Shown here in pieces: positions 1 to 64,000 of a DNA stretch of 64,000 nt. The translations under genes were made by a program, and so were the position numbers. The stretch comes from a virus: positions 47,031 to 111,030 of IMG/VR virus record IMGVR_UViG_3300046514_000687, one strand, 5' to 3'. A model generated the notes under the pieces. The model worked only from the letters and a program-made list of their open reading frames with translations. It was not told the origin of the DNA and did no database searches. Every line of letters begins with the position of its first letter. The first letter of the stretch is position 1.

Positions 1-2
1 AC

Positions 3-473
3 GCCTTCCTGGCTCTGCTACGCGGCCAGGACGAGATGCAGCAGGCACTCGCGCGCATCGAGCGCAACCAGGCCACGCTGGGAGCCGCGGTGGCGCGCAT
101 CGAGCTGAAGGAGGGGACGATCATGGCGCTGACCCAGGCGGAGCAGGACGCCATCGCCGCGCTCACGGCGAAGATCACGGAGATCGGCGGTGACGTGGAC
201 GCAGTCGTCGAGGCAGTCAAGGGCAACCTGGTCAACCTCCAGAGCCAGGTGGCGGCACTCACGGAGCTACGCGACCAGCTTCAGGCCAACGATGCGGCCG
301 ACGCGGCGCAGATCGCCTCGCTGAGCACGACGATCACGGCGCTCAACGAGGCCGCGGCATCGTCGGAGTCTGAGGTGCTCGCCGCGCTGCACGGCCTGGG
401 CGGCCACCTCGACGACCTGGACACCCACGTCGAGGGCCTGGCGCCCGCGCCCCCGCCGCCGCCGGCGCCATGA
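3..473 (+). CDS. Coiled-coil phage protein, partial at 5' end
   Basis: The frame is open from the left window edge and coding-like before the first ATG (36), so the true start may lie outside. A strong AAGGAGG site before ATG 123 offers an internal start giving 116 residues. The protein is almost entirely helical, with repeated Ala/Leu/Ile/Gln heptads, and ends in a Pro-rich tail. It lies upstream of the esterase and holin-like genes, so a tail-tip or fibre-associated helical protein is possible. I do not recognise a family. Confidence 0.6.
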   Translation, partial: AFLALLRGQDEMQQALARIERNQATLGAAVARIELKEGTIMALTQAEQDAIAALTAKITEIGGDVDAVVEAVKGNLVNLQSQVAALTELRDQLQANDAADAAQIASLSTTITALNEAAASSESEVLAALHGLGGHLDDLDTHVEGLAPAPPPPPAP

Positions 474-895
474 AGAACCCCCTGGCGCAGCTTCTCGGCC
501 TGGCTCCGCGGCCCCTGAAGCGCCTGGACCGGCCGGAGTGGACCTGGCGGCAGAGCGGTAAGCATCGCGGGACCGGCGACGGCTGGGCGGCGACGGTTAA
601 GCTCGACCGGTGCCTGACGCTGAACGGCGGCGCGCCCGGGGAAGGCATGGTGATCGAGACCTGGCGGCTGCCGGTCGTATCTTTCGAGGCCCGGCCGCCC
701 GAGGGCCGGATCGCGAACCCGCTCGCGGAGCTGGTGCCGTCGGTCGGCCTCCCGACGCCCAACCTGTTCCGGCCGGTGGGACGCACGGCGTCGGGCGACC
801 CGGTATACCTGGATAGCCGCGGTCGGCGGCGCGTTTACCCGGCCGCGCCGCAGAGCCGGGCTAACCCCGCACTTTCGAATCCGATCCACCGCTAG
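470..895 (+). CDS. Hypothetical phage protein
   Basis: Starts with an ATGA overlap on the previous stop, so the two are translationally coupled. 141 residues, basic and Pro-rich, with no membrane segment or signal peptide. The C-terminal part (GDPVYLDSRGRRRVYP) is rich in Arg and Tyr. No family recognised; the position suggests the late tail or lysis region. Confidence 0.6.
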   Translation: MKNPLAQLLGLAPRPLKRLDRPEWTWRQSGKHRGTGDGWAATVKLDRCLTLNGGAPGEGMVIETWRLPVVSFEARPPEGRIANPLAELVPSVGLPTPNLFRPVGRTASGDPVYLDSRGRRRVYPAAPQSRANPALSNPIHR

Positions 896-958
896 GAGCT
901 GGACGGGGCCGCGAGTTCGGGCAGGCTCGCGGCGCCCGTCGAGCCAGGGGAGGACACC

Positions 959-2092
959 GTGGCAGACCTGGACGAGGCGCGCGGGCGGTTCGAGGCGATC
1001 CAGGCCGAGTGCGACCGCGACGACCTGCGCCACACCGTCATCACGCAGCCCAGCGACAGCATGACAAAGGCCCAGCTCACCCAGCTCTGCCAGGACAACA
1101 ACGCCTTTGCGGCCGACATCCAGGCCGCGCTGGGGATCGTCTGGGAGCACGCCGCGGCGGGGCTAGGCGCGCTGGCCGGCGACCAGCCGGGCCCGCCGCC
1201 CGAGCCGCCGCCCGCCGAGCAGTGGAATGGGCCGGCAGCGGGCTTCTACGGTAGCCAGCACTACGGCTCCGGCGCCCGCGCCTGGGGCAACCTGACGATC
1301 CCCCACGGCATCCCCCGCGGCGCGCTGTTCCAGGTCCACGGCGGGGGCTGGATGATGGGCGATCCCTACCAGGCCGGCCCGCTCGTGGACGCCGTGGTAG
1401 TCGATGACTATGTGCCGCTGCTGGAGGGCCAGTACGGCCTGTCCGAGGGGCACCGCTACGGCCTCCAGGTGATGGCCTCCTACGCGGCGCAGCGCTGGGG
1501 CGTGATCGTCTGGGAGCCGGCCTACAGCTACTCCAGCGGCGATCCGGACGTCTGCCTGCGCGACGTGACGGCGGCGGTCACCTGGCTGCGTCAGCAGCTC
1601 GCCGCGTGGGGCGTGCCGAGCTTGCCGATCGTCTACGCCGGCCACAGCGCCGGGGGGCAGCTTAGCCTGCGCGCCGCGCTGGACCCCGCCCTGCCGGCGC
1701 CCGCCGCCTGGCTCGGCATGGCTGCCGCGGGCCTAACCGTCCACCGCACTGCCGACGTGCAAGACGCGCCTGGCGGTTTCGGCCAGGGCGGCACGGGCTG
1801 GATCTTCCAAACGGCGTGGGGCAACCCGGCCAACTGGCCGAGCTACGCGCCGGACACCCACCTGCACGACCGCGGTGAGCGCTTTCCCCTGTACGTCGAG
1901 CAGGGCAATCAGAACGGCCGGGATGATGGGTCCGTGCTGGTCCGCTGGGCCGCCAACTTCACCCCGCTAGCAGTAGGAGCTGGGTGGCCCACTCAATACC
2001 ACGAGCAAAGTGGCGCTAATCACTTTGCGATCCGGTTTGACCAGTCTCCAACTACCAGAGCGGATATGGACAAGATCTGGTCTGAGGTCTAG
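959..2092 (+). CDS. Alpha/beta-hydrolase esterase with helical N-terminus
   Basis: GTG start behind GGGGAGG. Residues 1-90 are helical. From about residue 110 it is an alpha/beta hydrolase of the hormone-sensitive-lipase type: an oxyanion-hole HGGG near 127, the nucleophile elbow GHSAGG near 228-233, and a C-terminal His in ANHFAIRF near 358. No signal peptide. It stands two genes before the holin-like gene, so it could be a lysis or tail-bound esterase acting on host envelope esters (LysB analogy, inferred). The last 40 codons are visibly poorer in GC than the rest. Confidence 0.75.
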   Translation: MADLDEARGRFEAIQAECDRDDLRHTVITQPSDSMTKAQLTQLCQDNNAFAADIQAALGIVWEHAAAGLGALAGDQPGPPPEPPPAEQWNGPAAGFYGSQHYGSGARAWGNLTIPHGIPRGALFQVHGGGWMMGDPYQAGPLVDAVVVDDYVPLLEGQYGLSEGHRYGLQVMASYAAQRWGVIVWEPAYSYSSGDPDVCLRDVTAAVTWLRQQLAAWGVPSLPIVYAGHSAGGQLSLRAALDPALPAPAAWLGMAAAGLTVHRTADVQDAPGGFGQGGTGWIFQTAWGNPANWPSYAPDTHLHDRGERFPLYVEQGNQNGRDDGSVLVRWAANFTPLAVGAGWPTQYHEQSGANHFAIRFDQSPTTRADMDKIWSEV

Positions 2093-2100
2093 GCGGCACC

Positions 2101-2457
2101 GTGTTCGTAGCCGCTGTCATCGTGGAGAGATTCTCCAATACGCATCACTGCCACCTGGAGACCGTGCCCCCGCGGCGTGGCGAGTGGGGCTGCTTCCTGG
2201 ACCTGAAGTACGAAGTAGAGCGCCACTACGGCACTCAGGTCAGCTTCTACTACCGGGATATCGGCAGTGCGAAGGCCGTGCCGGTGGGCTGGGTCTTCCA
2301 GTGCAACGACGGCGAGGCGGTCATTGAAACCTGGGTCAGCGTCGTCGACGCGGCTACGCTGAAGTACATCGACATCCGCCACCTGGCGGCGCTGATCCCG
2401 GCCGATCCGCCGCATCCGAGCATCCTGCACCCCGCGAGCAGCGGCACGTGGGACTGA
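2101..2457 (+). CDS. Hypothetical protein
   Basis: GTG start 8 bp after the esterase stop with no clear ribosome site, so probably coupled to it. 118 residues with a mixed alpha/beta composition (SFYYRDIG, VFQCNDGEAVIETWVSVVDA) and no membrane segment. No family recognised. The first 20 codons share the lower GC of the esterase 3' end. Confidence 0.55.
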   Translation: MFVAAVIVERFSNTHHCHLETVPPRRGEWGCFLDLKYEVERHYGTQVSFYYRDIGSAKAVPVGWVFQCNDGEAVIETWVSVVDAATLKYIDIRHLAALIPADPPHPSILHPASSGTWD

Positions 2458-2464
2458 CCGCGCC

Positions 2465-2797
2465 ATGGGCGCCGCGTGCCCCCGCTGCGGTGGCTCGCTG
2501 CTGTTCGAGCGCGACGACGCCACGCGCGGCCAGGTGGCGGCCTGCCTGATGTGCGGGGAGCGGCTGTGGCTGAGCGGGATGCCGACCGATTACGCGCCGC
2601 CGATCCGCAGCGGACCGCGCCCGCGGCCGGAGCAGGTACGGGGCCAGATCGACGGGCGGCGGCTGCTGTTCGAGCCGGCGCAGGTGGCCGCCATCCAGGC
2701 GGCGCTCGACGCGGGCGTGCCGGTGCAGCGCGTGGCGCGGCGGTTCGGCTGCGCCTACGAGACGATCCGGCGGATCAAGCGGGGCGAGTACCGCTAG
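2465..2797 (+). CDS. Zinc-ribbon plus HTH DNA-binding protein
   Basis: 110 residues. Residues 5-33 form a CPRCGG...CLMCGE ribbon. The C-terminal third (AAIQAALDAGVPVQRVARRFGCAYETIRRIKRG) is a resolvase/homeodomain-like helix-turn-helix. The pair suggests a small DNA-binding regulator, possibly of late genes. Its target is unknown. Confidence 0.65.
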   Translation: MGAACPRCGGSLLFERDDATRGQVAACLMCGERLWLSGMPTDYAPPIRSGPRPRPEQVRGQIDGRRLLFEPAQVAAIQAALDAGVPVQRVARRFGCAYETIRRIKRGEYR

Positions 2798-2809
2798 GAG
2801 GAGGGGCTC

Positions 2810-3202
2810 GTGGAGTGGCTGATCAGCATCTTCAGCACCGGCTGGGTGAAGGCGGTGGTCGTCCTGATGTTCGCCAACGTCGCCACGGGCATCGCCGTCG
2901 CCCTGTACACGGGCGTATTCGACCTGGGCGACCTGGCGAGCTGGCTGCGCAGCCGGGCCGTGCCGTACCTGCTGGGCGGCGCGGCGGCGAAGCTGGCCGT
3001 CCAGATCGGCGGCGCGGACCTCGGGATCACGCCGGACATGGCCGACGCGGTGTGGGCCTTCGTGATCCTAGCCCTGGTGGGCCACATCATCCAGAACCTC
3101 CGTGAGCTGGGCCTGCCGCTGTCGCAGCAGTTCGGCGCGCCGCGGTCCGACTCGCTGAGCCCGCCCAGCCCGCCGCTCGTCGAGCCACCCCCGCGGCCCT
3201 AG
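2810..3202 (+). CDS. Holin-like membrane protein
   Basis: GTG start right behind AGGAGGGG. 130 residues with hydrophobic stretches near residues 12-37 and 48-66 and a third weaker one near 80-98, then a charged Pro-rich tail. Size, topology and place at the end of a late operon next to an esterase fit a phage holin. The exact holin family cannot be named from the sequence. Confidence 0.6.
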   Translation: MEWLISIFSTGWVKAVVVLMFANVATGIAVALYTGVFDLGDLASWLRSRAVPYLLGGAAAKLAVQIGGADLGITPDMADAVWAFVILALVGHIIQNLRELGLPLSQQFGAPRSDSLSPPSPPLVEPPPRP

Positions 3203-3291
3203 TGGTACACTGGGCTCGCCGCTGATCACGGCACGGCAGGCGGCCCGACCCGTCTGCTGCGACGTCTGGGCCACTACGTCAGCCGTCGCCG

Positions 3292-3329
3292 CCGATGCCT
3301 CGTGAGCGCACACACTCGCGAGGCATCGG
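3292..3329. terminator. Convergent hairpin between plus and minus operons
   Basis: Perfect 11-bp inverted repeat CCGATGCCTCG / CGAGGCATCGG with a 16-nt loop, between the end of the plus-strand holin-like gene and the end of the minus-strand cluster. No U-run follows on either strand, so intrinsic termination is not proven, but the convergent position argues for a bidirectional terminator. Confidence 0.5.
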
Positions 3330-3334
3330 TGTGT

Positions 3335-3706
3335 CTAGTCGTCGGGCAGCATCAGCGCCCGGCGGAAGATGCCGACGATCTGGGCGTGCTTGGCCGCGGC
3401 CTCCTCCCAGGTGTCCCAGCTCCAGCTCATCTCCGATCCCTTGTCCTCCGGGCCATCCTGCATCTGCAGCAGCGTCTCGAAGAGGGCGACCGGCTGCCCG
3501 GTGAGCAGGCTCTGCGCGCTCTGGCCGAGGAAGACCGTGCTGACGCTGGCGGAGCGCTCGGTGGCCGGGTCTTTCCAGCGCCAGAGGCCGACGCGCCGCG
3601 CCGCGATGTCCTCCACCAGCACTCCCCAGGCGAGCGCGTCCGGCGCCGGCACGGGCGTCTGTCCGTCTAAGACCCAGAGGCCACGGCTGAGCTGCGGGTC
3701 GCTCAC
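3335..3706 (-). CDS. Uncharacterised phage protein (GxTPVP / STVFLG type)
   Basis: Last gene of the minus cluster; its start overlaps the endonuclease stop by 4 bp. 123 residues with the pattern VLDGQTPVP, VSTVFLGQ, LFETLLQM and SWDTWEEAAAKHA, which I recall as a widespread small phage family of unknown function. Soluble, with no membrane segment. Confidence 0.7.
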   Translation of the reverse strand: MSDPQLSRGLWVLDGQTPVPAPDALAWGVLVEDIAARRVGLWRWKDPATERSASVSTVFLGQSAQSLLTGQPVALFETLLQMQDGPEDKGSEMSWSWDTWEEAAAKHAQIVGIFRRALMLPDD

Positions 3707-4356
3707 CAGTGCACGTACTCCCGCGCGGCCAGGAGGTCGGCCGCGAGTCGCCTAATATCCCCACCGCGCTCGCCCTGCAACAGTGCCTGGCCCCCACGGC
3801 GCCAATAAACAGCCAGCATTACAATCTGGCGCCAGATTGCATAGTCGTGCGCCTTCTTAGTCCGTAACGGATAGGCGTCAAAGTGCGGGATAATGGCGCT
3901 GTACAGCACGTCCCGATGGCCGACCTTCCATGTCAGGGTCGGATGTTCGCTAGGAGACACCCGCTTCCCGGCGTAGAGAGCGCCAATGCCGGTAGTCTCC
4001 CGGACTTCCTCAAGAACTGCGCGGTCGTCATCTCGCAACTTGATCTCGAAACAAAGGGTCAGGTGGCCTCTCAGTACCGAGGCCCGAAAGTGTCCCTCGC
4101 CATCGGTCAACCCAGTAAGCCAGGCGCCAAACAAGGGGTCGTAGGCTGGGATCTGCAGTGGCGGCGGCTGAAACTCTGACCTCACCTGATCCGCTCGTTC
4201 TCGTAAAAGCGCCTTCTCACGACGGTAGTAGTAGGTCTTGCGGCTTGCCTTGCGGCAGGTGCGGCAAGCGCGGAATCCATCGGGCGTCCAGTATAGGTTG
4301 CTACCGGAGTACGGATGCCCGGCTGGGCAATGGGTATGCTGCACGGCTCCTACCAC
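3703..4356 (-). CDS. Free-standing LAGLIDADG homing endonuclease with zinc module
   Basis: GTG start overlapping the TAG of the upstream broken gene. Residues 9-45 form a CPAGHPYSGSNL...CRTCRK zinc module followed by a basic helix. The catalytic motif is LFGAWLTGLTDGEGHF near residue 75-90, a single LAGLIDADG copy, so it probably acts as a dimer. Such enzymes cut a site and spread by repair. Codon use is more AT-rich than the neighbours, as expected for recent arrival. The same zinc module recurs in the HNH enzyme at 22865. Confidence 0.85.
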   Translation of the reverse strand: MVGAVQHTHCPAGHPYSGSNLYWTPDGFRACRTCRKASRKTYYYRREKALLRERADQVRSEFQPPPLQIPAYDPLFGAWLTGLTDGEGHFRASVLRGHLTLCFEIKLRDDDRAVLEEVRETTGIGALYAGKRVSPSEHPTLTWKVGHRDVLYSAIIPHFDAYPLRTKKAHDYAIWRQIVMLAVYWRRGGQALLQGERGGDIRRLAADLLAAREYVHW

Positions 4357-4643
4357 TGGATGTACTCCAGGGTGGGGTCGCCACCTGGGCGGCGCCTACC
4401 GGTAGCGATGTCTCGATACCATCCGGTAGGCTCTCCCTCTCCACTCCAAAGCTGGAAGGCGACTACAGCCGCCCACAGGTCCGGGTATCAGTAGGTGGCG
4501 TCGTAGGTGATCGCCCGCCGGTCGGCGCTGACCGTCAGCCGCGGCAGCGTGTAGCCGAGGTTCAGGTCGAGCACGCGGCCGTCCGGAAACTCGCGGCTCA
4601 GCCAGCCGCGGTCGGGGGTGCAGGGCGCATAGAGTTCATCCAC
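4350..4643 (-). pseudogene. Phage protein interrupted by in-frame TGA
   Basis: Reading from GTG 4643 (ribosome site GGAG, overlap with the previous gene) gives 51 residues, then a TGA at 4488-4490. The same frame continues with 45 coding-like residues (YPDLWAAVVAFQLW...EYIQW) to a TAG. There is no start codon or ribosome site for the second half, so this is one gene with a nonsense change, or a readthrough gene. It sits directly against the homing endonuclease. Confidence 0.6.
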
Positions 4644-4866
4644 GGTTTCTCCGATCCACGACCGCCTGCGCGATCGCCTCCCGCGTCGCCTCGCAGACCG
4701 GCGCGACAGGCAGCTCGCGCGCGACGGCTAGCGCAATCACGGCACACTTCAGGCAGAAGCGGCCCAGCTCGCCGCCCTGCCCGGCCACGACGGCCAGGAC
4801 CGCGCTGCGCCGGCAGCGGCCCGCGTCGCAGCGGCGCACCAGGGGTGCGAGGTACGGTTCGGGCAT
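4636..4866 (-). CDS. Small Cys-rich putative zinc protein
   Basis: ATG behind GGAGG, 76 residues. Four Cys in CDAGRC...CLKC near residues 14-45 look like a metal site. The C-terminal half is helical. Part of the minus-strand operon, overlapping the next gene start. No known family. Confidence 0.65.
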   Translation of the reverse strand: MPEPYLAPLVRRCDAGRCRRSAVLAVVAGQGGELGRFCLKCAVIALAVARELPVAPVCEATREAIAQAVVDRRNRG

Positions 4867-4874
4867 GATGCCTC

Positions 4875-5030
4875 CTACGCACAGCGCGAGCAGATGCGAG
4901 CGTTGCCGGGCGCTCGCCACAGCGGACACTGTCGCGCCTCGAACACGGCATAGGAGCAGCGCCAGGCCGCCCCGCAGACCGGGCAGCGGTGAGTATGCGC
5001 CGCGACGTCACGCTTGCTGCGGTGGCCCAT
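4875..5030 (-). CDS. Cys-rich zinc-ribbon microprotein
   Basis: ATG behind GGAGG, overlapping the end of the preceding minus gene. 51 residues with CPVCGAAWRC, CPLW and a final CSRC, enough for one or two metal sites. Function unknown. Confidence 0.6.
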   Translation of the reverse strand: MGHRSKRDVAAHTHRCPVCGAAWRCSYAVFEARQCPLWRAPGNARICSRCA

Positions 5031-5448
5031 CGGTGACCTCCTCCTCCGCCGGCGGGGTCCGCCAGTCCGGCACGGCGAGCCCGTAGGACTCGGCGAGGTA
5101 GCGCACCGCCAGAGCCTGCACGTCAGCGGTGCGGAGCCCCAGGTCGGCGGCAAGCTGCTGCTGCGTGCCCAGCTCCTCGTCGTCGGCGGCCCAGGTGCGA
5201 AAGGCCAGGTCGCGCGTCGGCCAGCGCACCATGTAGCGCTGGATCGCCGTCACGTCCGTCTCAGGAATCGCGCGCTGCGCCAGCGCCGCGAGCGCCTGCC
5301 GGATCACGAGGCTGCGGGACCACTGCGCGTCGAGAGCCAGGTGGGCCAGGGGCGCGGTCAGGCGCTCGATGAGCGGCTCTACAAGCGCCATCATCTCGGA
5401 GTCGATCCACCACCGCGCCTTGACGCGGTGGGCTAGTTCGGTTTCCAT
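5008..5448 (-). CDS. First gene of divergent minus operon; candidate regulator
   Basis: 146 helical residues behind GAGGAGG. Residues about 100-130 (LGTQQQLAADLGLRTADVQALAVRYLAES) can be read as a helix-turn-helix. It is transcribed away from the P1 promoter, and a degenerate GGTACC pair overlaps the -35 zone of its own promoter. Both facts make it the best candidate for the protein that reads the GGTACC operators, but that is inference from position. Confidence 0.55.
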   Translation of the reverse strand: METELAHRVKARWWIDSEMMALVEPLIERLTAPLAHLALDAQWSRSLVIRQALAALAQRAIPETDVTAIQRYMVRWPTRDLAFRTWAADDEELGTQQQLAADLGLRTADVQALAVRYLAESYGLAVPDWRTPPAEEEVTDGPPQQA

Positions 5449-5485
5449 GCGTGCCTCCTCGCGGGTTGGCTAAACCCGCTACCTC

Positions 5486-5519
5486 ATTATAAACTATCTC
5501 GTTACCCCGCGAGGGTACC
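5486..5519 (-). promoter_or_regulatory. Divergent minus-strand promoter with upstream GGTACC operator
   Basis: On the minus strand, TTTATAAT (hexamer 5491-5486) lies about 40 bp upstream of ATG 5448. The block at 5501-5519 is GTTACC, 7 nt, GGTACC: the same spacing as in all the plus-strand operators, with one base changed. Here it lies upstream of the -10 and replaces a recognisable -35, unlike the plus-strand copies that lie downstream. Confidence 0.6.
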
Positions 5520-5522
5520 TAC

Positions 5523-5578
5523 TGGCCATATCACGCGGGATGGGTTATAATCTAGCGTAGGTACCCACATGGGGTACC
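5523..5578 (+). promoter_or_regulatory. P1: TGGC/TATAAT promoter with GGTACC-7-GGTACC leader
   Basis: -35 TGGCCA (5523-5528), 17-bp spacer ending GATGGGT, TATAAT (5546-5551), then GGTACC at 5560 and 5573 exactly 7 nt apart, GCAGCC and AGGAGG before ATG 5601. Drives 5601-6923. Together with the 5501-5519 operator it is flanked on both sides by GGTACC pairs. Confidence 0.8.
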
Positions 5579-5600
5579 GCAGCCGCAGGAGGAACGCCAG

Positions 5601-5771
5601 ATGAACCGCCCAACCCACCGGTGCGCCAGGTGCGGCACCGCGACTAACCACCCGACGTGGGTCGCCCACCGCCCCTACTGCGCTGCCCACTACCGCCTGG
5701 TCGCCGTCCCCTACTGCAACGGGTCCACTCCGTGCAGCCCGCAGTGCCCCACGCCGCGCAGGGAGGCCTAA
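5601..5771 (+). CDS. Zinc-binding microprotein
   Basis: First gene after P1, ATG 8 nt after AGGAGG. 56 residues with CARCG near the start, HRPYCAAH in the middle and two Cys in CSPQC near the end, in the style of a zinc finger for nucleic-acid or protein contact. Function unknown. Confidence 0.65.
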   Translation: MNRPTHRCARCGTATNHPTWVAHRPYCAAHYRLVAVPYCNGSTPCSPQCPTPRREA

Positions 5772-5773
5772 CC

Positions 5774-6085
5774 GTGGCAAGCAAGGCTCAGCACCGCCGC
5801 TGGCACCGCATGTGGGTCGAGGATGCCCGACAGCGCGAGGACGACGCTTTCGTGATCGTCGCCACGGGCCTGCGCGGGGAGGCCTACACCCCCGACTGGA
5901 TGAGCGGGACCACCTTCGAGGACTACGAGGCCGTCTACGCCCTGCTGGCCAGCCCCTACGGGTACGAGGACCGCAGCGAGTACAGCCGCATCGACGTTTA
6001 CACGGGTTCTCGCGCCCGCGAGTACGAGATCACCACCTGGGTCGATCCCGTCTGGTCGTGGGTGCGCCCCGAGGAGGTGAGCTAG
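5774..6085 (+). CDS. Hypothetical protein
   Basis: GTG start 2 bp after the previous stop, behind GGGAGG. 103 residues, soluble and acidic, rich in Tyr, Asp and Trp (FEDYEAVYALL, TTWVDPVWSWV). It is coupled to the next gene (TAG ATG). No family recognised. Confidence 0.6.
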   Translation: MASKAQHRRWHRMWVEDARQREDDAFVIVATGLRGEAYTPDWMSGTTFEDYEAVYALLASPYGYEDRSEYSRIDVYTGSRAREYEITTWVDPVWSWVRPEEVS

Positions 6086-6358
6086 ATGGCCGCCAAGACT
6101 CCCGCCCGCGGGTACGTCACCGCCGCGCTGGCCCTCCGGGGCCTGCACCCCAACCGGCTGAGCCGGTCGGCCAAGACCGGCCGCTGGACCGCCCGCTGGA
6201 GCTACTACTACCGCCACGGGCGGGACTCCGAGAGCTTCGCCGAGCGGGTCGGCGAGGTCTTGGGCGCCAACGTGGTTGACCACGGGGACCGCTGGGCCCC
6301 CTGGCCCCGCGACAGCTACTGGTGGGTCGAGTTCGAGTTCACGACGGTGGAGGACTAG
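6086..6358 (+). CDS. Hypothetical protein
   Basis: 90 residues directly after the previous stop. The N-terminal part is basic, with a RLSRSAKTGRWTARWSYYYR stretch, and the C-terminal part is acidic and aromatic. Operon partner of 5774 and 6359. No family recognised. Confidence 0.6.
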   Translation: MAAKTPARGYVTAALALRGLHPNRLSRSAKTGRWTARWSYYYRHGRDSESFAERVGEVLGANVVDHGDRWAPWPRDSYWWVEFEFTTVED

Positions 6359-6700
6359 ATGGACCGCGACTACGGGAGCCTGCAAAACCTGCTCGCGGGG
6401 AACGCCCGCAGCGCCGAGCCGGTCGTCGGGGAGGGGGCGACCATCATCTGGTGGAGCGACCGCTTCCCCGCCACGGTCGAGCGCGTCAGCCCGAGCGGCA
6501 AGACCGCCTGGCTGCGCGAGGACCGCAGCATCCGCCTGGACAGCCACGGGATGAGCGACAGCCAGTCCTACCGCTTCGAGCCCGACCCCGCGGGCCGCGA
6601 GTCGGTTGCCAAGCGGAAGCGGGACGGGCGCTGGAAGACCACGGGCGGGCAGGTCGTCCAGTTCGGCAGCCGCAGCCGCTTCCTCGACTACAGCTTCTGA
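6359..6700 (+). CDS. Hypothetical protein
   Basis: 113 residues, ATG immediately after the previous TAG. Central segment IIWWSDRFPATVERVSPSGKTAWL resembles a small beta-barrel (SH3-like) fold, and the rest is polar and basic. Possibly a nucleic-acid-binding accessory protein. Not recognised. Confidence 0.6.
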   Translation: MDRDYGSLQNLLAGNARSAEPVVGEGATIIWWSDRFPATVERVSPSGKTAWLREDRSIRLDSHGMSDSQSYRFEPDPAGRESVAKRKRDGRWKTTGGQVVQFGSRSRFLDYSF

Positions 6701-6740
6701 GTTCGACTCGATTCGATTCTATTCGCGCCGGAGGATAACG

Positions 6741-6923
6741 ATGATCTACACCCAGGACGAGCTGGAGGACGCCGTGGCCGAGCTGGCCGACGAGGACCCG
6801 TCGAGCTGGCCGGTCGCCTGCCGCGGGCGGTGCGCGCGGGCCGGCGGGTGCGACTGCGAGGTCGAGACCGACGGCGAGTGCTCCCACTCCTGCCCCAGCA
6901 TCCTGCTCGCCAGCGGTTTCTAG
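6741..6923 (+). CDS. Cys-rich small protein
   Basis: ATG behind GGAGG; 60 residues. A helical acidic N-terminus is followed by six Cys in CRGRCARAGGCDCE...CSHSC, a compact metal- or disulphide-type knot. The 40 bp before it carry an unusual AT-richer run of repeated GATTC/GACTC. Confidence 0.6.
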   Translation: MIYTQDELEDAVAELADEDPSSWPVACRGRCARAGGCDCEVETDGECSHSCPSILLASGF

Positions 6924-6928
6924 CGGAG

Positions 6929-6985
6929 TGGTCAGGACCGCACGGCATGGGTTATAATCTAGTGTAGGTACCTCACAGGGGTACC
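6929..6985 (+). promoter_or_regulatory. P2 promoter/operator
   Basis: TGGTCA (6929), 18-bp spacer (the only one not 17), TATAAT 6953-6958, GGTACC at 6967 and 6980 (7-nt gap), then GCAGCAC and AGGAGG before ATG 7005. Confidence 0.8.
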
Positions 6986-7004
6986 GCAGCACAAGGAGGA
7001 ACCG

Positions 7005-7163
7005 ATGTCTCAGCAACTCCGATGCACCGCCGCCGTCACCCTGAAGATGCGCGGCTGGCGCCCCTGGGTCCTTCCCTGCGGCCGGCCGGTCCCCGCGGGC
7101 AATCGCTGCCCCGAGCACGCCGCACAGCAGCGGCTCACCGTCAAGCGCGCGCGGCGCGGCTAG
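7005..7163 (+). CDS. Zinc-binding microprotein
   Basis: 52 residues, first gene after P2. C...PCGRPV...CPEH (Cys-7, Cys-25, Cys-35, His-38) suggests one zinc site; the tail is highly basic. Followed at once by an AGGAGG for the next gene. Confidence 0.6.
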   Translation: MSQQLRCTAAVTLKMRGWRPWVLPCGRPVPAGNRCPEHAAQQRLTVKRARRG

Positions 7164-7172
7164 GAGGAGCCG

Positions 7173-7391
7173 ATGCGCCAGGAAACTCGCTGCCAGTGCG
7201 GGTGGGTCGGCTACCCTCGCCACCTCGACGCGCACATCCGCGTCGAGCACCACGTCGGCGACCCGCCCCCTAAGCGGCCCGGCTTTCGCGCTGCGCTCGA
7301 CCACTGCAAGCGCAGCGCGGGCCACGGGCTCACCTTCAGGACCTGCGACGCGCCGGAGTGCGTCGCTTACTGGGATGCCGCTGGCCGCTAG
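7173..7391 (+). CDS. Zinc-finger small protein
   Basis: 72 residues, ATG after TAGGAGGAGC. Starts with CQCGWVGYPRHLDAHIRVEH, a Cys2His2-like finger, and carries another Cys pair (CDAPEC) near the end. Probably binds nucleic acid or protein. Confidence 0.6.
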   Translation: MRQETRCQCGWVGYPRHLDAHIRVEHHVGDPPPKRPGFRAALDHCKRSAGHGLTFRTCDAPECVAYWDAAGR

Positions 7392-7420
7392 GCCACCTAC
7401 GCGCGTGAGAGGAGATGGAC

Positions 7421-8191
7421 ATGGCTGAAGAACGAGGGTGCGGCGAGCGGATCGCTGGCGGGGTGTACCTGGAGACCCGCCTGTCGCCCACGGGTCACCC
7501 ACTAGAGTGTTTCTTCATGGACCCGCCGGGGCCGGTGAACACCGGCGGGCTGGGCATCACGCCCCGCGGCGTGAGCCTGATCACCGGGGAGGGCGGCGTC
7601 ACCCACGTCTGGGACCTCGTCGGCGGCGACAGCTACCCCAACGTCGCGGACATCATCGAGGAGGGCCGGCGCCTGGGGTTCAGCCGCCGCATCGCCAGCA
7701 CGGCCGACTTCAGCCGCCTCACGCGGTCGTCGCGGCTGATCCTGCTCCACCCCCGCGCGATCATCTTCACCGATCACCAGCGGTACCTCGACGCGGAGCA
7801 GACCATCGACGGCCTGCTGCGCTCCTGCTGCCCGCAGGTCGTCGCGGGAGAGCACTGCGGGCGCCGCCTCGGCCCCGCCCACCCCACCGCGCCCGACCGC
7901 CTCTGCGGGCGGTACTGGTACCACGACATCACCGGCGGGGTGGAGCCTGACGCGGCCGACAGCGAGAGCGGCCGGGCCGTCGAGGGCGAGGTCCAGCGGA
8001 CGGTCGGTAGGACTCGCTACTTCGCCTACCCCCGCCCGGAGGGGTGCGTGCCCGAGTACCGGGTGGGGATCATCGGCGCCTTCCCAATCAGCGGCCTGGC
8101 CGTCGTTGCCGATCCCCTGGAGGGAAAGCACGAGGAGGGCTACGCCGCCGCGAAGCACAGCAGCCTGCCCGTCACCATCGAGCGCGACTAG
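7421..8191 (+). CDS. Uncharacterised CGERIxGGVYLE-type protein
   Basis: The second ATG (7421) has the better spacing to GAGAGGAG; ATG 7415 overlaps it. 256 residues in two parts: an N-terminal region with GGVYLETRLSPTG...FMDPP and a region rich in FSRLTRSSRLILLHPRA, then a Cys/His part (CGRRLGPAHPT). I recall similar uncharacterised proteins in Chloroflexi and Planctomycetes elements, but cannot assign a function. Confidence 0.6.
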   Translation: MAEERGCGERIAGGVYLETRLSPTGHPLECFFMDPPGPVNTGGLGITPRGVSLITGEGGVTHVWDLVGGDSYPNVADIIEEGRRLGFSRRIASTADFSRLTRSSRLILLHPRAIIFTDHQRYLDAEQTIDGLLRSCCPQVVAGEHCGRRLGPAHPTAPDRLCGRYWYHDITGGVEPDAADSESGRAVEGEVQRTVGRTRYFAYPRPEGCVPEYRVGIIGAFPISGLAVVADPLEGKHEEGYAAAKHSSLPVTIERD

Positions 8192-8219
8192 GCGCACCAC
8201 CCGCGCAAGGAGGAGAACC

Positions 8220-9035
8220 GTGGACGAGGACACCGAGAACACCCAGCCCGCGCTCCTGCCGGCCGAGCGGCCGGAGGGCCGCCCCGCCACCGTGCCCTGC
8301 CACCAGATCGCCTTCAGCAGCCCGCTGGAGCCCAGCCCCAGCCTCCGCCGGTCGGTAGCGGCGGTGGGGATCCTCCAGCCGCTGCTGATCCGCCGGAACC
8401 CCAACGGAGACAGCCTCTGCCCCTGGGTGGTCACCGACGGCAACCGACGCCTGCGCGCCGCGCTACTGGCCGACCTGACCAGCGTGCCGACGCTGATCAT
8501 CGAGGGCGACGCCAACTGGGGCGCGGTCGCCCAGCTCAGCACGAACGCCACTCGCTCGCAGAACCTGGCGGCCGACCTCAAGAGCGTGGAGCAGCTCGCT
8601 ACGGCGGGCTACACGGCGAAGGAGATCGGCCAGGCCGTCGGGCTCACCCGCGTTCAGGTAGAGCGCCTGCTGGGTATGCAGCGGTTGGACCCGGTACTGC
8701 GGCAAGGGCTCGACGACGGGAAGCTGACGCTGGGCACGGCGACCGAAGCGGCGAAGCTGCCGGTGGTCAGCCAGGAGGCGCTGGCCGAGAAGTTCACCAA
8801 CGAGGGCAAGCTGACGGGCGGGGACATCGCGGAGCAGAAGACCGCCCGCGCCGCGCAGGCGCTCGCGATGACCGACGTGGACGAGTTCCTGGTGGACGCG
8901 CCGACGCTGCCCGAGCACGAGGAGCGAGCGCGGTTCGTCAGCCTCGCTCGCCAGGCCCACGACTACGCGGTGCAGGACAACCGCGCCGCCGCCATCGCCA
9001 CCCTGGAGACCCTGATTAGCGCCCTGGAGAGTTAG
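8220..9035 (+). CDS. ParB-like nuclease/HTH protein
   Basis: GTG behind AAGGAGG. Residues 25-115 have the ParB/Srx layout: GILQPLLIRR box and VTDGNRRLRAALLA box. Residues 126-155 (YTAKEIGQAVGLTRVQVERLL) are the HTH. The length of 271 fits a ParB without a large dimer domain. It could bind phage DNA for regulation or partition, or act as a CTP-using switch as known for ParB. No ParA is next to it. Two more ParB-like proteins occur at 51379 and 51912. Confidence 0.8.
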   Translation: MDEDTENTQPALLPAERPEGRPATVPCHQIAFSSPLEPSPSLRRSVAAVGILQPLLIRRNPNGDSLCPWVVTDGNRRLRAALLADLTSVPTLIIEGDANWGAVAQLSTNATRSQNLAADLKSVEQLATAGYTAKEIGQAVGLTRVQVERLLGMQRLDPVLRQGLDDGKLTLGTATEAAKLPVVSQEALAEKFTNEGKLTGGDIAEQKTARAAQALAMTDVDEFLVDAPTLPEHEERARFVSLARQAHDYAVQDNRAAAIATLETLISALES

Positions 9036-9056
9036 CGGAAGACCCACCGGGCCGAG

Positions 9057-9112
9057 TGGCCCTCACTGGCCCGGTGGGTTATAATCAAGTGTAGGTACCC
9101 CCGCAAGGTACC
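9057..9112 (+). promoter_or_regulatory. P3 promoter/operator
   Basis: TGGCCC (9057), 17 bp, TATAAT 9080-9085, GGTACC at 9094 and 9107 (7-nt gap), GCAGCAC, then a longer leader to GGAGG and ATG 9139. Confidence 0.8.
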
Positions 9113-9138
9113 GCAGCACAAAGCGCGTGGAGGAACAG

Positions 9139-9996
9139 ATGGACACCAAGCAGACCAAGGAGCCGTCGGTCCGGCAGGCTTGCGCAGAGGCCGCGCGCGG
9201 GCTCCTCGCAGCCCACGGGGAGCTGCGAGCGCTGGACGCCTGGAACGGCAGCCGCGTGCCGGCGGAGGCGAAGCGGTCGCTGAACGCGGTGATCGCAGAC
9301 TGGGTGGCGCGCAACGAGCCGCCGCTGTCGGTCCACGCCCGCCTGGCGGCGCTGATCAACGCGGAGCACCCCGTGGTGGGGGAGGTCCGCTACCAGGTCC
9401 GCCTGGCGATGGTCCACCACCTGCGCGACGGCTGGGCAGGCACCGGCGCGGGTGCGCCGGTCGAGACGATTCCCCCACTCGACGAGCCGACCCCCGACCT
9501 GCCGCCCAGCGGCCTCGACGTGGAGACGCTGGTACGGCAGGCGCTTGCCGAGACCGCGCCGGAGGCAGAGCCGGAAGCTGCACCGGAGCCGCCCGCGCCC
9601 GCTACCCCCGACGCCTGGGAGTGCGGCCTCTGCGGCCTGGTCATCGCTGACCAGGCCGCGCTGGTCACTCACATCGCTGACTGCGAGGGGCCAATCGCGC
9701 CGACGGAGGAGGAACCCCTGCCCCCCGCCGGCCCCGCCCTGGTGTTTAGCTACGGCGGCACCGAGATCCACCGCGAGCCGGCGCCGGAGGAGCCGGCCGG
9801 CTCAGCCTCGCCGGTGGACGACTCCGGCGGGCGCTACGAGTGCGCCCTGTGCGGCATGGTCACGGAGGGCCAGGCGGTGCTGGAGGCCCACCTCGCTCAG
9901 TGCACCGGCACGGGGAGCAGCGGGCGGTCGAGCCGCCGCGGCAGCGCGGTGCCGAAGCCGGCGAGCAAGAAGCGCAGTGCCAAGAGTCGCCGCTAG
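9139..9996 (+). CDS. Protein with two CCHC zinc fingers
   Basis: ATG preferred over GTG 9127 because GGAGG lies between them. 285 residues: helical N-terminus, acidic Pro-rich linkers, then two repeated fingers, CGLCGLVIADQAALVTHIADC and CALCGMVTEGQAVLEAHLAQC, about 75 residues apart, and a basic Ser/Lys/Arg tail. It looks like a DNA-binding protein made of two like fingers on flexible linkers, unusual for phage. Confidence 0.7.
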   Translation: MDTKQTKEPSVRQACAEAARGLLAAHGELRALDAWNGSRVPAEAKRSLNAVIADWVARNEPPLSVHARLAALINAEHPVVGEVRYQVRLAMVHHLRDGWAGTGAGAPVETIPPLDEPTPDLPPSGLDVETLVRQALAETAPEAEPEAAPEPPAPATPDAWECGLCGLVIADQAALVTHIADCEGPIAPTEEEPLPPAGPALVFSYGGTEIHREPAPEEPAGSASPVDDSGGRYECALCGMVTEGQAVLEAHLAQCTGTGSSGRSSRRGSAVPKPASKKRSAKSRR

Positions 9997-10012
9997 GCGC
10001 AGTCGGCAGCAC

Positions 10013-10040
10013 GGGCGCGCCCCGCCGGCGGGGCGCGCCC
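10013..10040. repeat. 28-bp perfect palindrome around GCCCCGCCGGCGGGGC
   Basis: Perfect self-complementary sequence between two genes, centred on GCC|GGC. It shares its 16-bp core with the copies at 13837, 42542, 62175 and 62739. It could act as a terminator hairpin here, but no U-run follows. Confidence 0.7.
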
Positions 10041-10060
10041 GGTCGCACAGGGAGGCACTC

Positions 10061-10450
10061 GTGAGCTACCTCATCGTCCAGAACGCCGACTCGCGCTTCC
10101 GCCGCCACCTGGCGCTGGCCACCGGGCCGGGCCGGGTGTACGGTCAGCCAAACCCTGCCGTCCGCGCGCTGTGCGGCCAGTGGCCGGGCAAGGGCACTGC
10201 CATCGGGACGCCCGGCGCGGAGTGGGCGCGGTCCTGGGACGCTACCCAGCCGCAGCCCGATCCGTTCAACCAGTGGATCTGCCCGGACTGCGAGGCCAGC
10301 CTGACCGCCGAGCGCGAGGGCTACGACTGGCTGCTGCCGCCCAGCGACCGCCTGGGACACCTGCGGGAGCGAGTGCAGCGCCTAGCCACCGAGGTCGCAG
10401 CCCTGCGCGCGCAATACGTGCCGCCGGAGAGCACGGAGGACGCCGGCTGA
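10061..10450 (+). CDS. Hypothetical protein with Cys pairs and coiled tail
   Basis: GTG behind GGGAGG; 129 residues. Contains ALCGQWPGKGTA and WICPDCEASL, a plausible split zinc site, and a coiled-coil C-terminus (LRERVQRLATEVAALRAQY). The N-terminal part resembles small phage proteins that start with a substrate-like fold, but I cannot name it. Confidence 0.6.
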   Translation: MSYLIVQNADSRFRRHLALATGPGRVYGQPNPAVRALCGQWPGKGTAIGTPGAEWARSWDATQPQPDPFNQWICPDCEASLTAEREGYDWLLPPSDRLGHLRERVQRLATEVAALRAQYVPPESTEDAG

Positions 10451-11214
10451 TGGAGATGGAGACCGAGATCCGCATCGAGCAGCAGAACGACGGGCGCTGG
10501 CTGGTGATCCTGGTGCGGCCGGTGCTGGAGCAGGCCTACGGACCCTACGACCTGCCGGAGGCCCAGCGCCAGGCCGACCGGCTGCGCAACCTGTACCGCA
10601 GCGAGAACGGCGCCGTCTTAGAGCGGGTGGCTCAGGCCGTCCACGACGGGATGCAGGCCGACGGGCTCAAGCCGTCGGCCTGCATCGCCGGAGCCGCCGC
10701 GATCCGCGACCTGCTGAGCAGCGACGCAGCCGACGAGACGGCGGGCATCTTGCCCGTGGAGCTGGTCGCCGTGACGGCTGCCGCCTTCAACGCGCCGGGC
10801 TGGCGGCTCCTGCTGGCGCACAGCGACCCGCACCGCGACCCGGCGCGCTGGGCCGCCGACGGCGCGTGGAGCGTCGGGCTGGGGTTCGGCGCGGACCCGG
10901 AGCCGGGCCGCTGGCCGGGCCACCTGGTCGCGGTGGTCGACCGCCGCTGGCTGGTGGACCCGACGCTGGGCCAGGCCAGCCGCCCGGACCGGGGCCTAAC
11001 CCTCCCGGATATCCTGGTCCTGCCGCTCACCGAGCGGTGGGTGCGGGGGCGCGAGGACACCGTGATCCGCCTGCCCGGCGACACCACCGTGACCGTCGCG
11101 CGGCGGCGCAATGCCCCGTCTTTCCAGCACAGCCCGGACTGGCGGGAGTCCAGGCGCCGCACTCAGCGCGTGGCTGCGGCGCTGGCCCTGCTCCAGGCTG
11201 AGGAGGCGAGGTGA
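10450..11214 (+). CDS. Putative transglutaminase-like fold protein
   Basis: 254 residues, ATGA overlap. An N-terminal 50-residue strand-rich part precedes a domain with SACIAGAAAIRDLL (Cys-77 at a helix start), GHLVAVVDRRWLVDPTLGQ (His then Asp) and a later DILVLP. The order Cys-His-Asp and the VDPT phrase recall transglutaminase/papain-like proteins seen in actinobacterial plasmids. Catalytic assignment is inference. Confidence 0.5.
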   Translation: MEMETEIRIEQQNDGRWLVILVRPVLEQAYGPYDLPEAQRQADRLRNLYRSENGAVLERVAQAVHDGMQADGLKPSACIAGAAAIRDLLSSDAADETAGILPVELVAVTAAAFNAPGWRLLLAHSDPHRDPARWAADGAWSVGLGFGADPEPGRWPGHLVAVVDRRWLVDPTLGQASRPDRGLTLPDILVLPLTERWVRGREDTVIRLPGDTTVTVARRRNAPSFQHSPDWRESRRRTQRVAAALALLQAEEAR

Positions 11215-11525
11215 TGGCTAAACTGCCGGTCAACCTGGCGCGCTGCCAGGAGTGCCTCCAGACCTTCACGATCACCCCGCTGCGCTGGCAGCCCAAGCCG
11301 CGACACTGTAGCCTGCGTTGCGTCTGGCGCGGCGAGGCGCGGCGGGCACGCGCGGACGCGGGGCTGCCGGCCTGGTTCCCCGCCGTGCCCGTCAGCCGCA
11401 CCTGTCCCGACTGCGGGGAGACGAAGAACGTCGACCTCTTCGGCCGCCGCAGCTCAGTCCAGCCCGAGTATGTGCAGTCCTACTGCATCAGCTGTCGCAG
11501 CCGCTACGACAGCCGGAGGAACTAG
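11214..11525 (+). CDS. Double zinc-finger protein
   Basis: ATG 11214 behind GAGGAGG (GTG 11211 possible); 103 residues. Two Cys4 sites: CQECLQTF...HCSLRC and CPDCGETK...CISC. The second half, with KNVDLFGRRSS...QSYCISCRSRYDSRR, has the layout of phage HNH-associated zinc modules, but no HNH motif follows. Confidence 0.65.
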   Translation: MAKLPVNLARCQECLQTFTITPLRWQPKPRHCSLRCVWRGEARRARADAGLPAWFPAVPVSRTCPDCGETKNVDLFGRRSSVQPEYVQSYCISCRSRYDSRRN

Positions 11526-11527
11526 CC

Positions 11528-11953
11528 ATGCCCGACGAGTTCTGCCCCAGCGAGACCGCGCACAGCATCGCGCCCGACGGGACTACCTACCACCCCCACG
11601 GACCCGACGATCCTTGCGACCTGCTGCTGCCGGGCGGGTACGCGCTCAGCGTGATCGGGCCGGGCGAGCTAGTCGACACCTGGTCGCACCGCTGGGGCAC
11701 CGACTGGGCGCCGATGGCCGAGCGGGATATCGACATGGCCAGCGCCCTGGTCGCCCTGATGCGGCACCCCGGTGAGGCACACAGCAGCCGGGACGGAGCG
11801 CGGGGCACCTACCCCGACTACACTATGGTGCCGGGCTCAGCGCACATCTGGTGCGCCGTTTGCGGCGAGCTGGTCGGCGCGCACGCCGAGGTCGTCCAGG
11901 ACGCCATTAGCTGGACGCCGGCCCCCGACGATCCGGGCTGGTGGCAGCGGTGA
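11528..11953 (+). CDS. Hypothetical protein
   Basis: 141 residues with Trp/Asp-rich regions and a possible metal pair in SAHIWCAVCGE near residue 110. Not membrane-bound. The stop overlaps the next start (GTGA). Confidence 0.6.
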   Translation: MPDEFCPSETAHSIAPDGTTYHPHGPDDPCDLLLPGGYALSVIGPGELVDTWSHRWGTDWAPMAERDIDMASALVALMRHPGEAHSSRDGARGTYPDYTMVPGSAHIWCAVCGELVGAHAEVVQDAISWTPAPDDPGWWQR

Positions 11954-12411
11954 GCGCGGTCGCGCGTCCCCGTACCCCCGAGGGCCGGTACCGGACCGCT
12001 GCCGCGCCCGGCATGACCGGCCCGGAGCTGCGCCGATGGCGGCGGTGCTCCGGCCTGACGCAGCGCGAGCTGGCGTACCGCGTCGGCTACCAGCCGCCCA
12101 ACGTCACGGCGATGGAGACCGGCGCGCGGCCGGTCATGCCGGCCGTCGAGGCGTACGTGCGCGCCCACCCGGCGCCGGAGCACACCGGCGACTACACACT
12201 CGACCCAGCAGGCCTGGAGCGCGCGCTACGGACCTTCGGCTCGTACGCCGTGTTCGCTCGCTGGTGGGGGGTGGCGGAACTCACGCTGCGGCGCTGGCGG
12301 TTCGGGGAGCAGTCGCTCCCCATGCCGCTCCGCGCGTGGCTGCGCGCGGGCGCTCCGCACCGCTGGGACGGCTGCACACACTGGCACCGGCGCCGCCGAG
12401 ACCACTGGTAG
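11950..12411 (+). CDS. XRE-type HTH regulator with second HTH
   Basis: GTG overlapping the previous stop. Residues 23-65 (LRRWRRCSGLTQRELAYRVG...VTAMETG) are a classic XRE helix-turn-helix; residues 90-125 (ALRTFGSYAVFARWWGVAELTLRRWRFG) look like a second one. Basic C-terminus. Its TAG lies in the -35 element of P4, so it could be coupled to that promoter. A DNA-binding regulator whose operator is unknown. Confidence 0.75.
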   Translation: MSAVARPRTPEGRYRTAAAPGMTGPELRRWRRCSGLTQRELAYRVGYQPPNVTAMETGARPVMPAVEAYVRAHPAPEHTGDYTLDPAGLERALRTFGSYAVFARWWGVAELTLRRWRFGEQSLPMPLRAWLRAGAPHRWDGCTHWHRRRRDHW

Positions 12412-12461
12412 ACCCCGCGCGGATAGGTTATAATCTAGCGTAGGTACCCCCGCAAGGTACC
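12406..12461 (+). promoter_or_regulatory. P4 promoter/operator
   Basis: TGGTAG (12406, overlapping the upstream stop), 17 bp, TATAAT 12429-12434, GGTACC at 12443 and 12456 (7-nt gap), GCAGCAA, GGAGG, GTG 12482. Confidence 0.8.
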
Positions 12462-12481
12462 GCAGCAACAGGAGGCGCCAA

Positions 12482-13096
12482 GTGACCTACGAGACCTGCC
12501 CGGTCTGCCAGAACATCGGCGGCGCTGGCAACGCCGACTGCCCCGGCCACGACGACGAGATCCCCGAGGACTTCCGCCCCGCCGGCCTGGACCGCGAGAC
12601 CGCCAGCGCCATCTGGAGCACCAAGCGGTGCGACGGGTGCGGGCGGACCCTCCCCGCCGCTGAGATCGTGGTCGTAGGCCGCGGGTGGGTCAACTGCGGG
12701 GACTGCGCCGCCGCCCCCGCCACGCCCCCGCCGTACTGCCAGGACCCCGAGCGCTGCGGCCAGAACGACCCCATCAGCGAACAGTATGGGTTCACTCACA
12801 TCGCCTACTGCCAGAGCTGCGAGGCCGCTCACGCGCTGGAGGAGCGCGGGATGCCGCTGATCGCGGGCGCCAGCGAGGAGACCCTCAGCCAGCGCATCGA
12901 CCGGGAGCTGGCCGAGGAGGCCGTCCAGGCCGAGGTCGACTTCGCCCAGGGCCGCTGCTGGGTCTGCCAGCGCAAGCTCGCCGACTACCCTAGCCTCATC
13001 AGCCAGCGAGAGTGCTACTTCTGCAGCCAGGAGCTAGCCTGCTTGGTCGCCGAGGCCGAGGCGGAGTTCGGCGTCAAGTTCCAGAAGGAGGTCTAG
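12482..13096 (+). CDS. Multi-zinc-cluster protein
   Basis: 204 residues with four Cys-rich clusters: CPVCQN...CPGH, CDGCGRT...CGDC, CQDPERC...CQSC and CWVCQRK...CYFC. Acidic helices lie between them. Probably a scaffold or nucleic-acid binder; no enzyme motif seen. Confidence 0.65.
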   Translation: MTYETCPVCQNIGGAGNADCPGHDDEIPEDFRPAGLDRETASAIWSTKRCDGCGRTLPAAEIVVVGRGWVNCGDCAAAPATPPPYCQDPERCGQNDPISEQYGFTHIAYCQSCEAAHALEERGMPLIAGASEETLSQRIDRELAEEAVQAEVDFAQGRCWVCQRKLADYPSLISQRECYFCSQELACLVAEAEAEFGVKFQKEV

Positions 13097-13465
13097 ATGG
13101 ACACCACTGCACCCCGCCTGACCGTCGCCGCCCTGGCCGACCGCCTGCTGGCCCTGCTGCCCGCGCTGGCCGACGACGAGGGCGCCGTAGTGGAGGCTCA
13201 CGCCAGCGTCGTGCTGGCCCGCCGCGACCTCGCCAACGCCGAGATGCACGCCTGGGACCAGGACCTCGTGGAGGGCTCCAACGCCGAGAAGCGCGCCACC
13301 AGCCTGCGGAAGCAGACGCTCCAGGAGATCATCGAGGTCGAGCGCGCGGAGGGGCGCCTGCGCCGCGCGCAGTCCACCCTGCGGGTCCACGAGCAGGAGG
13401 CGCGGAGCCTGCGGGCGATCATCCCCGCGCTGGACACGCGCCTTATCGTCACGGAGCGGGAGTGA
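13097..13465 (+). CDS. Coiled-coil protein
   Basis: Starts directly after the previous stop. 122 residues, nearly all long charged helix (ERAEGRLRRAQSTLRVHEQEARSL). No Cys and no membrane segment. Possibly a partner of the zinc protein before it. Confidence 0.65.
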   Translation: MDTTAPRLTVAALADRLLALLPALADDEGAVVEAHASVVLARRDLANAEMHAWDQDLVEGSNAEKRATSLRKQTLQEIIEVERAEGRLRRAQSTLRVHEQEARSLRAIIPALDTRLIVTERE

Positions 13466-13468
13466 GCG

Positions 13469-13657
13469 ATGGACCAGTGCCACTACCACCCGGCGGTCGC
13501 CGGGTGGCGCGTCTGTCCGGGCTGCGCGATCACGCTCTGCGTGATGTGCCCGGCGGAGGTCGCCGGCGGCCAGCTCGCCTGCCGCCGCTGCGGCTACGTC
13601 ATCGGGCAGTTCCGCCAAGCGCCGCAGAGAGAGGAGCCCCCGTGGCCGAGAGTCTAA
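13469..13657 (+). CDS. B-box-like zinc protein
   Basis: 62 residues: CHYHP...VCPGC...LCVMC...CRRCGY, a compact double zinc site like a B-box or ZPR motif. Its 3' end overlaps the next gene. Confidence 0.65.
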   Translation: MDQCHYHPAVAGWRVCPGCAITLCVMCPAEVAGGQLACRRCGYVIGQFRQAPQREEPPWPRV

Positions 13658-13875
13658 CGATCCCGCTGGTAGGGCCGGCGCGGGCGCCCTGCGCCTGGCC
13701 TGTGCTGCCGGCCTGCCCGCACCTGGCGCGGGTCTACGTGGAGGCGCCGCCCGGCAGCGGCGCGTTCGTCGGGGTCTGCCGCGCCCACCAGCGGCGCTGG
13801 GAGCGTCAGTTCGCCGCGCAGATCGCCGCGCACTACAGGCGCCCCGCCGGCGGGGCGCCTGGCGAAGGGGGGTAA
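13642..13875 (+). CDS. Small protein, C-terminus encoded by palindrome
   Basis: GTG behind GAGGAG; 77 residues with two Cys/His elements (CAWPVLPACPH, CRAHQRRW). The tail RRPAGGAPGEGG is encoded by the 24-bp palindrome at 13837-13860, which suggests that the palindrome inserted into the end of the gene. Confidence 0.55.
   Translation: MAESLTIPLVGPARAPCAWPVLPACPHLARVYVEAPPGSGAFVGVCRAHQRRWERQFAAQIAAHYRRPAGGAPGEGG
13837..13860. repeat. 24-bp perfect palindrome, same core as 10013
   Basis: Perfect inverted repeat centred on GCC|GGC inside the 3' end of the 13642 gene. Shares GCCCCGCCGGCGGGGC with four other sites. Confidence 0.7.
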
Positions 13876-13878
13876 GCG

Positions 13879-14136
13879 ATGCGGTCCAGGGCGAGCAAGT
13901 TCTACGACACGCTAGATTACGAGGTCAGCAACGCCCGCGGGATTGCCTACGCGTTGCGCGAGGAGATCGGCAGCTACTGGCGCCACATGCACCGCTGCCG
14001 CAAAGAGGCTGCCCAGGCAGCGGCCGATCCGCCCGCCGACGCCTACACTCGCACCAGCACGCGGATCAGCGCCGACCGGAGCGAGAGGCAGCTCCGCCTC
14101 CTACTCGGCATCCGGCGCGAGGGCCTGGGCCGGTGA
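13879..14136 (+). CDS. Small helical protein
   Basis: 85 residues, helical and basic, no Cys cluster (one isolated Cys). The stop overlaps the GTG of the next gene. No family recognised. Confidence 0.55.
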   Translation: MRSRASKFYDTLDYEVSNARGIAYALREEIGSYWRHMHRCRKEAAQAAADPPADAYTRTSTRISADRSERQLRLLLGIRREGLGR

Positions 14137-14363
14137 GCGAGCCGTGGCGCGGACCCCACCACAGCGACGACCGCATCTCCTACGAGGCCACAGTCGCCCG
14201 GCAGGGCGCGCGGATCGTGGCTGGACCGCGACACTACTGCCCCGGCTGCGGGCTCGACCTGCCCTGTGCGAACACGGAGCCGGAGGGCTGCTGGGCCTGC
14301 GTCAGCGGGCGGGGGTTCGACATCTGCCCGGCCTGCATGCTCATCGCAGTGGGACAGCGATGA
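14133..14363 (+). CDS. Zinc-ribbon protein
   Basis: GTG overlap start; 76 residues with CPGCGLDLPC...CWAC...CPAC, eight Cys forming two ribbon sites. Function unknown. Confidence 0.6.
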   Translation: MSEPWRGPHHSDDRISYEATVARQGARIVAGPRHYCPGCGLDLPCANTEPEGCWACVSGRGFDICPACMLIAVGQR

Positions 14364-14623
14364 GCGCCCCGAGACTGCGGTTCAGCCTGGTCCACCGGAC
14401 GAGGGACGGCGAGCACGTCGTCCAGCAAGCCGACCACTACGCCGCCATCGCCCAGGCCGCGACGGAGTGGCTTGCGCGCTGGCGCGCGGGGCGCCTGACC
14501 GTGGGGCGGAGCCACTGCCGCGCCTGGGGCGTGAACGCCCACGCCTGGCGGCTGGTCGGCCCGCCGCCAGACTACGACGCGAGCTGGCTAGTCATCGTCG
14601 ATGCGAGGAGGCTCCTGCCATGA
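14360..14623 (+). CDS. Hypothetical protein
   Basis: ATGA overlap start; 87 residues with an alpha/beta pattern (FSLVHRTRDGEHVVQQADHYAAIAQAA), resembling small proteins in which a strand pair precedes a helix. No family. Confidence 0.55.
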   Translation: MSAPRLRFSLVHRTRDGEHVVQQADHYAAIAQAATEWLARWRAGRLTVGRSHCRAWGVNAHAWRLVGPPPDYDASWLVIVDARRLLP

Positions 14624-14898
14624 GCGAGCGCCAGGCTAGTAACACGGGAGGGCCGGTTTCCGCCGCGCTCCTCGCCTTCGTCCGCGCCTACGCAAACGCC
14701 GACCACCTGGACGCCGACCAGAGCGAGGTAGCGCTCTTCCGCGCCTGGCTTGCCGCCGTCGGCGTACTCGGCGTCCGGGCCGAGGTTCCGCCCCGCGCTC
14801 AGACTGTCATGCGCGAGCATCCCGAGCTGTCCGAACTGCGCTTCGGGCCGGGTGGCGCCGACGACCTGCGGCTGGAGCCGCGCGGGGAGGATGCTTGA
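14620..14898 (+). CDS. Hypothetical protein
   Basis: ATGA overlap start; 92 residues, helical with a cluster of acidic residues; ends in a TTGA overlap with the secreted protein gene. No family. Confidence 0.55.
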   Translation: MSERQASNTGGPVSAALLAFVRAYANADHLDADQSEVALFRAWLAAVGVLGVRAEVPPRAQTVMREHPELSELRFGPGGADDLRLEPRGEDA

Positions 14899-16103
14899 GC
14901 CGACGATGGCGTCTGTCTGCCGTGCTGCTGCTCGCCGGCCTGGGGCTCGCTCCGCCGGCCGGTGCGGCGCCGAGTGCGGCCATCACGGTGACCCCGTTCC
15001 TGCCGCCCGACTGCGCGGGCTTCAGCGGCGCGGCCCACGTGGGCACCGGCGTGATCACCGCGCCGGTGGGCCAGGTGATCGTGGCGGTCGCGGTCCACGA
15101 CGGCAACGCCAGCCCGGTACTCGGGCCGAACCAGTGCATCCAGTTCACGACCGACGGCGCTTTCGTCAGCCCGCCCGGCCACGACTGCTACACGGTAAGC
15201 GGACTGGGGACCGCCGCGGTGACGGTGAGCGACGCGCCGCAGATGGACTGCGGGGGGATCAGCTTCGTGCAGGTGCTCACGCAGGCTGCGCTTACGCCCA
15301 CGCAGACACCGACGCCCACGAGCACGCCCAGTTCCACGCCCCCGAGCACGCCCACGGGCACGCCCAGCCCTACGCCGACGGCCACGAGCACCGGCACCTC
15401 GCCCAGCACCGGGACCGCCACGCCATCGCCAACCGGCACGGTCACGGAGACGCCCAGTGCGACGCCCTCACAAACGCCATCTCCCACCAGTGGGATTCCG
15501 GCTACTGCGACTCCAACGGGCCTACCTACTCTACTGCCGACGGTAGAGCCTACCGGGACGCCGAGTCCGAATCCCCCTGGGACTGCGTCGCCCACGGCGA
15601 CCGCTACCACCATGGCTAGCCTGACGCCGACCAGCACCGCGACCGGAGGGCCGAATGCGACGCCGACGCCGACGCCACCTCTCAGCGGAGGGGCTACTCC
15701 TACTGGCACTGCGACGGGCCTACCTACTCTGGTGCCGCCAGCGGAGCCTACCGCTACAGCATCTCCGCTTCCGACCCTACCTCTACCGCCGACCGCGACT
15801 GTGACACCGACTGTCCCAACAATCATTATTGGGACACCGACTGTCCCAATAACCGTTGCTGCGACACCCACGGCGACTGCGCTGGTGATCAGCCTGCCGC
15901 CGGTCCCGCTGCCCCCGCCGGGCGGGATCCAGCGGGGCCTGCCGGCGCCGCTCCTAGCCGAGCGCGGCGGCCCCGCCGGATACCCGTTAGCCGAGGCCGC
16001 CGGGGAAACCGAGGTGCCGGTGGTGCCCGAGGTGCCGACGGTGCTGCTGCTCCTGACCGGCGCCCTGCTCATCTGGCTCGCGCGCCACTGGAGGCGCCGG
16101 TGA
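14895..16103 (+). CDS. Secreted Thr/Pro-rich stalk protein with PEP-CTERM-like anchor
   Basis: TTG start overlapping the previous stop. Residues 1-25 are a signal peptide (RRWRLSAVLLLAGLGLAPPAGA). About 100 residues of a small extracellular domain with four Cys follow, then some 200 residues of TPTPTSTP-type repeat. The last 30 residues are VPEVPT, a membrane helix LLLLTGALLIWLA and RHWRRR, the three-part layout of PEP-CTERM-like sorting signals. It should end up on the host surface. Thr/Ser-Pro stretches are classic O-glycosylation substrates, and two glycosyltransferases follow. Confidence 0.75.
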   Translation: MSRRWRLSAVLLLAGLGLAPPAGAAPSAAITVTPFLPPDCAGFSGAAHVGTGVITAPVGQVIVAVAVHDGNASPVLGPNQCIQFTTDGAFVSPPGHDCYTVSGLGTAAVTVSDAPQMDCGGISFVQVLTQAALTPTQTPTPTSTPSSTPPSTPTGTPSPTPTATSTGTSPSTGTATPSPTGTVTETPSATPSQTPSPTSGIPATATPTGLPTLLPTVEPTGTPSPNPPGTASPTATATTMASLTPTSTATGGPNATPTPTPPLSGGATPTGTATGLPTLVPPAEPTATASPLPTLPLPPTATVTPTVPTIIIGTPTVPITVAATPTATALVISLPPVPLPPPGGIQRGLPAPLLAERGGPAGYPLAEAAGETEVPVVPEVPTVLLLLTGALLIWLARHWRRR

Positions 16104-16315
16104 AGAACCGCCGAGTCCTGGTCCGCATCGTCGAGTCGGTCTACTACGACGTAGAGGTAGAGATTCCCGACGGCCGCGCCACGGTCGAATACCTAGATGC
16201 CCTGGCGACCGCCGACTGCCTGGGCGATCTCGTCGACCCGACCCAGGCTAACGTCACCACGCGCACCTGGGAACCCATCGGGGAGCCCCCCTGGCCGGCA
16301 GCCCAGCCGCGCTAG
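16100..16315 (+). CDS. Small beta-rich protein
   Basis: GTGA overlap; 71 residues. RVLVRIVESVYYDVEVEIPDG is strand-rich, followed by a helix with LGDLVD. Soluble, no signal. Resembles small phage proteins of unknown role. Confidence 0.55.
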   Translation: MKNRRVLVRIVESVYYDVEVEIPDGRATVEYLDALATADCLGDLVDPTQANVTTRTWEPIGEPPWPAAQPR

Positions 16316-16336
16316 AAGGGCCATTCCTGCGCCTGA

Positions 16337-16364
16337 GCGGCCCGGAGCGGGTACTCCGGGCCGC
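16337..16364 (+). terminator. Hairpin between 16100 gene and GT4 gene
   Basis: Perfect 11-bp stem GCGGCCCGGAG / CTCCGGGCCGC with a 6-nt loop. Only a weak T stretch follows. Could attenuate readthrough from P4 into the glycosyltransferases. Confidence 0.45.
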
Positions 16365-16413
16365 CGGCGTGTAAACTCACAGCCAGTAAGCAGAAGGGCG
16401 CCTAGGAGCGCGC

Positions 16414-17520
16414 GTGCGCGGGACCAGCCTCGCGGGCACCGTCCGAGCGGCGGCAGTGACGGCCTGGCACGTCAGCGACTACGGGCCGGACCTCTGGCGG
16501 CTAATCTTTCCCGTGCAGGCGCTCCGCGCCTTCGACGGCTACCCCGTCGAGCTGGTCGACGGGCGCGCGCCGAACGCCTGGCAGCGCATCAGCAGCCACG
16601 CCGTCCTGCTCTCCCGCCCATCCGCCGCCACCACCGCCTGGTTCGACGTGGTGCGCGACGCCCAGCTCGTGCTGCTCGCCGACTTCGACGACGACGTGTT
16701 CACCGACGCCTACTACGCCCAGTGGGCGCGGTTCAGCGAGGGCGACACCGGCGAGCAGGCCTTTCAGGAAGCGCAGGCCCGCAACCTCCGCAGCCTCCGC
16801 AATATGCACGGCGCCACGGTCACCAGCCCGGCGCTGGCCGCGCTCATCGACACTGCCGCGCCGCGGCTGCCCGTGGCGGTGGTGCCGAACGCGATTCCCT
16901 GGGCGTACTGGCGGCGCCGCTGCCGGGCCGGCGGGCAGGCTCCGTCGGGCAGTCCGACTATCGGCTGGCTCGGCGGCTCCCGCGAGGACGCGGACATCGC
17001 CCCGATGCTAGGTGGCTGGGCAGCCATCGCGCACCGCCACCCCGCTGTCCGGTTCGTGGTCGCGGCGCCCGTGCCGGCTATCGTCACCGCGGCGCTGCCG
17101 CCCGACCGGCTGGAGCCACGGCCCTGGCAGCCGATCGACCGCTACGAGCCGCTGTACGGGGGCCTGGACATCGGCTGCTGCCCGCTGGCGGACACGGCCT
17201 GGAACCGCCACAAGAGCCCGTGTAAGGCGTTCGAGTATGCCGCGGCCGGCGCCACTGTGGTCGCCAGTACGCCGGTCTACCGCCGGGTGCTGCGGCCCGG
17301 CGTGGATGCGCTGATCGCCGACACGGCTGCCGACTGGGAAAGCGCGCTGGAGCGACTGGTGACGGATCCGGCACTGCGCGCGCGGCTGAGCGGGGAGTGG
17401 GCGCGGCGGGTGCAGGCCGAGCACAGCCTGGAGACACAGCGCCACCGCTGGGCCGAGGCGTGGACGCGGCTGATCACGCGCCAGCGCGGGCGGTTCAAGA
17501 CCACGGGGCCGCGCCTGTGA
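16414..17520 (+). CDS. GT4-type (GT-B) glycosyltransferase
   Basis: GTG behind TAGGAG; 368 residues. The C-terminal nucleotide-sugar half is clear: IGWLGGSREDADIAPML near 190, PLADTAWNRHKSPCKAFEYAAAG near 265-287 with the acidic Glu of the KAFEYA motif, VVASTPVYRRVL, and LERLVTDPALRARL helices. This is the glycosyltransferase group 1 (GT4) signature. It is coupled (GTGA) to the GT2 gene and follows the secreted Thr/Pro-rich protein, so surface-protein or envelope glycosylation in the host cytoplasm is likely (inference). Confidence 0.8.
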   Translation: MRGTSLAGTVRAAAVTAWHVSDYGPDLWRLIFPVQALRAFDGYPVELVDGRAPNAWQRISSHAVLLSRPSAATTAWFDVVRDAQLVLLADFDDDVFTDAYYAQWARFSEGDTGEQAFQEAQARNLRSLRNMHGATVTSPALAALIDTAAPRLPVAVVPNAIPWAYWRRRCRAGGQAPSGSPTIGWLGGSREDADIAPMLGGWAAIAHRHPAVRFVVAAPVPAIVTAALPPDRLEPRPWQPIDRYEPLYGGLDIGCCPLADTAWNRHKSPCKAFEYAAAGATVVASTPVYRRVLRPGVDALIADTAADWESALERLVTDPALRARLSGEWARRVQAEHSLETQRHRWAEAWTRLITRQRGRFKTTGPRL

Positions 17521-18110
17521 GCGCGCCGCTACTCAGTGTCGTGGTGCCGACCATCGGCCGGCCGACGCTGGAGCGGACGCTGCGGTCGCTACGCTACCAG
17601 GCGCCGTCGAGCACGCTGGAGATCGTCGTCGTCGGCGACACGCACCAGGCCACCTACGCGCGAGCGCTGGGCACGGTGCCGTACCTGTGCGACCAGTTCG
17701 AGGCCCGCTACCTGGAGCACGACGGGGGGCTGCACTGCGTCGGCCAGCCGCAGCGCCAGCGGGGCCAGGCGGCAGCCCACGGGCTGTGGCTGGCGTGGCT
17801 CCAGGACGACGACGTGTGGGCGGCGAACGCGCTAGCGACCATCCGGCCGTTCCTGGCCTACGTCCGGCCGCTGCTGTTCCGCGCCGAAACACGCCACGGC
17901 GGGACCGTCTGGCGGGAGCCGCGGCTGGAGCACGGCAACGTGGATGCGAACTGCCTGGTGGTGCCGAACGTGCCGGCGCGGCTGGGGCGGTGGCTGAACC
18001 ACTACGACGGCGACTACGCCATGATCGCCCACACGGTGGGGCTCTGGCAGCACGCCTACTGGCCGCCGCCGCTGATCGCGCTGCACGACCGGGAGCCGGT
18101 GGCGACGTGA
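17517..18110 (+). CDS. GT2-type (GT-A) glycosyltransferase
   Basis: GTG overlaps the GT4 stop. 197 residues: LSVVVPTIGRPTLERTLRSL at the start and WLQDDDVWA near residue 93 as the DxD metal/nucleotide site. No membrane segment. Shorter than typical GT2 enzymes, so perhaps only the catalytic core. It works with the GT4 enzyme in one operon. Confidence 0.75.
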   Translation: MSAPLLSVVVPTIGRPTLERTLRSLRYQAPSSTLEIVVVGDTHQATYARALGTVPYLCDQFEARYLEHDGGLHCVGQPQRQRGQAAAHGLWLAWLQDDDVWAANALATIRPFLAYVRPLLFRAETRHGGTVWREPRLEHGNVDANCLVVPNVPARLGRWLNHYDGDYAMIAHTVGLWQHAYWPPPLIALHDREPVAT

Positions 18111-18119
18111 CTGCCGGAG

Positions 18120-18175
18120 TGGCCGTACCGCGCAGGATGGGTTATAATCTACTGTAGGTACCCCGCTAAGGTACC
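18120..18175 (+). promoter_or_regulatory. P5 promoter/operator
   Basis: TGGCCG (18120), 17 bp, TATAAT 18143-18148, GGTACC at 18157 and 18170 (7-nt gap), GCAGCC, AGGAGG, ATG 18200. The 7 nt between the GGTACC blocks are identical to P11. Confidence 0.8.
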
Positions 18176-18199
18176 GCAGCCACAGGAGGAGGATCAGAG

Positions 18200-18409
18200 A
18201 TGCCAACCCGCCGCGCCGGACAGGTCGGCCAGATCGACTACCAGGGCCGCTCCCACGACGCCGCCGACTGCGGCAGCTACCGCCTGATTCGCAAGGTCGA
18301 GCCGAGTAAGTGGCTGGTCGAGTGGACCGCCGCCTGCGACGCCGCCGACAGCCCCCGTCAGTCGGCTATCCGGTTCATCACCAAGAAGGCGTACGCCCGC
18401 TACTTCTAG
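18200..18409 (+). CDS. Hypothetical protein
   Basis: 69 residues, first gene after P5, basic and strand-rich (YRLIRKVEPSKWLVEW). Two Cys. No family. Confidence 0.55.
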   Translation: MPTRRAGQVGQIDYQGRSHDAADCGSYRLIRKVEPSKWLVEWTAACDAADSPRQSAIRFITKKAYARYF

Positions 18410-18444
18410 CGAGCCGCCGCCGCAGCACGAGGAGGAGGTTACCG

Positions 18445-18720
18445 ATGGCCCGCCCCGCCAAGCCCCAGCCCGCCACCAGGCCGCCGCGCCCGACCCCCAC
18501 CGGCGTGACCTACCTGCTGAAGGACGTCGGCCGCGACAGCAGCTTCACCTTCTCGGTAGGCGTTTTCCCGACTCTGGAGGCCGCCCAGCGCCACGCTGAC
18601 CCCGCGAGCACCCGCGAGTGGAGCAGCCACACCCGCTGGGGCGGGTATGCCTACTGGTTCACCGACGCCCCCGCCACCGACCGCGTCCTGGAGATCGAGA
18701 CCGTCCCGACGTTCAGCTAG
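18445..18720 (+). CDS. Hypothetical protein
   Basis: ATG behind CGCAGCACGAGGAGGAGG, the same leader motif as the promoter-linked genes. 91 residues: basic Pro-rich N-terminus then FTFSVGVFPTLEAAQRHAD and aromatic strands. No family. Confidence 0.55.
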   Translation: MARPAKPQPATRPPRPTPTGVTYLLKDVGRDSSFTFSVGVFPTLEAAQRHADPASTREWSSHTRWGGYAYWFTDAPATDRVLEIETVPTFS

Positions 18721-18726
18721 CCCGTA

Positions 18727-18760
18727 GGGCGGGAGGTCCCCGCCCGCAGCACGAGGAGGA
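18727..18760 (+). promoter_or_regulatory. Hairpin plus GCAGCAC-AGGAGG leader without promoter
   Basis: Stem GGGCGGG / CCCGCCC (18727-18733, 18739-18745, 5-nt loop), then GCAGCACGAGGAGG before ATG 18766. The order hairpin, GCAGCAC, Shine-Dalgarno copies the leaders of the GGTACC promoters, but the stem sequence differs and no TATAAT is present. It suggests that this leader works in the RNA. Confidence 0.5.
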
Positions 18761-18765
18761 GCGCC

Positions 18766-19428
18766 ATGGCCATCCGCCAGATGACCAGCCGCGAGGCCTA
18801 CGAGGCCGACCCCACGGACATCGAAGTCGTCCGCGACTACCCCGGCGCGGAGGACGGCAAGGTCTACCACGACCACTACTGCCTCCGCTCCGCGTTCCAC
18901 CACCCCGCCTTCCTGCAGGACGGCTGCGGCTTCGGGTGCCACGTCGGCGGGCCGCTCTACATGCACACCACGTTCCGCGGGCGGGTCCTGAAGACCGGCG
19001 AGCACAACTGGTACGACGACTCCGACTTTTACGCCATCGTGTGGCACCCCGGCGCCCAGGGGGACTACCCCGCCGAGGTCGAGTACGGCAGCACGCGCGG
19101 GTGGTCCTACCCCAACCGCGCCACGGTGGACGCCACCCCCGAGGTCCAGGCCGCCTACGCCGCCTGGCTGGCGGTGCGCCAGGCCGAGAGCGCCGCGCGC
19201 CGCAAGCTGGAGCGCGAGGCGCGGGTCGAGCGAGACAAGCTGGTGCGAGTGGTCCGCGGGCGCAAGGTTGCCAAGGGCACGCTGGGCATCGTCTTCTGGA
19301 CGGGGCCCAGCGCTTACGGCGAGCGGGTCGGCCTGACCGACGCCGCAGGCGCCACCCACTGGACCGCCGAGAGCAACGTCGAGGTCGTCGGGCAGGGGGC
19401 CTACGAGGAGGAGGCCCCCGCCTGCTAG
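18766..19428 (+). CDS. Protein with C-terminal KOW/SH3-like domain
   Basis: 220 residues. The N-terminal half has several His and Cys (YHDHYCLRSAFHHPAF, GCGFGCH). A charged helix (ARRKLEREARVERDKL) leads to GRKVAKGTLGIVFW...YGERVGLTDAAG...WTAESNVEVV, the pattern of a KOW/SH3-like barrel used in RNA or protein binding. Function unknown. Confidence 0.6.
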   Translation: MAIRQMTSREAYEADPTDIEVVRDYPGAEDGKVYHDHYCLRSAFHHPAFLQDGCGFGCHVGGPLYMHTTFRGRVLKTGEHNWYDDSDFYAIVWHPGAQGDYPAEVEYGSTRGWSYPNRATVDATPEVQAAYAAWLAVRQAESAARRKLEREARVERDKLVRVVRGRKVAKGTLGIVFWTGPSAYGERVGLTDAAGATHWTAESNVEVVGQGAYEEEAPAC

Positions 19429-19434
19429 CCCCGC

Positions 19435-19490
19435 TGGCTACTAACGGCAACATGGGTTATAATCTAGCGTAGGTACCCCCGTAAGGTACC
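19435..19490 (+). promoter_or_regulatory. P6 promoter/operator
   Basis: TGGCTA (19435), 17 bp, TATAAT 19458-19463, GGTACC at 19472 and 19485 (7-nt gap), GCAGCAC, GGGAGG, ATG 19512. Confidence 0.8.
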
Positions 19491-19511
19491 GCAGCACCAG
19501 GGAGGACACCG

Positions 19512-19739
19512 ATGGCCAAGACAACCGTCACCCACCACCACCCCGCCTGCACCCGCTGGTTCACCGACGGCCGCTGCCAGACCAGCACCCTCTGGCACCG
19601 ACGGGGGACCGTCCGCGAGATGATGGCCCTGCTCCGCACCCTCCAGCGGAACGCCCGCGGGATGAGCCGGGACTACTTCCTCAGCGACCCCTGCGACGGG
19701 ACGCCCGAGGACTGCGCCGCCTACGCCAAGGTGCGCTAA
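19512..19739 (+). CDS. Hypothetical protein
   Basis: 75 residues with HHHPAC near the start and CDGTPEDC near the end; otherwise polar. TAATG overlap with the next gene. No family. Confidence 0.55.
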   Translation: MAKTTVTHHHPACTRWFTDGRCQTSTLWHRRGTVREMMALLRTLQRNARGMSRDYFLSDPCDGTPEDCAAYAKVR

Positions 19740-19924
19740 TGGGACTCATCGACCGCCTGCAGGCCCGCGGGCAGTTCACCCCCGCCTTCCCCCTCGCCGC
19801 ACCGCGGTGCGCTCGCTGCGGCGAGCTGATCCACCTGACCGTGCTGGCGGTCGGCTGGCAGGGGCCGTACTACCACGCGAGTTGCGCGCCGTCCGCGCGC
19901 CCCACCACGGAGGACCAGCCGTGA
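19739..19924 (+). CDS. Zinc-binding microprotein
   Basis: 61 residues with CARCGELI...YYHASC, a four-ligand (Cys3His) zinc site. Coupled to both neighbours. Confidence 0.6.
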   Translation: MGLIDRLQARGQFTPAFPLAAPRCARCGELIHLTVLAVGWQGPYYHASCAPSARPTTEDQP

Positions 19925-20184
19925 GCCACATCACCACCGGCCCGATCCCGCACCGCCTGACCGACAAGCAGCTCACTAACCTGGCCATGGAACACAGCAG
20001 CTACACTTACCAGGCCTCGCTCGACGCCGCGCCGCTCCAGTGCTGCCGCACCTGCGGCCACTACCCGCGCCGCCCGGTCATCCACACGCCGTATCCCTGC
20101 CCCGTCGCCCAGGCGCTCGGCCACCTGTACGTCGTGCAGGGGATGGCCGAGCAGGAGCCGCCGTGGGAGCGGACCGATAGCTAA
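19921..20184 (+). CDS. Hypothetical Cys/His protein
   Basis: GTGA overlap; 87 residues with CCRTCGHYPR and a later CPVAQALGHLY. Probably a small zinc protein. Last gene before the tRNA-like sequence. Confidence 0.55.
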   Translation: MSHITTGPIPHRLTDKQLTNLAMEHSSYTYQASLDAAPLQCCRTCGHYPRRPVIHTPYPCPVAQALGHLYVVQGMAEQEPPWERTDS

Positions 20185-20220
20185 GATCACGGGCAGCCCG
20201 TCAGCGGGCCGCCCGTACTC

Positions 20221-20293
20221 TGCCCGTGTACCGGCCGGTAGCTGGACGCAACCTATGAAGTTGCGGGAGGAGGTTCGACCCCTCCACGGGCAA
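20221..20293 (+). tRNA. tRNA-like gene, anticodon ATG (would read His CAU)
   Basis: 73 nt fold: a 7-bp acceptor TGCCCGT/ACGGGCA, an anticodon stem GCAAC/GTTGC with 7-nt loop CTATGAA, a T arm GGAGG/CCTCC with loop TTCGACC, and discriminator A. No CCA is encoded. The D arm is weak (CCG/TGG plus GG in the loop), and base 8 is G instead of T. Bacterial tRNAs rarely have A at position 34, and the G(-1) of tRNA-His is missing, so the identity is doubtful. Confidence 0.6.
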
Positions 20294-20322
20294 CCGGGTC
20301 TAGCGCGTGAAGGAGATGGACG

Positions 20323-20472
20323 ATGACGATCAAGCTGTGGGCCTGCCAGGTCTGCCGGGGCATCACCGCCAACCCCGACCAGTGCCGCGACTGCCAGCGG
20401 CGCCTGTGTGCCGAGTGCTACGCCACTCACCCGCGCCCGTGTGACGGCGCGGCGGAAGGAGCGCCCCAGTGA
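20323..20472 (+). CDS. RING/B-box-like microprotein
   Basis: ATG behind AAGGAG; 49 residues with CQVC...CRDC...CAEC...H...C, an eight-ligand cross-brace-like spacing. GTGA overlap with the next gene. Confidence 0.6.
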   Translation: MTIKLWACQVCRGITANPDQCRDCQRRLCAECYATHPRPCDGAAEGAPQ

Positions 20473-21068
20473 GCCTGGCCAAGATGGTCATGGACCTGCT
20501 CGGGGCGGCCGAGGCCGACGCCGCGCGGGAGGCAGCGCGGGATGCCCGCCTGGATCGCCTGCTGGCTGCCGTCGAGGACCAGGGCGCCATGCTGCTGGAG
20601 CTGGCCGAGACGGTACGCGCCCTGACGGCGCCGAGCCTAGAGCCGCTGCCGGCTAGCGTCGCTGCTGAGATCGACGTGCCCGTTATACGCAAACCGGACG
20701 TACCGCTGGTCGCGGTTTCCGCTCCCCCGTCGGATGCAACGCCGGCCAAGCCGCAGCCCACCACGAGCGACCCCGACGAGTACATGCTGCTGCGGCGGTA
20801 CCTCGACGAGCGCGAGGCCACCTACCAGTCGCTCGCCGCGGACTACGGCCGGTCGCCCAACACCATCACCAAGCTGATCGAGCGCGCGGCCGACCGCCTG
20901 GGGGCGACCACCCGCAACGCGCTGCGGAAGGCCGCCCACGGGAAGAAGGGCTACAAGGCCATCGCTCGCCAGCGTGCCGCCCAGCAGCAGCTCGGGCGCA
21001 CCCAGCCGCCGGGGACGACGGGTGCGCGGTTCAGCACGGTCCCCATCAGCCAGGCGCGAGGGCACTGA
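20469..21068 (+). CDS. Coiled-coil protein with HTH, putative regulator
   Basis: 199 residues. Residues 1-60 are a coiled coil. A Pro-rich linker, visibly lower in GC, comes next. Residues 98-135 (YLDEREATYQSLAADYGRSPNTITKLIERAADRLG) are a helix-turn-helix, followed by a basic tail. Probably a multimeric DNA-binding protein; a small terminase-like or regulator role is possible. Confidence 0.6.
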   Translation: MSLAKMVMDLLGAAEADAAREAARDARLDRLLAAVEDQGAMLLELAETVRALTAPSLEPLPASVAAEIDVPVIRKPDVPLVAVSAPPSDATPAKPQPTTSDPDEYMLLRRYLDEREATYQSLAADYGRSPNTITKLIERAADRLGATTRNALRKAAHGKKGYKAIARQRAAQQQLGRTQPPGTTGARFSTVPISQARGH

Positions 21069-21289
21069 TGGCCGACCACTTCCACGTCTACGAGATCCAG
21101 CGCGACATGCTGGACCGCCGTCAGCTCATCCGGAGCTACAGCGTGACCCACCACGAGCCGGCCGTCAGCCGCCTGCGCGCCATCCTGGGCGCCGGGAAGG
21201 CCGTGCTGGTCGAGCCCTGCGACCGGGAACTACTGGTCGGCCAGCAGCCCCACGACTGCCCGGCGACGATGGACGACCGCGCGTTCTAA
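21068..21289 (+). CDS. Hypothetical protein
   Basis: 73 residues, ATG overlapping the previous TGA; alternating strands and helix, with Cys at 55 and 65. No family. Confidence 0.55.
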   Translation: MADHFHVYEIQRDMLDRRQLIRSYSVTHHEPAVSRLRAILGAGKAVLVEPCDRELLVGQQPHDCPATMDDRAF

Positions 21290-21301
21290 GAGGAGGAGCC
21301 C

Positions 21302-22006
21302 GTGAGCCCGCGTACCTACCCCCTGGTGGGGGACCGCTTGCCCGAGGGTACCGAGGGCATCGCCGAGATCCGCCGGGTGGTCTTCGACCGCCTGATCGCG
21401 CGCAACAGCAACCCCGCCCTGTGGGTTACGCCCGGTGCCTACACCAAGCTCGTCATCGACGGCGAGGTGATGATGAGTGACACTCCGCACGAGGACGCCA
21501 CCTGTGCCGAGCTGCTGCTCCACGCGCGGGGCAGCGTGCTGATCGCGGGCCTGGGCATCGGGATGGTCCTGCCGCCCGTGCTCGCCAAGCCGACCGTCAC
21601 GCGCGTGCTGGTGCTGGAGAAGTACGCGGAGGTGATCGCCCTGGTAGCCGCCAGCGTGGCCCACCCGAAGCTGGAGATTCGCCAGGCCGACGTACTGCTC
21701 GACCCGGTGCCGACGGAGGAGTTCGACACCGTCTACCTGGACATATGGCCCACGCTCAGCGACCTGAACCTGCCCGAGATGGCCGCCCTCCGGCGGCGGT
21801 TCGCGCCCTGCTACCGCACTCGCAAGACCTGGGTCGGCTGCTGGGGCGAGATGCAGTGCCGCGAGTTCAAGGCGGTCAACGCGGCATTCGCCGCCGCCAC
21901 GGTAGCCGGCGACGAAAAAGGCAAGCACGCGGCGGCCCAGCGCATGATGGCGCTCGGGTTCGACCTGGGCGGCGCGCTAGCCGACCGCGCGGCTGGCCGT
22001 CTCTAG
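21302..22006 (+). CDS. Spermidine synthase-like Rossmann (SAM-binding) protein
   Basis: GTG behind AGAGGAGG; 234 residues. The nucleotide loop VLIAGLGIGMVLPPVL is near residue 78, followed by VTRVLVLEKYAEVI with an acidic residue after strand 2, LEIRQADVLLD and FDTVYLDIWP. This order is that of class I SAM methyltransferases of the spermidine-synthase type. Substrate unknown. Confidence 0.7.
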   Translation: MSPRTYPLVGDRLPEGTEGIAEIRRVVFDRLIARNSNPALWVTPGAYTKLVIDGEVMMSDTPHEDATCAELLLHARGSVLIAGLGIGMVLPPVLAKPTVTRVLVLEKYAEVIALVAASVAHPKLEIRQADVLLDPVPTEEFDTVYLDIWPTLSDLNLPEMAALRRRFAPCYRTRKTWVGCWGEMQCREFKAVNAAFAAATVAGDEKGKHAAAQRMMALGFDLGGALADRAAGRL

Positions 22007-22049
22007 CCCGATGGGTTATAATCTAGCGTAGGTACCCGCAGCGGGTACC
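21994..22049 (+). promoter_or_regulatory. P7 promoter/operator with extended stem
   Basis: TGGCCG (21994), 17 bp, TATAAT 22017-22022, GGTACC at 22031 and 22044 (7-nt gap). The pairing extends inward to GGTACCCGC / GCGGGTACC with a 1-nt centre. GCAGCAC, GGAGG, ATG 22069. The -35 lies inside the upstream gene. Confidence 0.8.
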
Positions 22050-22068
22050 GCAGCACACGGAGGCACCG

Positions 22069-22890
22069 ATGGACACCCCCGCCCGCGAGCACCCCGTCTG
22101 GAGCGACCTCTTACGCGGCGCCGTCGAAGACCCCGGCCGCGCATCGGCAGCTTATTCCAACTTCTGGCCTTACAGCTTCCGCAACCAACTGCTCGCGATG
22201 GAGCAGTGCCTGCACCGCGCCCTGCCCATCGGCCCCATCGCCAGCTACCGCGGCTGGCTGGCCCACGGGCGCCAGGTCCGCAAGGGCGAGAAGGCGCTGA
22301 GCCTGTGGATGCCGATTCACCGCCGCGGCGAGCCCAAGCCGTCCGACGAGGCGGCCGAGACCGCCCGCGTCCGCTTCGTGTTCCTGAACCGCTGGTTCGT
22401 CTACGCCCAGACCGACCGCGCCGACGGGGCTACCGAGGACTGGGCGCCGCTGCCCGTGCCGGGCTGGGACCGTGGACAGGCCCTGTCTGCCCTCCAGGTG
22501 CGCGAGGTCGCCTTCGACTCGGTAAACGGGAACGTCCAGGGCTGGAGCGTGCCCGCCGACCGGACGCTGGCGCTGAACCCCGCCGGTACCCACCCCGTCC
22601 AGACCACCTTCCACGAGCTAGGCCACATCGTCCTGGACCACGTGCGTGGGCACGACGACGCGGGCACGGCAGAGGTAGAGGCGGAGTGCGTGGCGCTGCT
22701 GGCGACGGCGACGCTGACCCCGACGGCTACCGAGGCGCTGGCCGCCTCCCGGCACTACGTGCAGTGGTATATCGCCAAAACCCCGGACGGCCTTACCGAA
22801 GAGATGAGCCGTCGCATTATGAGTGCGGCTAACCAGGTACTTGTAGCCGGCAGAGTGCAGGAGAATGCAGGCGATGACCAAGCCGCGTGA
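22069..22890 (+). CDS. ArdC-type antirestriction protein
   Basis: 273 residues, first gene after P7. The N-terminal 110 residues match the ArdC ssDNA-binding part (YSNFWPYSFRNQLLA, YRGWLAHGRQVRKGEKAL, FLNRWFVYAQTD). The C-terminal half is a zincin metallopeptidase with HELGHIVLDH (His-182, Glu-183, His-186). ArdC proteins protect incoming DNA from restriction. Promoter-proximal position fits early expression. The last 40 codons are poorer in GC, next to the HNH endonuclease. Confidence 0.85.
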   Translation: MDTPAREHPVWSDLLRGAVEDPGRASAAYSNFWPYSFRNQLLAMEQCLHRALPIGPIASYRGWLAHGRQVRKGEKALSLWMPIHRRGEPKPSDEAAETARVRFVFLNRWFVYAQTDRADGATEDWAPLPVPGWDRGQALSALQVREVAFDSVNGNVQGWSVPADRTLALNPAGTHPVQTTFHELGHIVLDHVRGHDDAGTAEVEAECVALLATATLTPTATEALAASRHYVQWYIAKTPDGLTEEMSRRIMSAANQVLVAGRVQENAGDDQAA

Positions 22891-23317
22891 CGTCGCAGTG
22901 CGGCTATTCGCAAGACTACCAGCCATTCCAGCCGCTAGCGGCTGCTGGGAATGGCCCGGCAGGAGAGAGCCGAACGGGTACGGCACCATCAGGAGCAACG
23001 CTGGCCCAAAGGTCTACGTGCACCACGTCGCTTACCGCTACCTATTCGGCCCCATTCCGGAGGGCAAGCAAGTGCAGCACGATTGCGATAACAAGATCTG
23101 CTGCTTGCACCTTTACGCGGGAACCCAACAGCAAAACATGGACGACATGGTTCAGAGGCAGCGGCACTCAAACCAGCAAAAGACCCACTGCCCGCAAGGA
23201 CACCCACTCAGCGGCCCTAACCTCGGCACCGGCCCGCGCGGCGCGCGCATGTGTACTGCCTGCCAGCGCGCCGCCGAAGCGCGCTATCGCGCCAAGCGAA
23301 GAGCAGCTAGGAGTTGA
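22865..23317 (+). CDS. HNH homing endonuclease with zinc module
   Basis: 150 residues, overlapping ArdC by 26 bp. CWEWPGRREPNGYGTI, VYVHHVAYRYLFGPIPEG, VQHDCDNKICCLHLYAGT and NMDDM form the HNH_3 signature. The C-terminus CPQGHPLSGPNL...CTACQR is the same zinc module as in the LAGLIDADG enzyme at 3703. AT-richer than neighbours, so a probable mobile intruder in the operon. Confidence 0.85.
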   Translation: MQAMTKPRDVAVRLFARLPAIPAASGCWEWPGRREPNGYGTIRSNAGPKVYVHHVAYRYLFGPIPEGKQVQHDCDNKICCLHLYAGTQQQNMDDMVQRQRHSNQQKTHCPQGHPLSGPNLGTGPRGARMCTACQRAAEARYRAKRRAARS

Positions 23318-23321
23318 AGCG

Positions 23322-23921
23322 ATGACCAGGCAGCCTGACCGCAGCGCAGCGAGCATCCAGGCTGCTAACCGGGCGCTAGAACTCCGCGCCCTGCGGCTCG
23401 GCCGGCACCTGCTGGGCCTGTGTGAGTCCTGCGGCGCAGAGCCCGTGCCGGGCAGTCGGGCTTGCCCGGCCTGCGCCGCCAAGCAGCAAGAGGAGGAGGC
23501 CATGAGCCTGATTCCGACTCCCTTCGCAGACGCGGACTTCGGCGCGCGGTTCCGGGTTGCCTGCCTGACCGTCGCGGCAGCCAACCCCGCCTATACCTTC
23601 GCCGCTACGCTGAGCGCCGCGCTGACAGCGCTACTGCCGCCCGCCGCCTACGCCAGCTTCGAAGCCGAGCGCACCTCGATACGTCAGGCGGCGCTGGCCG
23701 CGCTGACGCCGCCGCCCTTCCAGCGCGTGGCCAGCCCCGGCGGGTTCTACTGCGGCGGCTGCGCCGAGCACCACACCGACGCCGAAGGCGCTTGGCGCTG
23801 CACTTGCGGGAAGATCGTCTGCGAGCCCCACTGCAAGGCCAGCCACCAGTGCCAGCCCAACCAGTTTGTCAGCGAGCGGGAGCGCGAGCGGCTGACCGAG
23901 CAAGCCCGGAAAGACGGCTAG
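23322..23921 (+). CDS. Zinc-finger protein, possible internal start
   Basis: 199 residues in one frame. Residues 34-52 hold CESCG...CPAC. A second ATG at 23502 with AGAGGAGGAGG in front could give a shorter product. The C-terminal part has CGGCAEHH...CTCGKIVCEPHC, a Cys/His cluster like an AN1 or RING finger. Confidence 0.6.
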   Translation: MTRQPDRSAASIQAANRALELRALRLGRHLLGLCESCGAEPVPGSRACPACAAKQQEEEAMSLIPTPFADADFGARFRVACLTVAAANPAYTFAATLSAALTALLPPAAYASFEAERTSIRQAALAALTPPPFQRVASPGGFYCGGCAEHHTDAEGAWRCTCGKIVCEPHCKASHQCQPNQFVSERERERLTEQARKDG

Positions 23922-23924
23922 GCG

Positions 23925-24140
23925 ATGGCAGAATACGTGGTCGTGGGCAGCAGCCGGCGGCCCCGCGCGCGGCACCTGTGGGCCCATACCCACACGCTAG
24001 ATGGCCGGGCGCAAGCGCTGTGCGGCGAGGTTGCCCCGCGCGGGGGCTGGCAGATCCTACGCTGGCTGCCGGCTACCGACGCGGGTTGCAAAAGCTGCAA
24101 GACCGCGGCGGGGAGGACCAATGGCGCGACGCAAGCGTAG
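23925..24140 (+). CDS. Hypothetical protein with Cys pair
   Basis: 71 residues, ATG 3 bp after the previous stop. H...C...CKSCK suggests a small zinc site. Overlaps the next gene by 20 bp. Similar tiny proteins recur through this operon. Confidence 0.55.
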   Translation: MAEYVVVGSSRRPRARHLWAHTHTLDGRAQALCGEVAPRGGWQILRWLPATDAGCKSCKTAAGRTNGATQA

Positions 24141-24447
24141 CCCGGCCCCGCCACCCGCCACCCGCCAGCGCCTCTTCGAGGCCGTTATCGGCAGTGTGGA
24201 TGGCGCGCCCGTACTCTTCGGGCCAGTCCTGTGGGCCGAGCTGTGGACCAGCAGCGCAATCGGCCAGATGGGCGGCGTGCTTGGCATCCCGCCCGGCAAG
24301 GTCCTGCGCGTCGAGGCGTGGGTGGTCGATGAGAGCGAGGAGGCCGCCCGCGTCGCCGTCGCGCGCCGGGGGCCGGGGACGGGCGAGGACTTTGACGTGA
24401 TGCACTTCAATGCCGAGAGGCGACCGAAAGGAGTAGGGCATGCCTGA
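24121..24447 (+). CDS. Hypothetical protein
   Basis: 108 residues with a basic N-terminus and an alpha/beta body (VLFGPVLWAELW, VLRVEAWVVDESEEAARVAV). No membrane segment and no known family. Confidence 0.55.
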   Translation: MARRKRSPAPPPATRQRLFEAVIGSVDGAPVLFGPVLWAELWTSSAIGQMGGVLGIPPGKVLRVEAWVVDESEEAARVAVARRGPGTGEDFDVMHFNAERRPKGVGHA

Positions 24448-24676
24448 CGAATCCGAGACCATGACCCCCGAAGAGGCCGCGGCGGTGGCCCGCGCCCGCG
24501 TCGCCGTGGAGCAGATTCGCGCGATGGTCGGCACGCTGATCCAGGCGCTAGAGGTCGCCGAGAAGGCACTCTCTGAGGTCTGGCGCGAGGGCGCCGAACC
24601 CCAGAACCACCGCGTCTACCAGGCCCGCGAGGAGATCAGCGCAGCGCTGACCCTGACGCACAGCCGGGAGAACTGA
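24440..24676 (+). CDS. Helical protein
   Basis: 78 residues, essentially two amphipathic helices (AAVARARVAVEQIRAMVG, ALEVAEKALSEVW). No Cys. Overlaps both neighbours. Confidence 0.55.
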   Translation: MPDESETMTPEEAAAVARARVAVEQIRAMVGTLIQALEVAEKALSEVWREGAEPQNHRVYQAREEISAALTLTHSREN

Positions 24677-25029
24677 TGCCGAACGGTAACGAGGAGCGCA
24701 TGAGCACGGGCAAGCCGTTTCCCGATGACCGGAGGCCAGGTCCCTTCGGACCGCGCGACCCCGTGACCGGACTGTACTCCGAAGGGTCTGGAGAGCCCGT
24801 GCCCGCGCCGGAGTGGGACGCTATCGGAGTCGGAGTGCTGGTCGGCATCCGCGAGGAGCTAGCCACCCTGAACCTCTCGCTGCGGGCGCTGGTCCAGTTC
24901 GCTGCCATCATTGCCCAGGACAGCCCGCAGACGCGGATGCTCACCGCCAAGAGCGCCGTCGCGCGCGCGGCCAAGGAGATCGCCGAGTGGAACGCTGCGA
25001 AGGAGCCGCCCGATGCCGCGCCTAACTGA
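24676..25029 (+). CDS. Hypothetical protein
   Basis: 117 residues, A-T-G shared with the previous stop (TGATG). A Pro/Gly-rich N-terminal half (PFGPRDPVTGLYSEG) and a helical C-terminal half. No family. Confidence 0.55.
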   Translation: MPNGNEERMSTGKPFPDDRRPGPFGPRDPVTGLYSEGSGEPVPAPEWDAIGVGVLVGIREELATLNLSLRALVQFAAIIAQDSPQTRMLTAKSAVARAAKEIAEWNAAKEPPDAAPN

Positions 25030-25231
25030 CGACACCGTGGTCTGCCGCGTCACTGCCATCTCGCGCACCCGCGTCGACCTGGACTGCGAGCACGGCGCCG
25101 ACTTCCCCGAGGTCCTGCCCGCCTGGATGGCCGCGCGCCTGGCCCAGCTTACCGTCGGGGAGGAGCAGATCTGCCCCGACTGCGTCGCCCAGGAGATCGC
25201 CGCGGGGCAAAGCTGTGCTCCCGCCGATTGA
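25013..25231 (+). CDS. Small zinc-site protein
   Basis: 72 residues: VVCRVTAISRTRVDLDCEHG strands, then ICPDCVAQEIA, two Cys pairs. Overlaps the previous gene by 17 bp. Confidence 0.55.
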   Translation: MPRLTDDTVVCRVTAISRTRVDLDCEHGADFPEVLPAWMAARLAQLTVGEEQICPDCVAQEIAAGQSCAPAD

Positions 25232-25427
25232 CCCGTGGCGGCTCACCTACGCCTACCTGGCCGGCGTCGTCGTCACGCTCGTGCTGTACTACCTGGCCTG
25301 GCTACGCCAGGAGGCCCCGCCGAGCCGCCGCGAGGGCGTCAGCACTATGCTGCTAGCAGTAGCCTGGCCGGTGCTAGCCGTCTGGGCGCTGTGGGCCGTC
25401 GCACGCTCTGCCATCCGGGGGTATTAA
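25215..25427 (+). CDS. Two-helix membrane protein
   Basis: GTG start inside the previous gene; 70 residues with membrane helices at about 12-28 (YLAGVVVTLVLYYLAWL) and 44-62 (TMLLAVAWPVLAVWALW). Small inner-membrane protein of unknown role. Confidence 0.6.
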   Translation: MLPPIDPWRLTYAYLAGVVVTLVLYYLAWLRQEAPPSRREGVSTMLLAVAWPVLAVWALWAVARSAIRGY

Positions 25428-25858
25428 TGGCCGAACTGAACGAGCCGACCGCGACCGAAGCTGCCTTCCGCCAGGGCTACCAGGCCGCCGTCGATGAGCT
25501 GCGCGGGGAGAGGCGCCTGCTCGACGAGCCCGCGCCGCCACCTAAGCGCAACCTGACCTACGAGCAGCAGCTCAAGATCCGGGTCGAGAAGCTGGAGCGC
25601 CTGCTGGGCGAGCGCGACGAGACGATCCGCCGGACGCTTACCCAGGTTGGGCTGGCGCGCGCCGACCGCGTCCGCGCGGTGGGGGACAAGCGGCGGCTGG
25701 TGGCCCACATCATCGGGCTCGGCCAGGCACTCAGCCTGGCCGGGCTCGACGTGCCGCCGCTGCCGGAGGAGGAAGACGATGGACTGGAGCGGGGCGATGA
25801 TCGCCCTGATCGACGAGACGACGCGGGTCTACCGGAAGGGGGCGGCGGTCTCCCGTGA
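25427..25858 (+). CDS. Coiled-coil protein
   Basis: 143 residues, TAATG overlap. The middle (YEQQLKIRVEKLERLLGERDETIRRTL) is a clear coiled coil and the tail is acidic. Its 3' end overlaps the next gene by 80 bp. Confidence 0.6.
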   Translation: MAELNEPTATEAAFRQGYQAAVDELRGERRLLDEPAPPPKRNLTYEQQLKIRVEKLERLLGERDETIRRTLTQVGLARADRVRAVGDKRRLVAHIIGLGQALSLAGLDVPPLPEEEDDGLERGDDRPDRRDDAGLPEGGGGLP

Positions 25859-26222
25859 TGGGCCGGTGCTGACCGTCGACGACTTCCCGCCGCTGCCGAC
25901 GGAGCAGCCCGCCACAGAGGCGCTGGTCGACGTGCACTTCATCTGGGTCAGCGTCCGGCGGGCGGCGGCCGAGCAGCGCACCGTAGAGCTGCAAACACTA
26001 CTGGCGGGCTACCCGGCGCTGGATCGGCTGGCGGCGGGGCCGTCCTACATCGAGCTAGGCGGCGTGCTGGGCGACCAGGGGTACGCGCTGCGGCTGCTGG
26101 CGCTGGGCGAAGTGCTGCGCCTGTGGCGGCTGTTCACGCCGGCCAGCTTCGGCATCACCGGCGCGCGAGCCGACGAGATGGCCGGGTCGGGCTACGTCCT
26201 GTGTAGCGGGTGGCGGCCATGA
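25779..26222 (+). CDS. Hypothetical protein
   Basis: ATG behind GAGGAGG; 147 residues, alpha/beta, no Cys cluster. ELGGVLGDQGYALRLLALGEVLRLW is a helical core. The overlap with the coiled-coil gene suggests coupling. No family. Confidence 0.55.
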   Translation: MDWSGAMIALIDETTRVYRKGAAVSRDGPVLTVDDFPPLPTEQPATEALVDVHFIWVSVRRAAAEQRTVELQTLLAGYPALDRLAAGPSYIELGGVLGDQGYALRLLALGEVLRLWRLFTPASFGITGARADEMAGSGYVLCSGWRP

Positions 26223-26563
26223 GCGAGCCGGACGACGACGCCGCCCGTGCCGCCGCGCACACGGCCTACTGCGCCGCGCTGAGTAGCCGCGCCTGGGCGG
26301 CCTACGTCGCCCGGCAGGCCGCCGCGGTCCTGACGGACATTCACCGCGCCCTCCACGAGATCGGCGACGAGATAGCCGCGCACGAGGCCGAGCTAGCAGA
26401 GCTGGCCGCAGCATCCCACGAGCTAGAACACCGCCAGGCGGAATGGAAGGCCTTTGCCGCGACGCCTGGCGCTATGCCGGCGGCCGCGCGCGGCACCCGC
26501 TTCACGACCCTCTGGGAGGCACTGCCGGACTACTTACGCGAGTGGACGCCGGAAAGCGAGTAG
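26219..26563 (+). CDS. Helical protein
   Basis: ATGA overlap; 114 residues, long helices (EIAAHEAELAELAAASHELEHRQAEW), soluble. No family. Confidence 0.55.
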   Translation: MSEPDDDAARAAAHTAYCAALSSRAWAAYVARQAAAVLTDIHRALHEIGDEIAAHEAELAELAAASHELEHRQAEWKAFAATPGAMPAAARGTRFTTLWEALPDYLREWTPESE

Positions 26564-26583
26564 CGCAAGGAGAGAAAAGGGTG

Positions 26584-27090
26584 ATGACCGACAGTACGGC
26601 GGTTCGCCAGTGTGATCTGCTAGTTGCGGATGAGCGGTGCGTCCTGGTCCTGGGCCACCGCGGAGACTGCGTCGAGCCGTGGCCAGGCACGGACATGTCC
26701 GACGTGATCCGCTATCGGGTACTTGCCGACAGGTACGCTGCGGCGCAGGAGGTAGTCGACGACCAGGCGACGCAACTCGCCGCGCAGCAGGCCACGATCG
26801 CTCAGCTCGCCGGCGACCTGGGCTGTGCGGACAGCAGCGCGCGTTGGGTGGGGCGGGGGATGGGCAACGCTCTGATGGCCAACCAGGACCTGCGGACGGC
26901 TCGCGACCGGCTGGCCGCGCGGCTCGCCGCAGTAAGCGACCTGGTTGGCGCCGTCGCGCACGCGCTGGCCCTGCACGACACGATCATGGCGGCCACGCCG
27001 CCGACTTCGGCGATGTACCACGAGAGCCGCCAGCGGTGGGAGGCGATGCGGACGGCACTGGCAGCAGTGCGGGAGGAGCCGGGTGGATAA
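26584..27090 (+). CDS. Helical protein with Cys/His start
   Basis: ATG behind AAGGAGAGAAAAGG; 168 residues. The N-terminus CDLLVADERCVLVLGHRGDC could bind a metal; the rest is coiled coil (LAAQQATIAQLAGDL). AT-richer stretch at its 5' end. Overlaps the next gene. Confidence 0.55.
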   Translation: MTDSTAVRQCDLLVADERCVLVLGHRGDCVEPWPGTDMSDVIRYRVLADRYAAAQEVVDDQATQLAAQQATIAQLAGDLGCADSSARWVGRGMGNALMANQDLRTARDRLAARLAAVSDLVGAVAHALALHDTIMAATPPTSAMYHESRQRWEAMRTALAAVREEPGG

Positions 27091-27436
27091 CACTACACGA
27101 GCGCGGCTAGACGAGATAGGGCCATCTCCACAAGGGCGCTATCTCTGGATCGAGGATACCGAGACGCCTGTGGACGAGTTGCGAGCTAGGCTCGCCGCCT
27201 ACGATGCCCTGCTGGCCGAGCGTGATGACTTGCGCCAGATTATGGGCGAGACCACCTATCTGACCGATGCGCTGGCCGCCCTGCGTACAACGAGTGACCA
27301 GCTCGTGGCCGCTGAGGCCGAGCGGGACCGGCTCCAGGCGATCGTCGACGAAGCCCTGCCGCTGGCTGAGCGCCTGGTGCCCGCGGTCGCGGACCTGGAG
27401 GCGCGGCTCGCCGCTGCGGAGGGCCGGAATGGCTGA
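27083..27436 (+). CDS. Coiled-coil protein
   Basis: GTG behind GGGAGGAG; 117 residues, mostly coiled coil (LVAAEAERDRLQAIVDEALPLAERL). Paralogous in style to the 26584 product. No family. Confidence 0.55.
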   Translation: MDNTTRARLDEIGPSPQGRYLWIEDTETPVDELRARLAAYDALLAERDDLRQIMGETTYLTDALAALRTTSDQLVAAEAERDRLQAIVDEALPLAERLVPAVADLEARLAAAEGRNG

Positions 27437-27731
27437 CCTCCCGAACGCCCCCCCGACTTACAACGAGGCCGGCCTGCTCTGCCGCTGCCAGGGCGACTGG
27501 TTCTGCCGCGCCGGCGAGCTCGCCCAGCGCATCGAGGCTTTGGAGACCGTACTAAACACCACGACCAAGCGAGCCGCGACCTACCAGGCGGCGCTCCAGC
27601 GAATCCGCGACGACTATGGCCTGGTCTGCGCGGAGTATGAGCTGTGCACTCACGTCGCCTGCGAGTCCAGCTACGGCGCCTGGGCCACCGCTGACGAGGC
27701 ACTCCGGCCCAGCGCGGAGCCGCCCCCGTGA
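27429..27731 (+). CDS. Cys-containing helical protein
   Basis: 100 residues: CRCQGDWFCRAGE near the start, coiled middle, and CAEYELCTHVACESS. Probably zinc-stabilised. Coupled to neighbours. Confidence 0.55.
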   Translation: MADLPNAPPTYNEAGLLCRCQGDWFCRAGELAQRIEALETVLNTTTKRAATYQAALQRIRDDYGLVCAEYELCTHVACESSYGAWATADEALRPSAEPPP

Positions 27732-28072
27732 GGCGCCGCCGGATCGCGCCCCTGCCGACACTAGAAGACCTGGGGCTCACCCCCGCGGTCCGGCGGCTGG
27801 GCGACCAGCTCGTCGAGCGCGGCATCGACCGCGGCGGGCTCGCCGACGAGTACTGCCAGAGCCTGGATTACTTCGCCAAGACGCGGCGGCTCTACTGCCC
27901 GCGCTGCGGCGAGCTGCTGTGCGTGGACCTGATGGCCGACGACGACGAGGAGCACTTCCGGGCGAGCTGCGTCGAGTGCAGCTGGCCCGGTCCCTACGAG
28001 ACCGGCCAGGAGTTCGCGCGGCGGTGGGTTGCCGCCGTGGACGCGCTCCGGCAGCGGCAGCAGACGCAGTAG
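27728..28072 (+). CDS. Zinc-ribbon protein
   Basis: GTG overlap; 114 residues. Helical N-terminus, then LYCPRCGELLCVDLM...ASCVECSW, a four-Cys ribbon. Last gene of the P7 operon before a hairpin. Confidence 0.6.
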   Translation: MRRRRIAPLPTLEDLGLTPAVRRLGDQLVERGIDRGGLADEYCQSLDYFAKTRRLYCPRCGELLCVDLMADDDEEHFRASCVECSWPGPYETGQEFARRWVAAVDALRQRQQTQ

Positions 28073-28105
28073 CGCGCCGGACGGCCCTCGCGGGATCCGG
28101 CGCGC
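28072..28105 (+). terminator. Hairpin ending the P7 operon
   Basis: Perfect 10-bp stem GCGCGCCGGA / TCCGGCGCGC with a 14-nt loop, starting at the stop codon of the 27728 gene. No T-run. The remaining 120 bp to P8 show no convincing gene. Confidence 0.5.
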
Positions 28106-28224
28106 TGCCCGCGCGTGGAGGGTCCGATGGACGCAGACCCGCCGGCCCCAGTATAGCCCCAAAAGGGGGTCGCGCATGCCGCCGGAGAGGAGTACACTGG
28201 AAGTCCGGCCGCGCCCTGACACGC

Positions 28225-28279
28225 TGGCATGGCCTGTCCCAGCGGGTTATAATAGGCTAAGGTACCCCCTGATGGTACC
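28225..28279 (+). promoter_or_regulatory. P8 promoter/operator, divergent leader
   Basis: TGGCAT (28225), 17 bp, TATAAT 28248-28253, only 7 nt to GGTACC 28261, then GGTACC 28274 (7-nt gap). The leader is GCTTGCGTGGAGG rather than GCAGCAC. ATG 28298. Confidence 0.75.
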
Positions 28280-28297
28280 GCTTGCGTGGAGGACTAG

Positions 28298-29146
28298 ATG
28301 GACAGGCCGCCACGGCGTTCTCGCTCCCGCGCCACCGCCCTCGCAGACCCCTTCGAGAAGCTCCACGAACTCCCCGGCAAGACCAAGCGCGACGGCACTC
28401 CCCTCAGCTACCTCAGCGGCGCCCAGGTCGTCCAGCGCCTCAACCGCGTCCTCGGGTTCGACCGCTGGTCCTTCGAGATCATGGAGACGCGCGTCGACCA
28501 GGCTGCCGACGAGATCGTCGTGCGCGGGCGGCTGACCGTCTACTGCGGCCGGCGCACCGTCGTCCGCGAGCAGTTCGGCAGCCAGCGCCACAACCGCCTG
28601 CGGCAGGACCAGAGCATCATCGATTCGGGGTTCGACCACAAGGGCGCTGCCACGGACGCGCTGAAGAAGTGCGCCACGCTGGTCGGCGTCGGCCTATACC
28701 TCTACGGCGCCGAAGCCGACGAGCGCCCGCCGGACTGGGACGCCGCCGAGTGGGAGACGCAAACCACCAGCCACGCCCGCCCCGCCCCGCCCGCACGCCC
28801 CGCCGGCGGGTCGCCCCCACAGCGTCAGCAGCCTGCCAGCAGCCCACCAGCAGCCAGCCAGGCGCCCCCGCCCGGCGAGCCGACCGACCGCGAGCGCGAG
28901 GCCGCCAGGAAGGCCGCCCAGGCAGTGTACATCTGGGCCAGCAAGTACCAGGGGCTCCAGAAGCCGCGCGTGATGGCCATCCTGGACCTGGAGCCCGACG
29001 ACCACCTGCACCTGTTCATGCTCCAGCACGGCTACGGCGCCCAGCACGTCATCGCCGCGCTCCAGCAGCAGGCCGACTTCGGGCGCATCGACTGGCCCGC
29101 CATCGTCGCGGACCTGGGCGCGGGCTACCTGCGCCGCGTGCAGTAG
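28298..29146 (+). CDS. Rad52/22-like single-strand annealing protein
   Basis: 282 residues. Residues 20-130 carry the Rad52-type core: YLSGAQVVQRLNRVLGFDRWSFEI, strand-rich VVRGRLTVYCG, and DHKGAATDALKKCATLVGVGLYLYG. A Pro/Gln linker follows, then a C-terminal helical domain. Rad52-like proteins coat ssDNA and anneal complementary strands in phage recombination. First gene after P8 and upstream of the replication genes. Confidence 0.85.
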   Translation: MDRPPRRSRSRATALADPFEKLHELPGKTKRDGTPLSYLSGAQVVQRLNRVLGFDRWSFEIMETRVDQAADEIVVRGRLTVYCGRRTVVREQFGSQRHNRLRQDQSIIDSGFDHKGAATDALKKCATLVGVGLYLYGAEADERPPDWDAAEWETQTTSHARPAPPARPAGGSPPQRQQPASSPPAASQAPPPGEPTDREREAARKAAQAVYIWASKYQGLQKPRVMAILDLEPDDHLHLFMLQHGYGAQHVIAALQQQADFGRIDWPAIVADLGAGYLRRVQ

Positions 29147-29155
29147 GGAGCTGCC

Positions 29156-29383
29156 GTGAAGCAGTGGGAGATCCTCACCGGCGTCGACCGCGAGACTGAG
29201 CAGGGCGTGGTCCAGCTCATCGTCAGCGGGGTGCCGAGTCGCCCGGACTACCTGCGCCTGACGCCGGAGGATGCGTCGGCGCTGGGAATGGAGCTGATGC
29301 GCGCGGCCGCCTACGCGAAAGCCTCCGGGGGCGGGCAACCCCCGGAGGCTGAGCCAGCGGCCGACATGGAGCCGACCGCGTGA
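29156..29383 (+). CDS. Hypothetical protein
   Basis: GTG start 9 bp after the Rad52-like stop; 75 residues, small alpha/beta with acidic tail. Possibly a partner of the annealing protein by position only. Confidence 0.5.
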   Translation: MKQWEILTGVDRETEQGVVQLIVSGVPSRPDYLRLTPEDASALGMELMRAAAYAKASGGGQPPEAEPAADMEPTA

Positions 29384-29385
29384 TC

Positions 29386-29430
29386 GCTAGGGATCAGGCC
29401 AGGTAACTCCACGAGGTATCTGACCCTAGC
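29386..29430. promoter_or_regulatory. Inverted repeat upstream of replication gene
   Basis: GCTAGGGATCAG / CTGACCCTAGC, 11 paired bases with one bulge and a 22-nt loop. Lies in the only sizeable gap between the annealing and initiator-like genes. Confidence 0.4.
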
Positions 29431-29454
29431 ATGGAGTCTCGCAACCCCGCCCTA

Positions 29455-29498
29455 TTCTAGCACGGATGGGCGCGGGGTACACCATTGCCGTGCTAGAA
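29455..29498. promoter_or_regulatory. 11-bp dyad TTCTAGCACGG / CCGTGCTAGAA
   Basis: Perfect dyad with a 22-nt spacer, 14 bp before the GTG at 29512. It could be an operator or initiator-binding site, or a hairpin over the start region. Confidence 0.5.
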
Positions 29499-29511
29499 AG
29501 GGGTTGAGATT

Positions 29512-30537
29512 GTGGTGCAACTTCGTGAAGAGCCGACGGCCTACCAGACTCAGTGGTACGCCAAAGCCTACCCCAACGGCCCGATGGCTGACCCTCGTCT
29601 CGGCAGCGCCTACCGCCTCTACATGCGCCTGCTGGTCTACGCAGACGACAAGCTGACCTGCTACCCGAGTCCGGGTCAGCTTGCCGTCGACCTCCACATC
29701 AGCCGCCAGGCCGTTGCCAAGCACCTGGGCGTGCTGGAGCGGTACGGCTACGTAGTGGCCTACCGAACATCCAAGCGCGGCGCGTCCGGCAAGCACGGGC
29801 TGACCCCAACCACCTACCGCCTAAGTCCGCCAGACCGTAACCTTGCCCCGCCCGACGCCGCTGCCGCCGGTGCCCGGACCGGCAACCCAGGGTTGCCGGA
29901 TCAGCCCTCCACCCCAGCAACCCAGGGTTGCAAGGGTAGCAACCCCAGGTTGCCGGATCCGGCAACCCCAGGTTGCGAAACCGGCAACCCAGGGTTACAC
30001 AAACTAACCCAGGTAACTAACCCATCAAAACTAACCCAGTTAACCAACCCACCGGAAGCGGCTGCGCCGCCGGAGTCGGCGCCCGACGCTGTGGCTGAAG
30101 TCTGGGCCCACTTCAAGGCTAAGATCCAGCCGAAGGCGCGGATCTGCCCCACTAAGAAGATCCGTGCTCGCCTAAAGACGTTCTCGGTCGAAGACCTCAA
30201 GATCGGCATCGACCACCTGGCGGCCGACTGGTGGTGGATGAGGCGGGGGCCCCCAAGCGACCCTGGGTGCAGTCACATGGGGAGCGACCTCGTATTCCGA
30301 GACGATGCTCACAGTGAGCGGTGGTTGATTATGGAGCCCCGCGCGCCGTGGAAAACTGCGAACGGTAGCAGCGGCCACGGCTCCCGGCAGGTCTCCAGGC
30401 AAGGCTACGGCCTGGTGGAAGCCGGAGTCCAGGCCATCCTCGCCGGCGAGGCGCTGGGACCAACGGACTTCGCCTTGCCGGCAGATTGGGAGGCGGTGCA
30501 GGCCGAAGTGGTCCGGCGCCGGACCGCCCAGCACTAG
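29512..30537 (+). CDS. Replication initiator-like protein with HTH
   Basis: GTG 29512 (or 29515). 341 residues. Residues 25-100 form a winged-helix region: YRLYMRLLVYADDKLTCYPS, LAVDLHISRQAVAKHLGVLERYGYVVAY. The linker is built of repeated NPGLPD/NPRLPD units. The C-terminal part is basic and Trp-rich. HTH-plus-linker proteins just upstream of a DnaC-like loader are typical phage initiators (O-like). AT-richer than the neighbours. Confidence 0.7.
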   Translation: MVQLREEPTAYQTQWYAKAYPNGPMADPRLGSAYRLYMRLLVYADDKLTCYPSPGQLAVDLHISRQAVAKHLGVLERYGYVVAYRTSKRGASGKHGLTPTTYRLSPPDRNLAPPDAAAAGARTGNPGLPDQPSTPATQGCKGSNPRLPDPATPGCETGNPGLHKLTQVTNPSKLTQLTNPPEAAAPPESAPDAVAEVWAHFKAKIQPKARICPTKKIRARLKTFSVEDLKIGIDHLAADWWWMRRGPPSDPGCSHMGSDLVFRDDAHSERWLIMEPRAPWKTANGSSGHGSRQVSRQGYGLVEAGVQAILAGEALGPTDFALPADWEAVQAEVVRRRTAQH

Positions 30538-30552
30538 CGCGTGGAGGTAGTG

Positions 30553-31587
30553 ATGGACAACTACAACCAGCTTGGTGATACGTGCCAGGACCTGCTGGAC
30601 CACCTGCTGGACACAGCAGAAGACGATACGGAGCGCGCAGAACTCCAGCGGCGTTTCGACGAGGCGGCCGAGGCGCAGCGCCAGCGCAACGTCTGGTGGG
30701 AAACCCACCGCAACCCGCCGACTCTCGACGGGCGCGTCCGGCGCCCGGTGTATCGCACGCCGGGTCCGGTCCCGACGGATGCGCCCGCTTACGGCCCGCC
30801 GCACGACTGGGGCCACGACGGGACTGAGCTGTGGGACCGCTACCCGGACCTCGACGGCAGCGTGCGCTGGGTGCGCCACCCGGCCAACGCCTACCGCTGC
30901 CTGGTCTGCCGCGACACGCGGTACGTGCGCCACGACGCGCCGATGGGCAGCCCCGAGTACGGCCTGGCGTTTCTCTGCCGCTGCCAGACGGAGAACGCTC
31001 CTGCGCCTCCCACACCGGCGCAGACCCGGTTCATCAACGCGGGGCTGCGGCCCGAACTCGCGCGCTGCACGCTGGAAAACTTCCTGCGGCGCGACGGCAC
31101 GAGCCTCGCGCTGAATGCCGTCTATGCGCTCTGCACGGCCCACCGCACCGGCGGAGAGACTCCTCGCTGGCTCATCCTCTACGGCGACACCGGCACCGGC
31201 AAGACTCACCTACTCATCGCGGCACTCCAGGAGATGCTAGCGCGCGAGGAGGGCGCCGCCACAACCGCGACAAAGTTCCTGGAGGCCTGTAAGGCAGACC
31301 AGTTCGCTTACGAGGGGCAGATCACTCAGCAGGTCATCGACGCTCGCATCTTGCTACTCGACGAGGTAGGGACGCAGAGCAGCGGAGACTGGGGGACGGG
31401 AAAGCTCGAGTACGTCCTGAACGAGCGCTACGAGCAGCGAGCCTGGACACTGCTCGGCATGACGATGGCTCGTGACCAGCTGGATGCCTGGTCTGCTCGC
31501 CTGGCCTCCCGCTTCGCAGACCGCCGCCTGGCCGTGTCGGCCACCCTGACCTGCACGGACTACCGCCGAGAACGGGGAGCGTCCTGA
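30553..31587 (+). CDS. DnaC-like AAA+ helicase loader with zinc finger
   Basis: ATG 30553 behind GGAGGT. 344 residues. N-terminal coil, then CLVCRDTRY...FLCRCQ (four Cys, about 116-143), then the AAA+ module: LYGDTGTGKTHLLIAA (Walker A near 210-218), ILLLDEVGTQ (Walker B near 266) and a RFADRRLA arginine region. Loads the replicative helicase; no DnaB helicase is seen in the window, so it may use the host one. Confidence 0.85.
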   Translation: MDNYNQLGDTCQDLLDHLLDTAEDDTERAELQRRFDEAAEAQRQRNVWWETHRNPPTLDGRVRRPVYRTPGPVPTDAPAYGPPHDWGHDGTELWDRYPDLDGSVRWVRHPANAYRCLVCRDTRYVRHDAPMGSPEYGLAFLCRCQTENAPAPPTPAQTRFINAGLRPELARCTLENFLRRDGTSLALNAVYALCTAHRTGGETPRWLILYGDTGTGKTHLLIAALQEMLAREEGAATTATKFLEACKADQFAYEGQITQQVIDARILLLDEVGTQSSGDWGTGKLEYVLNERYEQRAWTLLGMTMARDQLDAWSARLASRFADRRLAVSATLTCTDYRRERGAS

Positions 31588-31928
31588 TGCCACAACTTTC
31601 GTGGCGCGGTGTGAATATCCAGCCCGCCGACGCCGGCCCGCCGTCCTTCCGCGAGCAGCACCTGCCCGAGTACCGCGTGCGCCTGCTGGACGTGTACGCC
31701 GCCTGCGCCGGCTGGCCCCACGCGGCCATCACCCCGCTCTGGCCGCTCGTGACGCTAGCCAGCGAGGCGTTCGAGCACGAGAACCTGGAAGCGTGGCGCG
31801 GCACGCTGACGGAGCTAGAAACCCGTGTGGCGGCAGTACCCGCTAACCCCGCGAGTAATCCCCCCGGAGGGGCAGAGATGGCCGCCCAGGCGCAAGGAGG
31901 GGCATCTGTGGGAGCGCAGCATGAATAA
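31587..31928 (+). CDS. Hypothetical protein
   Basis: TGATG overlap with the loader gene; 113 residues. Helical (YRVRLLDVYAACAGWPHAAITPLWPLV), then a low-complexity Ala/Gly/Pro tail. Coupling suggests a replication accessory role. Confidence 0.55.
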   Translation: MPQLSWRGVNIQPADAGPPSFREQHLPEYRVRLLDVYAACAGWPHAAITPLWPLVTLASEAFEHENLEAWRGTLTELETRVAAVPANPASNPPGGAEMAAQAQGGASVGAQHE

Positions 31929-31981
31929 TAGGGCATGGACGGCTCCGGCGCCCGGCGGCTCGGCCGCGGGGAGGCACACCG

Positions 31982-32287
31982 ATGCCCAAGCGGCTGAAGT
32001 ACCTGCGGGCCTCCGGGCTCCCCCAGAGCACGAAGCCCCGCGGTCGCTTCGCCCTGTTCTTCCACTACCCCAGCCCCACCGACTGGCTGCCGATCGACCG
32101 CGCTCAGGCCGAGAGCTGGAACATCATGCTGGTCTGGGACACCTGGCAGGCCGAGTGGCGCTGCGACTTCATCAAGCGCGGGCAGATCGTCTCCGCCCGC
32201 GGCGAGACCGTCAGCGAAGCCATCTCCGAGGCCTGGGAGCAGGTGATCGACCTGGTAGAGCACGCCCGTCGCCCCGACTCGCGCTAG
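31982..32287 (+). CDS. Hypothetical protein
   Basis: ATG behind GGGGAGG; 101 residues, aromatic strands (FALFFHYPSPTDWLPI, WNIMLVWDTWQAEW) and a C-terminal helix. No family. Confidence 0.55.
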   Translation: MPKRLKYLRASGLPQSTKPRGRFALFFHYPSPTDWLPIDRAQAESWNIMLVWDTWQAEWRCDFIKRGQIVSARGETVSEAISEAWEQVIDLVEHARRPDSR

Positions 32288-32302
32288 GGCGGGCGGTGCT
32301 TC

Positions 32303-32596
32303 GTGGCTGAGCGGCCGCCCGACGCAGCCGAGACCGCGCGCCTGCACCGCCTGCTCGACGCCACCACCGCTGACGCCGAGAAGCTCGCCGACGCCCTCGC
32401 TGCCGCCTCGATCAGCGCAGTCGCGGCAGCGGCTGATCGGCACCGCCTGGCCCAGCGCGCCTACCACGACGAGCTGCTGGCGACCGCCGTCGCGCTGTGG
32501 GTCAAGCTGCACCCGTCGCTGGGGATCGGTGGCTACTGCGGCGACTGCCTGAACCTGCGCGACGCCTACGTCGCCTGGAGGGAGAACCGCCCATGA
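32303..32596 (+). CDS. Hypothetical protein
   Basis: GTG; 97 residues, helical with a CGDC pair near the end. Overlaps the next gene by 4 bp. Confidence 0.55.
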   Translation: MAERPPDAAETARLHRLLDATTADAEKLADALAAASISAVAAAADRHRLAQRAYHDELLATAVALWVKLHPSLGIGGYCGDCLNLRDAYVAWRENRP

Positions 32597-33216
32597 TGGA
32601 GCCCTGGCCCGCCGACGCCGTCCCCGACGCCAAGGCGCATGCCGATGCCCTGAAGGTCCACGGCCAGGTGCAGCGGTACAAGCAGGCTCACGACCGCTCG
32701 CTGTTCCTGCTCGGGCGCTGGCTGTCGCTGATGCACGACTACCGCCTGCACGAGCAGCTGGGCTACCCCACCTGGGTCAGCTACCTCGCCGCGCCCGACG
32801 TGGGCATCAGCAAGACCAACGCCCAGCGGTACATGGACGTGTCCAAGACCTACCTGGAGACTACCAAGCGCAACGGAGACCTGGCGGTGCCGGGCGACCA
32901 GGTGGCGCGCATCGGCCTGATGAAGGCGGACATCATCGGCCCGGTGATTCGCGCGGACCCCGAGCGGGCCGACGACTGGGTGGCGCGCGCGGAGACGCTG
33001 ACCGTCACCGACCTGCGGCTGGCCGTGCGGGCGGAGCGCGGCGAGGTCGTAACCGCCCTGCAGGAGGCCCAGGAGGAACTGGCGCGCAAGCTGGTCGCCA
33101 TCTGCTACCACCTGAAGTCCACGCGCGACTGGCGCACCGTCTGCGACGAACTGCTGGCCGCCCTCACGACCGGCCGGGCCTACCTGGCCGAGCTAGACCC
33201 CGACCCGCTACCCTAG
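32593..33216 (+). CDS. Helical DNA-binding-like protein (LGYxxW family)
   Basis: ATG behind GGAG; 207 residues, all helical. LLGRWLSLMHDYRLHEQLGYPTWVSYLAAPDVGIS followed by NAQRYMDVSKTYLE resembles phage/plasmid proteins in which a LGY-W motif precedes an HTH-like pair. The minus-strand protein at 59222 has the same LGYESWRAYC core, so they may be distant paralogues. Confidence 0.6.
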   Translation: MMEPWPADAVPDAKAHADALKVHGQVQRYKQAHDRSLFLLGRWLSLMHDYRLHEQLGYPTWVSYLAAPDVGISKTNAQRYMDVSKTYLETTKRNGDLAVPGDQVARIGLMKADIIGPVIRADPERADDWVARAETLTVTDLRLAVRAERGEVVTALQEAQEELARKLVAICYHLKSTRDWRTVCDELLAALTTGRAYLAELDPDPLP

Positions 33217-33223
33217 TGCCAGC

Positions 33224-33272
33224 TGGACAGCGCGGCCTAGATGGGTTATAGTAGGTACCTCACGTGGGTACC
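33224..33272 (+). promoter_or_regulatory. P9 promoter/operator, compact variant
   Basis: TGGACA (33224, best match to TTGACA), 17 bp, TATAGT 33247-33252, then only one base before GGTACC 33254 and GGTACC 33267 (7-nt gap). The stem extends outward to GTAGGTACC/GGTACCTAC. GAGGAG and GTG 33289 follow. Confidence 0.75.
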
Positions 33273-33288
33273 TACCGAGGAGAACCAC

Positions 33289-33849
33289 GTGGAACTACCG
33301 CCGGGGGTGCAGCCGTGGGAGTACCTCTCCGAGCCGCTCAGCGAGAAGGTCCTGCAGCGGCAGGGCCACGTCGCGCTGACGGCGCTGGGATTCGAGGTCG
33401 ACGAGCTGAGCCAGATCCACCCAGCGCTGATGTCGTTGGGCATCCCCGATACCATCGTCATGCAGCCGCGGTGCCCGATCGGCCTGGCCTTTATCGAGTG
33501 GAAGAAGCCGCGGCTGATGAAGCCGGGCGCCAAGCCCGGTACCTGGGTCGTGGCCCAGTACCAGACCTTCCGCACATACGAGCAGGAGGCGCGCCACCGC
33601 GACTGGACTCGCTGCGGCGTGCGGATCGTCACGGCCGACTCGGTCGACCTGGCGCTCGGCGCGCTGGCCTTCTGGGGTTTCGATATTCCCGCCGAGGCGG
33701 TCCGCCGGCCGTTCGATCCCGCGGACCAGGCGCGCTTCTACGACCCGAAAGCAGTCCCGCGCGCGGCCCTCCGCGCTCAGCGCCGCCAGCAGACTCGCCG
33801 CGCGCGGACCGCTGCGCAGCGCCAGTCGGCAGCCAGGAGAAGCCTATGA
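33289..33849 (+). CDS. VRR-NUC-type nuclease
   Basis: GTG behind CGAGGAG; 186 residues. The fold signature is SLGIPDTIVMQP...GLAFIEWKKPR (Asp then Glu-x-Lys of the PD-(D/E)xK core) and VVAQYQTFRTYEQEARHRD. VRR-NUC domains cut branched DNA or restrict in phages. Basic C-terminal tail. First gene after P9. Confidence 0.8.
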   Translation: MELPPGVQPWEYLSEPLSEKVLQRQGHVALTALGFEVDELSQIHPALMSLGIPDTIVMQPRCPIGLAFIEWKKPRLMKPGAKPGTWVVAQYQTFRTYEQEARHRDWTRCGVRIVTADSVDLALGALAFWGFDIPAEAVRRPFDPADQARFYDPKAVPRAALRAQRRQQTRRARTAAQRQSAARRSL

Positions 33850-33862
33850 GGTAGTGTGGCGG

Positions 33863-33937
33863 GGTGCGGCTTGGTGCGCCTTGGTTGGGCGGGCTTAGGT
33901 GCGGCGTGGTCCGCTAGGGCGAGGTAGGGTAGGGAGT
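33863..33937 (+). repeat. G/T-rich run of 10-bp quasi-repeats
   Basis: GGTGCGGCTT, GGTGCGCCTT, a 15-bp variant, GGTGCGGCGT, GGTCCGCTAG, GGCGAGGTAG, GGTAGGGAGT in a row. Strongly G+T on this strand, almost no A, between two genes. No promoter of the GGTACC type is present. Confidence 0.5.
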
Positions 33938-33964
33938 TCCGCAACCTGCGCGTGGAGGTCACTG

Positions 33965-34183
33965 ATGGCACAGGAACCAGGGACAGCCGTGGAGTATGAG
34001 TACGCCGGCCACGCCGGCTACGAGCCCGAAGTGTGTGTTGCCTTCTACCGCGTCACGGACGGCACCGCAGAGCTGACGTTTCGCTGCGGTCGCCCACGGC
34101 ACCGCTCGCCGTCCGTCCACGAGCACCCGCTGCCGGACGGCGCGCGGCTGGTGTGGCCGAACCCGCCCGCGGAGGCCCGCTGA
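33965..34183 (+). CDS. Hypothetical protein
   Basis: ATG behind GGAGGT; 72 residues, with CVAFYRVTDGTAELTFRCG strands and a His-rich PSVHEHPLPDG loop. TGATG overlap with the regulator. Confidence 0.55.
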   Translation: MAQEPGTAVEYEYAGHAGYEPEVCVAFYRVTDGTAELTFRCGRPRHRSPSVHEHPLPDGARLVWPNPPAEAR

Positions 34184-34596
34184 TGGAGGCGCTCAGCGAG
34201 TTCGCTACCCTGCTGCGGCGCCACCGCGAGCGACGCGGCTGGTCCTGCAACGAGACCGCGCGCGCGGTCGGCGTCGATCCGAGCTACGTTTCGCGCCTGG
34301 AGCGCGCCGAGCGGGAGCCGCCCCGCCGGCGGGTCATCGAGGACCTGGCGCAGGCGCTCCAGCTCACGACGGCAGACCAGGATGCGCTGCTGGTCAGCGC
34401 CGGCTTCACCCCCGCCAGCGTCGCGCTGCTCGGCCGCTGGGACCCCACGCTCCAGGCCGTCGCCACCGTGCTTACCGACCGGGCGATCCCCGACGCCGAC
34501 CAGGCTCGCTTCCGCGTCGTGATCGAGGCGCTGGTGACCGAGTGGCTGGCCCGCCGCCCGGCCGCACTCACCCTGGTCCAGGCGGCGGCGGGCTGA
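34183..34596 (+). CDS. XRE-family transcriptional regulator
   Basis: 137 residues. Residues 5-65 (FATLLRRHRERRGWSCNETARAVGVDPSYVSRLERAEREPPRR) are a clear XRE helix-turn-helix. The C-terminal part is helical (dimerisation). Could be a repressor or activator for the middle region; a candidate reader of the GGTACC operators by function but not by position. Confidence 0.8.
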   Translation: MEALSEFATLLRRHRERRGWSCNETARAVGVDPSYVSRLERAEREPPRRRVIEDLAQALQLTTADQDALLVSAGFTPASVALLGRWDPTLQAVATVLTDRAIPDADQARFRVVIEALVTEWLARRPAALTLVQAAAG

Positions 34597-34624
34597 TGCG
34601 CCGCGAGGAGGGCACATTAAAGGG

Positions 34625-35149
34625 TTGACAGTGACGCAGCCCTGGGCGACGCTCATCGCCTCGGGCATTAAAAAGACGGAAACGCGGGACTGGGGCACGG
34701 TCTACCGGGGCCCGCTCCTGATTCACGCCGCGCAGGGGTTCCCGCGTGAGGCGCAGGACCTCAGCCTGGCGGCACCCTTCCGCGGCCTGCTGCGCGCGGC
34801 CGGCTACCCAGTCACGCGCACCAAGCCGCAGCGCCCGCGCGACCTGCTGCCCCGCGGCGCCATCCTGGCCGTCGCCACACTGGCGGACTGCCAGCCGCTC
34901 CCGACGCTGGCGGCCGTGCGCGCGGCCAAGACGCGCTGGGGCCGCCAGGAGGTCGCGCTCAGCCTGCTCGCGCCGGGCCGCGTGCTGTGGATCCTCACCG
35001 ACGTGCACCCGCTGCCCGCGCCGCTGCCCTGGCGCGGGGCGCTGGGGATCTGGCCCGTGAGCCGCGCCGCGCAGGCGCAGATTGCCGAGTGGCTAGAGCA
35101 TACGGAGCTTGCCGATGGCCAACTGCCCGCCCCCGCTGCCGCCGATTAG
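34625..35149 (+). CDS. ASCH-domain protein
   Basis: TTG start (GTG 34631 possible). 174 residues. TVTQPWATLIASGIKKTETRDW, YRGPLLIHAAQGF and GAILAVATLADC form the ASCH fold. ASCH proteins bind RNA or modified nucleobases; some act on acetylated cytidine. In a phage with a possible modified genome this is of interest. Confidence 0.8.
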   Translation: MTVTQPWATLIASGIKKTETRDWGTVYRGPLLIHAAQGFPREAQDLSLAAPFRGLLRAAGYPVTRTKPQRPRDLLPRGAILAVATLADCQPLPTLAAVRAAKTRWGRQEVALSLLAPGRVLWILTDVHPLPAPLPWRGALGIWPVSRAAQAQIAEWLEHTELADGQLPAPAAAD

Positions 35150-35447
35150 GCCCGATACGACGGTGGTCGTGGCCGGCCGCGCCGGCCACCGCGGCACCGG
35201 CGGGCGCTACCACCGCACCGAGCTGTGCTGGACGATCCACAAGGGGGCCAAACGGCGGCTGATGACCGCCTTCTTCGCGGCCGAGGCCGGTTACTACCCG
35301 TGCCCATACTGCGCCGCCGAGCCGCCCCTGTGCTGCCGCACCGGCGACCATGCCCATCACACGCTTGCGCTGCCGGTGCTGGCGCCGCCCGAGGCGCCCG
35401 ACTGGGAGCGCGAGCTAGAGCTAGCAGAGGTGGAGCCCGATGGATAA
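35115..35447 (+). CDS. Zinc-binding small protein
   Basis: ATG 35115 (TTG 35109 upstream); 110 residues with CWTIHKGAKRRL and CPYCAAEPPLCC plus several His. Overlaps both neighbours. No family. Confidence 0.55.
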   Translation: MANCPPPLPPIRPDTTVVVAGRAGHRGTGGRYHRTELCWTIHKGAKRRLMTAFFAAEAGYYPCPYCAAEPPLCCRTGDHAHHTLALPVLAPPEAPDWERELELAEVEPDG

Positions 35448-35637
35448 CGAGCCCCTGGACCACCAGATCACGCGCCTGGCCGACTGTATCCTGACCCACT
35501 TTCCCGAGGAGCCCGGCCGCGGCGGCAGCGAGGGCGCCGTCGATGTGGCGATTCGCCTGCTGACTCGCCTGGCCGACTTCCAGGCCGCCATCCGCGGCAT
35601 CGTCGCGGAGATCCCGCCGGTGAGGAGCCGCCCGTGA
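35440..35637 (+). CDS. Small helical protein
   Basis: 65 residues, two helices (HQITRLADCILTHF, AIRLLTRLADFQAAI). GTGA overlap with the micro membrane gene. Confidence 0.55.
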   Translation: MDNEPLDHQITRLADCILTHFPEEPGRGGSEGAVDVAIRLLTRLADFQAAIRGIVAEIPPVRSRP

Positions 35638-35717
35638 TCGAGGTCGCCGTCGTGGCCGTTCTGATCTTCGCCATCCTGCGGACCGCCTACGTGATCCTGC
35701 GCCGGACCCTCCCGTGA
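35634..35717 (+). CDS. 27-residue single-helix membrane peptide
   Basis: GTG overlapping the previous stop and a CCGTGA overlap with the next gene. VAVVAVLIFAILRTAYVIL is a single membrane helix with a basic end. Tight coupling on both sides supports translation. Confidence 0.55.
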   Translation: MIEVAVVAVLIFAILRTAYVILRRTLP

Positions 35718-35935
35718 GGCGCCAGTTTATCGTGGCCGCCATCCTGGTTACGCTCGTACTCCTCGTCCTGATCCTGCTCCAGCGCTGGACGGACGGCGGC
35801 CAGCCCCCGCCGACGCCGACCACCATCCCGCTCGTGCCGGAGAGCGCGACCGCCGAGCTCCTCGTGCTCGGCCTGATCGCCGGCTGGGCGCTGCTGAACA
35901 TCTATGAGCAGTGGCGGAAGCGAGGCGACTCGTGA
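35714..35935 (+). CDS. Two-helix membrane protein
   Basis: GTG overlap; 73 residues with helices at 5-22 (FIVAAILVTLVLLVLILL) and 46-63 (AELLVLGLIAGWALLNIY). The pair with the 27-residue peptide resembles a holin/antiholin or spanin arrangement, without proof. Downstream an SLT-like enzyme is encoded. Confidence 0.55.
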   Translation: MRRQFIVAAILVTLVLLVLILLQRWTDGGQPPPTPTTIPLVPESATAELLVLGLIAGWALLNIYEQWRKRGDS

Positions 35936-36675
35936 CTGTGCGCATCTGCACCACGACGCAGGTCCGCGCGGACCTGAACGCGCCCACGACGGAGGAGTTC
36001 CTGGCCGACCTGGGCCAGCGGACGTCCAGCCGCGAGTGGGCCGTTAGTGCAGTCAACCTGGTTACGCTCGCCGGCTGGTGGAGCATCGGCTGCCAGCACA
36101 TGCGCGACCTGGCCTGCATGCTCGCCTACGCCGACCACTACAGCCACACCGGCCGCAAGCGGAGGACGCCCGTGGACATCGACGCCCTGGTCCCGCGCTA
36201 TGTCGAGGTCATCGTGGACCTCGCTACCGCGCACGAGCACACCCGCCGCTCGGCCGCCGACCACGCGGCCGAGGACCTGCTCGGGCCGCTGCTGACCGCG
36301 CCCGTTGCTCAGATCCGCGAGTTCGCCCAGCAGCTCAGCAAGGCGCTCCGCGAGGACACGCGGGTCCCCTGGATGATCTGGTCGATGTTCGAGCGGGTGC
36401 TGGAGCCGCTGATCGTGAAGGGTGCCGACGGCGAGGTGCTCCAGCTCAAGACGGCGCTGGCCGCCGAGATCGCCGAGCTGGTGGAGGCCGGCCTGGACCG
36501 CGAGGAGCTGATCGTGGCGATGGCGGGTGCTCTGCAATGGCGCTCGCCGGAGCGGCTAGAGGCGGTCAAGAAGGGCCTGCAGAAGGGAGGGAAGGCGCGC
36601 CTCACCGGCCGCGAGTCCTGCCTGTTCCTGACCGTCACCGACGAGGCCGGCGTCGAGGAGGCGGTCGTCCTGTGA
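35932..36675 (+). CDS. Hypothetical helical protein
   Basis: GTGA overlap; 247 residues, all-helical. VRADLNAPTTEEFLADLGQRTSSREW at the start and SLSAALREDT-like helices later; no catalytic motif seen. No family recognised. Confidence 0.55.
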   Translation: MTVRICTTTQVRADLNAPTTEEFLADLGQRTSSREWAVSAVNLVTLAGWWSIGCQHMRDLACMLAYADHYSHTGRKRRTPVDIDALVPRYVEVIVDLATAHEHTRRSAADHAAEDLLGPLLTAPVAQIREFAQQLSKALREDTRVPWMIWSMFERVLEPLIVKGADGEVLQLKTALAAEIAELVEAGLDREELIVAMAGALQWRSPERLEAVKKGLQKGGKARLTGRESCLFLTVTDEAGVEEAVVL

Positions 36676-36869
36676 CCCACGAGAAGACCGGCTGGGCGCA
36701 GCCGATGCGGGGCCGCGTGTTCCACTACTTCGCGAACCGGCGCTCGGTCTGCCGCGCCCGGCACTACCACTACGGGCCGTTCCTGACGGCCAAGCCCCCC
36801 AACCGCTGCTGCCACGCCTGCACCGTAACCACGCTGAAGCAGATTCTCGCCGCGCAGGAAAGGAGCTAG
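36672..36869 (+). CDS. Zinc-site protein
   Basis: GTGA overlap; 65 residues. VCRARHYHYGPF...CCHACTVT gives three or four Cys and several His. Basic; may bind nucleic acid. Confidence 0.55.
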   Translation: MTHEKTGWAQPMRGRVFHYFANRRSVCRARHYHYGPFLTAKPPNRCCHACTVTTLKQILAAQERS

Positions 36870-36871
36870 CC

Positions 36872-37138
36872 ATGTCCGAATCCGGCCCGCTTATGCCGCC
36901 CTCCGAGGAGGAACTCGCTGCCGCCACGTCGCGCCTCGCCGTCGCCAAGGACCGCCTGGACGTGGAGGAGCAGGCCGCCAAGATCGCCCTCCAGCGCCGC
37001 ACCGACGCCCGCGCCGAGATGAAGAACGCCGTGGCCTCGTGGCGCGAGATGCGCCGCCAGATGAACATCGTCGAGCAGTTCTCCTTGGACCTCGACATCG
37101 CCGCCGCCGAGGCGGACGACTCCGGGGCTGACGAATGA
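36872..37138 (+). CDS. Coiled-coil protein
   Basis: ATG behind AAGGAG; 88 residues, one long coiled coil (AVAKDRLDVEEQAAKIALQRR) with an acidic tail. ATGA overlap with the SLT-like gene. Confidence 0.6.
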   Translation: MSESGPLMPPSEEELAAATSRLAVAKDRLDVEEQAAKIALQRRTDARAEMKNAVASWREMRRQMNIVEQFSLDLDIAAAEADDSGADE

Positions 37139-37521
37139 GCGCGCTGCTGGGGCTCCTGCTCCTGCTCGGGCAGGTCGTGCCGGATGCCGACGCGGTGCAG
37201 CAGATGATCATGCAGGCCGCGGTCCGGCACGGGGCGCAGGTCGCGCGCCTGCTCGCCGTGGCCGAGTGCGAGACGGGCCGCTCCTGGGATCCCTACCGCG
37301 TCGGACGCTACGGCGAGCGCGGCGTCGGCCAGTGGCACCCGGCGCGGTCGGCGGCCTGGCGCATGACCAGCTACGCCGAGCGCGACATCTGGATCACTGA
37401 CCTCTACCGCGACGGGGCCAGCAACGCCACCTGGATCGACATCGACGGGCTGGCCGAGGTCTACGCCACCCAGCCGGAGCCCGTGCTCCGCAACGAGTGG
37501 ACCTGCTGGAGACCGCTGTGA
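37135..37521 (+). CDS. Secreted lytic-transglycosylase-like protein
   Basis: 128 residues. An N-terminal hydrophobic segment (ALLGLLLLLGQVVPDADA) is a short signal or anchor. LLAVAECETGRSWDPYRVG then ERGVGQWHPA matches the SLT/goose-lysozyme start with catalytic Glu near 44 and the GxGQ element. The rest is shortened compared with typical SLT domains. Likely peptidoglycan-active. Confidence 0.65.
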   Translation: MSALLGLLLLLGQVVPDADAVQQMIMQAAVRHGAQVARLLAVAECETGRSWDPYRVGRYGERGVGQWHPARSAAWRMTSYAERDIWITDLYRDGASNATWIDIDGLAEVYATQPEPVLRNEWTCWRPL

Positions 37522-38006
37522 GCGACTGGCCGATGGCCGCTCTAATCGACTCGCTGACGCCTCGCTACGGCCCGCGCCGCGCCGCCTTCCTGGCCGACCG
37601 GCTGAACCCTGGACAGGATCGCTACAGCCACGCGGAGCTACTGGCCCTGGCCGACAAGATTGCCCTGCTCAACGGCTGGGCGACGGTTGACGGCAACACC
37701 GTCATCCCGCAACGAGTGGACCTGATGGAGACCGCCGTGGGCGAGTCCGACGCGCTAGCGCTGCCGCCGGGGCTGCCGGCGGAACACTACCTGCTCCTCG
37801 GCCGGCTGCTCGCCTACGGAGCGCCCCGCTACGGCTTCGCCGCCGCCTGGGACCTGGCGATGCGCCTGGCGCCCACGCTGCCCGACGCCCAGCACGCCGA
37901 CCTGACGGCGATGATCCAGGAGCCCCACCTACCCCACTGGCTGTACGACGACGTGGACCGCCTGGCAACGGCCCGGCGCGTCTCCCGCATCGACGCGAGT
38001 CCCTGA
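37518..38006 (+). CDS. Hypothetical protein
   Basis: GTGA overlap with the SLT-like gene; 162 residues, helical, with two similar halves (ALIDSLTPRYGPRRAAFLADRL and LGRLLAYGAPRYGFAAAWDLAMRL), which points to an internal duplication. No family. Confidence 0.55.
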   Translation: MSDWPMAALIDSLTPRYGPRRAAFLADRLNPGQDRYSHAELLALADKIALLNGWATVDGNTVIPQRVDLMETAVGESDALALPPGLPAEHYLLLGRLLAYGAPRYGFAAAWDLAMRLAPTLPDAQHADLTAMIQEPHLPHWLYDDVDRLATARRVSRIDASP

Positions 38007-38018
38007 TGGAGGAGCACG

Positions 38019-38453
38019 ATGGCTACGACCAACGGCACAGGCGACCGGAACCAGGTGGGCCGCCCGACCCTGGGGGCGGTGCGCGAGCCCCTGCGCCACA
38101 ACCTCAGCGACCAGCTCTACGTGGCGGGCCAGATGCTGCTGGACATGAGCCGCAAGGTGGAGCGCCAGGAGGTGGGGGACTACCAGAGCCAGGGCGAGGT
38201 GGTCGGCTCGGCCCTGCTGAAGATCGTCCTCTTGCACGGGCAGTTGGGGGCGCTGGACGAGGCCGAGGGCGGCAAGATGCACGGGCGCACCACGCCGACC
38301 TTCCCGGACGCGGACCCCGAGGTGACGGACCAGGTGCAGCGCTTCCGCGAGCGGCGAGACTTAGAGCGGACCCAGCGCCGCCAGCGCCCGCCCGAGTTCG
38401 ACGCCCCGCCCGACTTCAGCGCCGACCCGGAGCCCCCGAGCGACTATCCGTGA
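38019..38453 (+). CDS. Hypothetical protein
   Basis: ATG behind GGAGG; 144 residues. Gly/Pro-rich start, helical middle (QLYVAGQMLLDMSRKVERQE), disordered acidic C-terminus. No family. Confidence 0.55.
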   Translation: MATTNGTGDRNQVGRPTLGAVREPLRHNLSDQLYVAGQMLLDMSRKVERQEVGDYQSQGEVVGSALLKIVLLHGQLGALDEAEGGKMHGRTTPTFPDADPEVTDQVQRFRERRDLERTQRRQRPPEFDAPPDFSADPEPPSDYP

Positions 38454-38542
38454 TCCTGCTCTGGTGGTTCGGCTTCTGGTACCCACCCGGCTATCGCGCG
38501 CTCGGGCGCCTGGAAGCCTGGCTCCAGGCGCACCTGCGCTGA
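38450..38542 (+). CDS. 30-residue membrane peptide
   Basis: GTGA overlap. VILLWWFGFWYPPGYRALG is a short aromatic hydrophobic segment followed by a basic amphipathic helix. Tight coupling supports it; function unknown. Confidence 0.45.
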   Translation: MILLWWFGFWYPPGYRALGRLEAWLQAHLR

Positions 38543-38551
38543 GGAGGATCG

Positions 38552-38797
38552 ATGCGCCTACCGCAGACCGCGCGCAACCTGCTCTGGGTGGTGCCCTTCG
38601 TGGTGCTCATCCTCGGTACCGTATACCTGGCGGCGACGGTGAAGGTGCCGACCGGCGCCCAGGACGTCCAGCGCCCGCTGCGCTACGGCCCGGAGCTGAA
38701 TCCGCCGACAGTGATGGACCTCGGCCACGGCATGTACTGCATGAGCTTCTCGGGCGGCAACATCAGCTGTGTGTACGCCCCGGACTGGGTGCGTTAG
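38552..38797 (+). CDS. Single-pass membrane protein with Cys pair
   Basis: ATG behind GAGGAGG; 81 residues. Membrane helix LLWVVPFVVLILGTVYLAA, then a soluble part with YCMSFSGGNISCVY, likely a disulphide outside the membrane. Inner-membrane anchored small protein. Confidence 0.6.
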   Translation: MRLPQTARNLLWVVPFVVLILGTVYLAATVKVPTGAQDVQRPLRYGPELNPPTVMDLGHGMYCMSFSGGNISCVYAPDWVR

Positions 38798-38808
38798 AGG
38801 GGGGAACG

Positions 38809-38976
38809 GTGCCGATTGCCTACCGCTGCACCTGCGGCCACTGGAGCTGGTCGCACCTGTTCCTAGAACACCCTGGCGTTCCGACGACCTGGCCCTGCCG
38901 CGGCGCCGACCGCGCGACCGGCCAGTCCTGCCCCTGCCGCGACCTGGACCCCGCGGAGCGGGTGCTGGTGCCCTGA
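38809..38976 (+). CDS. Cys-rich zinc microprotein
   Basis: GTG behind GGGGGG; 55 residues with CTCGHWSWSH...CRG...CPCRD, a plausible zinc site. ATG overlap with the next gene. Confidence 0.55.
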   Translation: MPIAYRCTCGHWSWSHLFLEHPGVPTTWPCRGADRATGQSCPCRDLDPAERVLVP

Positions 38977-39179
38977 TGGCAGACCGACTCATCAAGCTGC
39001 TCGCCGTGGAGTGGGCCTCGAACGGCCTGCCCGGCGACGGATGGACGCTGAGCACCCCGCCGGACCGCGTTCTGAGCTATGACTGGCTCCGAGGCGACCC
39101 GGCGACCCGGCGGATAGTCGTCGTGATCGAGCGCGACGGCTGCTACGAGACGGCCGTGCTCGTGGCAAGGCAGGTCTAG
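38976..39179 (+). CDS. Hypothetical protein
   Basis: 67 residues, alpha/beta (LIKLLAVEWAS, RRIVVVIERDGCYETAVLVA). No family. Confidence 0.5.
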   Translation: MADRLIKLLAVEWASNGLPGDGWTLSTPPDRVLSYDWLRGDPATRRIVVVIERDGCYETAVLVARQV

Positions 39180-39180
39180 C

Positions 39181-39375
39181 ATGGGGCTCCGCTTTCGCTC
39201 GGCGCGCGGCTTCACCTGCCCGCGCTGCTGCCGCATCACTCGCCACCCCAAAGACGTAGCCAACGCTTACTGCGGATGTTGCGGCGGGCCTGGTCTGCCG
39301 CGCGACTGCGAGCACACTATTCCGTTCCCGAAGGCTGTCCCGGCCCTGCCGCCCCGCCTGCCGAAGGGAGTCTGA
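39181..39375 (+). CDS. Zinc-ribbon protein
   Basis: 64 residues: CPRCCRIT...YCGCCGG...CEH. Two CxxC pairs plus His. GC slightly lower than average. Confidence 0.6.
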   Translation: MGLRFRSARGFTCPRCCRITRHPKDVANAYCGCCGGPGLPRDCEHTIPFPKAVPALPPRLPKGV

Positions 39376-39378
39376 CCG

Positions 39379-39621
39379 ATGGGGAAGGACCTCAAGTACG
39401 GGACCGTTACCACGCAGCACAAGGCGATTCCCGACGATGAGCCGGTGATCCTCCTCCGCGGCCAGGACGTATTCTGCGCTCCGACGGCGCGCGCCTACCT
39501 CGCTATCCTGGCCGAGAACGGGATGGCTAATACGCCGCTGGCCGTCGCTATGCGCCGCGCGCTGGTCGCGGTGCAGGTCTGGCAGGCCGAGCACCCGGAC
39601 CGGCTGAAGATTCCTGACTAG
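39379..39621 (+). CDS. Hypothetical protein
   Basis: 80 residues. VILLRGQDVFCAPTARAYLAIL and helical AMRRALVAVQVWQAEHP recall small phage proteins of unknown role. Lower GC, next to the HNH endonuclease. Confidence 0.6.
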   Translation: MGKDLKYGTVTTQHKAIPDDEPVILLRGQDVFCAPTARAYLAILAENGMANTPLAVAMRRALVAVQVWQAEHPDRLKIPD

Positions 39622-39630
39622 GAGGCGCGT

Positions 39631-40155
39631 ATGGGTAGCCACCTGGGAGCGCTTAAAGTCGCTGCTGCACGGATCGGAGTGAGCATCGAGGACTACGAAA
39701 CTAACCGGGCTGCTGGTCTCAAGTGGTGCCACGGCTGCGGCGGCTGGCAGCAGCGCGAGGAGTTTAAGATCGACCGGTCACGCGGTGATGGGCTAAGCGC
39801 AGTCTGTGCCGTGCTGGTTAACACTACTGCTCGGGCCGGCTACCAGCGTAAGGGTCCTCCGCTCCGAGCCGGGCCGGCTCCGCTGCCGGCCCGCGATGGC
39901 GACAAGCGCCAGGCGCGTAAGCGCGTGAACCAGATGGTTCTGGCCGGCCGCCTTGCGCGCCCGAACGACCTGCCCTGCTTTGACTGCGGCCACCGCCGCA
40001 GTCTCGGCACCTTCGGTGGGCGGCGCCACGAGTACGATCACTACCTAGGCTACGACGCGCTCCACCATCTGGCAGTGCAGGCGGTCTGTAGTCGCTGCCA
40101 CCACCGCCGAGCGCGCGACCGCGGAGAGCTGAAAGGGGGCCGCCGCCATGTCTGA
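39631..40155 (+). CDS. HNH homing-type endonuclease with zinc module
   Basis: ATG behind AGGAGG; 174 residues. Residues 33-62 (CHGCGGWQQREEFKIDRSRGDGLSAVC) form the first half of a zinc module, and CFDCGHR...YDHYLGY...VCSRCHHRR at 118-155 is the HNH core with its Cys pairs. Codon use is AT-richer, and the first third of the next gene shares this, so recent homing is likely. Confidence 0.75.
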   Translation: MGSHLGALKVAAARIGVSIEDYETNRAAGLKWCHGCGGWQQREEFKIDRSRGDGLSAVCAVLVNTTARAGYQRKGPPLRAGPAPLPARDGDKRQARKRVNQMVLAGRLARPNDLPCFDCGHRRSLGTFGGRRHEYDHYLGYDALHHLAVQAVCSRCHHRRARDRGELKGGRRHV

Positions 40156-41233
40156 TAGATCAGGCATCGAGTGGACGCGCGGGAATGACGGCAGCCCCGG
40201 CGCCACGTGGACCCCGATTCGCCGGCGGTGGAATCCGGATCGTCCCGCCGGGCACGCTTGCCTGCGTATTAGTCCTGGATGTCAGGAGTGTTACGCCGGT
40301 AAGCTCCAACCCCGGTACTATGGCGGGCTCAACTATCCGGTCGCCACTACGGAGTCACTCCAGGCGATGCGCGACCTCGTGACTGACGGCACGCTCTACC
40401 TCGATGAGGCGACGCTCACTAAGCCGCTCCACTGGCGCCGCCCCCGTCGCATCTTCGTCTGCTCGATGACCGACCTGTACGGCGAGTGGGTGCCGGCCGC
40501 CTGGATCGACCGCATCTGGGCGGTGATGGCCCACTGCCCGCAGCACACCTTCCAGGTGCTCACCAAGCGGCCGAACCGCCTGCGCCTGTGGATGGGCGAC
40601 GCGCGGGAGTGCGTCCGGGCTACTGCCAAAGCCGACCCGCGTTTCTGGGCCTGGCCGCTGCCGAACGTCTGGCTGGGCGTCTCCATCGAGTCCGATGCCT
40701 TCGCCTGGCGCGCGAAGGTCCTGGCCGAGATCCCTGCGGTGATCCGCTTCGTCAGTGCCGAGCCGCTGCTCGGGCCGCTGTTCAAGCTGAGCTACCGCTG
40801 GGTGCGCTGCCACGACTGCGACTGGGCGGGGCCGGAGCACGAGATCTACGACTCCCGCCTGGCCTGGACTCCGCACTGCCCCGGCTGCCGCAGCGGCCAA
40901 GAACTACGGGCCGAGCCGACCCCGCGCATCCACTGGGTCATCGCCGGCGGCGAGTCCGGCGGCCCGCCCGCGCGCAGCCTGGTCGAGCCCTGCCACTGCA
41001 CGCTGGCCGCTGGGCGCGGCACGCTCGTGCGCGGTCTCTGCGACCGCTGCCAGGGCACAGGGATGGCCCCGAAGGGCGCTGCTTACGCCTGGGTGCAGAG
41101 TATCCAGCAGCAAGCCCAGCGCCAGGGCGCCAGCTTTTTCCTGAAAAGTTGGGGGGGCAGAACCTTTAAGTCCGGCGGGCGCCTCCTGGCTGGCCGCACC
41201 TGGGATGCCTACCCGGACGCGGTTCCGGTGTGA
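40148..41233 (+). CDS. DUF5131 / phage Gp37-Gp68 radical-SAM-like protein
   Basis: 361 residues, overlapping the HNH gene. ISPGCQECYA near 42-51 holds the Cys cluster, followed by FVCSMTDLYGEWVP, FQVLTKRP, NVWLGVSIES and FVSAEPLLGPL, the hallmark order of the family. Two extra Cys-rich inserts (CHDCDWAGPEH...CPGC and PCHC...CDRCQGTG) look like added zinc ribbons. The family is thought to be radical-SAM-like; some phages carry it near base-modification genes. Confidence 0.8.
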   Translation: MSDRSGIEWTRGNDGSPGATWTPIRRRWNPDRPAGHACLRISPGCQECYAGKLQPRYYGGLNYPVATTESLQAMRDLVTDGTLYLDEATLTKPLHWRRPRRIFVCSMTDLYGEWVPAAWIDRIWAVMAHCPQHTFQVLTKRPNRLRLWMGDARECVRATAKADPRFWAWPLPNVWLGVSIESDAFAWRAKVLAEIPAVIRFVSAEPLLGPLFKLSYRWVRCHDCDWAGPEHEIYDSRLAWTPHCPGCRSGQELRAEPTPRIHWVIAGGESGGPPARSLVEPCHCTLAAGRGTLVRGLCDRCQGTGMAPKGAAYAWVQSIQQQAQRQGASFFLKSWGGRTFKSGGRLLAGRTWDAYPDAVPV

Positions 41234-41331
41234 GGCGGTTCTTCGTGATCGTCCTGGCCTGGCTGCTGTTCGTAGTTCTGATCGTCGGGTGGTGGGTGGC
41301 CTTCCTGCTCTGGCGCGCACATGGAGGGTGA
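41230..41331 (+). CDS. 33-residue membrane peptide
   Basis: GTG overlapping the DUF5131 stop (GTGTGA). RRFFVIVLAWLLFVVLIVGW is a strong single membrane helix. Its end contains the GGAGGG ribosome site of the next gene. Confidence 0.55.
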   Translation: MRRFFVIVLAWLLFVVLIVGWWVAFLLWRAHGG

Positions 41332-41335
41332 TGAT

Positions 41336-41545
41336 GTGACTGAGGCTCCCCAGGGCTCGGTCCAGGCCGAGGGCCAGTACGGTACGGCGGCCGGCGACGA
41401 GACCGCCGAGGCGCCCGCGGACTACGCCGCCATCCTAGACGGTATCGCGCTGCGGACCTGGCGGCGCCTGCTGCTCTTCTTCTTGCGGATGCGCGTGGCT
41501 CAGCTCACCCTGGCCGGGAGGGCCGATGACGAGGCTGCGGACTAA
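41336..41545 (+). CDS. Hypothetical protein
   Basis: GTG 41336 preferred to ATG 41321, because GGAGGG lies between them. 69 residues: acidic start then a basic amphipathic helix (LRTWRRLLLFFLRMRVA). No family. Confidence 0.5.
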   Translation: MTEAPQGSVQAEGQYGTAAGDETAEAPADYAAILDGIALRTWRRLLLFFLRMRVAQLTLAGRADDEAAD

Positions 41546-41804
41546 GCCGACCGGGCACTGGGAGTGGCGGCGCCTGCTGGAGTGGCCGAACGGGCAGCTC
41601 TGCGAGAACTTCCCGACGACCGAGCCGGCCGCGCGCGACGACTGCGACCTGGCCTTCGAGCTGGCTTACATCCACGAGCAGCGGGTCACTATCCGCCTCC
41701 AGCGCCGCTGGGTAGCCGACTGGGAGACCGTCGACGAGGTCGTCGCCTCCCCGCTGCCCGAAGAAGGAGCGCCCGATGGTCCTCGTGAACTTTCCGGGCT
41801 TTGA
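41526..41804 (+). CDS. Hypothetical protein
   Basis: 92 residues, overlapping both neighbours. Strand-rich with HWEWRRLLEWPNGQL. No family; overlap of 29 bp with the nuclease-like gene suggests coupling. Confidence 0.5.
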   Translation: MTRLRTKPTGHWEWRRLLEWPNGQLCENFPTTEPAARDDCDLAFELAYIHEQRVTIRLQRRWVADWETVDEVVASPLPEEGAPDGPRELSGL

Positions 41805-42297
41805 CGGACCGCCCGATCCCGCACGCTGGATCGCCCTGGCCTTCTGCTGGCCGCTCCTGGAGGCGGAGGGCAAGGCGCGCGACGCCTACTGGCGGACGGT
41901 GGCCTGGACCAAGAACTGGAGCCCCGACCGGGAGCTGATCGGCCTGGTCGGCGAGGTCGTTTACGCTCTCCAGTTTGGCTGGCCCGGCGCGCTGGTCGAC
42001 CGGCCGCGCGTGCCCGACGGCGGTCGGGACTTCCGCGACGTGGACGTGAAGGGCGACTCGCACTGGCAGGACCCGCTGCTGAAGCGCGACAAGCGGCAGC
42101 CGTTCGGCGCGGGCTGGTACTGCCTGGTGGCGGTCGACCTCGTCGGCCAGCGCGGCTACGTAGTGGGCGAAGCCAGCCGCGCGGCGTTTCGCGCCGCCCC
42201 GCTCCGCGACTTCGGCTACGGCCCCGCCCACGTCCTCACGCCGGCGCAGCTCGCCCCCGCCAGCCACCCCGACACGCACCCCGTGGAGGCGCCCTGA
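41776..42297 (+). CDS. Putative PD-(D/E)xK nuclease-like protein
   Basis: 173 residues. Helix LIGLVGEVVYALQFG supplies the Glu, then DGGRDFRDVDVKGD gives Asp and Asp-x-Lys, and GWYCLVAVDLVGQRGYVVGEA is the following strand. This is the restriction-endonuclease fold order. A phage nuclease or restriction-like protein is likely; specificity unknown. Confidence 0.6.
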   Translation: MVLVNFPGFDGPPDPARWIALAFCWPLLEAEGKARDAYWRTVAWTKNWSPDRELIGLVGEVVYALQFGWPGALVDRPRVPDGGRDFRDVDVKGDSHWQDPLLKRDKRQPFGAGWYCLVAVDLVGQRGYVVGEASRAAFRAAPLRDFGYGPAHVLTPAQLAPASHPDTHPVEAP

Positions 42298-42602
42298 TGC
42301 CCCCCTCCGAAGAAGCCGCCACTCTGATCCGTGCGCTGGCCGAGCAGCTTGCCTGGTTCTGTCGCAAGCCCAAGGATGGCGACGCCAGCCTGCACCTGGG
42401 TATTGGCTGGTACTCGCTCTGCGACTTCGTAGCCGATCCGCGCCTGCCGCGCCCGTGCAGCCCGCGCTGCCAAGCCGTGCGAACGGTGCTCCAGCTCGCG
42501 GCCGACCGCCTGGGCTGCTCCGTCACTGCCTTTACCCCGCCCGCGCCCCGCCGGCGGGGCGCGCGGTCCTCCGGGGAGGAGGAGTTGCCGTGGACGAGCT
42601 GA
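42297..42602 (+). CDS. Hypothetical protein ending at palindrome
   Basis: 101 residues: helical with CDFVADPRLPRPCSPRC. Its last part (PPAPRRRGARSSG) is encoded by the 22-bp palindrome at 42542, as in the 13642 gene. Confidence 0.55.
   Translation: MPPSEEAATLIRALAEQLAWFCRKPKDGDASLHLGIGWYSLCDFVADPRLPRPCSPRCQAVRTVLQLAADRLGCSVTAFTPPAPRRRGARSSGEEELPWTS
42542..42563. repeat. 22-bp perfect palindrome, same core as 10013
   Basis: Perfect inverted repeat centred on GCC|GGC, with core GCCCCGCCGGCGGGGC, within the 3' end of the 42297 gene. Confidence 0.7.
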
Positions 42603-43141
42603 AGCGCTACTACCTGCACGCTCAGCGCCCGCGCCACCCCTGGTGGAAAGCCGCCCGCGCCGCCGCGGCGACGATCCCGGACTTCGCTCGCGGCCTGGTG
42701 GAGTGGCGCCGCATCGACGACGCGCCGATCATTAACGCCGACCTCCGCGAGACTATGGCCTTCTGGGACTGGGCGCGGGCGCTGCCGGGCTGGACCGACA
42801 ACAGCGGCGGGCCGGTGGGCTACCTGGACCGCCAGGACCCCAACTTTATCCAGGGCACCAGCGCCTTCAACCGCGACAGTTTTGACGCCGCCTACCTCAA
42901 GGCGATGGATTCCCTACTATCCCCCAAGGCTTTGTGGCAGATGGGCGTCGCCCTGCTCGTCTCGCCGGTCCCCGATGGCGGCTGGCTCGCGGAGATCGAC
43001 AACGCGGACCCGGCGCTGCCGACCTCCTGCGCTGCTACTCCAGACGGTGCCGTCCAGGCGCTGATGCTTGCCATCGGCGCGGATGTCCGCCAGCATGGCC
43101 GCCAGTTCGACACTGGCCCCGAGGCGCCAAAGGGGTTATAA
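42590..43141 (+). CDS. Hypothetical protein, stop inside P10
   Basis: GTG behind GGAGGAGG; 183 residues. The middle part ADLRETMAFWDWARALPGW and GYLDRQDPNFIQGTSAFN is mixed helix and loop. Its TAA is the central TAA of the P10 TATAAT box. No family. Confidence 0.55.
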   Translation: MDELKRYYLHAQRPRHPWWKAARAAAATIPDFARGLVEWRRIDDAPIINADLRETMAFWDWARALPGWTDNSGGPVGYLDRQDPNFIQGTSAFNRDSFDAAYLKAMDSLLSPKALWQMGVALLVSPVPDGGWLAEIDNADPALPTSCAATPDGAVQALMLAIGADVRQHGRQFDTGPEAPKGL

Positions 43142-43169
43142 TCTAGCGTAGGTACCCCCGAGAGGTACC
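43114..43169 (+). promoter_or_regulatory. P10 promoter/operator
   Basis: TGGCCC (43114), 17 bp, TATAAT 43137-43142, GGTACC at 43151 and 43164 (7-nt gap), GCAGGAAAC, GGAGG, ATG 43189. The upstream gene terminates within the -10. Confidence 0.8.
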
Positions 43170-43188
43170 GCAGGAAACGGAGGCTCTG

Positions 43189-43395
43189 ATGGACGAGCAC
43201 CCTGCCCCGCCCCTCCCCTGCGACGCACGGATTCGCGTCGCCAAGTGGTTCCGGCTCCACCGCGCCAGCAAGGTCGCGCGAGTCACCTGCGGGCAGCCCG
43301 GCCGCCGCCAGGTCTACGCGGACGGCGACGGCGCCTTCGACGTGGTGCGGTGCCCCGCGCACGCCCTGTTCATCCCCGACGAGGTGCCGTCGTGA
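43189..43395 (+). CDS. Hypothetical protein
   Basis: 68 residues, first gene after P10. Three Cys (one in VTCGQPG, one in VVRCPAH) recall the small phage zinc proteins that precede SLOG genes. GTGA overlap with the next. Confidence 0.55.
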   Translation: MDEHPAPPLPCDARIRVAKWFRLHRASKVARVTCGQPGRRQVYADGDGAFDVVRCPAHALFIPDEVPS

Positions 43396-43853
43396 GCGAG
43401 ACCGTCGCCTTCACCGGCGCCCGCAAGGTCCCGCTCGCCGGCGTCGACCTGATCACCGACGTAGTGGGGCGCCTCCCCGCTACCGCCCGCGTGCTACACG
43501 GCGGCTGCCTGGGCGTGGACGCCCTGGTCGGCCGCGCCGCCTGGGAGCGCGGCCTGGGAGTCCACACCGTCCTGCCCGGCCTGGACCAGTACACCCACCC
43601 CGACTGGGCGCGCTACTGCCACAGCCACGAGCGCCTGGCCGGCGGCTCCGAGTCCTACCGCGCCCGCAACACGCGCCTGGTTGCCCTGGCTGACCGCCTG
43701 ATCGCCTTCCCCGCCTGGCCCGAGCGGGACGGACGGTCTGTCCGCAGCGGGACGTGGATGTGCGTTCGGATCGCGCGGGCGGCCGGCAAGCCCGTCACCG
43801 TCTATCTGCTGTGTGACGTGGCGGCCGACTCGCCCCTGCCGGAGGTGGGCTGA
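43392..43853 (+). CDS. SLOG-superfamily (LOG/DprA/YspA-like) protein
   Basis: 153 residues. FTGARKVP at the start, HGGCLGVDALVGRAAWERG near 36-53, YRARNTRLVALADRLIAFP and RSVRSGTW near 115-131 form the Rossmann-like SLOG core. SLOG proteins bind nucleotides or nucleotide-derived signals and include antiphage and phage members. Specific ligand unknown. Confidence 0.75.
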   Translation: MSETVAFTGARKVPLAGVDLITDVVGRLPATARVLHGGCLGVDALVGRAAWERGLGVHTVLPGLDQYTHPDWARYCHSHERLAGGSESYRARNTRLVALADRLIAFPAWPERDGRSVRSGTWMCVRIARAAGKPVTVYLLCDVAADSPLPEVG

Positions 43854-43936
43854 TGGCGCGCTGCTCGCGCTGCAAGCTGCCGCTAGTGCCGGGCTTCCCG
43901 CTCTGCCCGCACTGCGGCAAGAAGGTGAGTCGCTGA
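43853..43936 (+). CDS. 27-residue double-CxxC zinc ribbon
   Basis: TGATG overlap on both sides. CSRCKLPLVPGFPLCPHCG is a complete rubredoxin-like zinc knuckle. Tight coupling supports translation. Confidence 0.6.
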   Translation: MARCSRCKLPLVPGFPLCPHCGKKVSR

Positions 43937-44166
43937 TGGACACTCCGCGTACCGATGTCGCGGTTGGCGACGTGATCCAGCTCGACCCCGCGGCGCACGA
44001 GGCGTTCGGCGGCTGTCTGCTGATCGTGGAGGAGGTGCGGACCTGGGGCCTGGTTGCCGCGGCGCTGATTCCGCAGGGCGGCGGCCCCGCCCACGCGCCC
44101 TACCGCGTCGCCTGGGGCGCCTTCGCGCGGATCGGCCCCGCTGCCTGGCCGCTGAAGGGGGACTGA
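43936..44166 (+). CDS. Small phage protein (GDxxQLDP type)
   Basis: 76 residues, TGATG overlap. VGDVIQLDPAAHEAFGGCLLIVEEVRTWG...YRVAWGAFARIG is a small beta-barrel that I recall as a frequent phage protein. Function unknown. Confidence 0.65.
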   Translation: MDTPRTDVAVGDVIQLDPAAHEAFGGCLLIVEEVRTWGLVAAALIPQGGGPAHAPYRVAWGAFARIGPAAWPLKGD

Positions 44167-45230
44167 TGCCGCTCGTGATCGAGCAGGTCCAGCGCGGCAT
44201 GGTACCGCCGCTAGACGCCATGCTGGAGCAGGCCCAGATCGTCCGCATCCAGAACGTCGCCCAGTGGTACTGGGGCCACGACCAGGACTACTGGGAGCTG
44301 CACCGGCACTTCCCCAACGTGGCGCCGCCGTGGCCCGTCGCCTGGTACGAGTACCACATGCCCCGCGTGGTCCAGCTCCTCACTGGCCCGGCGCGCGCTA
44401 CCCCGCTCGGCGTCGGGGTACTGATCAACGCCATCGAGGACCCTGCGGCCTGGTGGGACGCCGAGCACTGGCTGCCCTCCGCCCTCAAGACGCTGATGAT
44501 GATGACCGCTTACCAGCGCACCGACGACGCGCACCAGGCCATCGACATCGCCGAGCGCGTCTTCCAGGACGACACGGCCACGCTCCGCGCCTGCCCGTCG
44601 GACTGGACGCGGGACATGCGCGCCGCGCTCACCGCCCTGCCGGCCTACTGGCGGCGGGTCCAGGCGCGGTGGGTGCTCCAGCTGATCACCTACGTGGAAG
44701 ACCCCGGCTTTCGCGTGCCGATGCCCTACTACGTGGACTTTATCCCGGTGCGCGCGGACGGCACGATCCCCTACGAGGAGCAGCCGGAAGGCCCGGCCGA
44801 GCCGCCGCGGCTGCTGCGCCTGCTGGTCTGCGCAACGCCCGCCAGCGTGGACCTATTCAACCGCCCCGCGCCCTACTTCCACCCCGCGCTGCTAGCTAAC
44901 TGCTTCGCCCACTGCAAGAATGTCGCGGTTACGGACGGCGCCCCGCCGCCGAAGCTAGCGCGCCGCAACGCGCAGAAGGGCCGGCCGTTCCTGACCTGGA
45001 AGGTGCTGGACATCGACCCGATGATGCGCGTGCTGCGCCGCGAGGGCGGCATGGGCGAGCACGGCGAGCGCGCCGCTGCGGCTATGCACATCGTCCGCGG
45101 CCACTTCAACACCTACGACGAGAAGCCGCTGTTCGGCAAGTGGCGCGGCACCTGGTTCGTGCCGATGCACACTCGCGGCAGCCCGCGGGCGGGCCTGGCC
45201 GCCAAGGACTACGCGGTGAAGGGGAAGTGA
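44166..45230 (+). CDS. Large uncharacterised phage protein (HIVRGHF type)
   Basis: 354 residues, TGATG overlap. N-terminal helical half, then strands; the C-terminal HIVRGHFNTYDEKPLFGKWRGTWFVPMHTRG is a hallmark I recall from many actinobacterial and related phage proteins. The His and Gly pattern may form a metal or nucleic-acid site, but there is no known function. Confidence 0.65.
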   Translation: MPLVIEQVQRGMVPPLDAMLEQAQIVRIQNVAQWYWGHDQDYWELHRHFPNVAPPWPVAWYEYHMPRVVQLLTGPARATPLGVGVLINAIEDPAAWWDAEHWLPSALKTLMMMTAYQRTDDAHQAIDIAERVFQDDTATLRACPSDWTRDMRAALTALPAYWRRVQARWVLQLITYVEDPGFRVPMPYYVDFIPVRADGTIPYEEQPEGPAEPPRLLRLLVCATPASVDLFNRPAPYFHPALLANCFAHCKNVAVTDGAPPPKLARRNAQKGRPFLTWKVLDIDPMMRVLRREGGMGEHGERAAAAMHIVRGHFNTYDEKPLFGKWRGTWFVPMHTRGSPRAGLAAKDYAVKGK

Positions 45231-45231
45231 G

Positions 45232-45906
45232 ATGACCCGCAAGCGCACCGCCATCGACGACTACATCGACCGGCTGGACGTGAACGTGGTCCAGGAGGAG
45301 ATCGAGGCTACGCGCAAGCACCTGCGGGCGCTGGCGACGGAGCTGCCGCGCCTGTCCCGCCTGCGCGCGGTGATCGCCTTCGTGGAGCGAGTCAAGGACG
45401 AAAACACGACCCTGTACGGCGAGCGCGCGCAGCTCCGCGGCGAGCTGGCCGACGCCCAGGAGCGCCTGGCTGAGGTGCGCCGCCGCTACGAGGTCCAGCG
45501 CATTGCCCTGGAGGACTACCGCGACCGGCTGGAGCGCGCGACGGTCGAGCTGGCAGCGGCGGCGGCACCAGACTCTCCGCTGGCGCCCACCGTGGTGCTG
45601 GTGAGCCTCCTGCGCGCCGCCCTGGACGACCTCGCGGTGGCTGCCAGCCACGTGCCGCCCGACAACAACCTCGCCGTCGCTCTGCACGTCGCGCGCTCCA
45701 CGCTGGAGGCGACTCCGCTGCCCGAGGGCGCCCCGCATACCTTCGTGGAGGTGGCCGCGGCGCTCCAGCCACACATCTGCGAGCCGTGCCGCGCCGGTCA
45801 CCACGCGGACTGCACCGGCAGCGCCGAGCAGGTCTGCCCGTGCTCCGTGCGCCCCTCCGAGTGGGGGGAGCCGGACGGCCCGCACCACTCCCCGCTCCAC
45901 CCGTAA
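45232..45906 (+). CDS. Coiled-coil protein with C-terminal zinc cluster
   Basis: 224 residues. Residues 15-105 are coiled coil; the end has CEPCRAGHHADCTG...CPCSV, a Cys/His cluster. Likely a structural or regulatory adaptor. Confidence 0.6.
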   Translation: MTRKRTAIDDYIDRLDVNVVQEEIEATRKHLRALATELPRLSRLRAVIAFVERVKDENTTLYGERAQLRGELADAQERLAEVRRRYEVQRIALEDYRDRLERATVELAAAAAPDSPLAPTVVLVSLLRAALDDLAVAASHVPPDNNLAVALHVARSTLEATPLPEGAPHTFVEVAAALQPHICEPCRAGHHADCTGSAEQVCPCSVRPSEWGEPDGPHHSPLHP

Positions 45907-45929
45907 ACTGCGCTGAGAGGAGGCTAGTC

Positions 45930-46265
45930 ATGAGCTACGACGACGAGATCGCCGCGGCCGCGGCGGCTGAGGCTGCCGCGCTAGAGGCCGCCCGGGCGGA
46001 CTGGCCCCAGCTCTGGACGAATACCCCGGATGCCTATGACGGCTTCGGCACCGAGACCATCGAGACCACCGACCTCTATGTGGACGGCCACGCTGGCGGC
46101 GCCTACGACTTCCCGTTCCGCCGCATCCGCTGCGACCCCGCTCACGTCCAGTGGCAGTGCGAGCGTAACAACAGCGGGGCCTACTGGACGCTGGACACCC
46201 CGCTGTGGGCTACCTGGCTGATCGAGGGCCGCGTCGCGCCGCCGCCGGAGCGCGCTCCCGGATGA
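45930..46265 (+). CDS. Hypothetical protein
   Basis: ATG behind GAGAGGAGG; 111 residues: an Ala-rich helix then strands with IRCDPAHVQWQCERN. No family. Last gene of the P10 operon. Confidence 0.55.
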   Translation: MSYDDEIAAAAAAEAAALEAARADWPQLWTNTPDAYDGFGTETIETTDLYVDGHAGGAYDFPFRRIRCDPAHVQWQCERNNSGAYWTLDTPLWATWLIEGRVAPPPERAPG

Positions 46266-46270
46266 CTCGC

Positions 46271-46326
46271 TGGCATTAGCTGTGCAGATGGGTTATAATC
46301 TACTGTAGGTACCCCGCTAAGGTACC
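46271..46326 (+). promoter_or_regulatory. P11 promoter/operator
   Basis: TGGCAT (46271), 17 bp, TATAAT 46294-46299, GGTACC at 46308 and 46321 (7-nt gap), GCAGCAC, GGAGG, GTG 46347. Confidence 0.8.
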
Positions 46327-46346
46327 GCAGCACACGGAGGCGCCAA

Positions 46347-46772
46347 GTGACCAAGTCGAAGGGCAAGCGCTGGCGGGTCATCCCCGGCACGCGGACGCCC
46401 GCTCCCGCGCCGCTCGCGCCGAAGGCCCCGAAGGCTCCGAAGTTCGCCGCCACCCCCGCTCCGCTGGTCGACCCCGACACCGACCGCGCCATCCGCGCCG
46501 CCGAGCAGGAGGCCGACCGCGCCTTCGTTGCCACCATGAAGGGCATCGCCCCGCCGGAGTCGTTCGCCGCCAGCCTGAACTCCCTCTTCGAGGTCGTCGG
46601 CCCCGTGATCGCCGCCGGACGCCGCGAGCGCGCCATCGACCTTACGCGCCAGGTCGCCACCATCCGCGAGCAGGCCCGCGAGTTCGAGCGCGAGGGCCGC
46701 TTCAACCACGCCGACAAGGCGCTCGCCCGCGCCGCCAAGCTGGAGCGAGACGTCACCGCCGGGAGGTTCTAG
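46347..46772 (+). CDS. Basic helical protein
   Basis: GTG; 141 residues. Lys/Pro/Ala-rich N-terminus (histone-tail-like), then amphipathic helices (IRAAEQEADRAFVATMKGI). Could bind DNA. No family. Confidence 0.55.
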   Translation: MTKSKGKRWRVIPGTRTPAPAPLAPKAPKAPKFAATPAPLVDPDTDRAIRAAEQEADRAFVATMKGIAPPESFAASLNSLFEVVGPVIAAGRRERAIDLTRQVATIREQAREFEREGRFNHADKALARAAKLERDVTAGRF

Positions 46773-46775
46773 CCC

Positions 46776-46874
46776 GTGTGGACCAGCACGCCGCGCCCCG
46801 CGCCCTGCCGCTGGTGCCCCTGCAAGGGGCCGACCGCGCCGCTCCCGTTCTGCTACTGCGCCTGCCACCGCTAG
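46776..46874 (+). CDS. 32-residue Cys-rich peptide
   Basis: GTG about 9 nt after GGGAGG. CRWCPCKGP...FCYCACH holds six Cys and a His in 24 residues. Short, so uncertain, but coupled by position to the previous stop. Confidence 0.45.
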   Translation: MWTSTPRPAPCRWCPCKGPTAPLPFCYCACHR

Positions 46875-46877
46875 GAG

Positions 46878-46933
46878 TGGCCCCGCCCCGCAGGATGGGC
46901 TATAATCTAGCGTAGGTACCTCGTAAGGGTACC
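46878..46933 (+). promoter_or_regulatory. P12 promoter/operator
   Basis: TGGCCC (46878), 17 bp ending GGGC, TATAAT 46901-46906, GGTACC at 46915 and 46928 (7-nt gap), GCAGCAC, GGAGG, ATG 46954. The last of the family before the modification island and packaging genes. Confidence 0.8.
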
Positions 46934-46953
46934 GCAGCACACGGAGGACTATC

Positions 46954-47232
46954 ATGCCAGCACCGCGCACCCCGCTCGCCCTCCTGCCCGAGATGCAGCT
47001 CCGCTACGAGGGCCCGCTGTTCAGCGTGACGCCGAGCGCAGACGGTCGCGAGGTCACCATCGCCGCTCGCCCCGACACCGCCCTCGCCCACGCGCCCGCC
47101 ACCGTCCACGGGTACCTCAAGCCCCACCTGTTCGCGCTCCTGCGGATGGGGTACGCAGCCCGCTCCGAGATCACCGTAGCCGCCGGGCGCCCCTGGATCC
47201 GCGCCCTGGTCGTCCGCGAGGCGGGCCGCTAG
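46954..47232 (+). CDS. Hypothetical protein
   Basis: 92 residues, first gene after P12. Strands around FSVTPSADGREVTIAARP, then a helix. No family. Confidence 0.55.
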   Translation: MPAPRTPLALLPEMQLRYEGPLFSVTPSADGREVTIAARPDTALAHAPATVHGYLKPHLFALLRMGYAARSEITVAAGRPWIRALVVREAGR

Positions 47233-47234
47233 CG

Positions 47235-47414
47235 ATGAGGATGGACTACAGCCGCGAGACCCCCGTCGTCCTGGAGTGCCGCAACTGCCACTGCCCGACG
47301 CAGATCGTCCGCGTCGACGGGCTCAACCGCGCCTACCTGTGGTGCCTGACCTGCCTCTGGTGGGACTGGCCCCGCAACGCCCGCCTTCCCGCGCCGAAGG
47401 AGGTCCGTCCGTGA
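47235..47414 (+). CDS. Zinc-ribbon microprotein
   Basis: ATG 2 bp after the previous stop; 59 residues with CRNCHCP...WCLTCLWWDW, a four-Cys ribbon with an aromatic end. GTGA overlap with the next gene. Confidence 0.6.
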   Translation: MRMDYSRETPVVLECRNCHCPTQIVRVDGLNRAYLWCLTCLWWDWPRNARLPAPKEVRP

Positions 47415-47797
47415 CTACCGAGCTGTCCGTCGCCATCTCGCTTACCGAGCGCGAGGCCGCCGCCTTCGCGGGCCTGGACGCGGTCCACCGCGGCTACGCT
47501 CAGCTGGCCGCCCGGCAGGCCCTCCGCGCCTACCTGGCGGGCCTGGGCCTGCTGCCGCCCGACACCGCGCTGGCCGTCGGCGACCACGTCACCCTGACCT
47601 TCCCCGGCGCTAGCGCACCGGTGGAGCTGCCGGCCGTGGTCACCCGCGTCGACCACCCGCTGGACCGCGCCGAGCGCGGCGGGCTGGTTACTCTGCCCGG
47701 CCCGTACACCACTTTCCGCTACACCCTGCCTGACGACCGCAGCAGCGAGATCCCGCTGCTGAACTCCACGCTCAGCACATTCGTCAAGGAGGTCTAG
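47411..47797 (+). CDS. Hypothetical protein
   Basis: 128 residues, GTG overlap start. Helical N-terminus (EREAAAFAGLDAVHRGYAQL), then strands (ALAVGDHVTLTFPGASAPVEL). May be a small barrel domain on a helix. No family. Confidence 0.55.
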   Translation: MTTELSVAISLTEREAAAFAGLDAVHRGYAQLAARQALRAYLAGLGLLPPDTALAVGDHVTLTFPGASAPVELPAVVTRVDHPLDRAERGGLVTLPGPYTTFRYTLPDDRSSEIPLLNSTLSTFVKEV

Positions 47798-47798
47798 C

Positions 47799-48026
47799 AT
47801 GGACTTCTCCGCGGGGCGCTGCCTGATCCTGGTGATCCCGCCCGTCGGCGTGGTGCGCCGGGCGGTCGTGGTCCGGGCGAGCCACACGCGGCCCCTCGGC
47901 GACCGCCCCGCCCACCCCGGCCCGTTCACCACCGTCCGCATCACCGCCGGCGCTGGCTGGTCCTACGAGGTGACGCTGCTGGACACTGCGCTCGCGGCGA
48001 TGGCGCTCCGCGAGGAGGCCGCCTGA
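47799..48026 (+). CDS. Hypothetical protein
   Basis: 75 residues. The strand pattern CLILVIPPVGVVRRAVVVRASHT resembles the C-terminal half of the previous product, so a split duplication is possible. TGATG overlap with the next. Confidence 0.5.
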   Translation: MDFSAGRCLILVIPPVGVVRRAVVVRASHTRPLGDRPAHPGPFTTVRITAGAGWSYEVTLLDTALAAMALREEAA

Positions 48027-48349
48027 TGGCCCGCTTCCGCTGCCCCCACGGCCATCCGGGGCCCTTCCAGCTCAACGTCGAGGTGGCCTGCGGCTGGGTC
48101 GCCCGCGTGGATACTCTCGGCGAGATCCGCGTCGGCAGCCTGGAGTACGTCGAGCCGAGCGGTGCGGTGTGGGTGCTGTCCTGCCGCGCGCCCGATTGCG
48201 ACTGGGCGACTGAGCCGACCAGCCGGTTCTCCGTAACCCCGTACCCGCTGGCTCTCGCGGAGGGCGTGTGGGACCTCGTGACCGACCTCGTCACCGACCT
48301 GCGGCCTCGCCGCAGGGGCACGCGCCAAGGAGGCACTCGTGAGCGCTGA
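48026..48349 (+). CDS. Zinc-site protein
   Basis: 107 residues with CPHGHPGPF at the start and CRAPDCDW in the middle, possibly one zinc site across them. Basic tail. Overlaps the next gene. Confidence 0.55.
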   Translation: MARFRCPHGHPGPFQLNVEVACGWVARVDTLGEIRVGSLEYVEPSGAVWVLSCRAPDCDWATEPTSRFSVTPYPLALAEGVWDLVTDLVTDLRPRRRGTRQGGTRER

Positions 48350-48566
48350 CAACGTATCCGTCCCCATCGTGGTCCCCGCGCCGGTTCTGGAAGGGCTGGA
48401 GGCGGTGCGCGCGTCCGGCAAAACCAACATGTTCGACCGCCACGCCGTCGCCCGTCTGGCGATGGACGCCGGCTACTACGCCACCGCCTTGTGGGTCACC
48501 GAACACCGCGCCACCTACGCTGCCGGCATCTTTGCCGGCTTTGTCGCAGAAGGAGCCACGCCATGA
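48339..48566 (+). CDS. DUF5049-type protein
   Basis: GTG behind AAGGAGG; 75 residues. VLEGLEAVRASGKTNMFDR, LAMDAGYYATALWVTEH and YAAGIFAGF are the family pattern. Small phage protein of unknown function. Confidence 0.75.
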   Translation: MSADNVSVPIVVPAPVLEGLEAVRASGKTNMFDRHAVARLAMDAGYYATALWVTEHRATYAAGIFAGFVAEGATP

Positions 48567-49084
48567 GCAAGCGCCCCGCCATCCCCACCATCGATGAAGT
48601 CGCCGACGTCACCTGCACCATGCTGCGCCAGTGCCACAACTTGGAGCCGATGCTCCACGTTTGCCGCCCCGACCGCGACGAGCTAGTGCTGCTAGCCGAC
48701 CTGCCCGACACCGCCGACGGGCGTGAGGCCGCCGCCGCCGCCGTCGGCGCGACTGTCGGCGTGAGCGGCCCGATCCGGGCGGTCTACCTGATCCTGGAAG
48801 CCTGGGCGGTGGAGAAGACGCAGGAGGAGTACGCCCGTGGCGGCTACGTGCAGCCCCGCCACGACCCCGCACGCCGTGACATCCTGCTGATCTACGGCTG
48901 GTACCCCGACGGCCGCCCCATCGAGCGTCGCCAGTTTGCCGTCGCGAAGGACGGTGACAAGGTGACCGGCCTGACCGAGGAGCGCGCCGCCCGCCGCAGC
49001 CACGAGGCGCACAACACGCTGCTGGACGGCTTCGTCGCCGGCTACCAGGCCGCCCGCGCTGCCAAGCCCGCGCGTGAGAACTGA
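48563..49084 (+). CDS. Hypothetical protein
   Basis: ATGA overlap; 173 residues, alpha/beta. RDILLIYGWYPDGRPIERRQFAV in the second half, then helical. No family. Confidence 0.55.
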   Translation: MSKRPAIPTIDEVADVTCTMLRQCHNLEPMLHVCRPDRDELVLLADLPDTADGREAAAAAVGATVGVSGPIRAVYLILEAWAVEKTQEEYARGGYVQPRHDPARRDILLIYGWYPDGRPIERRQFAVAKDGDKVTGLTEERAARRSHEAHNTLLDGFVAGYQAARAAKPAREN

Positions 49085-49096
49085 GGGAGGCTCCCT

Positions 49097-49399
49097 GTGG
49101 CCGAGAGCCTGTGGTGCGTCCGCTGCGCGCGGGCTATCATCCCCGAGACGGTCTACCGCGACGCGTCGCAGAACTACCCCTACCACGGCAGCTGCCGCGG
49201 GCGGGTGCTCGACCTGGAGGGCAGCGACGCGCGCCTTCTGCTCGCCACCGTCCACCTGCACGCGCTGGACCGGGCACTAGCCGAGGCGCGCTACCACGCC
49301 GAAGAGCTGCAGGAGCCTGCCATGAACGCTCTGGGGCTGAAGCTGGCGGCCTGTCAGCAGGCTGCCGCGCGCTGGCGCCGCCGCCACGGGCTCGACTGA
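49097..49399 (+). CDS. Zinc-site helical protein
   Basis: GTG; 100 residues: LWCVRCARAI...YHGSC at the start (Cys3His), then a long helix (ALDRALAEARYHAEELQEP). TGATG overlap with the next gene. Confidence 0.6.
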   Translation: MAESLWCVRCARAIIPETVYRDASQNYPYHGSCRGRVLDLEGSDARLLLATVHLHALDRALAEARYHAEELQEPAMNALGLKLAACQQAAARWRRRHGLD

Positions 49400-49635
49400 T
49401 GAGCCGCGGCGTCGCCAACCCGGCGCAGCCCTTCCGCTGGGCGCTCACCGGCCGGCGGCAGACCTGGCACGCGCTGCTGCCTACTACCGCCGGCACCTAT
49501 TATGCCGCGCTCTGCGGCTACCGGCCCGGCACCGGCTGGGGCCCGCTGCTGGCCACGCCCCCGCGCCTGCCCCGCCAGCACGCCTGCCTGACCTGCCGCA
49601 CCTTCGCCCTCCGCCAGGGCAGCCCCGCCTACTGA
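49399..49635 (+). CDS. Hypothetical Cys protein
   Basis: 78 residues, ATG overlap. CGYRPGTGW and CLTCRTFALRQG may form a zinc site. Similar in layout to the N-terminus of the 49649 product. Confidence 0.55.
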   Translation: MSRGVANPAQPFRWALTGRRQTWHALLPTTAGTYYAALCGYRPGTGWGPLLATPPRLPRQHACLTCRTFALRQGSPAY

Positions 49636-49648
49636 GAGGAGGCCGCCT

Positions 49649-50707
49649 GTGTCTGCCCGCCTCGCGCTCCGCTGGGTCCAGCCCGCCCACGGGCGCACCC
49701 AGCACCAGGCCTACGCCACCACGACGACCACGCTCTGCGGCCAGCCCATCGCCGCCGACGCCGTCTGGAGCAACCGCGCCCGCGCCCCCTGCGCCGAGTG
49801 TCAGGCCCGCGACCCCGAGCGCGCTAGCTACATCGACTACCTGCTGGAATACATCGAGGGCGCTCGCGCCTGCCGCCCCCGCTACTTCAAGACTCACGAG
49901 CAGGTGGAGACCTCACCGCGCTTCTTCGACCGCGCCGAGCCGCTGCTCGCCGCCGAGCTGACCCACGGCGACATGGAGATCCGCACCGACCTCACGCCCC
50001 GCGACGTGCGCTGGCCGATGGATATGCGCGTGATCACCCGCAGCGACGACGAGGACCTGCCGGACGACGCCCCGCCCGAGGACCACACCGACCTCTGTTT
50101 CCTCCGCTTGCGCGGCCTGGACGCCCGCGCCGCCCGCGGCCGGCTGGGCGTGGCCTTGCCCTACCCCATCGAGTTCACCAGCGCCTTCCCCAAGAGCGGC
50201 GAGTCCTTCCGGATCCTGTTCGGCCTGGCCGCGCCCGGCCACTGGCGCGACGTAGGCCGCCGCGGTGGCGGGATGACCGTCCGTAGCGTCAGTGCCGACG
50301 AGGACCTGATCTACAGCCCGCGCTTCCAGATCTACCTGGGCCTCTGGGCGCTCCGCCCCCGGCAGTGGCGCGTCTACTTCGCCCTCGACGAGCACCCCGG
50401 CATCGAGCTGCCGACGGACCCGGTCGGCGCTCGCGCGGCCTTCCGCCTGCGCGACCTGCCCGCGGGCCAGGGCCGCCGCGCCGCGCTGCGCCACTGGGTC
50501 ACGGAGCACTGGCGCCAGAGCCGCGACGACGCCGCCGAGGAGCGCCTGGTGCGCGAGCACCTGCGCGGCGAGCGCCGCTTCGCCTGGCACGGCCTGCACT
50601 GCGAGATCACCCCGTCGCTCGACGACCAGGCGCGGGCCGCGACCGCCGCGGCCGACCGCGCCACCGCGCGCCGCGACGGCACCGACCGTCGCCCGAGGAG
50701 GCCCTGA
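49649..50707 (+). CDS. Large uncharacterised protein
   Basis: GTG behind GAGAGGAGG; 352 residues. N-terminal LCGQPI...CAECQAR zinc-like site, then a strand-rich middle (FRILFGLAAPGHW, FQIYLGLWAL, WRVYFALDE) and a helical Arg-rich C-terminus. I saw no HxD dioxygenase motif and no kinase loop. Function unknown, but its size and place just before the modification island make it worth a structure search. Confidence 0.55.
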   Translation: MSARLALRWVQPAHGRTQHQAYATTTTTLCGQPIAADAVWSNRARAPCAECQARDPERASYIDYLLEYIEGARACRPRYFKTHEQVETSPRFFDRAEPLLAAELTHGDMEIRTDLTPRDVRWPMDMRVITRSDDEDLPDDAPPEDHTDLCFLRLRGLDARAARGRLGVALPYPIEFTSAFPKSGESFRILFGLAAPGHWRDVGRRGGGMTVRSVSADEDLIYSPRFQIYLGLWALRPRQWRVYFALDEHPGIELPTDPVGARAAFRLRDLPAGQGRRAALRHWVTEHWRQSRDDAAEERLVREHLRGERRFAWHGLHCEITPSLDDQARAATAAADRATARRDGTDRRPRRP

Positions 50708-50952
50708 TGCCCGAGCGCCACAGCAGCCGCGCCCGCCAGGCCGCTCAACACACCATCACCTGCTCGGCCGAGGACGTCGACCCGTCGCACTATTACGTCG
50801 GTCCCGACCTGCCCAGCGACTGGGAGGAGATCTACCAGGCCGCCGAGGACGTGTATGCGTCGGCGATGCGGCACGACCCGCAGCCCCGCCAGCCCGTCAC
50901 GATCTCCTGGGACGCCTTCGCTGCGCTGCGCCGCGCGCTGGGCGAGCTGTGA
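50707..50952 (+). CDS. Hypothetical protein
   Basis: 81 residues, TGATG overlap; basic start, then acidic helices (EEIYQAAEDVYASAM). GTGA overlap with the next. Confidence 0.5.
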   Translation: MPERHSSRARQAAQHTITCSAEDVDPSHYYVGPDLPSDWEEIYQAAEDVYASAMRHDPQPRQPVTISWDAFAALRRALGEL

Positions 50953-51164
50953 GTCCCCGCCGGCGCCCCCGCCTGAAGATCCTCGGGTTCCAGCAGACGC
51001 CCGTCTACGGCCCGGCCATCGAGCGCGGCAACGGCACACTCCTGGCAGAGCACGGTCCGCCTACCGGCGAGGTGGTTCTGACCGTCTGGGTCTCGGGCCT
51101 GGCGGTCGACGTGACGGCACTCCAGCACGTGCTCAGCCGCCTCGCCGGCCTGCCCGTCCGATGA
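50949..51164 (+). CDS. Small beta/alpha protein
   Basis: 71 residues, GTG overlap. RLKILGFQQTPVYG strands, then a helix (ALQHVLSRLAGL). No family. Confidence 0.5.
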   Translation: MSPRRRPRLKILGFQQTPVYGPAIERGNGTLLAEHGPPTGEVVLTVWVSGLAVDVTALQHVLSRLAGLPVR

Positions 51165-51352
51165 CTGACGAGGAGCCGCGCCCGCCCCGCCTCTGGCGGC
51201 AGCTCGCTCTGCCGGATGACCCCGCGGACTGGTTCAGCGAGTCGCTGCCGGACTGTTGGCAGTGCGCCGACTGCGGCTATCAGGGTTCCCTGCTGCTCCT
51301 CCAGGCGCACATCGGGTTGATGCCCCGCGGCGCGTGCTACGATAGCGGCTAG
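51161..51352 (+). CDS. Single CCHC-finger protein
   Basis: ATGA overlap; 63 residues. WQCADCGYQGSLLLLQAHIG then Cys: the same finger type as in the 9139 product. Probably a DNA-binding microprotein. Confidence 0.6.
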   Translation: MTDEEPRPPRLWRQLALPDDPADWFSESLPDCWQCADCGYQGSLLLLQAHIGLMPRGACYDSG

Positions 51353-51378
51353 CCGCAGCCCGTATCCGGAGGCTCGCG

Positions 51379-51933
51379 ATGGCCGACGCGCCGCCGCTCA
51401 GCGACATCCGCATCGTCGGCTACCGCCTCGTGCCTCCGGACCAGCTTCTGGCTAACCCCGCCAACGCGCGCCGCCACCCGAACGTCCAGCGCGAGTCCGT
51501 GCGCGCCAGCCTGCGCCAGCTCGGCTGGATCGCGCCCGTCCTCCAGTCCGTCCGCAGCGGCGCTCTGCTCGACGGCCACCTGCGCGTGGAGGAGGCCCTC
51601 TCGGCGGCCGTCCCCCTGATCCCCGTCTGCGACGTAGACGTCACGCCGGAGCAGGAGGCGCTCGCCCTCGCCGTCTACGACCCGATCACCAACATGGCCG
51701 CCTACGACGCGGAAGCTACCCAGCACCTGCTGGCCTCGGTCCGCACCGACGAGGCGGCCCTGCAAGATATTCTCCTCGACCTGGCCCAGCGGGCGACACC
51801 GTCCGCGCGCCCGCCCAAGCCGGTTGTCACGCACTGGAGCGTGATCGTGGACTGCGCCGACGAGACCGGCCAGCGGACACTGCTGCGCCGCCTGGCCCAG
51901 GAGGGACTGCGATGTCGAGCCCTGAACAGCTAG
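51379..51933 (+). CDS. ParB/Srx-like protein
   Basis: ATG behind CCGGAGG; 184 residues. LVPPDQLLANPANARRHPN, LRQLGWIAPVLQSV, ALLDGHLRVEEAL and IPVCDVDVTPEQE form the ParB nuclease-like core (residues 15-110), with a helical tail. No HTH. It overlaps another ParB-like gene. ParB-like proteins next to DNA-modifying enzymes are a recurring phage pattern. Confidence 0.8.
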   Translation: MADAPPLSDIRIVGYRLVPPDQLLANPANARRHPNVQRESVRASLRQLGWIAPVLQSVRSGALLDGHLRVEEALSAAVPLIPVCDVDVTPEQEALALAVYDPITNMAAYDAEATQHLLASVRTDEAALQDILLDLAQRATPSARPPKPVVTHWSVIVDCADETGQRTLLRRLAQEGLRCRALNS

Positions 51934-52658
51934 CTGACGATGTGCTGCGCGGCGAGGACCTGAGCCATACCTGGGTCGCCGACGGAGAAGACGCCACCGA
52001 GGACGCCGCCGCGCTTCCGCTGGAGTGGGTCGCCGTCGCTGCCCTCCAGGACCACCCCCAGAACTACCGCCGCCACCCGCCCGACCAGATCGCCCACATC
52101 AAGGAGTCCCTGCGCCTGCACGGCCTCTACCGGAATATCGTCGTCGCCGAGGACGACACTATTCTGGCCGGCCACGGCGTCGTCCGCGCCATCCGCGAGC
52201 TGGGCTGGGCGCGCGTGCCCGTCGTCCGCCGCGCCCTCCCGCCCGACCACCCCCTCGCCCTCAAGCTGCTCGCCGGCGACAACGAGATCAGCCACCTCGC
52301 CGAGGTCGAGGACCGCAAGCTGACCGAGATGCTTCGCGGTCTCAAGGAGGCCGAGGGCGTGGGCCTGCTGGGCACCGGCTACGACGAGATGATGCTTGCC
52401 AACCTGTTGTTCGTCACTCGCCCGGAGAGCGAGATCGCCGACCGCGACGAGGCCGCCCACTGGGTCGGCATGCCGGAGTACGAGCCGGGCGAGCGCCCGC
52501 CCCAGCTTATGATCAGCTTCGCTACTGAAGCCGAGAAGATCGCCTTCCTCGTGCAGATCGGCGTGACGAACTACCGCGGCCGCGGCGGGCGTGTCTGGAC
52601 CTGCTGGTACCCCGACCGTGCCCAGGACGACACGTCGTCGCTTGAGTTCGTGGGGTGA
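51912..52658 (+). CDS. ParB-like protein
   Basis: 248 residues; overlaps the previous gene by 22 bp. EWVAVAALQDHPQNYRRHP, LRLHGLYRNIVVAEDDTILAGHGVVRAIRELGW and VPVVRRALPPDHP are the ParB core (36-125), followed by a long extension. The ILAGHG element matches ParB domains that guide phage DNA methylases. Coupled (GTGA) to the methyltransferase. Confidence 0.8.
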   Translation: MSSPEQLADDVLRGEDLSHTWVADGEDATEDAAALPLEWVAVAALQDHPQNYRRHPPDQIAHIKESLRLHGLYRNIVVAEDDTILAGHGVVRAIRELGWARVPVVRRALPPDHPLALKLLAGDNEISHLAEVEDRKLTEMLRGLKEAEGVGLLGTGYDEMMLANLLFVTRPESEIADRDEAAHWVGMPEYEPGERPPQLMISFATEAEKIAFLVQIGVTNYRGRGGRVWTCWYPDRAQDDTSSLEFVG

Positions 52659-53545
52659 CCGCCGTGGCGCTGCCGGTGCTGCGGCGCGACGTGTCGCGGC
52701 GACCCGCCGCGGAAGCGAGCGTCCTCGACCTCGGGCTCCGCGCTGCCTGGCTGCGCTTCTTGCGGAGCTGCGCGGATCTGGGCACCGTCGACTGCCAGAT
52801 CGTCGCAGCCAGCGCGCGGGAGGCCGTCGCGCGCATCCGCCACCGCGCGCCCTCCGCGTTACTGCCCGGCCCGAGCCGGCAGTTGGAGGCCGTCTGGTAC
52901 GCCAGCATTGCGGCCGGGACGCCCGATTACGGCGTCTATGTCACCGACGCCTACCTGGGCGACCTCTGGGCCTGCTGGGCCTGCGGCTCGCGGGGCTACC
53001 TGCGCGAGCTGGCCGCACCGCGCGGGCTGCCGCCGGCGGGGTTCCGTCACCACCTCGGGCCCGCCCGCGTCATCGTAGACCTCGGGTGCGGCACGGGCCT
53101 GACCACGGCCGCTCTCTACGAGCTGTTTCCCGCTAGCGTCGTCGTCGGGACGAACCTGCCCGGTACCGTCCAGTGGGCGCTCGCTGCGCAGGCCGCCGCG
53201 CAGTACGGGTTTCGGCTGGCGGCCACTCTCGAGACCTGCCCCGCGCCGGCGGACCTGGTGTTCGCTTCCGAGTACTTCGAGCACTGGGAAGCTCCGCTGG
53301 ACCACCTGGCAGACGTGCTCGCGACGTTGCGCCCGCGCGCCCTGCTGACCGCTAACACGTTTCAGAGCCCCGGCATCGGCCACTTTCCCCGCTATCGCGT
53401 GGCCGGCGTCGCGGCATCCGGCCGCGCGACGGCGATCGCCTTCGCCGCGCACCTGCGCGCCGCCGGCTACACGCGCGTGCCGACCCGGTTCTGGAACCAG
53501 CGCCCGACGTACTGGCGCCGCTCTCTCGCGCCCGAGGAGTCTTGA
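52655..53545 (+). CDS. SAM-dependent methyltransferase
   Basis: GTGA overlap; 296 residues. A helical N-terminal 130 residues, then VIVDLGCGTGLTTAALYELFP (motif I at about 141-148), VVGTNLPGTVQWA, and ADLVFASEYFEHWEAPLDHLADVLATLRPRALL (motifs IV-V). Class I Rossmann methylase. Placed between ParB-like proteins and DNA glycosyltransferases, so a role in a base-modification pathway is likely (inference). Confidence 0.8.
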   Translation: MTAVALPVLRRDVSRRPAAEASVLDLGLRAAWLRFLRSCADLGTVDCQIVAASAREAVARIRHRAPSALLPGPSRQLEAVWYASIAAGTPDYGVYVTDAYLGDLWACWACGSRGYLRELAAPRGLPPAGFRHHLGPARVIVDLGCGTGLTTAALYELFPASVVVGTNLPGTVQWALAAQAAAQYGFRLAATLETCPAPADLVFASEYFEHWEAPLDHLADVLATLRPRALLTANTFQSPGIGHFPRYRVAGVAASGRATAIAFAAHLRAAGYTRVPTRFWNQRPTYWRRSLAPEES

Positions 53546-55270
53546 GTGGAAGCGCCGACCCTGCCCCGCTACCCCGTCTACATCCCGTCGGTCGGCCGCG
53601 CCGCGGCGGACATGAGCCTCACGGCTAACTGCCTGACCCGCGACAGCATCCCCTTCTTCCTGGTGGTCCATCCGGAGGAGGCTGACGCCTACGCAGCGCG
53701 GTTCGCCCGCGCGCAGATCCTGGAACTGCCCTTCCCCAAGTGCGGCTACGCCGTGCCCGCGCGCAACTGGATCAAGGCCCACTCGCTCGCAAACGGCGAC
53801 GCGCGTCACTGGCAGCTCGATGACAACATGCGAATGTTCCGCCGCCGCTACCGCGGCAAGCGCATCCCCGTCAAGGCGGGCATCGCCCTGCGCGCTACCG
53901 AAGACTTCGTCGACCGCTACACCAACGTCGCCCTGGCCGCCATCCAGTACACGATGTTCGTGATCGCCAAGATGCCGGCCTTCTACGTCAATGCCCACGT
54001 CTACTCCTGCGTCGCCCCCGAGACGCCCGTCCTCTGCGCGGATCTGGTCTGGCGCGCGGCCGGGGAGCTGGCGGTGGGGCAGGAGATCGTGGCCTTCGAC
54101 GCGGAGCCCGCCCCGGCCGGTCGGGGCGTCAACGCGCGCAGCTACCGCACCGCGACGGTCCAGGCGAACCTGCCCGCGACGAAGCCCTCGTATCGCCTGT
54201 GGACCGATGACGGTCCGCCGATCCAGGCTAGCGCCGAACACCCGTGGCTCGTCTGGCGCGCTCCGTTGCGCCAGCGCCACTGGGGCGATGGGATGCCGGG
54301 AGACCCGCACGGGCGCGAGGAGCTGGGCTGGGTGCCGACCGCTGACCTGCGTGTCGGCGACCGCCTTGCCTTCCTCGGTGCGCCCTGGGAGCGGGACGAG
54401 TCTCACGAGGCTGGCTGGATCAGCGGGCTGTACGACGGCGAGGGCTCCTGCACGGTGCGCCAGCCGCCGGACGGGCGCGGCATCCAGCTCGGCATCGCGC
54501 AGGGCGACGGCCCGGTCCTCGACCGCCTGGTGACCGGACTGCGCGCGCGCGGGTATGGCGTCGGCGTCTCTGGCGCGGGCGGGTCGGGCTCGCAGGTCGT
54601 ACGGACCGCGCGAATCGGCGACGGGTTCCGGGGCGCGCTCCGCTTTGCGGGCGAGTTCGGCCCGACTCGCCTGCTGGCCAAGGCTGCCCAGCTCTGGGAG
54701 GGGCGCGGCGTTCGCCAGGGCCAGTCGTACTCGCTGGCGACGATTACCGAGATCGTGCCGCTGGGCGACCAGCTCGTCGCCTCGATCCAGACCTCGACGG
54801 GGACATTCATTACAGCCGGCTACCTCACTCACAACTGCACGCTGGTCAACAACAGCATCCCCCACGCCTGGCGCGGGCGCTATAACGACGACACGGACAT
54901 CACGCTCCAGGTGCTCGCGGACGGCTGGTGCACCGTCGTGCTGAACGCCTTCATGGTCGACAAGATGCGGACGCTGACGATGAAAGGCGGCATGAACGGG
55001 GTCTACCAGGGCGACGGCCGCCTGGAGATGGCGCGCTCTCTGGAGCGCGTCTGGCCGGGGGTGGTGACCACGATCCGCCGCTTCAAGCGCCCGCAGCACT
55101 GGATCCGGAATCAGTGGCAGCACTTCGACACGCCGCTCCAGTACCGCCCGGACTTCGATCCCACCGCGCTGCCGAAGGTCGACGAGCTGGGGATGGAGCT
55201 GCGCGCCGTCCGCGAGGTGCAGAGCGCCCGCCTGCGCGGGCTGCTGGCCGACCGCGAGCCGCCCTCGTGA
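53546..55270 (+). CDS. TET/JBP-associated-type glycosyltransferase with intein
   Basis: 574 residues, of which 276 are an intein (54008-54835); the spliced protein has 298. Extein: YPVYIPSVGRAA, IPFFLVVHPEEADAY, HWQLDDNMRMF (catalytic DxD-like DDN), then after the intein RYNDDTDITLQVLADGWCTVVLN and a region that ends RNQWQHFDTPL. This order matches the TAGT family that glycosylates hydroxymethylated pyrimidines in phage DNA. A second, intein-free copy follows. Confidence 0.7.
   Translation: MEAPTLPRYPVYIPSVGRAAADMSLTANCLTRDSIPFFLVVHPEEADAYAARFARAQILELPFPKCGYAVPARNWIKAHSLANGDARHWQLDDNMRMFRRRYRGKRIPVKAGIALRATEDFVDRYTNVALAAIQYTMFVIAKMPAFYVNAHVYSCVAPETPVLCADLVWRAAGELAVGQEIVAFDAEPAPAGRGVNARSYRTATVQANLPATKPSYRLWTDDGPPIQASAEHPWLVWRAPLRQRHWGDGMPGDPHGREELGWVPTADLRVGDRLAFLGAPWERDESHEAGWISGLYDGEGSCTVRQPPDGRGIQLGIAQGDGPVLDRLVTGLRARGYGVGVSGAGGSGSQVVRTARIGDGFRGALRFAGEFGPTRLLAKAAQLWEGRGVRQGQSYSLATITEIVPLGDQLVASIQTSTGTFITAGYLTHNCTLVNNSIPHAWRGRYNDDTDITLQVLADGWCTVVLNAFMVDKMRTLTMKGGMNGVYQGDGRLEMARSLERVWPGVVTTIRRFKRPQHWIRNQWQHFDTPLQYRPDFDPTALPKVDELGMELRAVREVQSARLRGLLADREPPS
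54008..54835 (+). other. Class 1 intein with LAGLIDADG endonuclease in glycosyltransferase
   Basis: 276 residues. N-end CVAPETPVLC, Cys-1 nucleophile; block B IQASAEHPWL; endonuclease motif GWISGLYDGEGSC; C-end SIQTSTGTFITAGYLTHN followed by extein Cys. It interrupts at YS|C. The insertion point corresponds to a Cys kept in the downstream paralogue. Confidence 0.85.
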
Positions 55271-56037
55271 CCGCTGCCCTCCGCTACCCCATCTACATTC
55301 CGAGCAAGGAACGCGCGGGTGTGGCTCCCCTGCCCGACCTGCTCGCTGCCGCCGGCGTGCCCTACCGCCTGGCCGTGGACCCGCCGGACGTCGAGGCTTA
55401 CACGGCCCGCTACGGCGCCGCGGCGGTGTTTCCGCTCCCCCCAGCCGGCGTCGGCTCCATCTTTGCCGCGCGCGACGCGATCCGGGCCGATGCGGCGGCC
55501 GGGCCGGCCACTCGCCACTGGCAGCTCGACGACGATATCCGCCAGTTCCTCGCCTGGACCGACGGCCGGCGGCAGCCCTGCGACCCCATCTACGCGCTCG
55601 GCGCCGTCGAGGCGTTCGCGGACCGCCACACCAATATCGGAGTGGCCGGCCCGGCGTTCAGCCTGTGGGCCTTCCGCCCCCGCCACGCGCTCCGCGTCAA
55701 CGGCCCCGTCGTCTGCGCGCTGTTGATTGACAACGCGCTCCCCTGCCGCTTCCGCGGCCCCTGCTCCGAGGACCTGGACTTCAACCTCCAGGCTCTTGCC
55801 GCCGGCCACTGCACCGTCGTTCTCCAGACTGTCCAGTTCGTCATCGTGGGGACCATGACCCAGCCTGGCGGTATGCGCCCCGTCTACAGCCGGAGCGACG
55901 GCCGCTTGCGCCTCGTGCGGGATCTAGAGCGCCGCTGGCCCGGCGTCGTGACGACGCGCCGCGTCTACGGCGAGCCGCGGCCCCATATCGCCTGGCGGAA
56001 GTTCGACACGCCGCTACGCCCCTGCTCGGACGCCTAG
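55267..56037 (+). CDS. TET/JBP-associated-type glycosyltransferase, second copy
   Basis: GTGA overlap; 256 residues. YPIYIPSKERAG, VPYRLAVDPPDVEAY, RHWQLDDDIRQF, GPCSEDLDFNLQALAAGHCTVV and IAWRKFDTPL match the 53546 exteins throughout, so the two are tandem paralogues. They might act on different sugars or add sugars in sequence. No base oxygenase or hydroxymethyltransferase is visible in the window. Confidence 0.7.
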   Translation: MTAALRYPIYIPSKERAGVAPLPDLLAAAGVPYRLAVDPPDVEAYTARYGAAAVFPLPPAGVGSIFAARDAIRADAAAGPATRHWQLDDDIRQFLAWTDGRRQPCDPIYALGAVEAFADRHTNIGVAGPAFSLWAFRPRHALRVNGPVVCALLIDNALPCRFRGPCSEDLDFNLQALAAGHCTVVLQTVQFVIVGTMTQPGGMRPVYSRSDGRLRLVRDLERRWPGVVTTRRVYGEPRPHIAWRKFDTPLRPCSDA

Positions 56038-56067
56038 GCGTCACGCGCCTCGTTGCCAGCGGCGCTA

Positions 56068-56076
56068 TGGTATGAT
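56068..56076 (+). promoter_or_regulatory. Extended -10 promoter for packaging genes
   Basis: TGGTATGAT (TGN plus TATGAT, 56068-56076) in the 78-bp gap before TerS; a TTGCCA further up has wrong spacing (12 bp), so this would be an extended -10 promoter. It lacks the GGTACC pair, in line with separate late control. Confidence 0.45.
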
Positions 56077-56115
56077 AACCCGCAAGCCCGCGCCTAGCCG
56101 CGCCCCGGAGGCCGC

Positions 56116-56580
56116 GTGAGCGTCGATACTGCTCCCCACTCCCTACACGCAGAAAAAGCGCCCGAGCAGTCGCCTCAGGATCAGTACACCATCCAGCAGT
56201 GCGGTGAGGCCCTCACCGACTCGCTCGGCAACGTCGCCGCCGCCGCCCGCGCCCTCCACTGCGACCGCTCCACCCTCTACGACTACATCCACCGCTACCC
56301 CGCTCTCGCCCGCATCACTACCGACGCCCGCGAGGCCCTCATCGACCACGCCGAGTCCGCCCTGCGCGCCGCCGTCCTGGAGAAGCAGGGCTGGGCCGTG
56401 TGTTTTACGCTGAAGACGCTCGGCCGCGACCGCGGCTACATCGAGCGCGTCGAGCAGGCCCACACCGGCCCCACCGGCAGCGGCCCCGTGGAGTTCACGA
56501 TCAACCTCGCCGGCCCCCGCTCGGCGGCCCTGCGCGCCGCCCACGCGGACGACCCCCGCGAGCTGCCGCCGGAGGCGTAA
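56116..56580 (+). CDS. terS: Terminase small subunit-like protein
   Basis: GTG behind CGGAGG; 154 residues. LTDSLGNVAAAARALHCDRSTLYDYIHRYPAL is an HTH; ALIDHAESALRAAVLEKQGWAVCFTLKTLGRDRGYIER is the helical oligomerisation pattern typical of phage small terminases. Located directly before TerL. Confidence 0.75.
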   Translation: MSVDTAPHSLHAEKAPEQSPQDQYTIQQCGEALTDSLGNVAAAARALHCDRSTLYDYIHRYPALARITTDAREALIDHAESALRAAVLEKQGWAVCFTLKTLGRDRGYIERVEQAHTGPTGSGPVEFTINLAGPRSAALRAAHADDPRELPPEA

Positions 56581-56583
56581 GCC

Positions 56584-58797
56584 GTGGTCCTCACCGCCCC
56601 GCCGTCGGACGACCCGCTCCGCTTCGCCTACCAGCGCCCCTGGGTCTACCCCAAGCAGGAACTAGCGATCTGGAGCGAGGCCCGCTACGCCTGCATCGAG
56701 GCCTCGACTAAAAGCGGCAAGGCCCAGCCCCTCGATGCGGCGGTCTGGACCCCGGACGGCCCGCGTCCGATGGGGACTATGGTGCTAGGCCAGCGTGTCC
56801 TGACCCCTACCGGCCAGGCCACGCTAGTCGGTATCTACCCGCAGGGGGACCGCGCGATCTACCGCGTCAGCTTCTCTAACGGCGCGGCTACCGAGTGCAC
56901 GGACGATCACCTCTGGGAGGTCCACGGCCTGCGCCCCGGCCAGCCCGCCGTGCTGACGACTGCTCAGCTCCGGGCGATTCCCGCGCGCCGGCGTCGGAAG
57001 CTCTGGGTACCCGTAGCAGAGCCGGTGGAGATGACGCCGCGCCCCGTGCCGATGGACCCCTACTTGCTCGGGGTCCTGCTCGGGGACGGTGGCCTGACCA
57101 CCGATACTATCCGGTTTGCTACCACGGACCCCGAGATCGTGGACTCTGTCGCGGCTGCTACGGAGCCCTGGTATGAGGTGCGGCACGACGACCGCTGCAA
57201 CTACCGGGTCGCCACCCGCGTTTCCTACCAGCGCATCCCCCGCGCCGAGCGCCTAGGGGCGGTCCTCCGCGACCTCGACGTGTGGGGCCGCTACGCGCAC
57301 GAGAAGCACGTCCCCGCGCTCTACCGCTACAACAGCACGGACGTGCGCCTCGCAGTTCTGCAGGGGCTCCTCGATACCGATGGCTGGGTCGACGCGCGCG
57401 GCCAGCCCGAGTTCAGCACCAGCTCGCCTACGCTGGCGACCCACGTAGTCGAGCTAGTCGAGAGCCTGGGGGGCCTCGCGCGCATCCGTGAGCAGCCGAC
57501 CCCCGGCCGCTTAGCCCATCGCGTCCGCGTCACCCACCCCGACGCACCGTCCCTCTTCCGCCTGGCCCGGAAGCGCGCGCGCGCGCGCCCGAAGGTCAAG
57601 CACATGCGCCGCACCATCCGGGCGATCACCCTGGTCGCCACGCGCCCGGCGCAGTGCATCCAGCTCGACGATCCCCGCGGCCTCTACCTGACCGACCGCT
57701 TTATCGCTACCCATAACACCGTCGGCTGCCTCCTCTGGTTCGCCGAGCAGGCCATGCAGGGCGGCCCCGGCCGCAACTACTGGTGGGTCGCTCCCATCTT
57801 CGCCCAGTCGAAGATCGCCTACCGCCGCCTGAAGTTCGGCCTGCCCGCCGACCTCTACCACGCCAACGACGGCGAGATGACGCTCACCCTGCCGAACGGC
57901 GCCGTCCTCTGGTTCAAGAGCGGTGAGAAACCAGACTCGCTATATGGCGAGGACGTGTATGCCGCCGTCATAGATGAAGCGTCGCGCGTCCGGGAAGAGT
58001 CCTGGCACGCGGTCCGTTCCACCCTTACCGCTACTCAGGGGCCCATCCGCATCATCGGCAACGTGAAGGGCCGCAAGAACTGGGCGTTTCGCCTCGCCCG
58101 CCGCGCCGAGGCCGGCGAGCAGAACATGTCCTACCAGAAGATCACTGCTCACGACGCCGCCGCGGCTGGCGTGCTGGATCCCGAGGAGGTGGCCGACGCC
58201 GAGCGCCTGCTGCCCCCGGACGTCTACAAGGAGCTGTACCTGGCCGAGGCCAGCGAGGACCAGGGCAACCCCTTCGGCTATGCCGCCATCGCCGCCTGCG
58301 TCGGCCCGCTCAGCAGTGCGCTCCCCGTCGTCTGGGGCTGGGACGTGGCCCGCAGCCACGACTTCACCGTCGGCATCGCGCTCGACGCGGAGGGCGCCGT
58401 CTGCCACTTCGAGCGCTTCCAGATGCCCTGGCCCGAGACGATCGACACCATCGAGCGCGTCACCCAGGACGTGCCCGCCTGGGTCGACGCCACCGGCATC
58501 GGCGATGCCCCGACGCAGGAGCTACAGCGCCGCCGCAGCAACTTCAACGCCTTCCTCTTCACCGGCTCCAGCAAGCAGGCGCTGATGGAGGGGCTCGCTA
58601 TCGCCATCCAGAGTCGTCGCGTCCGCTACCCCGCGGGCCAGATCAAGACCGAGCTGGACGACTTCGAGTACGTCTATACCCGCACCGGAGTCCGCTACTC
58701 CGCGCCAGAGGGCGCGTTCGACGACGCGGTGTGTGCCCTGGCCTTAGCCAACCTTCATCGGCAACAGGCCCTGGAGGGCGGCTGGAGGCTGCTGTGA
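56584..58797 (+). CDS. terL: Terminase large subunit interrupted by intein
   Basis: GTG; 737 residues including a 332-residue intein; the spliced 405-residue product is of normal length. ATPase: STKSGK|T Walker A (split by the intein), YAAVIDEASRV Walker B. Nuclease: VVWGWDVARSHDFTVG, WVDATGIGDAPTQEL and FDDAVCALALA acidic residues. Packages phage DNA at the portal. Confidence 0.9.
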   Translation: MVLTAPPSDDPLRFAYQRPWVYPKQELAIWSEARYACIEASTKSGKAQPLDAAVWTPDGPRPMGTMVLGQRVLTPTGQATLVGIYPQGDRAIYRVSFSNGAATECTDDHLWEVHGLRPGQPAVLTTAQLRAIPARRRRKLWVPVAEPVEMTPRPVPMDPYLLGVLLGDGGLTTDTIRFATTDPEIVDSVAAATEPWYEVRHDDRCNYRVATRVSYQRIPRAERLGAVLRDLDVWGRYAHEKHVPALYRYNSTDVRLAVLQGLLDTDGWVDARGQPEFSTSSPTLATHVVELVESLGGLARIREQPTPGRLAHRVRVTHPDAPSLFRLARKRARARPKVKHMRRTIRAITLVATRPAQCIQLDDPRGLYLTDRFIATHNTVGCLLWFAEQAMQGGPGRNYWWVAPIFAQSKIAYRRLKFGLPADLYHANDGEMTLTLPNGAVLWFKSGEKPDSLYGEDVYAAVIDEASRVREESWHAVRSTLTATQGPIRIIGNVKGRKNWAFRLARRAEAGEQNMSYQKITAHDAAAAGVLDPEEVADAERLLPPDVYKELYLAEASEDQGNPFGYAAIAACVGPLSSALPVVWGWDVARSHDFTVGIALDAEGAVCHFERFQMPWPETIDTIERVTQDVPAWVDATGIGDAPTQELQRRRSNFNAFLFTGSSKQALMEGLAIAIQSRRVRYPAGQIKTELDDFEYVYTRTGVRYSAPEGAFDDAVCALALANLHRQQALEGGWRLL
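56722..57717 (+). other. Class 3 intein (WCT type) in TerL Walker A
   Basis: Starts AQPLDAAV with Ala rather than Cys at position 1. Block B is TDDHLWEV with Trp-65 at B:12. Block F is AQCIQLDDP with Cys-312. The end is ATHN with Thr-330, followed by extein Thr. Trp/Cys/Thr in these places defines class 3 inteins, which splice from the internal Cys. Two LAGLIDADG motifs (LLGVLLGDGGL, LQGLLDTDGWV) are present. Confidence 0.8.
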
Positions 58798-59225
58798 CCC
58801 CCGCCGACTTTGCCGCGGCCGTGGTACGCGAGCTGGATGCGCTGCTGCCGGCGTGGTGCCGCCAGTTCTTCCGCCCCGTTGTGCGCCACTTTGCAAACTA
58901 CCGCCAGGCGGAGCCGGTCTACGTCGTCGGCCTGCGCGCTACGCACGCGATCGAGGTCCCGGTTGGCGGCGTGCTGGCCGCCGCGCAGGCCGTTGCGCTG
59001 GAGGACGGCTTTACGCCCGGCCCCTATGGCATCTGGACCACGAATCCCGGCGCCGTCGCCTACCCCGTGGACCCAGACCTGCTCGCTAGTCTTTCCGAAG
59101 AGCACGCGGCGCGGTTCGTCACCCATACCGCCCACGCGCTACTCGGCGTGGCCTGGCTCAGCGGCATCCTGCCGCCGCACCGGCCGCAGCCCGCACCGCC
59201 GGGGCCGGTGCGGCGGGCGGACTAG
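58794..59225 (+). CDS. Hypothetical protein downstream of TerL
   Basis: GTGA overlap; 143 residues. FANYRQAEPVYVVGLRATHAIEVPVGGVLAAAQ and VTHTAHALLGVAWLSGILP are alpha/beta. Between terminase and portal; no family. Confidence 0.55.
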   Translation: MTPADFAAAVVRELDALLPAWCRQFFRPVVRHFANYRQAEPVYVVGLRATHAIEVPVGGVLAAAQAVALEDGFTPGPYGIWTTNPGAVAYPVDPDLLASLSEEHAARFVTHTAHALLGVAWLSGILPPHRPQPAPPGPVRRAD

Positions 59226-59794
59226 GTCTCGAGGGCGGGGAGCGGGAACTGCGTCCCGCAATGGGGGCACTGCACGATTGCGGCTTCTGTGTCCGGCTGG
59301 GCATCGTGCTGGCGCTGCATGCCGGCAAACTTCCCAACCGCCCCGCGCCCCTTCACGCCCTGCGAGCCCTTCGGCACTGGGCTAAAGCTGCGAACGACCT
59401 GGGCTACCTGCGGGGGACTCGGCGCGGCGGGAGCGCTCTGGCGCACCGCGGCAGCATACACTGCCCTGGCGACCTCTGGCTCACGCGCCACCGGCGCCAA
59501 CGCGCGAGCGGTCGTGGTGGGCAGCGTCCCCGGCTCCAGCGCCAGGATGCGCTCCATCCGTGCTGCCTGCACTTGCTGGTAGAACCAGGCTTGCTTTTGC
59601 TGGAAGCGGTCCAGGCAGTAGGCGCGCCAGCTCTCGTAGCCTAGTGCCTCCCAGCCGCGACCCTCGTACAGCTCAAGGAGTGTTTCGCGGAGGTTGGTGA
59701 GCTGCTCCCCAGCTACGGTCATGTGATCTACCACCGCCTTCGTCAGACGCTCAGCAGCCTTCTTGCTGAGTATAGTCGTCGCCACCGCGGTCAT
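59222..59794 (-). CDS. Minus-strand helical regulator with zinc tail
   Basis: 190 residues behind GGGAGG. Helical core LRETLLELYEGRGWEALGYESWRAYCLDRF shares the LGY-W motif of the 32593 protein; the C-terminus CPHCGTQF may carry a zinc pair. It is the only minus gene in the packaging region and lies beside two TACGCGTA dyads, so it is a candidate autoregulated DNA-binding protein. Confidence 0.6.
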   Translation of the reverse strand: MTAVATTILSKKAAERLTKAVVDHMTVAGEQLTNLRETLLELYEGRGWEALGYESWRAYCLDRFQQKQAWFYQQVQAARMERILALEPGTLPTTTARALAPVAREPEVARAVYAAAVRQSAPAAPSPPQVAQVVRSFSPVPKGSQGVKGRGAVGKFAGMQRQHDAQPDTEAAIVQCPHCGTQFPLPALET

Positions 59795-59806
59795 TCCCAG
59801 CCTCCC

Positions 59807-59846
59807 TTATACGCGTAGAAACCGTGGCCAGGTTATACGCGTATAA
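59807..59846. promoter_or_regulatory. Two TTATACGCGTA operators
   Basis: TTATACGCGTA (59807-59817) and the full palindrome TTATACGCGTATAA (59833-59846), centres 26 bp apart, in the divergent gap between the minus regulator and the portal gene. AT-rich against a GC-rich background. Confidence 0.6.
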
Positions 59847-59915
59847 GGGGACGAGCGCTACCCGGCTTGCTGCTGTGCGCCCCATCGCGCATGCTAGCGT
59901 GTGGAGGTGGCGCTG

Positions 59916-62900
59916 ATGGCCGACGGCCTGCTCGACCGCCTGGGGGCTAGCCTGCGCGCGCTGGTCAGCCTCTACGGCCCCCGCGCCGACAGAGCAGCGT
60001 TCGGACTTTTAACCGGCATCCTGCCCGGCGGGCGCGGCGAGCTGTCTCCCCGCGGCACCAACGAGTACCTGAAAGCCTACTCCGAGTCGCCCTGGCTACG
60101 CGCCGTGGTCCAGAAGATCGCCCACGTCGTCGCGACTACCGAGTGGCAGCTCTACGTCGCCAAGGCGCCCCCGGCCGCCCCCGGCGTGACCGGCAAGGTC
60201 TATCAGGACCGCGCCTTCCAGCGCGACAGCGACTGGCGCCGCCGTGCCTACCGCCGCAAGGAGCTGGCCAGCACCGGCGACCTTCAGCAGCTCGACACTC
60301 ACCCCATGCTCGACCTGCTGAACAGTACGAACACCTTCCTCACCGGGCTGATGACCCGCCAGCTCACGCAGATCTACCTGGACCTCGTCGGCGAGGCGTT
60401 CTGGGTCAAGGAGCGCAAGACCAAGACCGGCCCGCCCATCGCCGTCTGGCCGATCCCGCCCACCTGGGTCTTCGCCACTCCCACGCCCATCCGTCCCTAC
60501 TTCGAGGTGCGCTACCGCGGCTGGCAGGTGGAGATCCCCGACACCGAGGTCCTCTGGATGGCCGACCCGAACCCGCTGAACCCCTACGGGCGCGGCGCTG
60601 GCATGACCCACGCGCTTGGCGACGAGCTGGACACCGACGAGTACGCCGCGCGCCACACCAAGCTCTGGTTCCAGAACCGCGCCCGGCCGGACGTGCTGAT
60701 CACCATGGAGGGCGCCAACCCCGCCGAGGTCGCGCGCCTGGAGCAGGACTGGCTGTCTAAGAGCCAGGGCTTCTGGCGGGCGTTCAAGCCGTACTTCCTC
60801 AGCGGCAAGGGCAACGTCCAGATCAAGGAGCTGAACCAGACTTTCCAGGACATGCAGCTTATCGAGCTGCGCAAGTTCGAGCGCGACATGGTGATGCAGG
60901 TCTACGGGGTTAGCCCCGAGATCATGGGCGTGCTCGCTAACTCGAATAGGGCAACGATCACCGCGGCGGACTACATGTTCGCGCGCTGGGTGGTCACGCC
61001 GCGCCTGGAGTTTCAGCGGGCGATCCTCCAGGAGCGCCTGGCGCCGGAGTTCGACGAGCGCCTGATCGTCGACTACGCTAGCCCCATCCAGCGCGACGAA
61101 GACCACGAGCTGGCCGTCGCCACCGCCGCGCCCTACGTGCTGACCGTGGACGAGTGGCGCGAGATGCTGCACCTGCCCGCCCTGCCCAAGAAGCAGGGCC
61201 AGGTCCACATGGTGCCCAGCACGCTGACCGCGGTGGAGGACATCAGCAGCCACGCGCCGCCGCCGCCGACCATGTTCCCGGCTTCGCCGGGGGGCAGGCT
61301 GCCCCCCGGCCAGAAGCCGGGGCTGCTCCCGCCCGGCGAGGCGCCGCCCGCGGACGGCCAGGCGCCCCCCGGCCAGAAGCCGCCCAAGGCCGCGAGCTGG
61401 TCTACGCCCGCCGGCACGCTCGCCGCCCAGGCCCAGTGGCGCGGCGTGGCCGGCATGCTCCAGAAGGCCCAGGGCCACGACGGCTTCATGGTTGCCCTGT
61501 GGGTGCCTGCCGCCAGCGCCGGCCTGCTCGCCCTGCCCGGCGCCGAGCCGCCCGACCAGCTCCACTGCACGCTGGCCTTCTGCGGCCCCTACCGCCAGGT
61601 GCCCGTCGTCCAGCTCGGCGACACGCTGGCGGCGCTGGACGCGCTCGCCGCGGACTGGGCGCCGCTGGACGGCGCGATCGGCGGCTACGGCCAGTTCACC
61701 GGCACGGCCGGCCCCGGCGTGGAGGGGGCGCAGGACGTGTTCTACGCCTCGCTCGACGTGCCCGGCCTGGTCGAGCTGCGCCAGGCGGTCGTGACCGTGC
61801 TGGTCGCCCACGGCATCCCGCCGCTGGCGAACCACGGCTTCACGCCCCACGTCACGCTGGCCTACCTGCCGCAGGGCACCGCGGCGCCGTCGCCGTCGGT
61901 GCAGAACCTGCCGCTCCACTTCGACGCCCTCACGCTGGCGCTCGGCGACACGCACCTGTCGGTCCCGCTCACCGGGCCGCTCTCGGGCGCCATCGTGCCC
62001 CTACCGCTACCGCACCCGCAACTCGCCCCAGAGACCCGCGCCGGGCCGTACAGCGTCAAGGAGGCCCATCCCACGATCCCGCCCGCGGAGATCCAGGCGG
62101 CGCGAGACTGGTGGCGGCAGGCCGTCGCCCCGACCGCCGGCATTGCCGCGGGCCTGCTAGACGCCGCGCCCGTGGGCGCCCCGCCGGCGGGGCGCCGGAC
62201 GAACGGCTACGCGGTCACCCGCTTTAACCCGGTGCACGATCCGCATAGCGGTGAGTTCGCTAGCGGTGAAGGCGACGACGGCGGAGCTGCGTCGCCGCGC
62301 CCGGCGCTGACCGGTCTCGCGCGGCGCATGGTCGAGGTTGACGTAGCCGGTGACACGCTCCGCGACCTATTCAGCAGCGACCCGGATGCGTCTGCCAATA
62401 TCGCCGATAACTACAACCTCAACACCGTGACCGATCGCATGCGGGAGCAGGCCGCGCGCCAGGTCCAGGCGCTCAGCCAATGGACGCTTCAGCAGCGCGG
62501 CGTGCCGGACCCCGCGACCGTCTGGCGCGCGGGCGAAGTGGGCGCCGAGATTGTCAGTGCCTCGTTGGAGGAGGGCGGCGCGCGGTCCTTCGCTCGCCGT
62601 ACCGGGATGGACCAAAGCCGCGTCACTGGCTACACTATCCCTCGTGCCGCCATCCTGGTTGACGTGAATGGGGTGAAGGGCAGCCGTCAGCCGTACCCCG
62701 GCGAGGCTGAGGTACTGGTCCGCGGCGAGACACTCCGTGCCCCGCCGGCGGGGCGCCGGACGAACGGCCACGCCGTCACTCGCTACTCCGCAGACCAGCC
62801 GCGCGAGCCGGCTGGCAGCAGTGCGGGCGGAGAGTGGGCCGGCGCAGCCGGTGGCTTGCCCGCGTTAGCGCCCGCCCCCAGCGACGCCTCGGGGAACTTG

Positions 62901-64000
62901 CTCCACCCGGCCTACGCCTACATTGCCGCAACCGGCTACGCCGACCGTGACAGCGACATTCAGAGTATTCGCGAGGAGCGCGTCCGCGATGCGACGGCGG
63001 CTGACCTGGCCGCTCGCGTGCAGGCCCAGCTCGGCGCGGCGAGTCCCTTCCCCGACGCCGCCGCGGCCTCTGCCTGGCTCCGGCCCCTCCTCGTGGACTG
63101 GGGGAATAGCGCGCGCTCGTCCTCAGTCTTGGCCCTCCACGAGGCTGTGCGCCAGAAGTTCGACCTGCCGACCGAGGCAATGCGAGGTATTGACCCGGTC
63201 CCGCCGAGCCCGGAGCAGCGCGCCCTGGTCGACGCGATCTACGCGAACACGCAGGCGCACCTGGCTGCGGCGGGCATCACCGAACTGACGCTTGCTCGCG
63301 GAGCGCGGGTGCGAGATACCTACCTGCCGTCCGGCTTCCAGTCCGACGCGGATCCCCGCCACGGCGCGCAGCACGTCGATGCTCCCGCGCTGCTCGCCCC
63401 CCTGTCCTCCTGGACCGGCAGCGCGCAGATGGCTGGGCAGTTCACTAGCTTCCTGGCGCAGGCGCCCCGCGACGCGTCGATCCCGCGCACGCGCGTCCAG
63501 CTCACCGCGACGGTCCCCGCAGCCCGGATCTTCAGCACCGGACGCACGGGGCTGGGTGAACTGCGCGGCACCGAGTTCGTGCTGGTCGGGGGACAGAGCG
63601 CGGTGCGCTGGCACGCTTTCGAGTCGGGGGCCGGCTTCGTCTATCGCGCTGCCGCTCTCGCGAGCGGCTTGTCGCCGGTGGACGAGGATGCAGTCAGCGC
63701 CGACTGGCTGCGTGTCGCCCTGGACCACCCGGGGCTGGTCGCCCGCGCCTTTAATCCCGACCAGCCCCGCGACGACCACGGCCAGTGGACCAGCGACGGC
63801 GGCGTAGCGACTCTGCCAACGCCCTCCGGCAGCGGCCCCTCCCCGACGCAGATGGCCAGCGAGCTGCAGGGCCACGATAGCCTCGCCAAGTACACCCGCC
63901 CGGACGGCACGCTGGAGCCCGCGCGCCAGGCCCTCCACGACGCGATCGTCGCCCGCGCTCTCGTCGGCGTCCCCAGCCAGGCCCACCCCACCGCCTACCT
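59916..64000 (+). CDS. Portal fused to 2H phosphoesterase, two ART-like domains and a kinase start (partial)
   Basis: ATG behind GGAGGT; open to the window end, at least 1361 codons. 1-440: HK97-type phage portal (YSESPWLRAVVQKIAHVVAT, FWVKERKTKTGPPIAVWPI, MVMQVYGVSPEIMGV). 447-492: Pro/Gly-rich linker. 505-690: 2H phosphoesterase, LHCTLAF (548) and HVTLAYL (644). 760-790: linker RTNGYAVTRFNPVHDP. 820-940: ADP-ribosyltransferase-like, VWRAG (868), SAS, PGEAEVLV (930). 947: second linker. 1085-1245: second ART-like, LARG, LSSWTG, GTEFVLV (first Glu of ExE lost). 1277: third linker. From 1325 DGTLEPARQALHDAI resembles the lead-in to zeta-type kinases. Confidence 0.8.
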   Translation, partial: MADGLLDRLGASLRALVSLYGPRADRAAFGLLTGILPGGRGELSPRGTNEYLKAYSESPWLRAVVQKIAHVVATTEWQLYVAKAPPAAPGVTGKVYQDRAFQRDSDWRRRAYRRKELASTGDLQQLDTHPMLDLLNSTNTFLTGLMTRQLTQIYLDLVGEAFWVKERKTKTGPPIAVWPIPPTWVFATPTPIRPYFEVRYRGWQVEIPDTEVLWMADPNPLNPYGRGAGMTHALGDELDTDEYAARHTKLWFQNRARPDVLITMEGANPAEVARLEQDWLSKSQGFWRAFKPYFLSGKGNVQIKELNQTFQDMQLIELRKFERDMVMQVYGVSPEIMGVLANSNRATITAADYMFARWVVTPRLEFQRAILQERLAPEFDERLIVDYASPIQRDEDHELAVATAAPYVLTVDEWREMLHLPALPKKQGQVHMVPSTLTAVEDISSHAPPPPTMFPASPGGRLPPGQKPGLLPPGEAPPADGQAPPGQKPPKAASWSTPAGTLAAQAQWRGVAGMLQKAQGHDGFMVALWVPAASAGLLALPGAEPPDQLHCTLAFCGPYRQVPVVQLGDTLAALDALAADWAPLDGAIGGYGQFTGTAGPGVEGAQDVFYASLDVPGLVELRQAVVTVLVAHGIPPLANHGFTPHVTLAYLPQGTAAPSPSVQNLPLHFDALTLALGDTHLSVPLTGPLSGAIVPLPLPHPQLAPETRAGPYSVKEAHPTIPPAEIQAARDWWRQAVAPTAGIAAGLLDAAPVGAPPAGRRTNGYAVTRFNPVHDPHSGEFASGEGDDGGAASPRPALTGLARRMVEVDVAGDTLRDLFSSDPDASANIADNYNLNTVTDRMREQAARQVQALSQWTLQQRGVPDPATVWRAGEVGAEIVSASLEEGGARSFARRTGMDQSRVTGYTIPRAAILVDVNGVKGSRQPYPGEAEVLVRGETLRAPPAGRRTNGHAVTRYSADQPREPAGSSAGGEWAGAAGGLPALAPAPSDASGNLLHPAYAYIAATGYADRDSDIQSIREERVRDATAADLAARVQAQLGAASPFPDAAAASAWLRPLLVDWGNSARSSSVLALHEAVRQKFDLPTEAMRGIDPVPPSPEQRALVDAIYANTQAHLAAAGITELTLARGARVRDTYLPSGFQSDADPRHGAQHVDAPALLAPLSSWTGSAQMAGQFTSFLAQAPRDASIPRTRVQLTATVPAARIFSTGRTGLGELRGTEFVLVGGQSAVRWHAFESGAGFVYRAAALASGLSPVDEDAVSADWLRVALDHPGLVARAFNPDQPRDDHGQWTSDGGVATLPTPSGSGPSPTQMASELQGHDSLAKYTRPDGTLEPARQALHDAIVARALVGVPSQAHPTAY
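62175..62196. repeat. 22-bp palindrome at module border 1
   Basis: Perfect inverted repeat with the core GCCCCGCCGGCGGGGC, encoding APPAGRR at the join between the 2H part and the first ART-like module. It begins a 30-bp direct repeat (62179-62208 = 62739-62768). Confidence 0.7.
62739..62754. repeat. 16-bp palindrome core at module border 2
   Basis: Second copy of the core and of the 30-bp direct repeat, at the join between the first and second ART-like modules. The two copies bracket the first ART-like module. Confidence 0.7.

What the first reader, a model, noticed from the sequence alone, without database searches (positions are those of the whole stretch)
59916..64000. Portal fused to 2H, two ADP-ribosyltransferase-like domains and a kinase lead-in
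A single reading frame carries the portal and a chain of effector-type domains joined by repeated linkers. Polyvalent phage proteins with ART, 2H and zeta-type domains are known (Iyer, Aravind and colleagues), but a portal carrying four such units in a row is unusual. The effectors might be cleaved off and packaged inside the head, then delivered with the DNA to modify host RNA or protein.
Basis: partly seen in the sequence, partly recalled or inferred. Interest (0 to 1): 0.85.

Follow-up and report, generated by a model that had tools for sequence, protein, structure and literature searches.

The report
Phage portal protein carrying four enzymes
A bacterial virus makes its DNA-gate protein as one 1,560-residue chain ending in four enzyme modules (an RNA or nucleotide phosphoesterase, two predicted ADP-ribosyltransferases and a zeta-type kinase), the last three each preceded by a short tag that also recurs in front of similar enzymes in many other phages, so it is probably a set of host-attack tools built into the virus head.

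Summary
The frame opens at ATG 59916 and runs off the window. The contig ends overlap by 152 nt, and a second assembly carries the junction, so the frame is 1,564 codons from the GTG upstream (1,559 from the ATG), ending at contig base 747. Order: HK97-type portal (PF04860), 2H phosphoesterase (PF13563, both HxT motifs), ART-like 1, ART-like 2, zeta kinase (PF06414). ART2 is one of seven paralogous ART domains spread over the portal and the next two genes. ART1 has R, SxS and ExE motifs, but its fold prediction failed.

The idea is known: 2H and ART fusions to portals and zeta fusions to MuF are published (polyvalent proteins, MuF toxins). New here are four effectors in a row on one portal, at least eleven effector-type domains across three adjacent head genes, and above all the linkers. 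They are a conserved tag, [FY]NP[DE][QE]PRDxxG[RQ]W[T]xGGG, with a sister form WDESQHPRxPAGSxxGG[QE]F. The tag joins portal, MuF and protease domains to ART, zeta, NUDIX and nuclease domains in unrelated phages, and also starts stand-alone head-module proteins. Cleavage, packaging and delivery remain untested.

The parts
59916..64000 (+). Portal-effector polyprotein ORF (ATG start); continues across the contig junction to contig base 747, 1,559 codons from this ATG (1,564 from the upstream GTG at 59901)
   Evidence: uninterrupted in independent assembly L012
60048..61262 (+). HK97-type portal domain (residues 50-454)
   Evidence: PF04860 3.8e-37; phrog_2662 2.2e-60
61251..61400 (+). Pro-rich spacer between portal and 2H (no tag here)
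   Evidence: sequence
61479..61970 (+). 2H phosphoesterase; HxT motifs LHCTLAF (61560) and HVTLAYL (61848)
   Evidence: PF13563 1.6e-10, phrog_14859 RNA ligase 3e-16
62178..62216 (+). 39-nt direct repeat, copy 1 (APPAGRRTNGYAV), before ART1
   Evidence: 2 mismatches to copy 2
62223..62273 (+). Tag variant FNPVHDPHSGEFASGEG before ART1
   Evidence: sequence
62289..62741 (+). ART-like domain 1 (R876, S886-x-S888, E935-x-E937)
   Evidence: motifs; weak sub-threshold hits that include ARTs; model failed
62739..62777 (+). 39-nt direct repeat, copy 2 (APPAGRRTNGHAV), after ART1
62784..62843 (+). Tag, type 2-like: YSADQPREPAGSSAGGEWAG
   Evidence: type 2 survey
62898..63728 (+). ART domain 2 (R1133, S1170-W1171, E1225), one of seven paralogues
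   Evidence: alignment A3; AF2 pLDDT 80.6; BFVD matches; paralogue passes the DRAT cut-off
63750..63803 (+). Tag, type 1: FNPDQPRDDHGQWTSDGG
   Evidence: tag HMM i-E 3.6e-11
63849..64000 (.). 152-nt overlap with contig bases 1-152 (1 mismatch at 63975)
63888..63998 (+). N-terminal part of the zeta-type kinase; P-loop and the rest lie at contig bases 149-747
   Evidence: PF06414 1.3e-24; alignment A5

Best explanation
This is a portal-effector polyprotein of a tailed phage. SHOWN by sequence: one chain holds an HK97-type portal, then 2H, ART-like 1, ART 2 and a zeta kinase, with a conserved tag before each of the last three; the next two genes carry six more ART-2 paralogues and further tagged domains; HK97-type prohead protease and capsid genes follow. 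INFERRED: the C-terminal arms face the inside of the head (as portal C-termini do), up to twelve copies each. During head maturation they are released, probably by the phage protease at or near the tags, since a portal stays in the capsid and no internal start sites were found. They then leave with the DNA at infection. In the cell the ARTs would modify host proteins (as T4 Alt modifies RNA polymerase), the 2H would trim RNA ends or destroy oligonucleotide alarm signals, and the zeta kinase would phosphorylate a sugar nucleotide. The tags act as cassette boundaries along which effectors are swapped, and may also serve as head-loading or processing signals.
For: Frame and junction verified in a second assembly. 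Domains. Catalytic motifs intact: 2H HxT twice, zeta Walker A plus conserved D/K/R, ART R, SW and E invariant in seven paralogues. Head-gene context: portal, MuF-like P0003, P0004, protease P0005 (phrog_80 4.9e-10) and capsid P0006 (PF05065 3.8e-46) lie in order. Tags: 75 viral stretches, all in long ORFs, flanked by portal, MuF or protease and by ART, zeta, NUDIX, InPase or nuclease domains. Stand-alone tagged proteins sit in head modules. Tag cores precede 10 of 29 distinct zeta relatives against 0.2 expected, maximum 3 in 2,000 shuffles. All 29 SNPs between two assemblies over 14.1 kb fall in tag-bounded effector regions or at their edge. ART1 is bracketed by 39-nt direct repeats. Published precedents.
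Against: No proteomic or functional data. The tags do not resemble the capsid protein's own N-terminal region, where HK97-type proteases cut, so cleavage at tags is a guess. The nearest portals lack effectors, so the arms are dispensable for portal function. The ART2 model found no PDB fold match and the ART1 model failed. The tag also occurs in a few bacterial genes away from recognisable phage genes, so it is not strictly a head signal.
Confidence: 0.6

Rival explanations
1. The effector arms stay attached to the portal and act during late infection or assembly inside the producing cell, not after injection.
For: No internal starts; no tag-like site in the capsid protein; portals are not ejected (general knowledge). 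[quoted passage not shown]
Against: T4 Alt is a head-packaged, injected ART (cited in PMC5512222). Tags also occur on stand-alone head-module proteins that are not portal parts.
Confidence: 0.2
2. It is a MuF-type polymorphic toxin system: effectors serve bacterial competition or lysogeny decisions and are matched by immunity genes.
For: Same toxin classes and same genome position as MuF toxins (PMC5576092, PMC11699363).
Against: No tyrosine or serine integrase and no ADP-ribosyl-hydrolase match in the record; no obvious immunity gene between the toxin genes; this carrier is the portal, not MuF. The record may be incomplete.
Confidence: 0.1
3. The extra domains are largely inert internal decoration (spacers or scaffold), spread by tag-mediated recombination.
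For: Repetitive tags, direct repeats, seven similar ARTs and clustered SNPs fit recombination-driven expansion.
Against: Catalytic residues are kept in 2H, zeta and all seven ART2-type paralogues.
Confidence: 0.08
4. Assembly artefact: false join or frameshift fusing separate genes.
For: The window end falls inside the gene and the contig ends overlap.
Against: The same ORF is uninterrupted in an independent assembly, with 2 amino-acid differences.
Confidence: 0.01

Closest known systems
Phage polyvalent proteins (Iyer et al. 2017, PMC5512222)
   Same: Several effector-type domains in one phage protein tied to the head; 2H fused to portal or MuF, InPase and PBECR fused to portal, zeta fused to MuF are all reported there
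   Different: Passages read there describe portal fusions with one effector; here four follow one portal, and a shared tag links three adjacent head genes
MuF polymorphic toxins (Jamet et al. 2017, PMC5576092; Bxa, PMC11699363)
   Same: Head-module proteins with C-terminal ART and other toxin domains
   Different: Carrier is the portal; several domains per chain; no immunity gene or integrase found
Phage T4 Alt (head-packaged ADP-ribosyltransferase)
   Same: ART made with the virion and thought to act at once on entry
   Different: Alt is a separate protein; no sequence relation was tested here
Portal-MuF and MuF-VIP2 fusions of actinophages (PMC7302621)
   Same: Fusion of head genes with each other and with an ART toxin
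   Different: Portal-MuF fusions there are described without an effector; VIP2 fusions carry one ART
Toxin-junction motifs of polymorphic toxins, such as VENN or DPxGL (from memory)
   Same: A short conserved motif marks where exchangeable toxin cassettes begin
   Different: The tag here is unrelated in letters and sits mainly in phage head proteins

Membership tests
HK97-type phage portal | Portal-family profile match over cut-off | tested here: met
   PF04860 128.6 bits against 39.1
2H phosphoesterase | Two HxT motifs within a LigT/2H-type domain | tested here: met
   PF13563 41.6 bits against 27; LHCT and HVT motifs
ADP-ribosyltransferase superfamily (ART2) | R, S-T/W, E catalytic pattern and ART fold | tested here: met
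   R, SW and E invariant in 7 paralogues; a paralogue passes PF07357; model pLDDT 80.6 resembles phage ARTs and a head-morphogenesis protein in BFVD, with the two named ARTs at prob 0.72, but has no PDB match
ADP-ribosyltransferase superfamily (ART1) | R-S-E pattern and ART fold | tested here: inconclusive
   Motifs present; LT-IIB, Enterotoxin_a and TreX hits E 0.17-1.2; fold model failed, pLDDT 35
Zeta toxin-type kinase | PF06414 match and Walker A | tested here: met
   87.2 bits against 22.3; GGGAAAGKST; invariant K, D and R residues with six relatives
Polyvalent phage proteins | Two or more effector-type domains in one polypeptide of a portal-terminase phage | tested here: met
   Four domains after a portal; terminase gene upstream
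Polyvalent phage proteins | Packaged in the virion and delivered into the host | not testable with these tools
   Needs virion proteomics
MuF polymorphic toxin | MuF domain in the toxin polypeptide | tested here: not met
   No MuF match in the portal ORF; the next gene is only MuF-like by position and Cys motif
MuF polymorphic toxin | Temperate phage with adjacent immunity gene | tested here: not met
   No integrase, resolvase or ADP-ribosyl-hydrolase match; no clear candidate gene; record may be partial

The most novel reading that the evidence does not exclude
The tag [FYW][ND]P[DE][QE]PRDxxG[RQEK]W (and WDESQHPRxPAGSxxGG[QE]F) is a general phage-head cargo signal: a short N-terminal peptide that loads, or is cut to release, interchangeable effector cassettes in tailed-phage heads, comparable to T4's capsid-targeting sequence but shared by unrelated phages.
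Probability: 0.25. Interest if true: 0.88.

Novelty: new variant of a known kind. Interest (0 to 1): 0.64.

Why it matters
It shows how far a phage can go in hanging enzymes on its head: one portal with four, and at least eleven effector-type domains over three neighbouring genes. The shared tag gives a simple sequence handle to find such effectors across uncultured phages, including ones with no known domain, and makes a long-guessed idea testable: that head proteins carry cargo enzymes into the host by a common loading or processing signal. A six-variant text search of 5.39 million open papers found no mention of the tag; subscription papers and other spellings were not covered.

Tried and rejected
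Frameshift or chimera: rejected by the second assembly. Internal translation starts before tags: the only in-frame SD-preceded start is at residue 220, inside the portal. Tag as the same site as the capsid N-terminal cleavage: no tag-like stretch in the capsid protein. ART1 fold: AF2 with three sequences failed; no relatives in viral contigs beyond the same phage or in sequenced phages. ART2 against PDB by Foldseek and by sequence: nothing usable. Type-2 tag by tblastn in phages: no match. A profile from seven zeta sequences was too diverse to scan with, so three were used.
Full report
WHAT WAS CLAIMED.

CHECK OF THE FRAME. The ORF is open from the ATG at 59916 to the window end. A good ribosome site (GGAGG) lies 8 nt upstream. 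The window is the right end of a 111,030-nt IMG/VR record, and its last 152 bases recur at the left end of the contig with one mismatch. Reading through the overlap gives 1,564 codons from the GTG at 59901, or 1,559 from the ATG. The predicted P-loop, IGGGAAAGKST, follows at once (codon 1367 spans 63999-64001). An independent assembly, L012 (contig IMGVR_UViG_3300047319_001486), holds the whole ORF in one piece with two amino-acid differences. GC at codon position 3 is high in all segments (0.81-0.97).

DOMAINS. Portal: PF04860, 3.8e-37. 2H: PF13563, 1.6e-10, with both HxT motifs. Zeta kinase: PF06414, 1.3e-24, on the part past the junction. ART2 (residues 1000-1276) has no direct Pfam match, but it is 25-56% identical to six domains in the next two genes (alignment A3). 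One of those proteins passes the DRAT cut-off (PF07357). R, S-W and E are invariant across the seven. Its AF2 model is good (pLDDT 80.6) and resembles a phage head-morphogenesis protein and, more weakly (prob 0.72), phage ADP-ribosyltransferases in BFVD, although no PDB match was found. A separate phage has the same domain fused to a true MuF domain (L138). ART1 (797-947) is weaker. It has R, SxS and ExE in order, and its sub-threshold hits include heat-labile enterotoxin A and TreX, both ARTs. It aligns at 32% with a tag-bordered domain in L021 that itself has only a sub-threshold ART hit. The fold prediction failed. I call it a likely ART.

NEIGHBOURS. Downstream, in contig order, come a 2,120-aa MuF-like protein (P0003: three ARTs of the ART2 family, a HELGH metallopeptidase-like stretch, and a C-terminal DUF3626-like domain at E 1.7e-4, below its cut-off), a 1,015-aa protein (P0004: three more ARTs), a prohead protease (P0005) and the capsid protein (P0006). 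The terminase lies upstream. This is a normal head module loaded with effector-type domains.

THE LINKERS ARE A CONSERVED TAG. Two forms occur: type 1, [FY]-N-P-[DE]-[QE]-P-R-D-x-x-G-[RQEK]-W-[T]-x-G-G-G, and type 2, W-D-E-S-Q-H-P-R-x-P-A-G-S-x-x-G-G-[QE]-F. In the 111-kb record they are confined to the portal, P0003 and P0004. A DNA pattern for type 1 hit 75 stretches in viral contigs, all inside long ORFs; type 2 hit 30. The sequences before and after the tag are unrelated to each other (mean column identity 6-7%). Before it: portals of three Pfam families, MuF, NUDIX, InPase, zeta, ART and S78 protease. After it: ART families, MuF, zeta, PBECR3, HNH and others. Some portals in this set also carry effectors: L101 has portal, InPase, tag and MuF, and L147, a prophage, has Mu-type portal, MuF, tag and a PBECR3-like domain, all at sub-threshold scores.

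The tag is more than a linker. In 19 of 64 distinct cases it lies within about 70 residues of the start of the open frame, sometimes 2-5 residues from a Met. Examples include a stand-alone zeta kinase (L092) and the gene annotated 'capsid maturation protease' in mycobacteriophages Predator and Megatron06 and in Nocardia phage P3.1. By sequence resemblance, several stand-alone tagged ORFs lie between MuF and capsid-side genes. As an independent test, I collected relatives of the zeta domain: the tag core precedes 10 of 29 distinct ones, against 0.2 expected from shuffles (maximum 3 in 2,000).

CASSETTE EXCHANGE. Over 14.1 kb shared with the second assembly there are 29 SNPs: 2 in ART1 (both change the residue), 18 in the C-terminal domain of P0003, and 9 in P0004 within or beside its first two ARTs. 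None lie in the portal, 2H, ART2, zeta, MuF-like core or the other ARTs. ART1 is also bracketed by 39-nt direct repeats with two mismatches.

HOW IT PROBABLY WORKS. The portal C-terminus faces the head interior (general knowledge). Portals stay in the capsid, so delivery needs the arms to be freed. Internal starts were looked for and not found, which leaves proteolysis or no release at all. The phage has its own HK97-type protease, but the capsid protein shows no tag-like site, so the cut site is unproven. Host targets are inferred by analogy with T4 Alt, with 2H enzymes that act on RNA ends or oligonucleotide signals, and with zeta kinases that act on sugar nucleotides.

WHAT IS KNOWN. Iyer et al. 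(PMC5512222) report 2H, PBECR and InPase domains fused to portals and zeta fused to MuF. PMC9503650 reports ART and NUDIX fusions to head proteins. Jamet et al. (PMC5576092) describe MuF toxins, and PMC7302621 describes portal-MuF and MuF-VIP2 fusions. The concept is therefore known. The four-domain portal, the spread of one ART family over three head genes, and the conserved tag were not in the passages I read, and six tag spellings returned no paper.

CAVEATS. The tag also starts multi-copy genes in Rhodospirillales MAGs and occurs in a gene of Methylocella tundrae without clear phage neighbours, so it may be a general toxin-cassette boundary and not a head signal. No integrase or ADP-ribosyl-hydrolase was found, but the record may be incomplete. 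The host is unknown.

Noticed in passing
L009:1064-7426 and 7408-10455 (contig bases): The two genes after the portal carry six further ARTs of the ART2 family, a HELGH metallopeptidase-like stretch and a DUF3626-like domain, with about ten tags.
   Followed up: partly
window 56584-58797: Terminase large subunit gene interrupted by an intein-like insert with a LAGLIDADG_3 match (1.3e-9).
   Followed up: partly
window 53546-55270 and 55270-56037: Two TET-associated glycosyltransferases (TAGT, 1.6e-37 and 2.3e-21), the first split by an intein-like insert; suggests glycosylated hypermodified DNA.
   Followed up: no
L142, L139, L141, L144, L148-L150: The tag begins multi-copy ORFs in Rhodospirillales MAGs and occurs in a Methylocella tundrae gene (next to what reads like secA) followed by two similar small genes: possible bacterial polymorphic toxins using the same boundary.
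   Followed up: partly
L028, L208, L175: Other recurrent Gly-rich phage linkers (GGPGSGNxGHxGRPGxxGGS; GHDQSAHAG) look like further tag classes.
   Followed up: no
L012 against the window and L009: All 29 SNPs over 14.1 kb cluster in or beside three tag-bounded effector regions.
   Followed up: yes
L094:4890-5831: A gene after a tagged ORF encodes a 2H domain with a faint match to anti-CBASS Acb1.
   Followed up: no
L009:11200-11290; window 20221-20295: A tRNA-like gene with unreadable anticodon between P0004 and the protease gene; a tRNA-His in the window.
   Followed up: no
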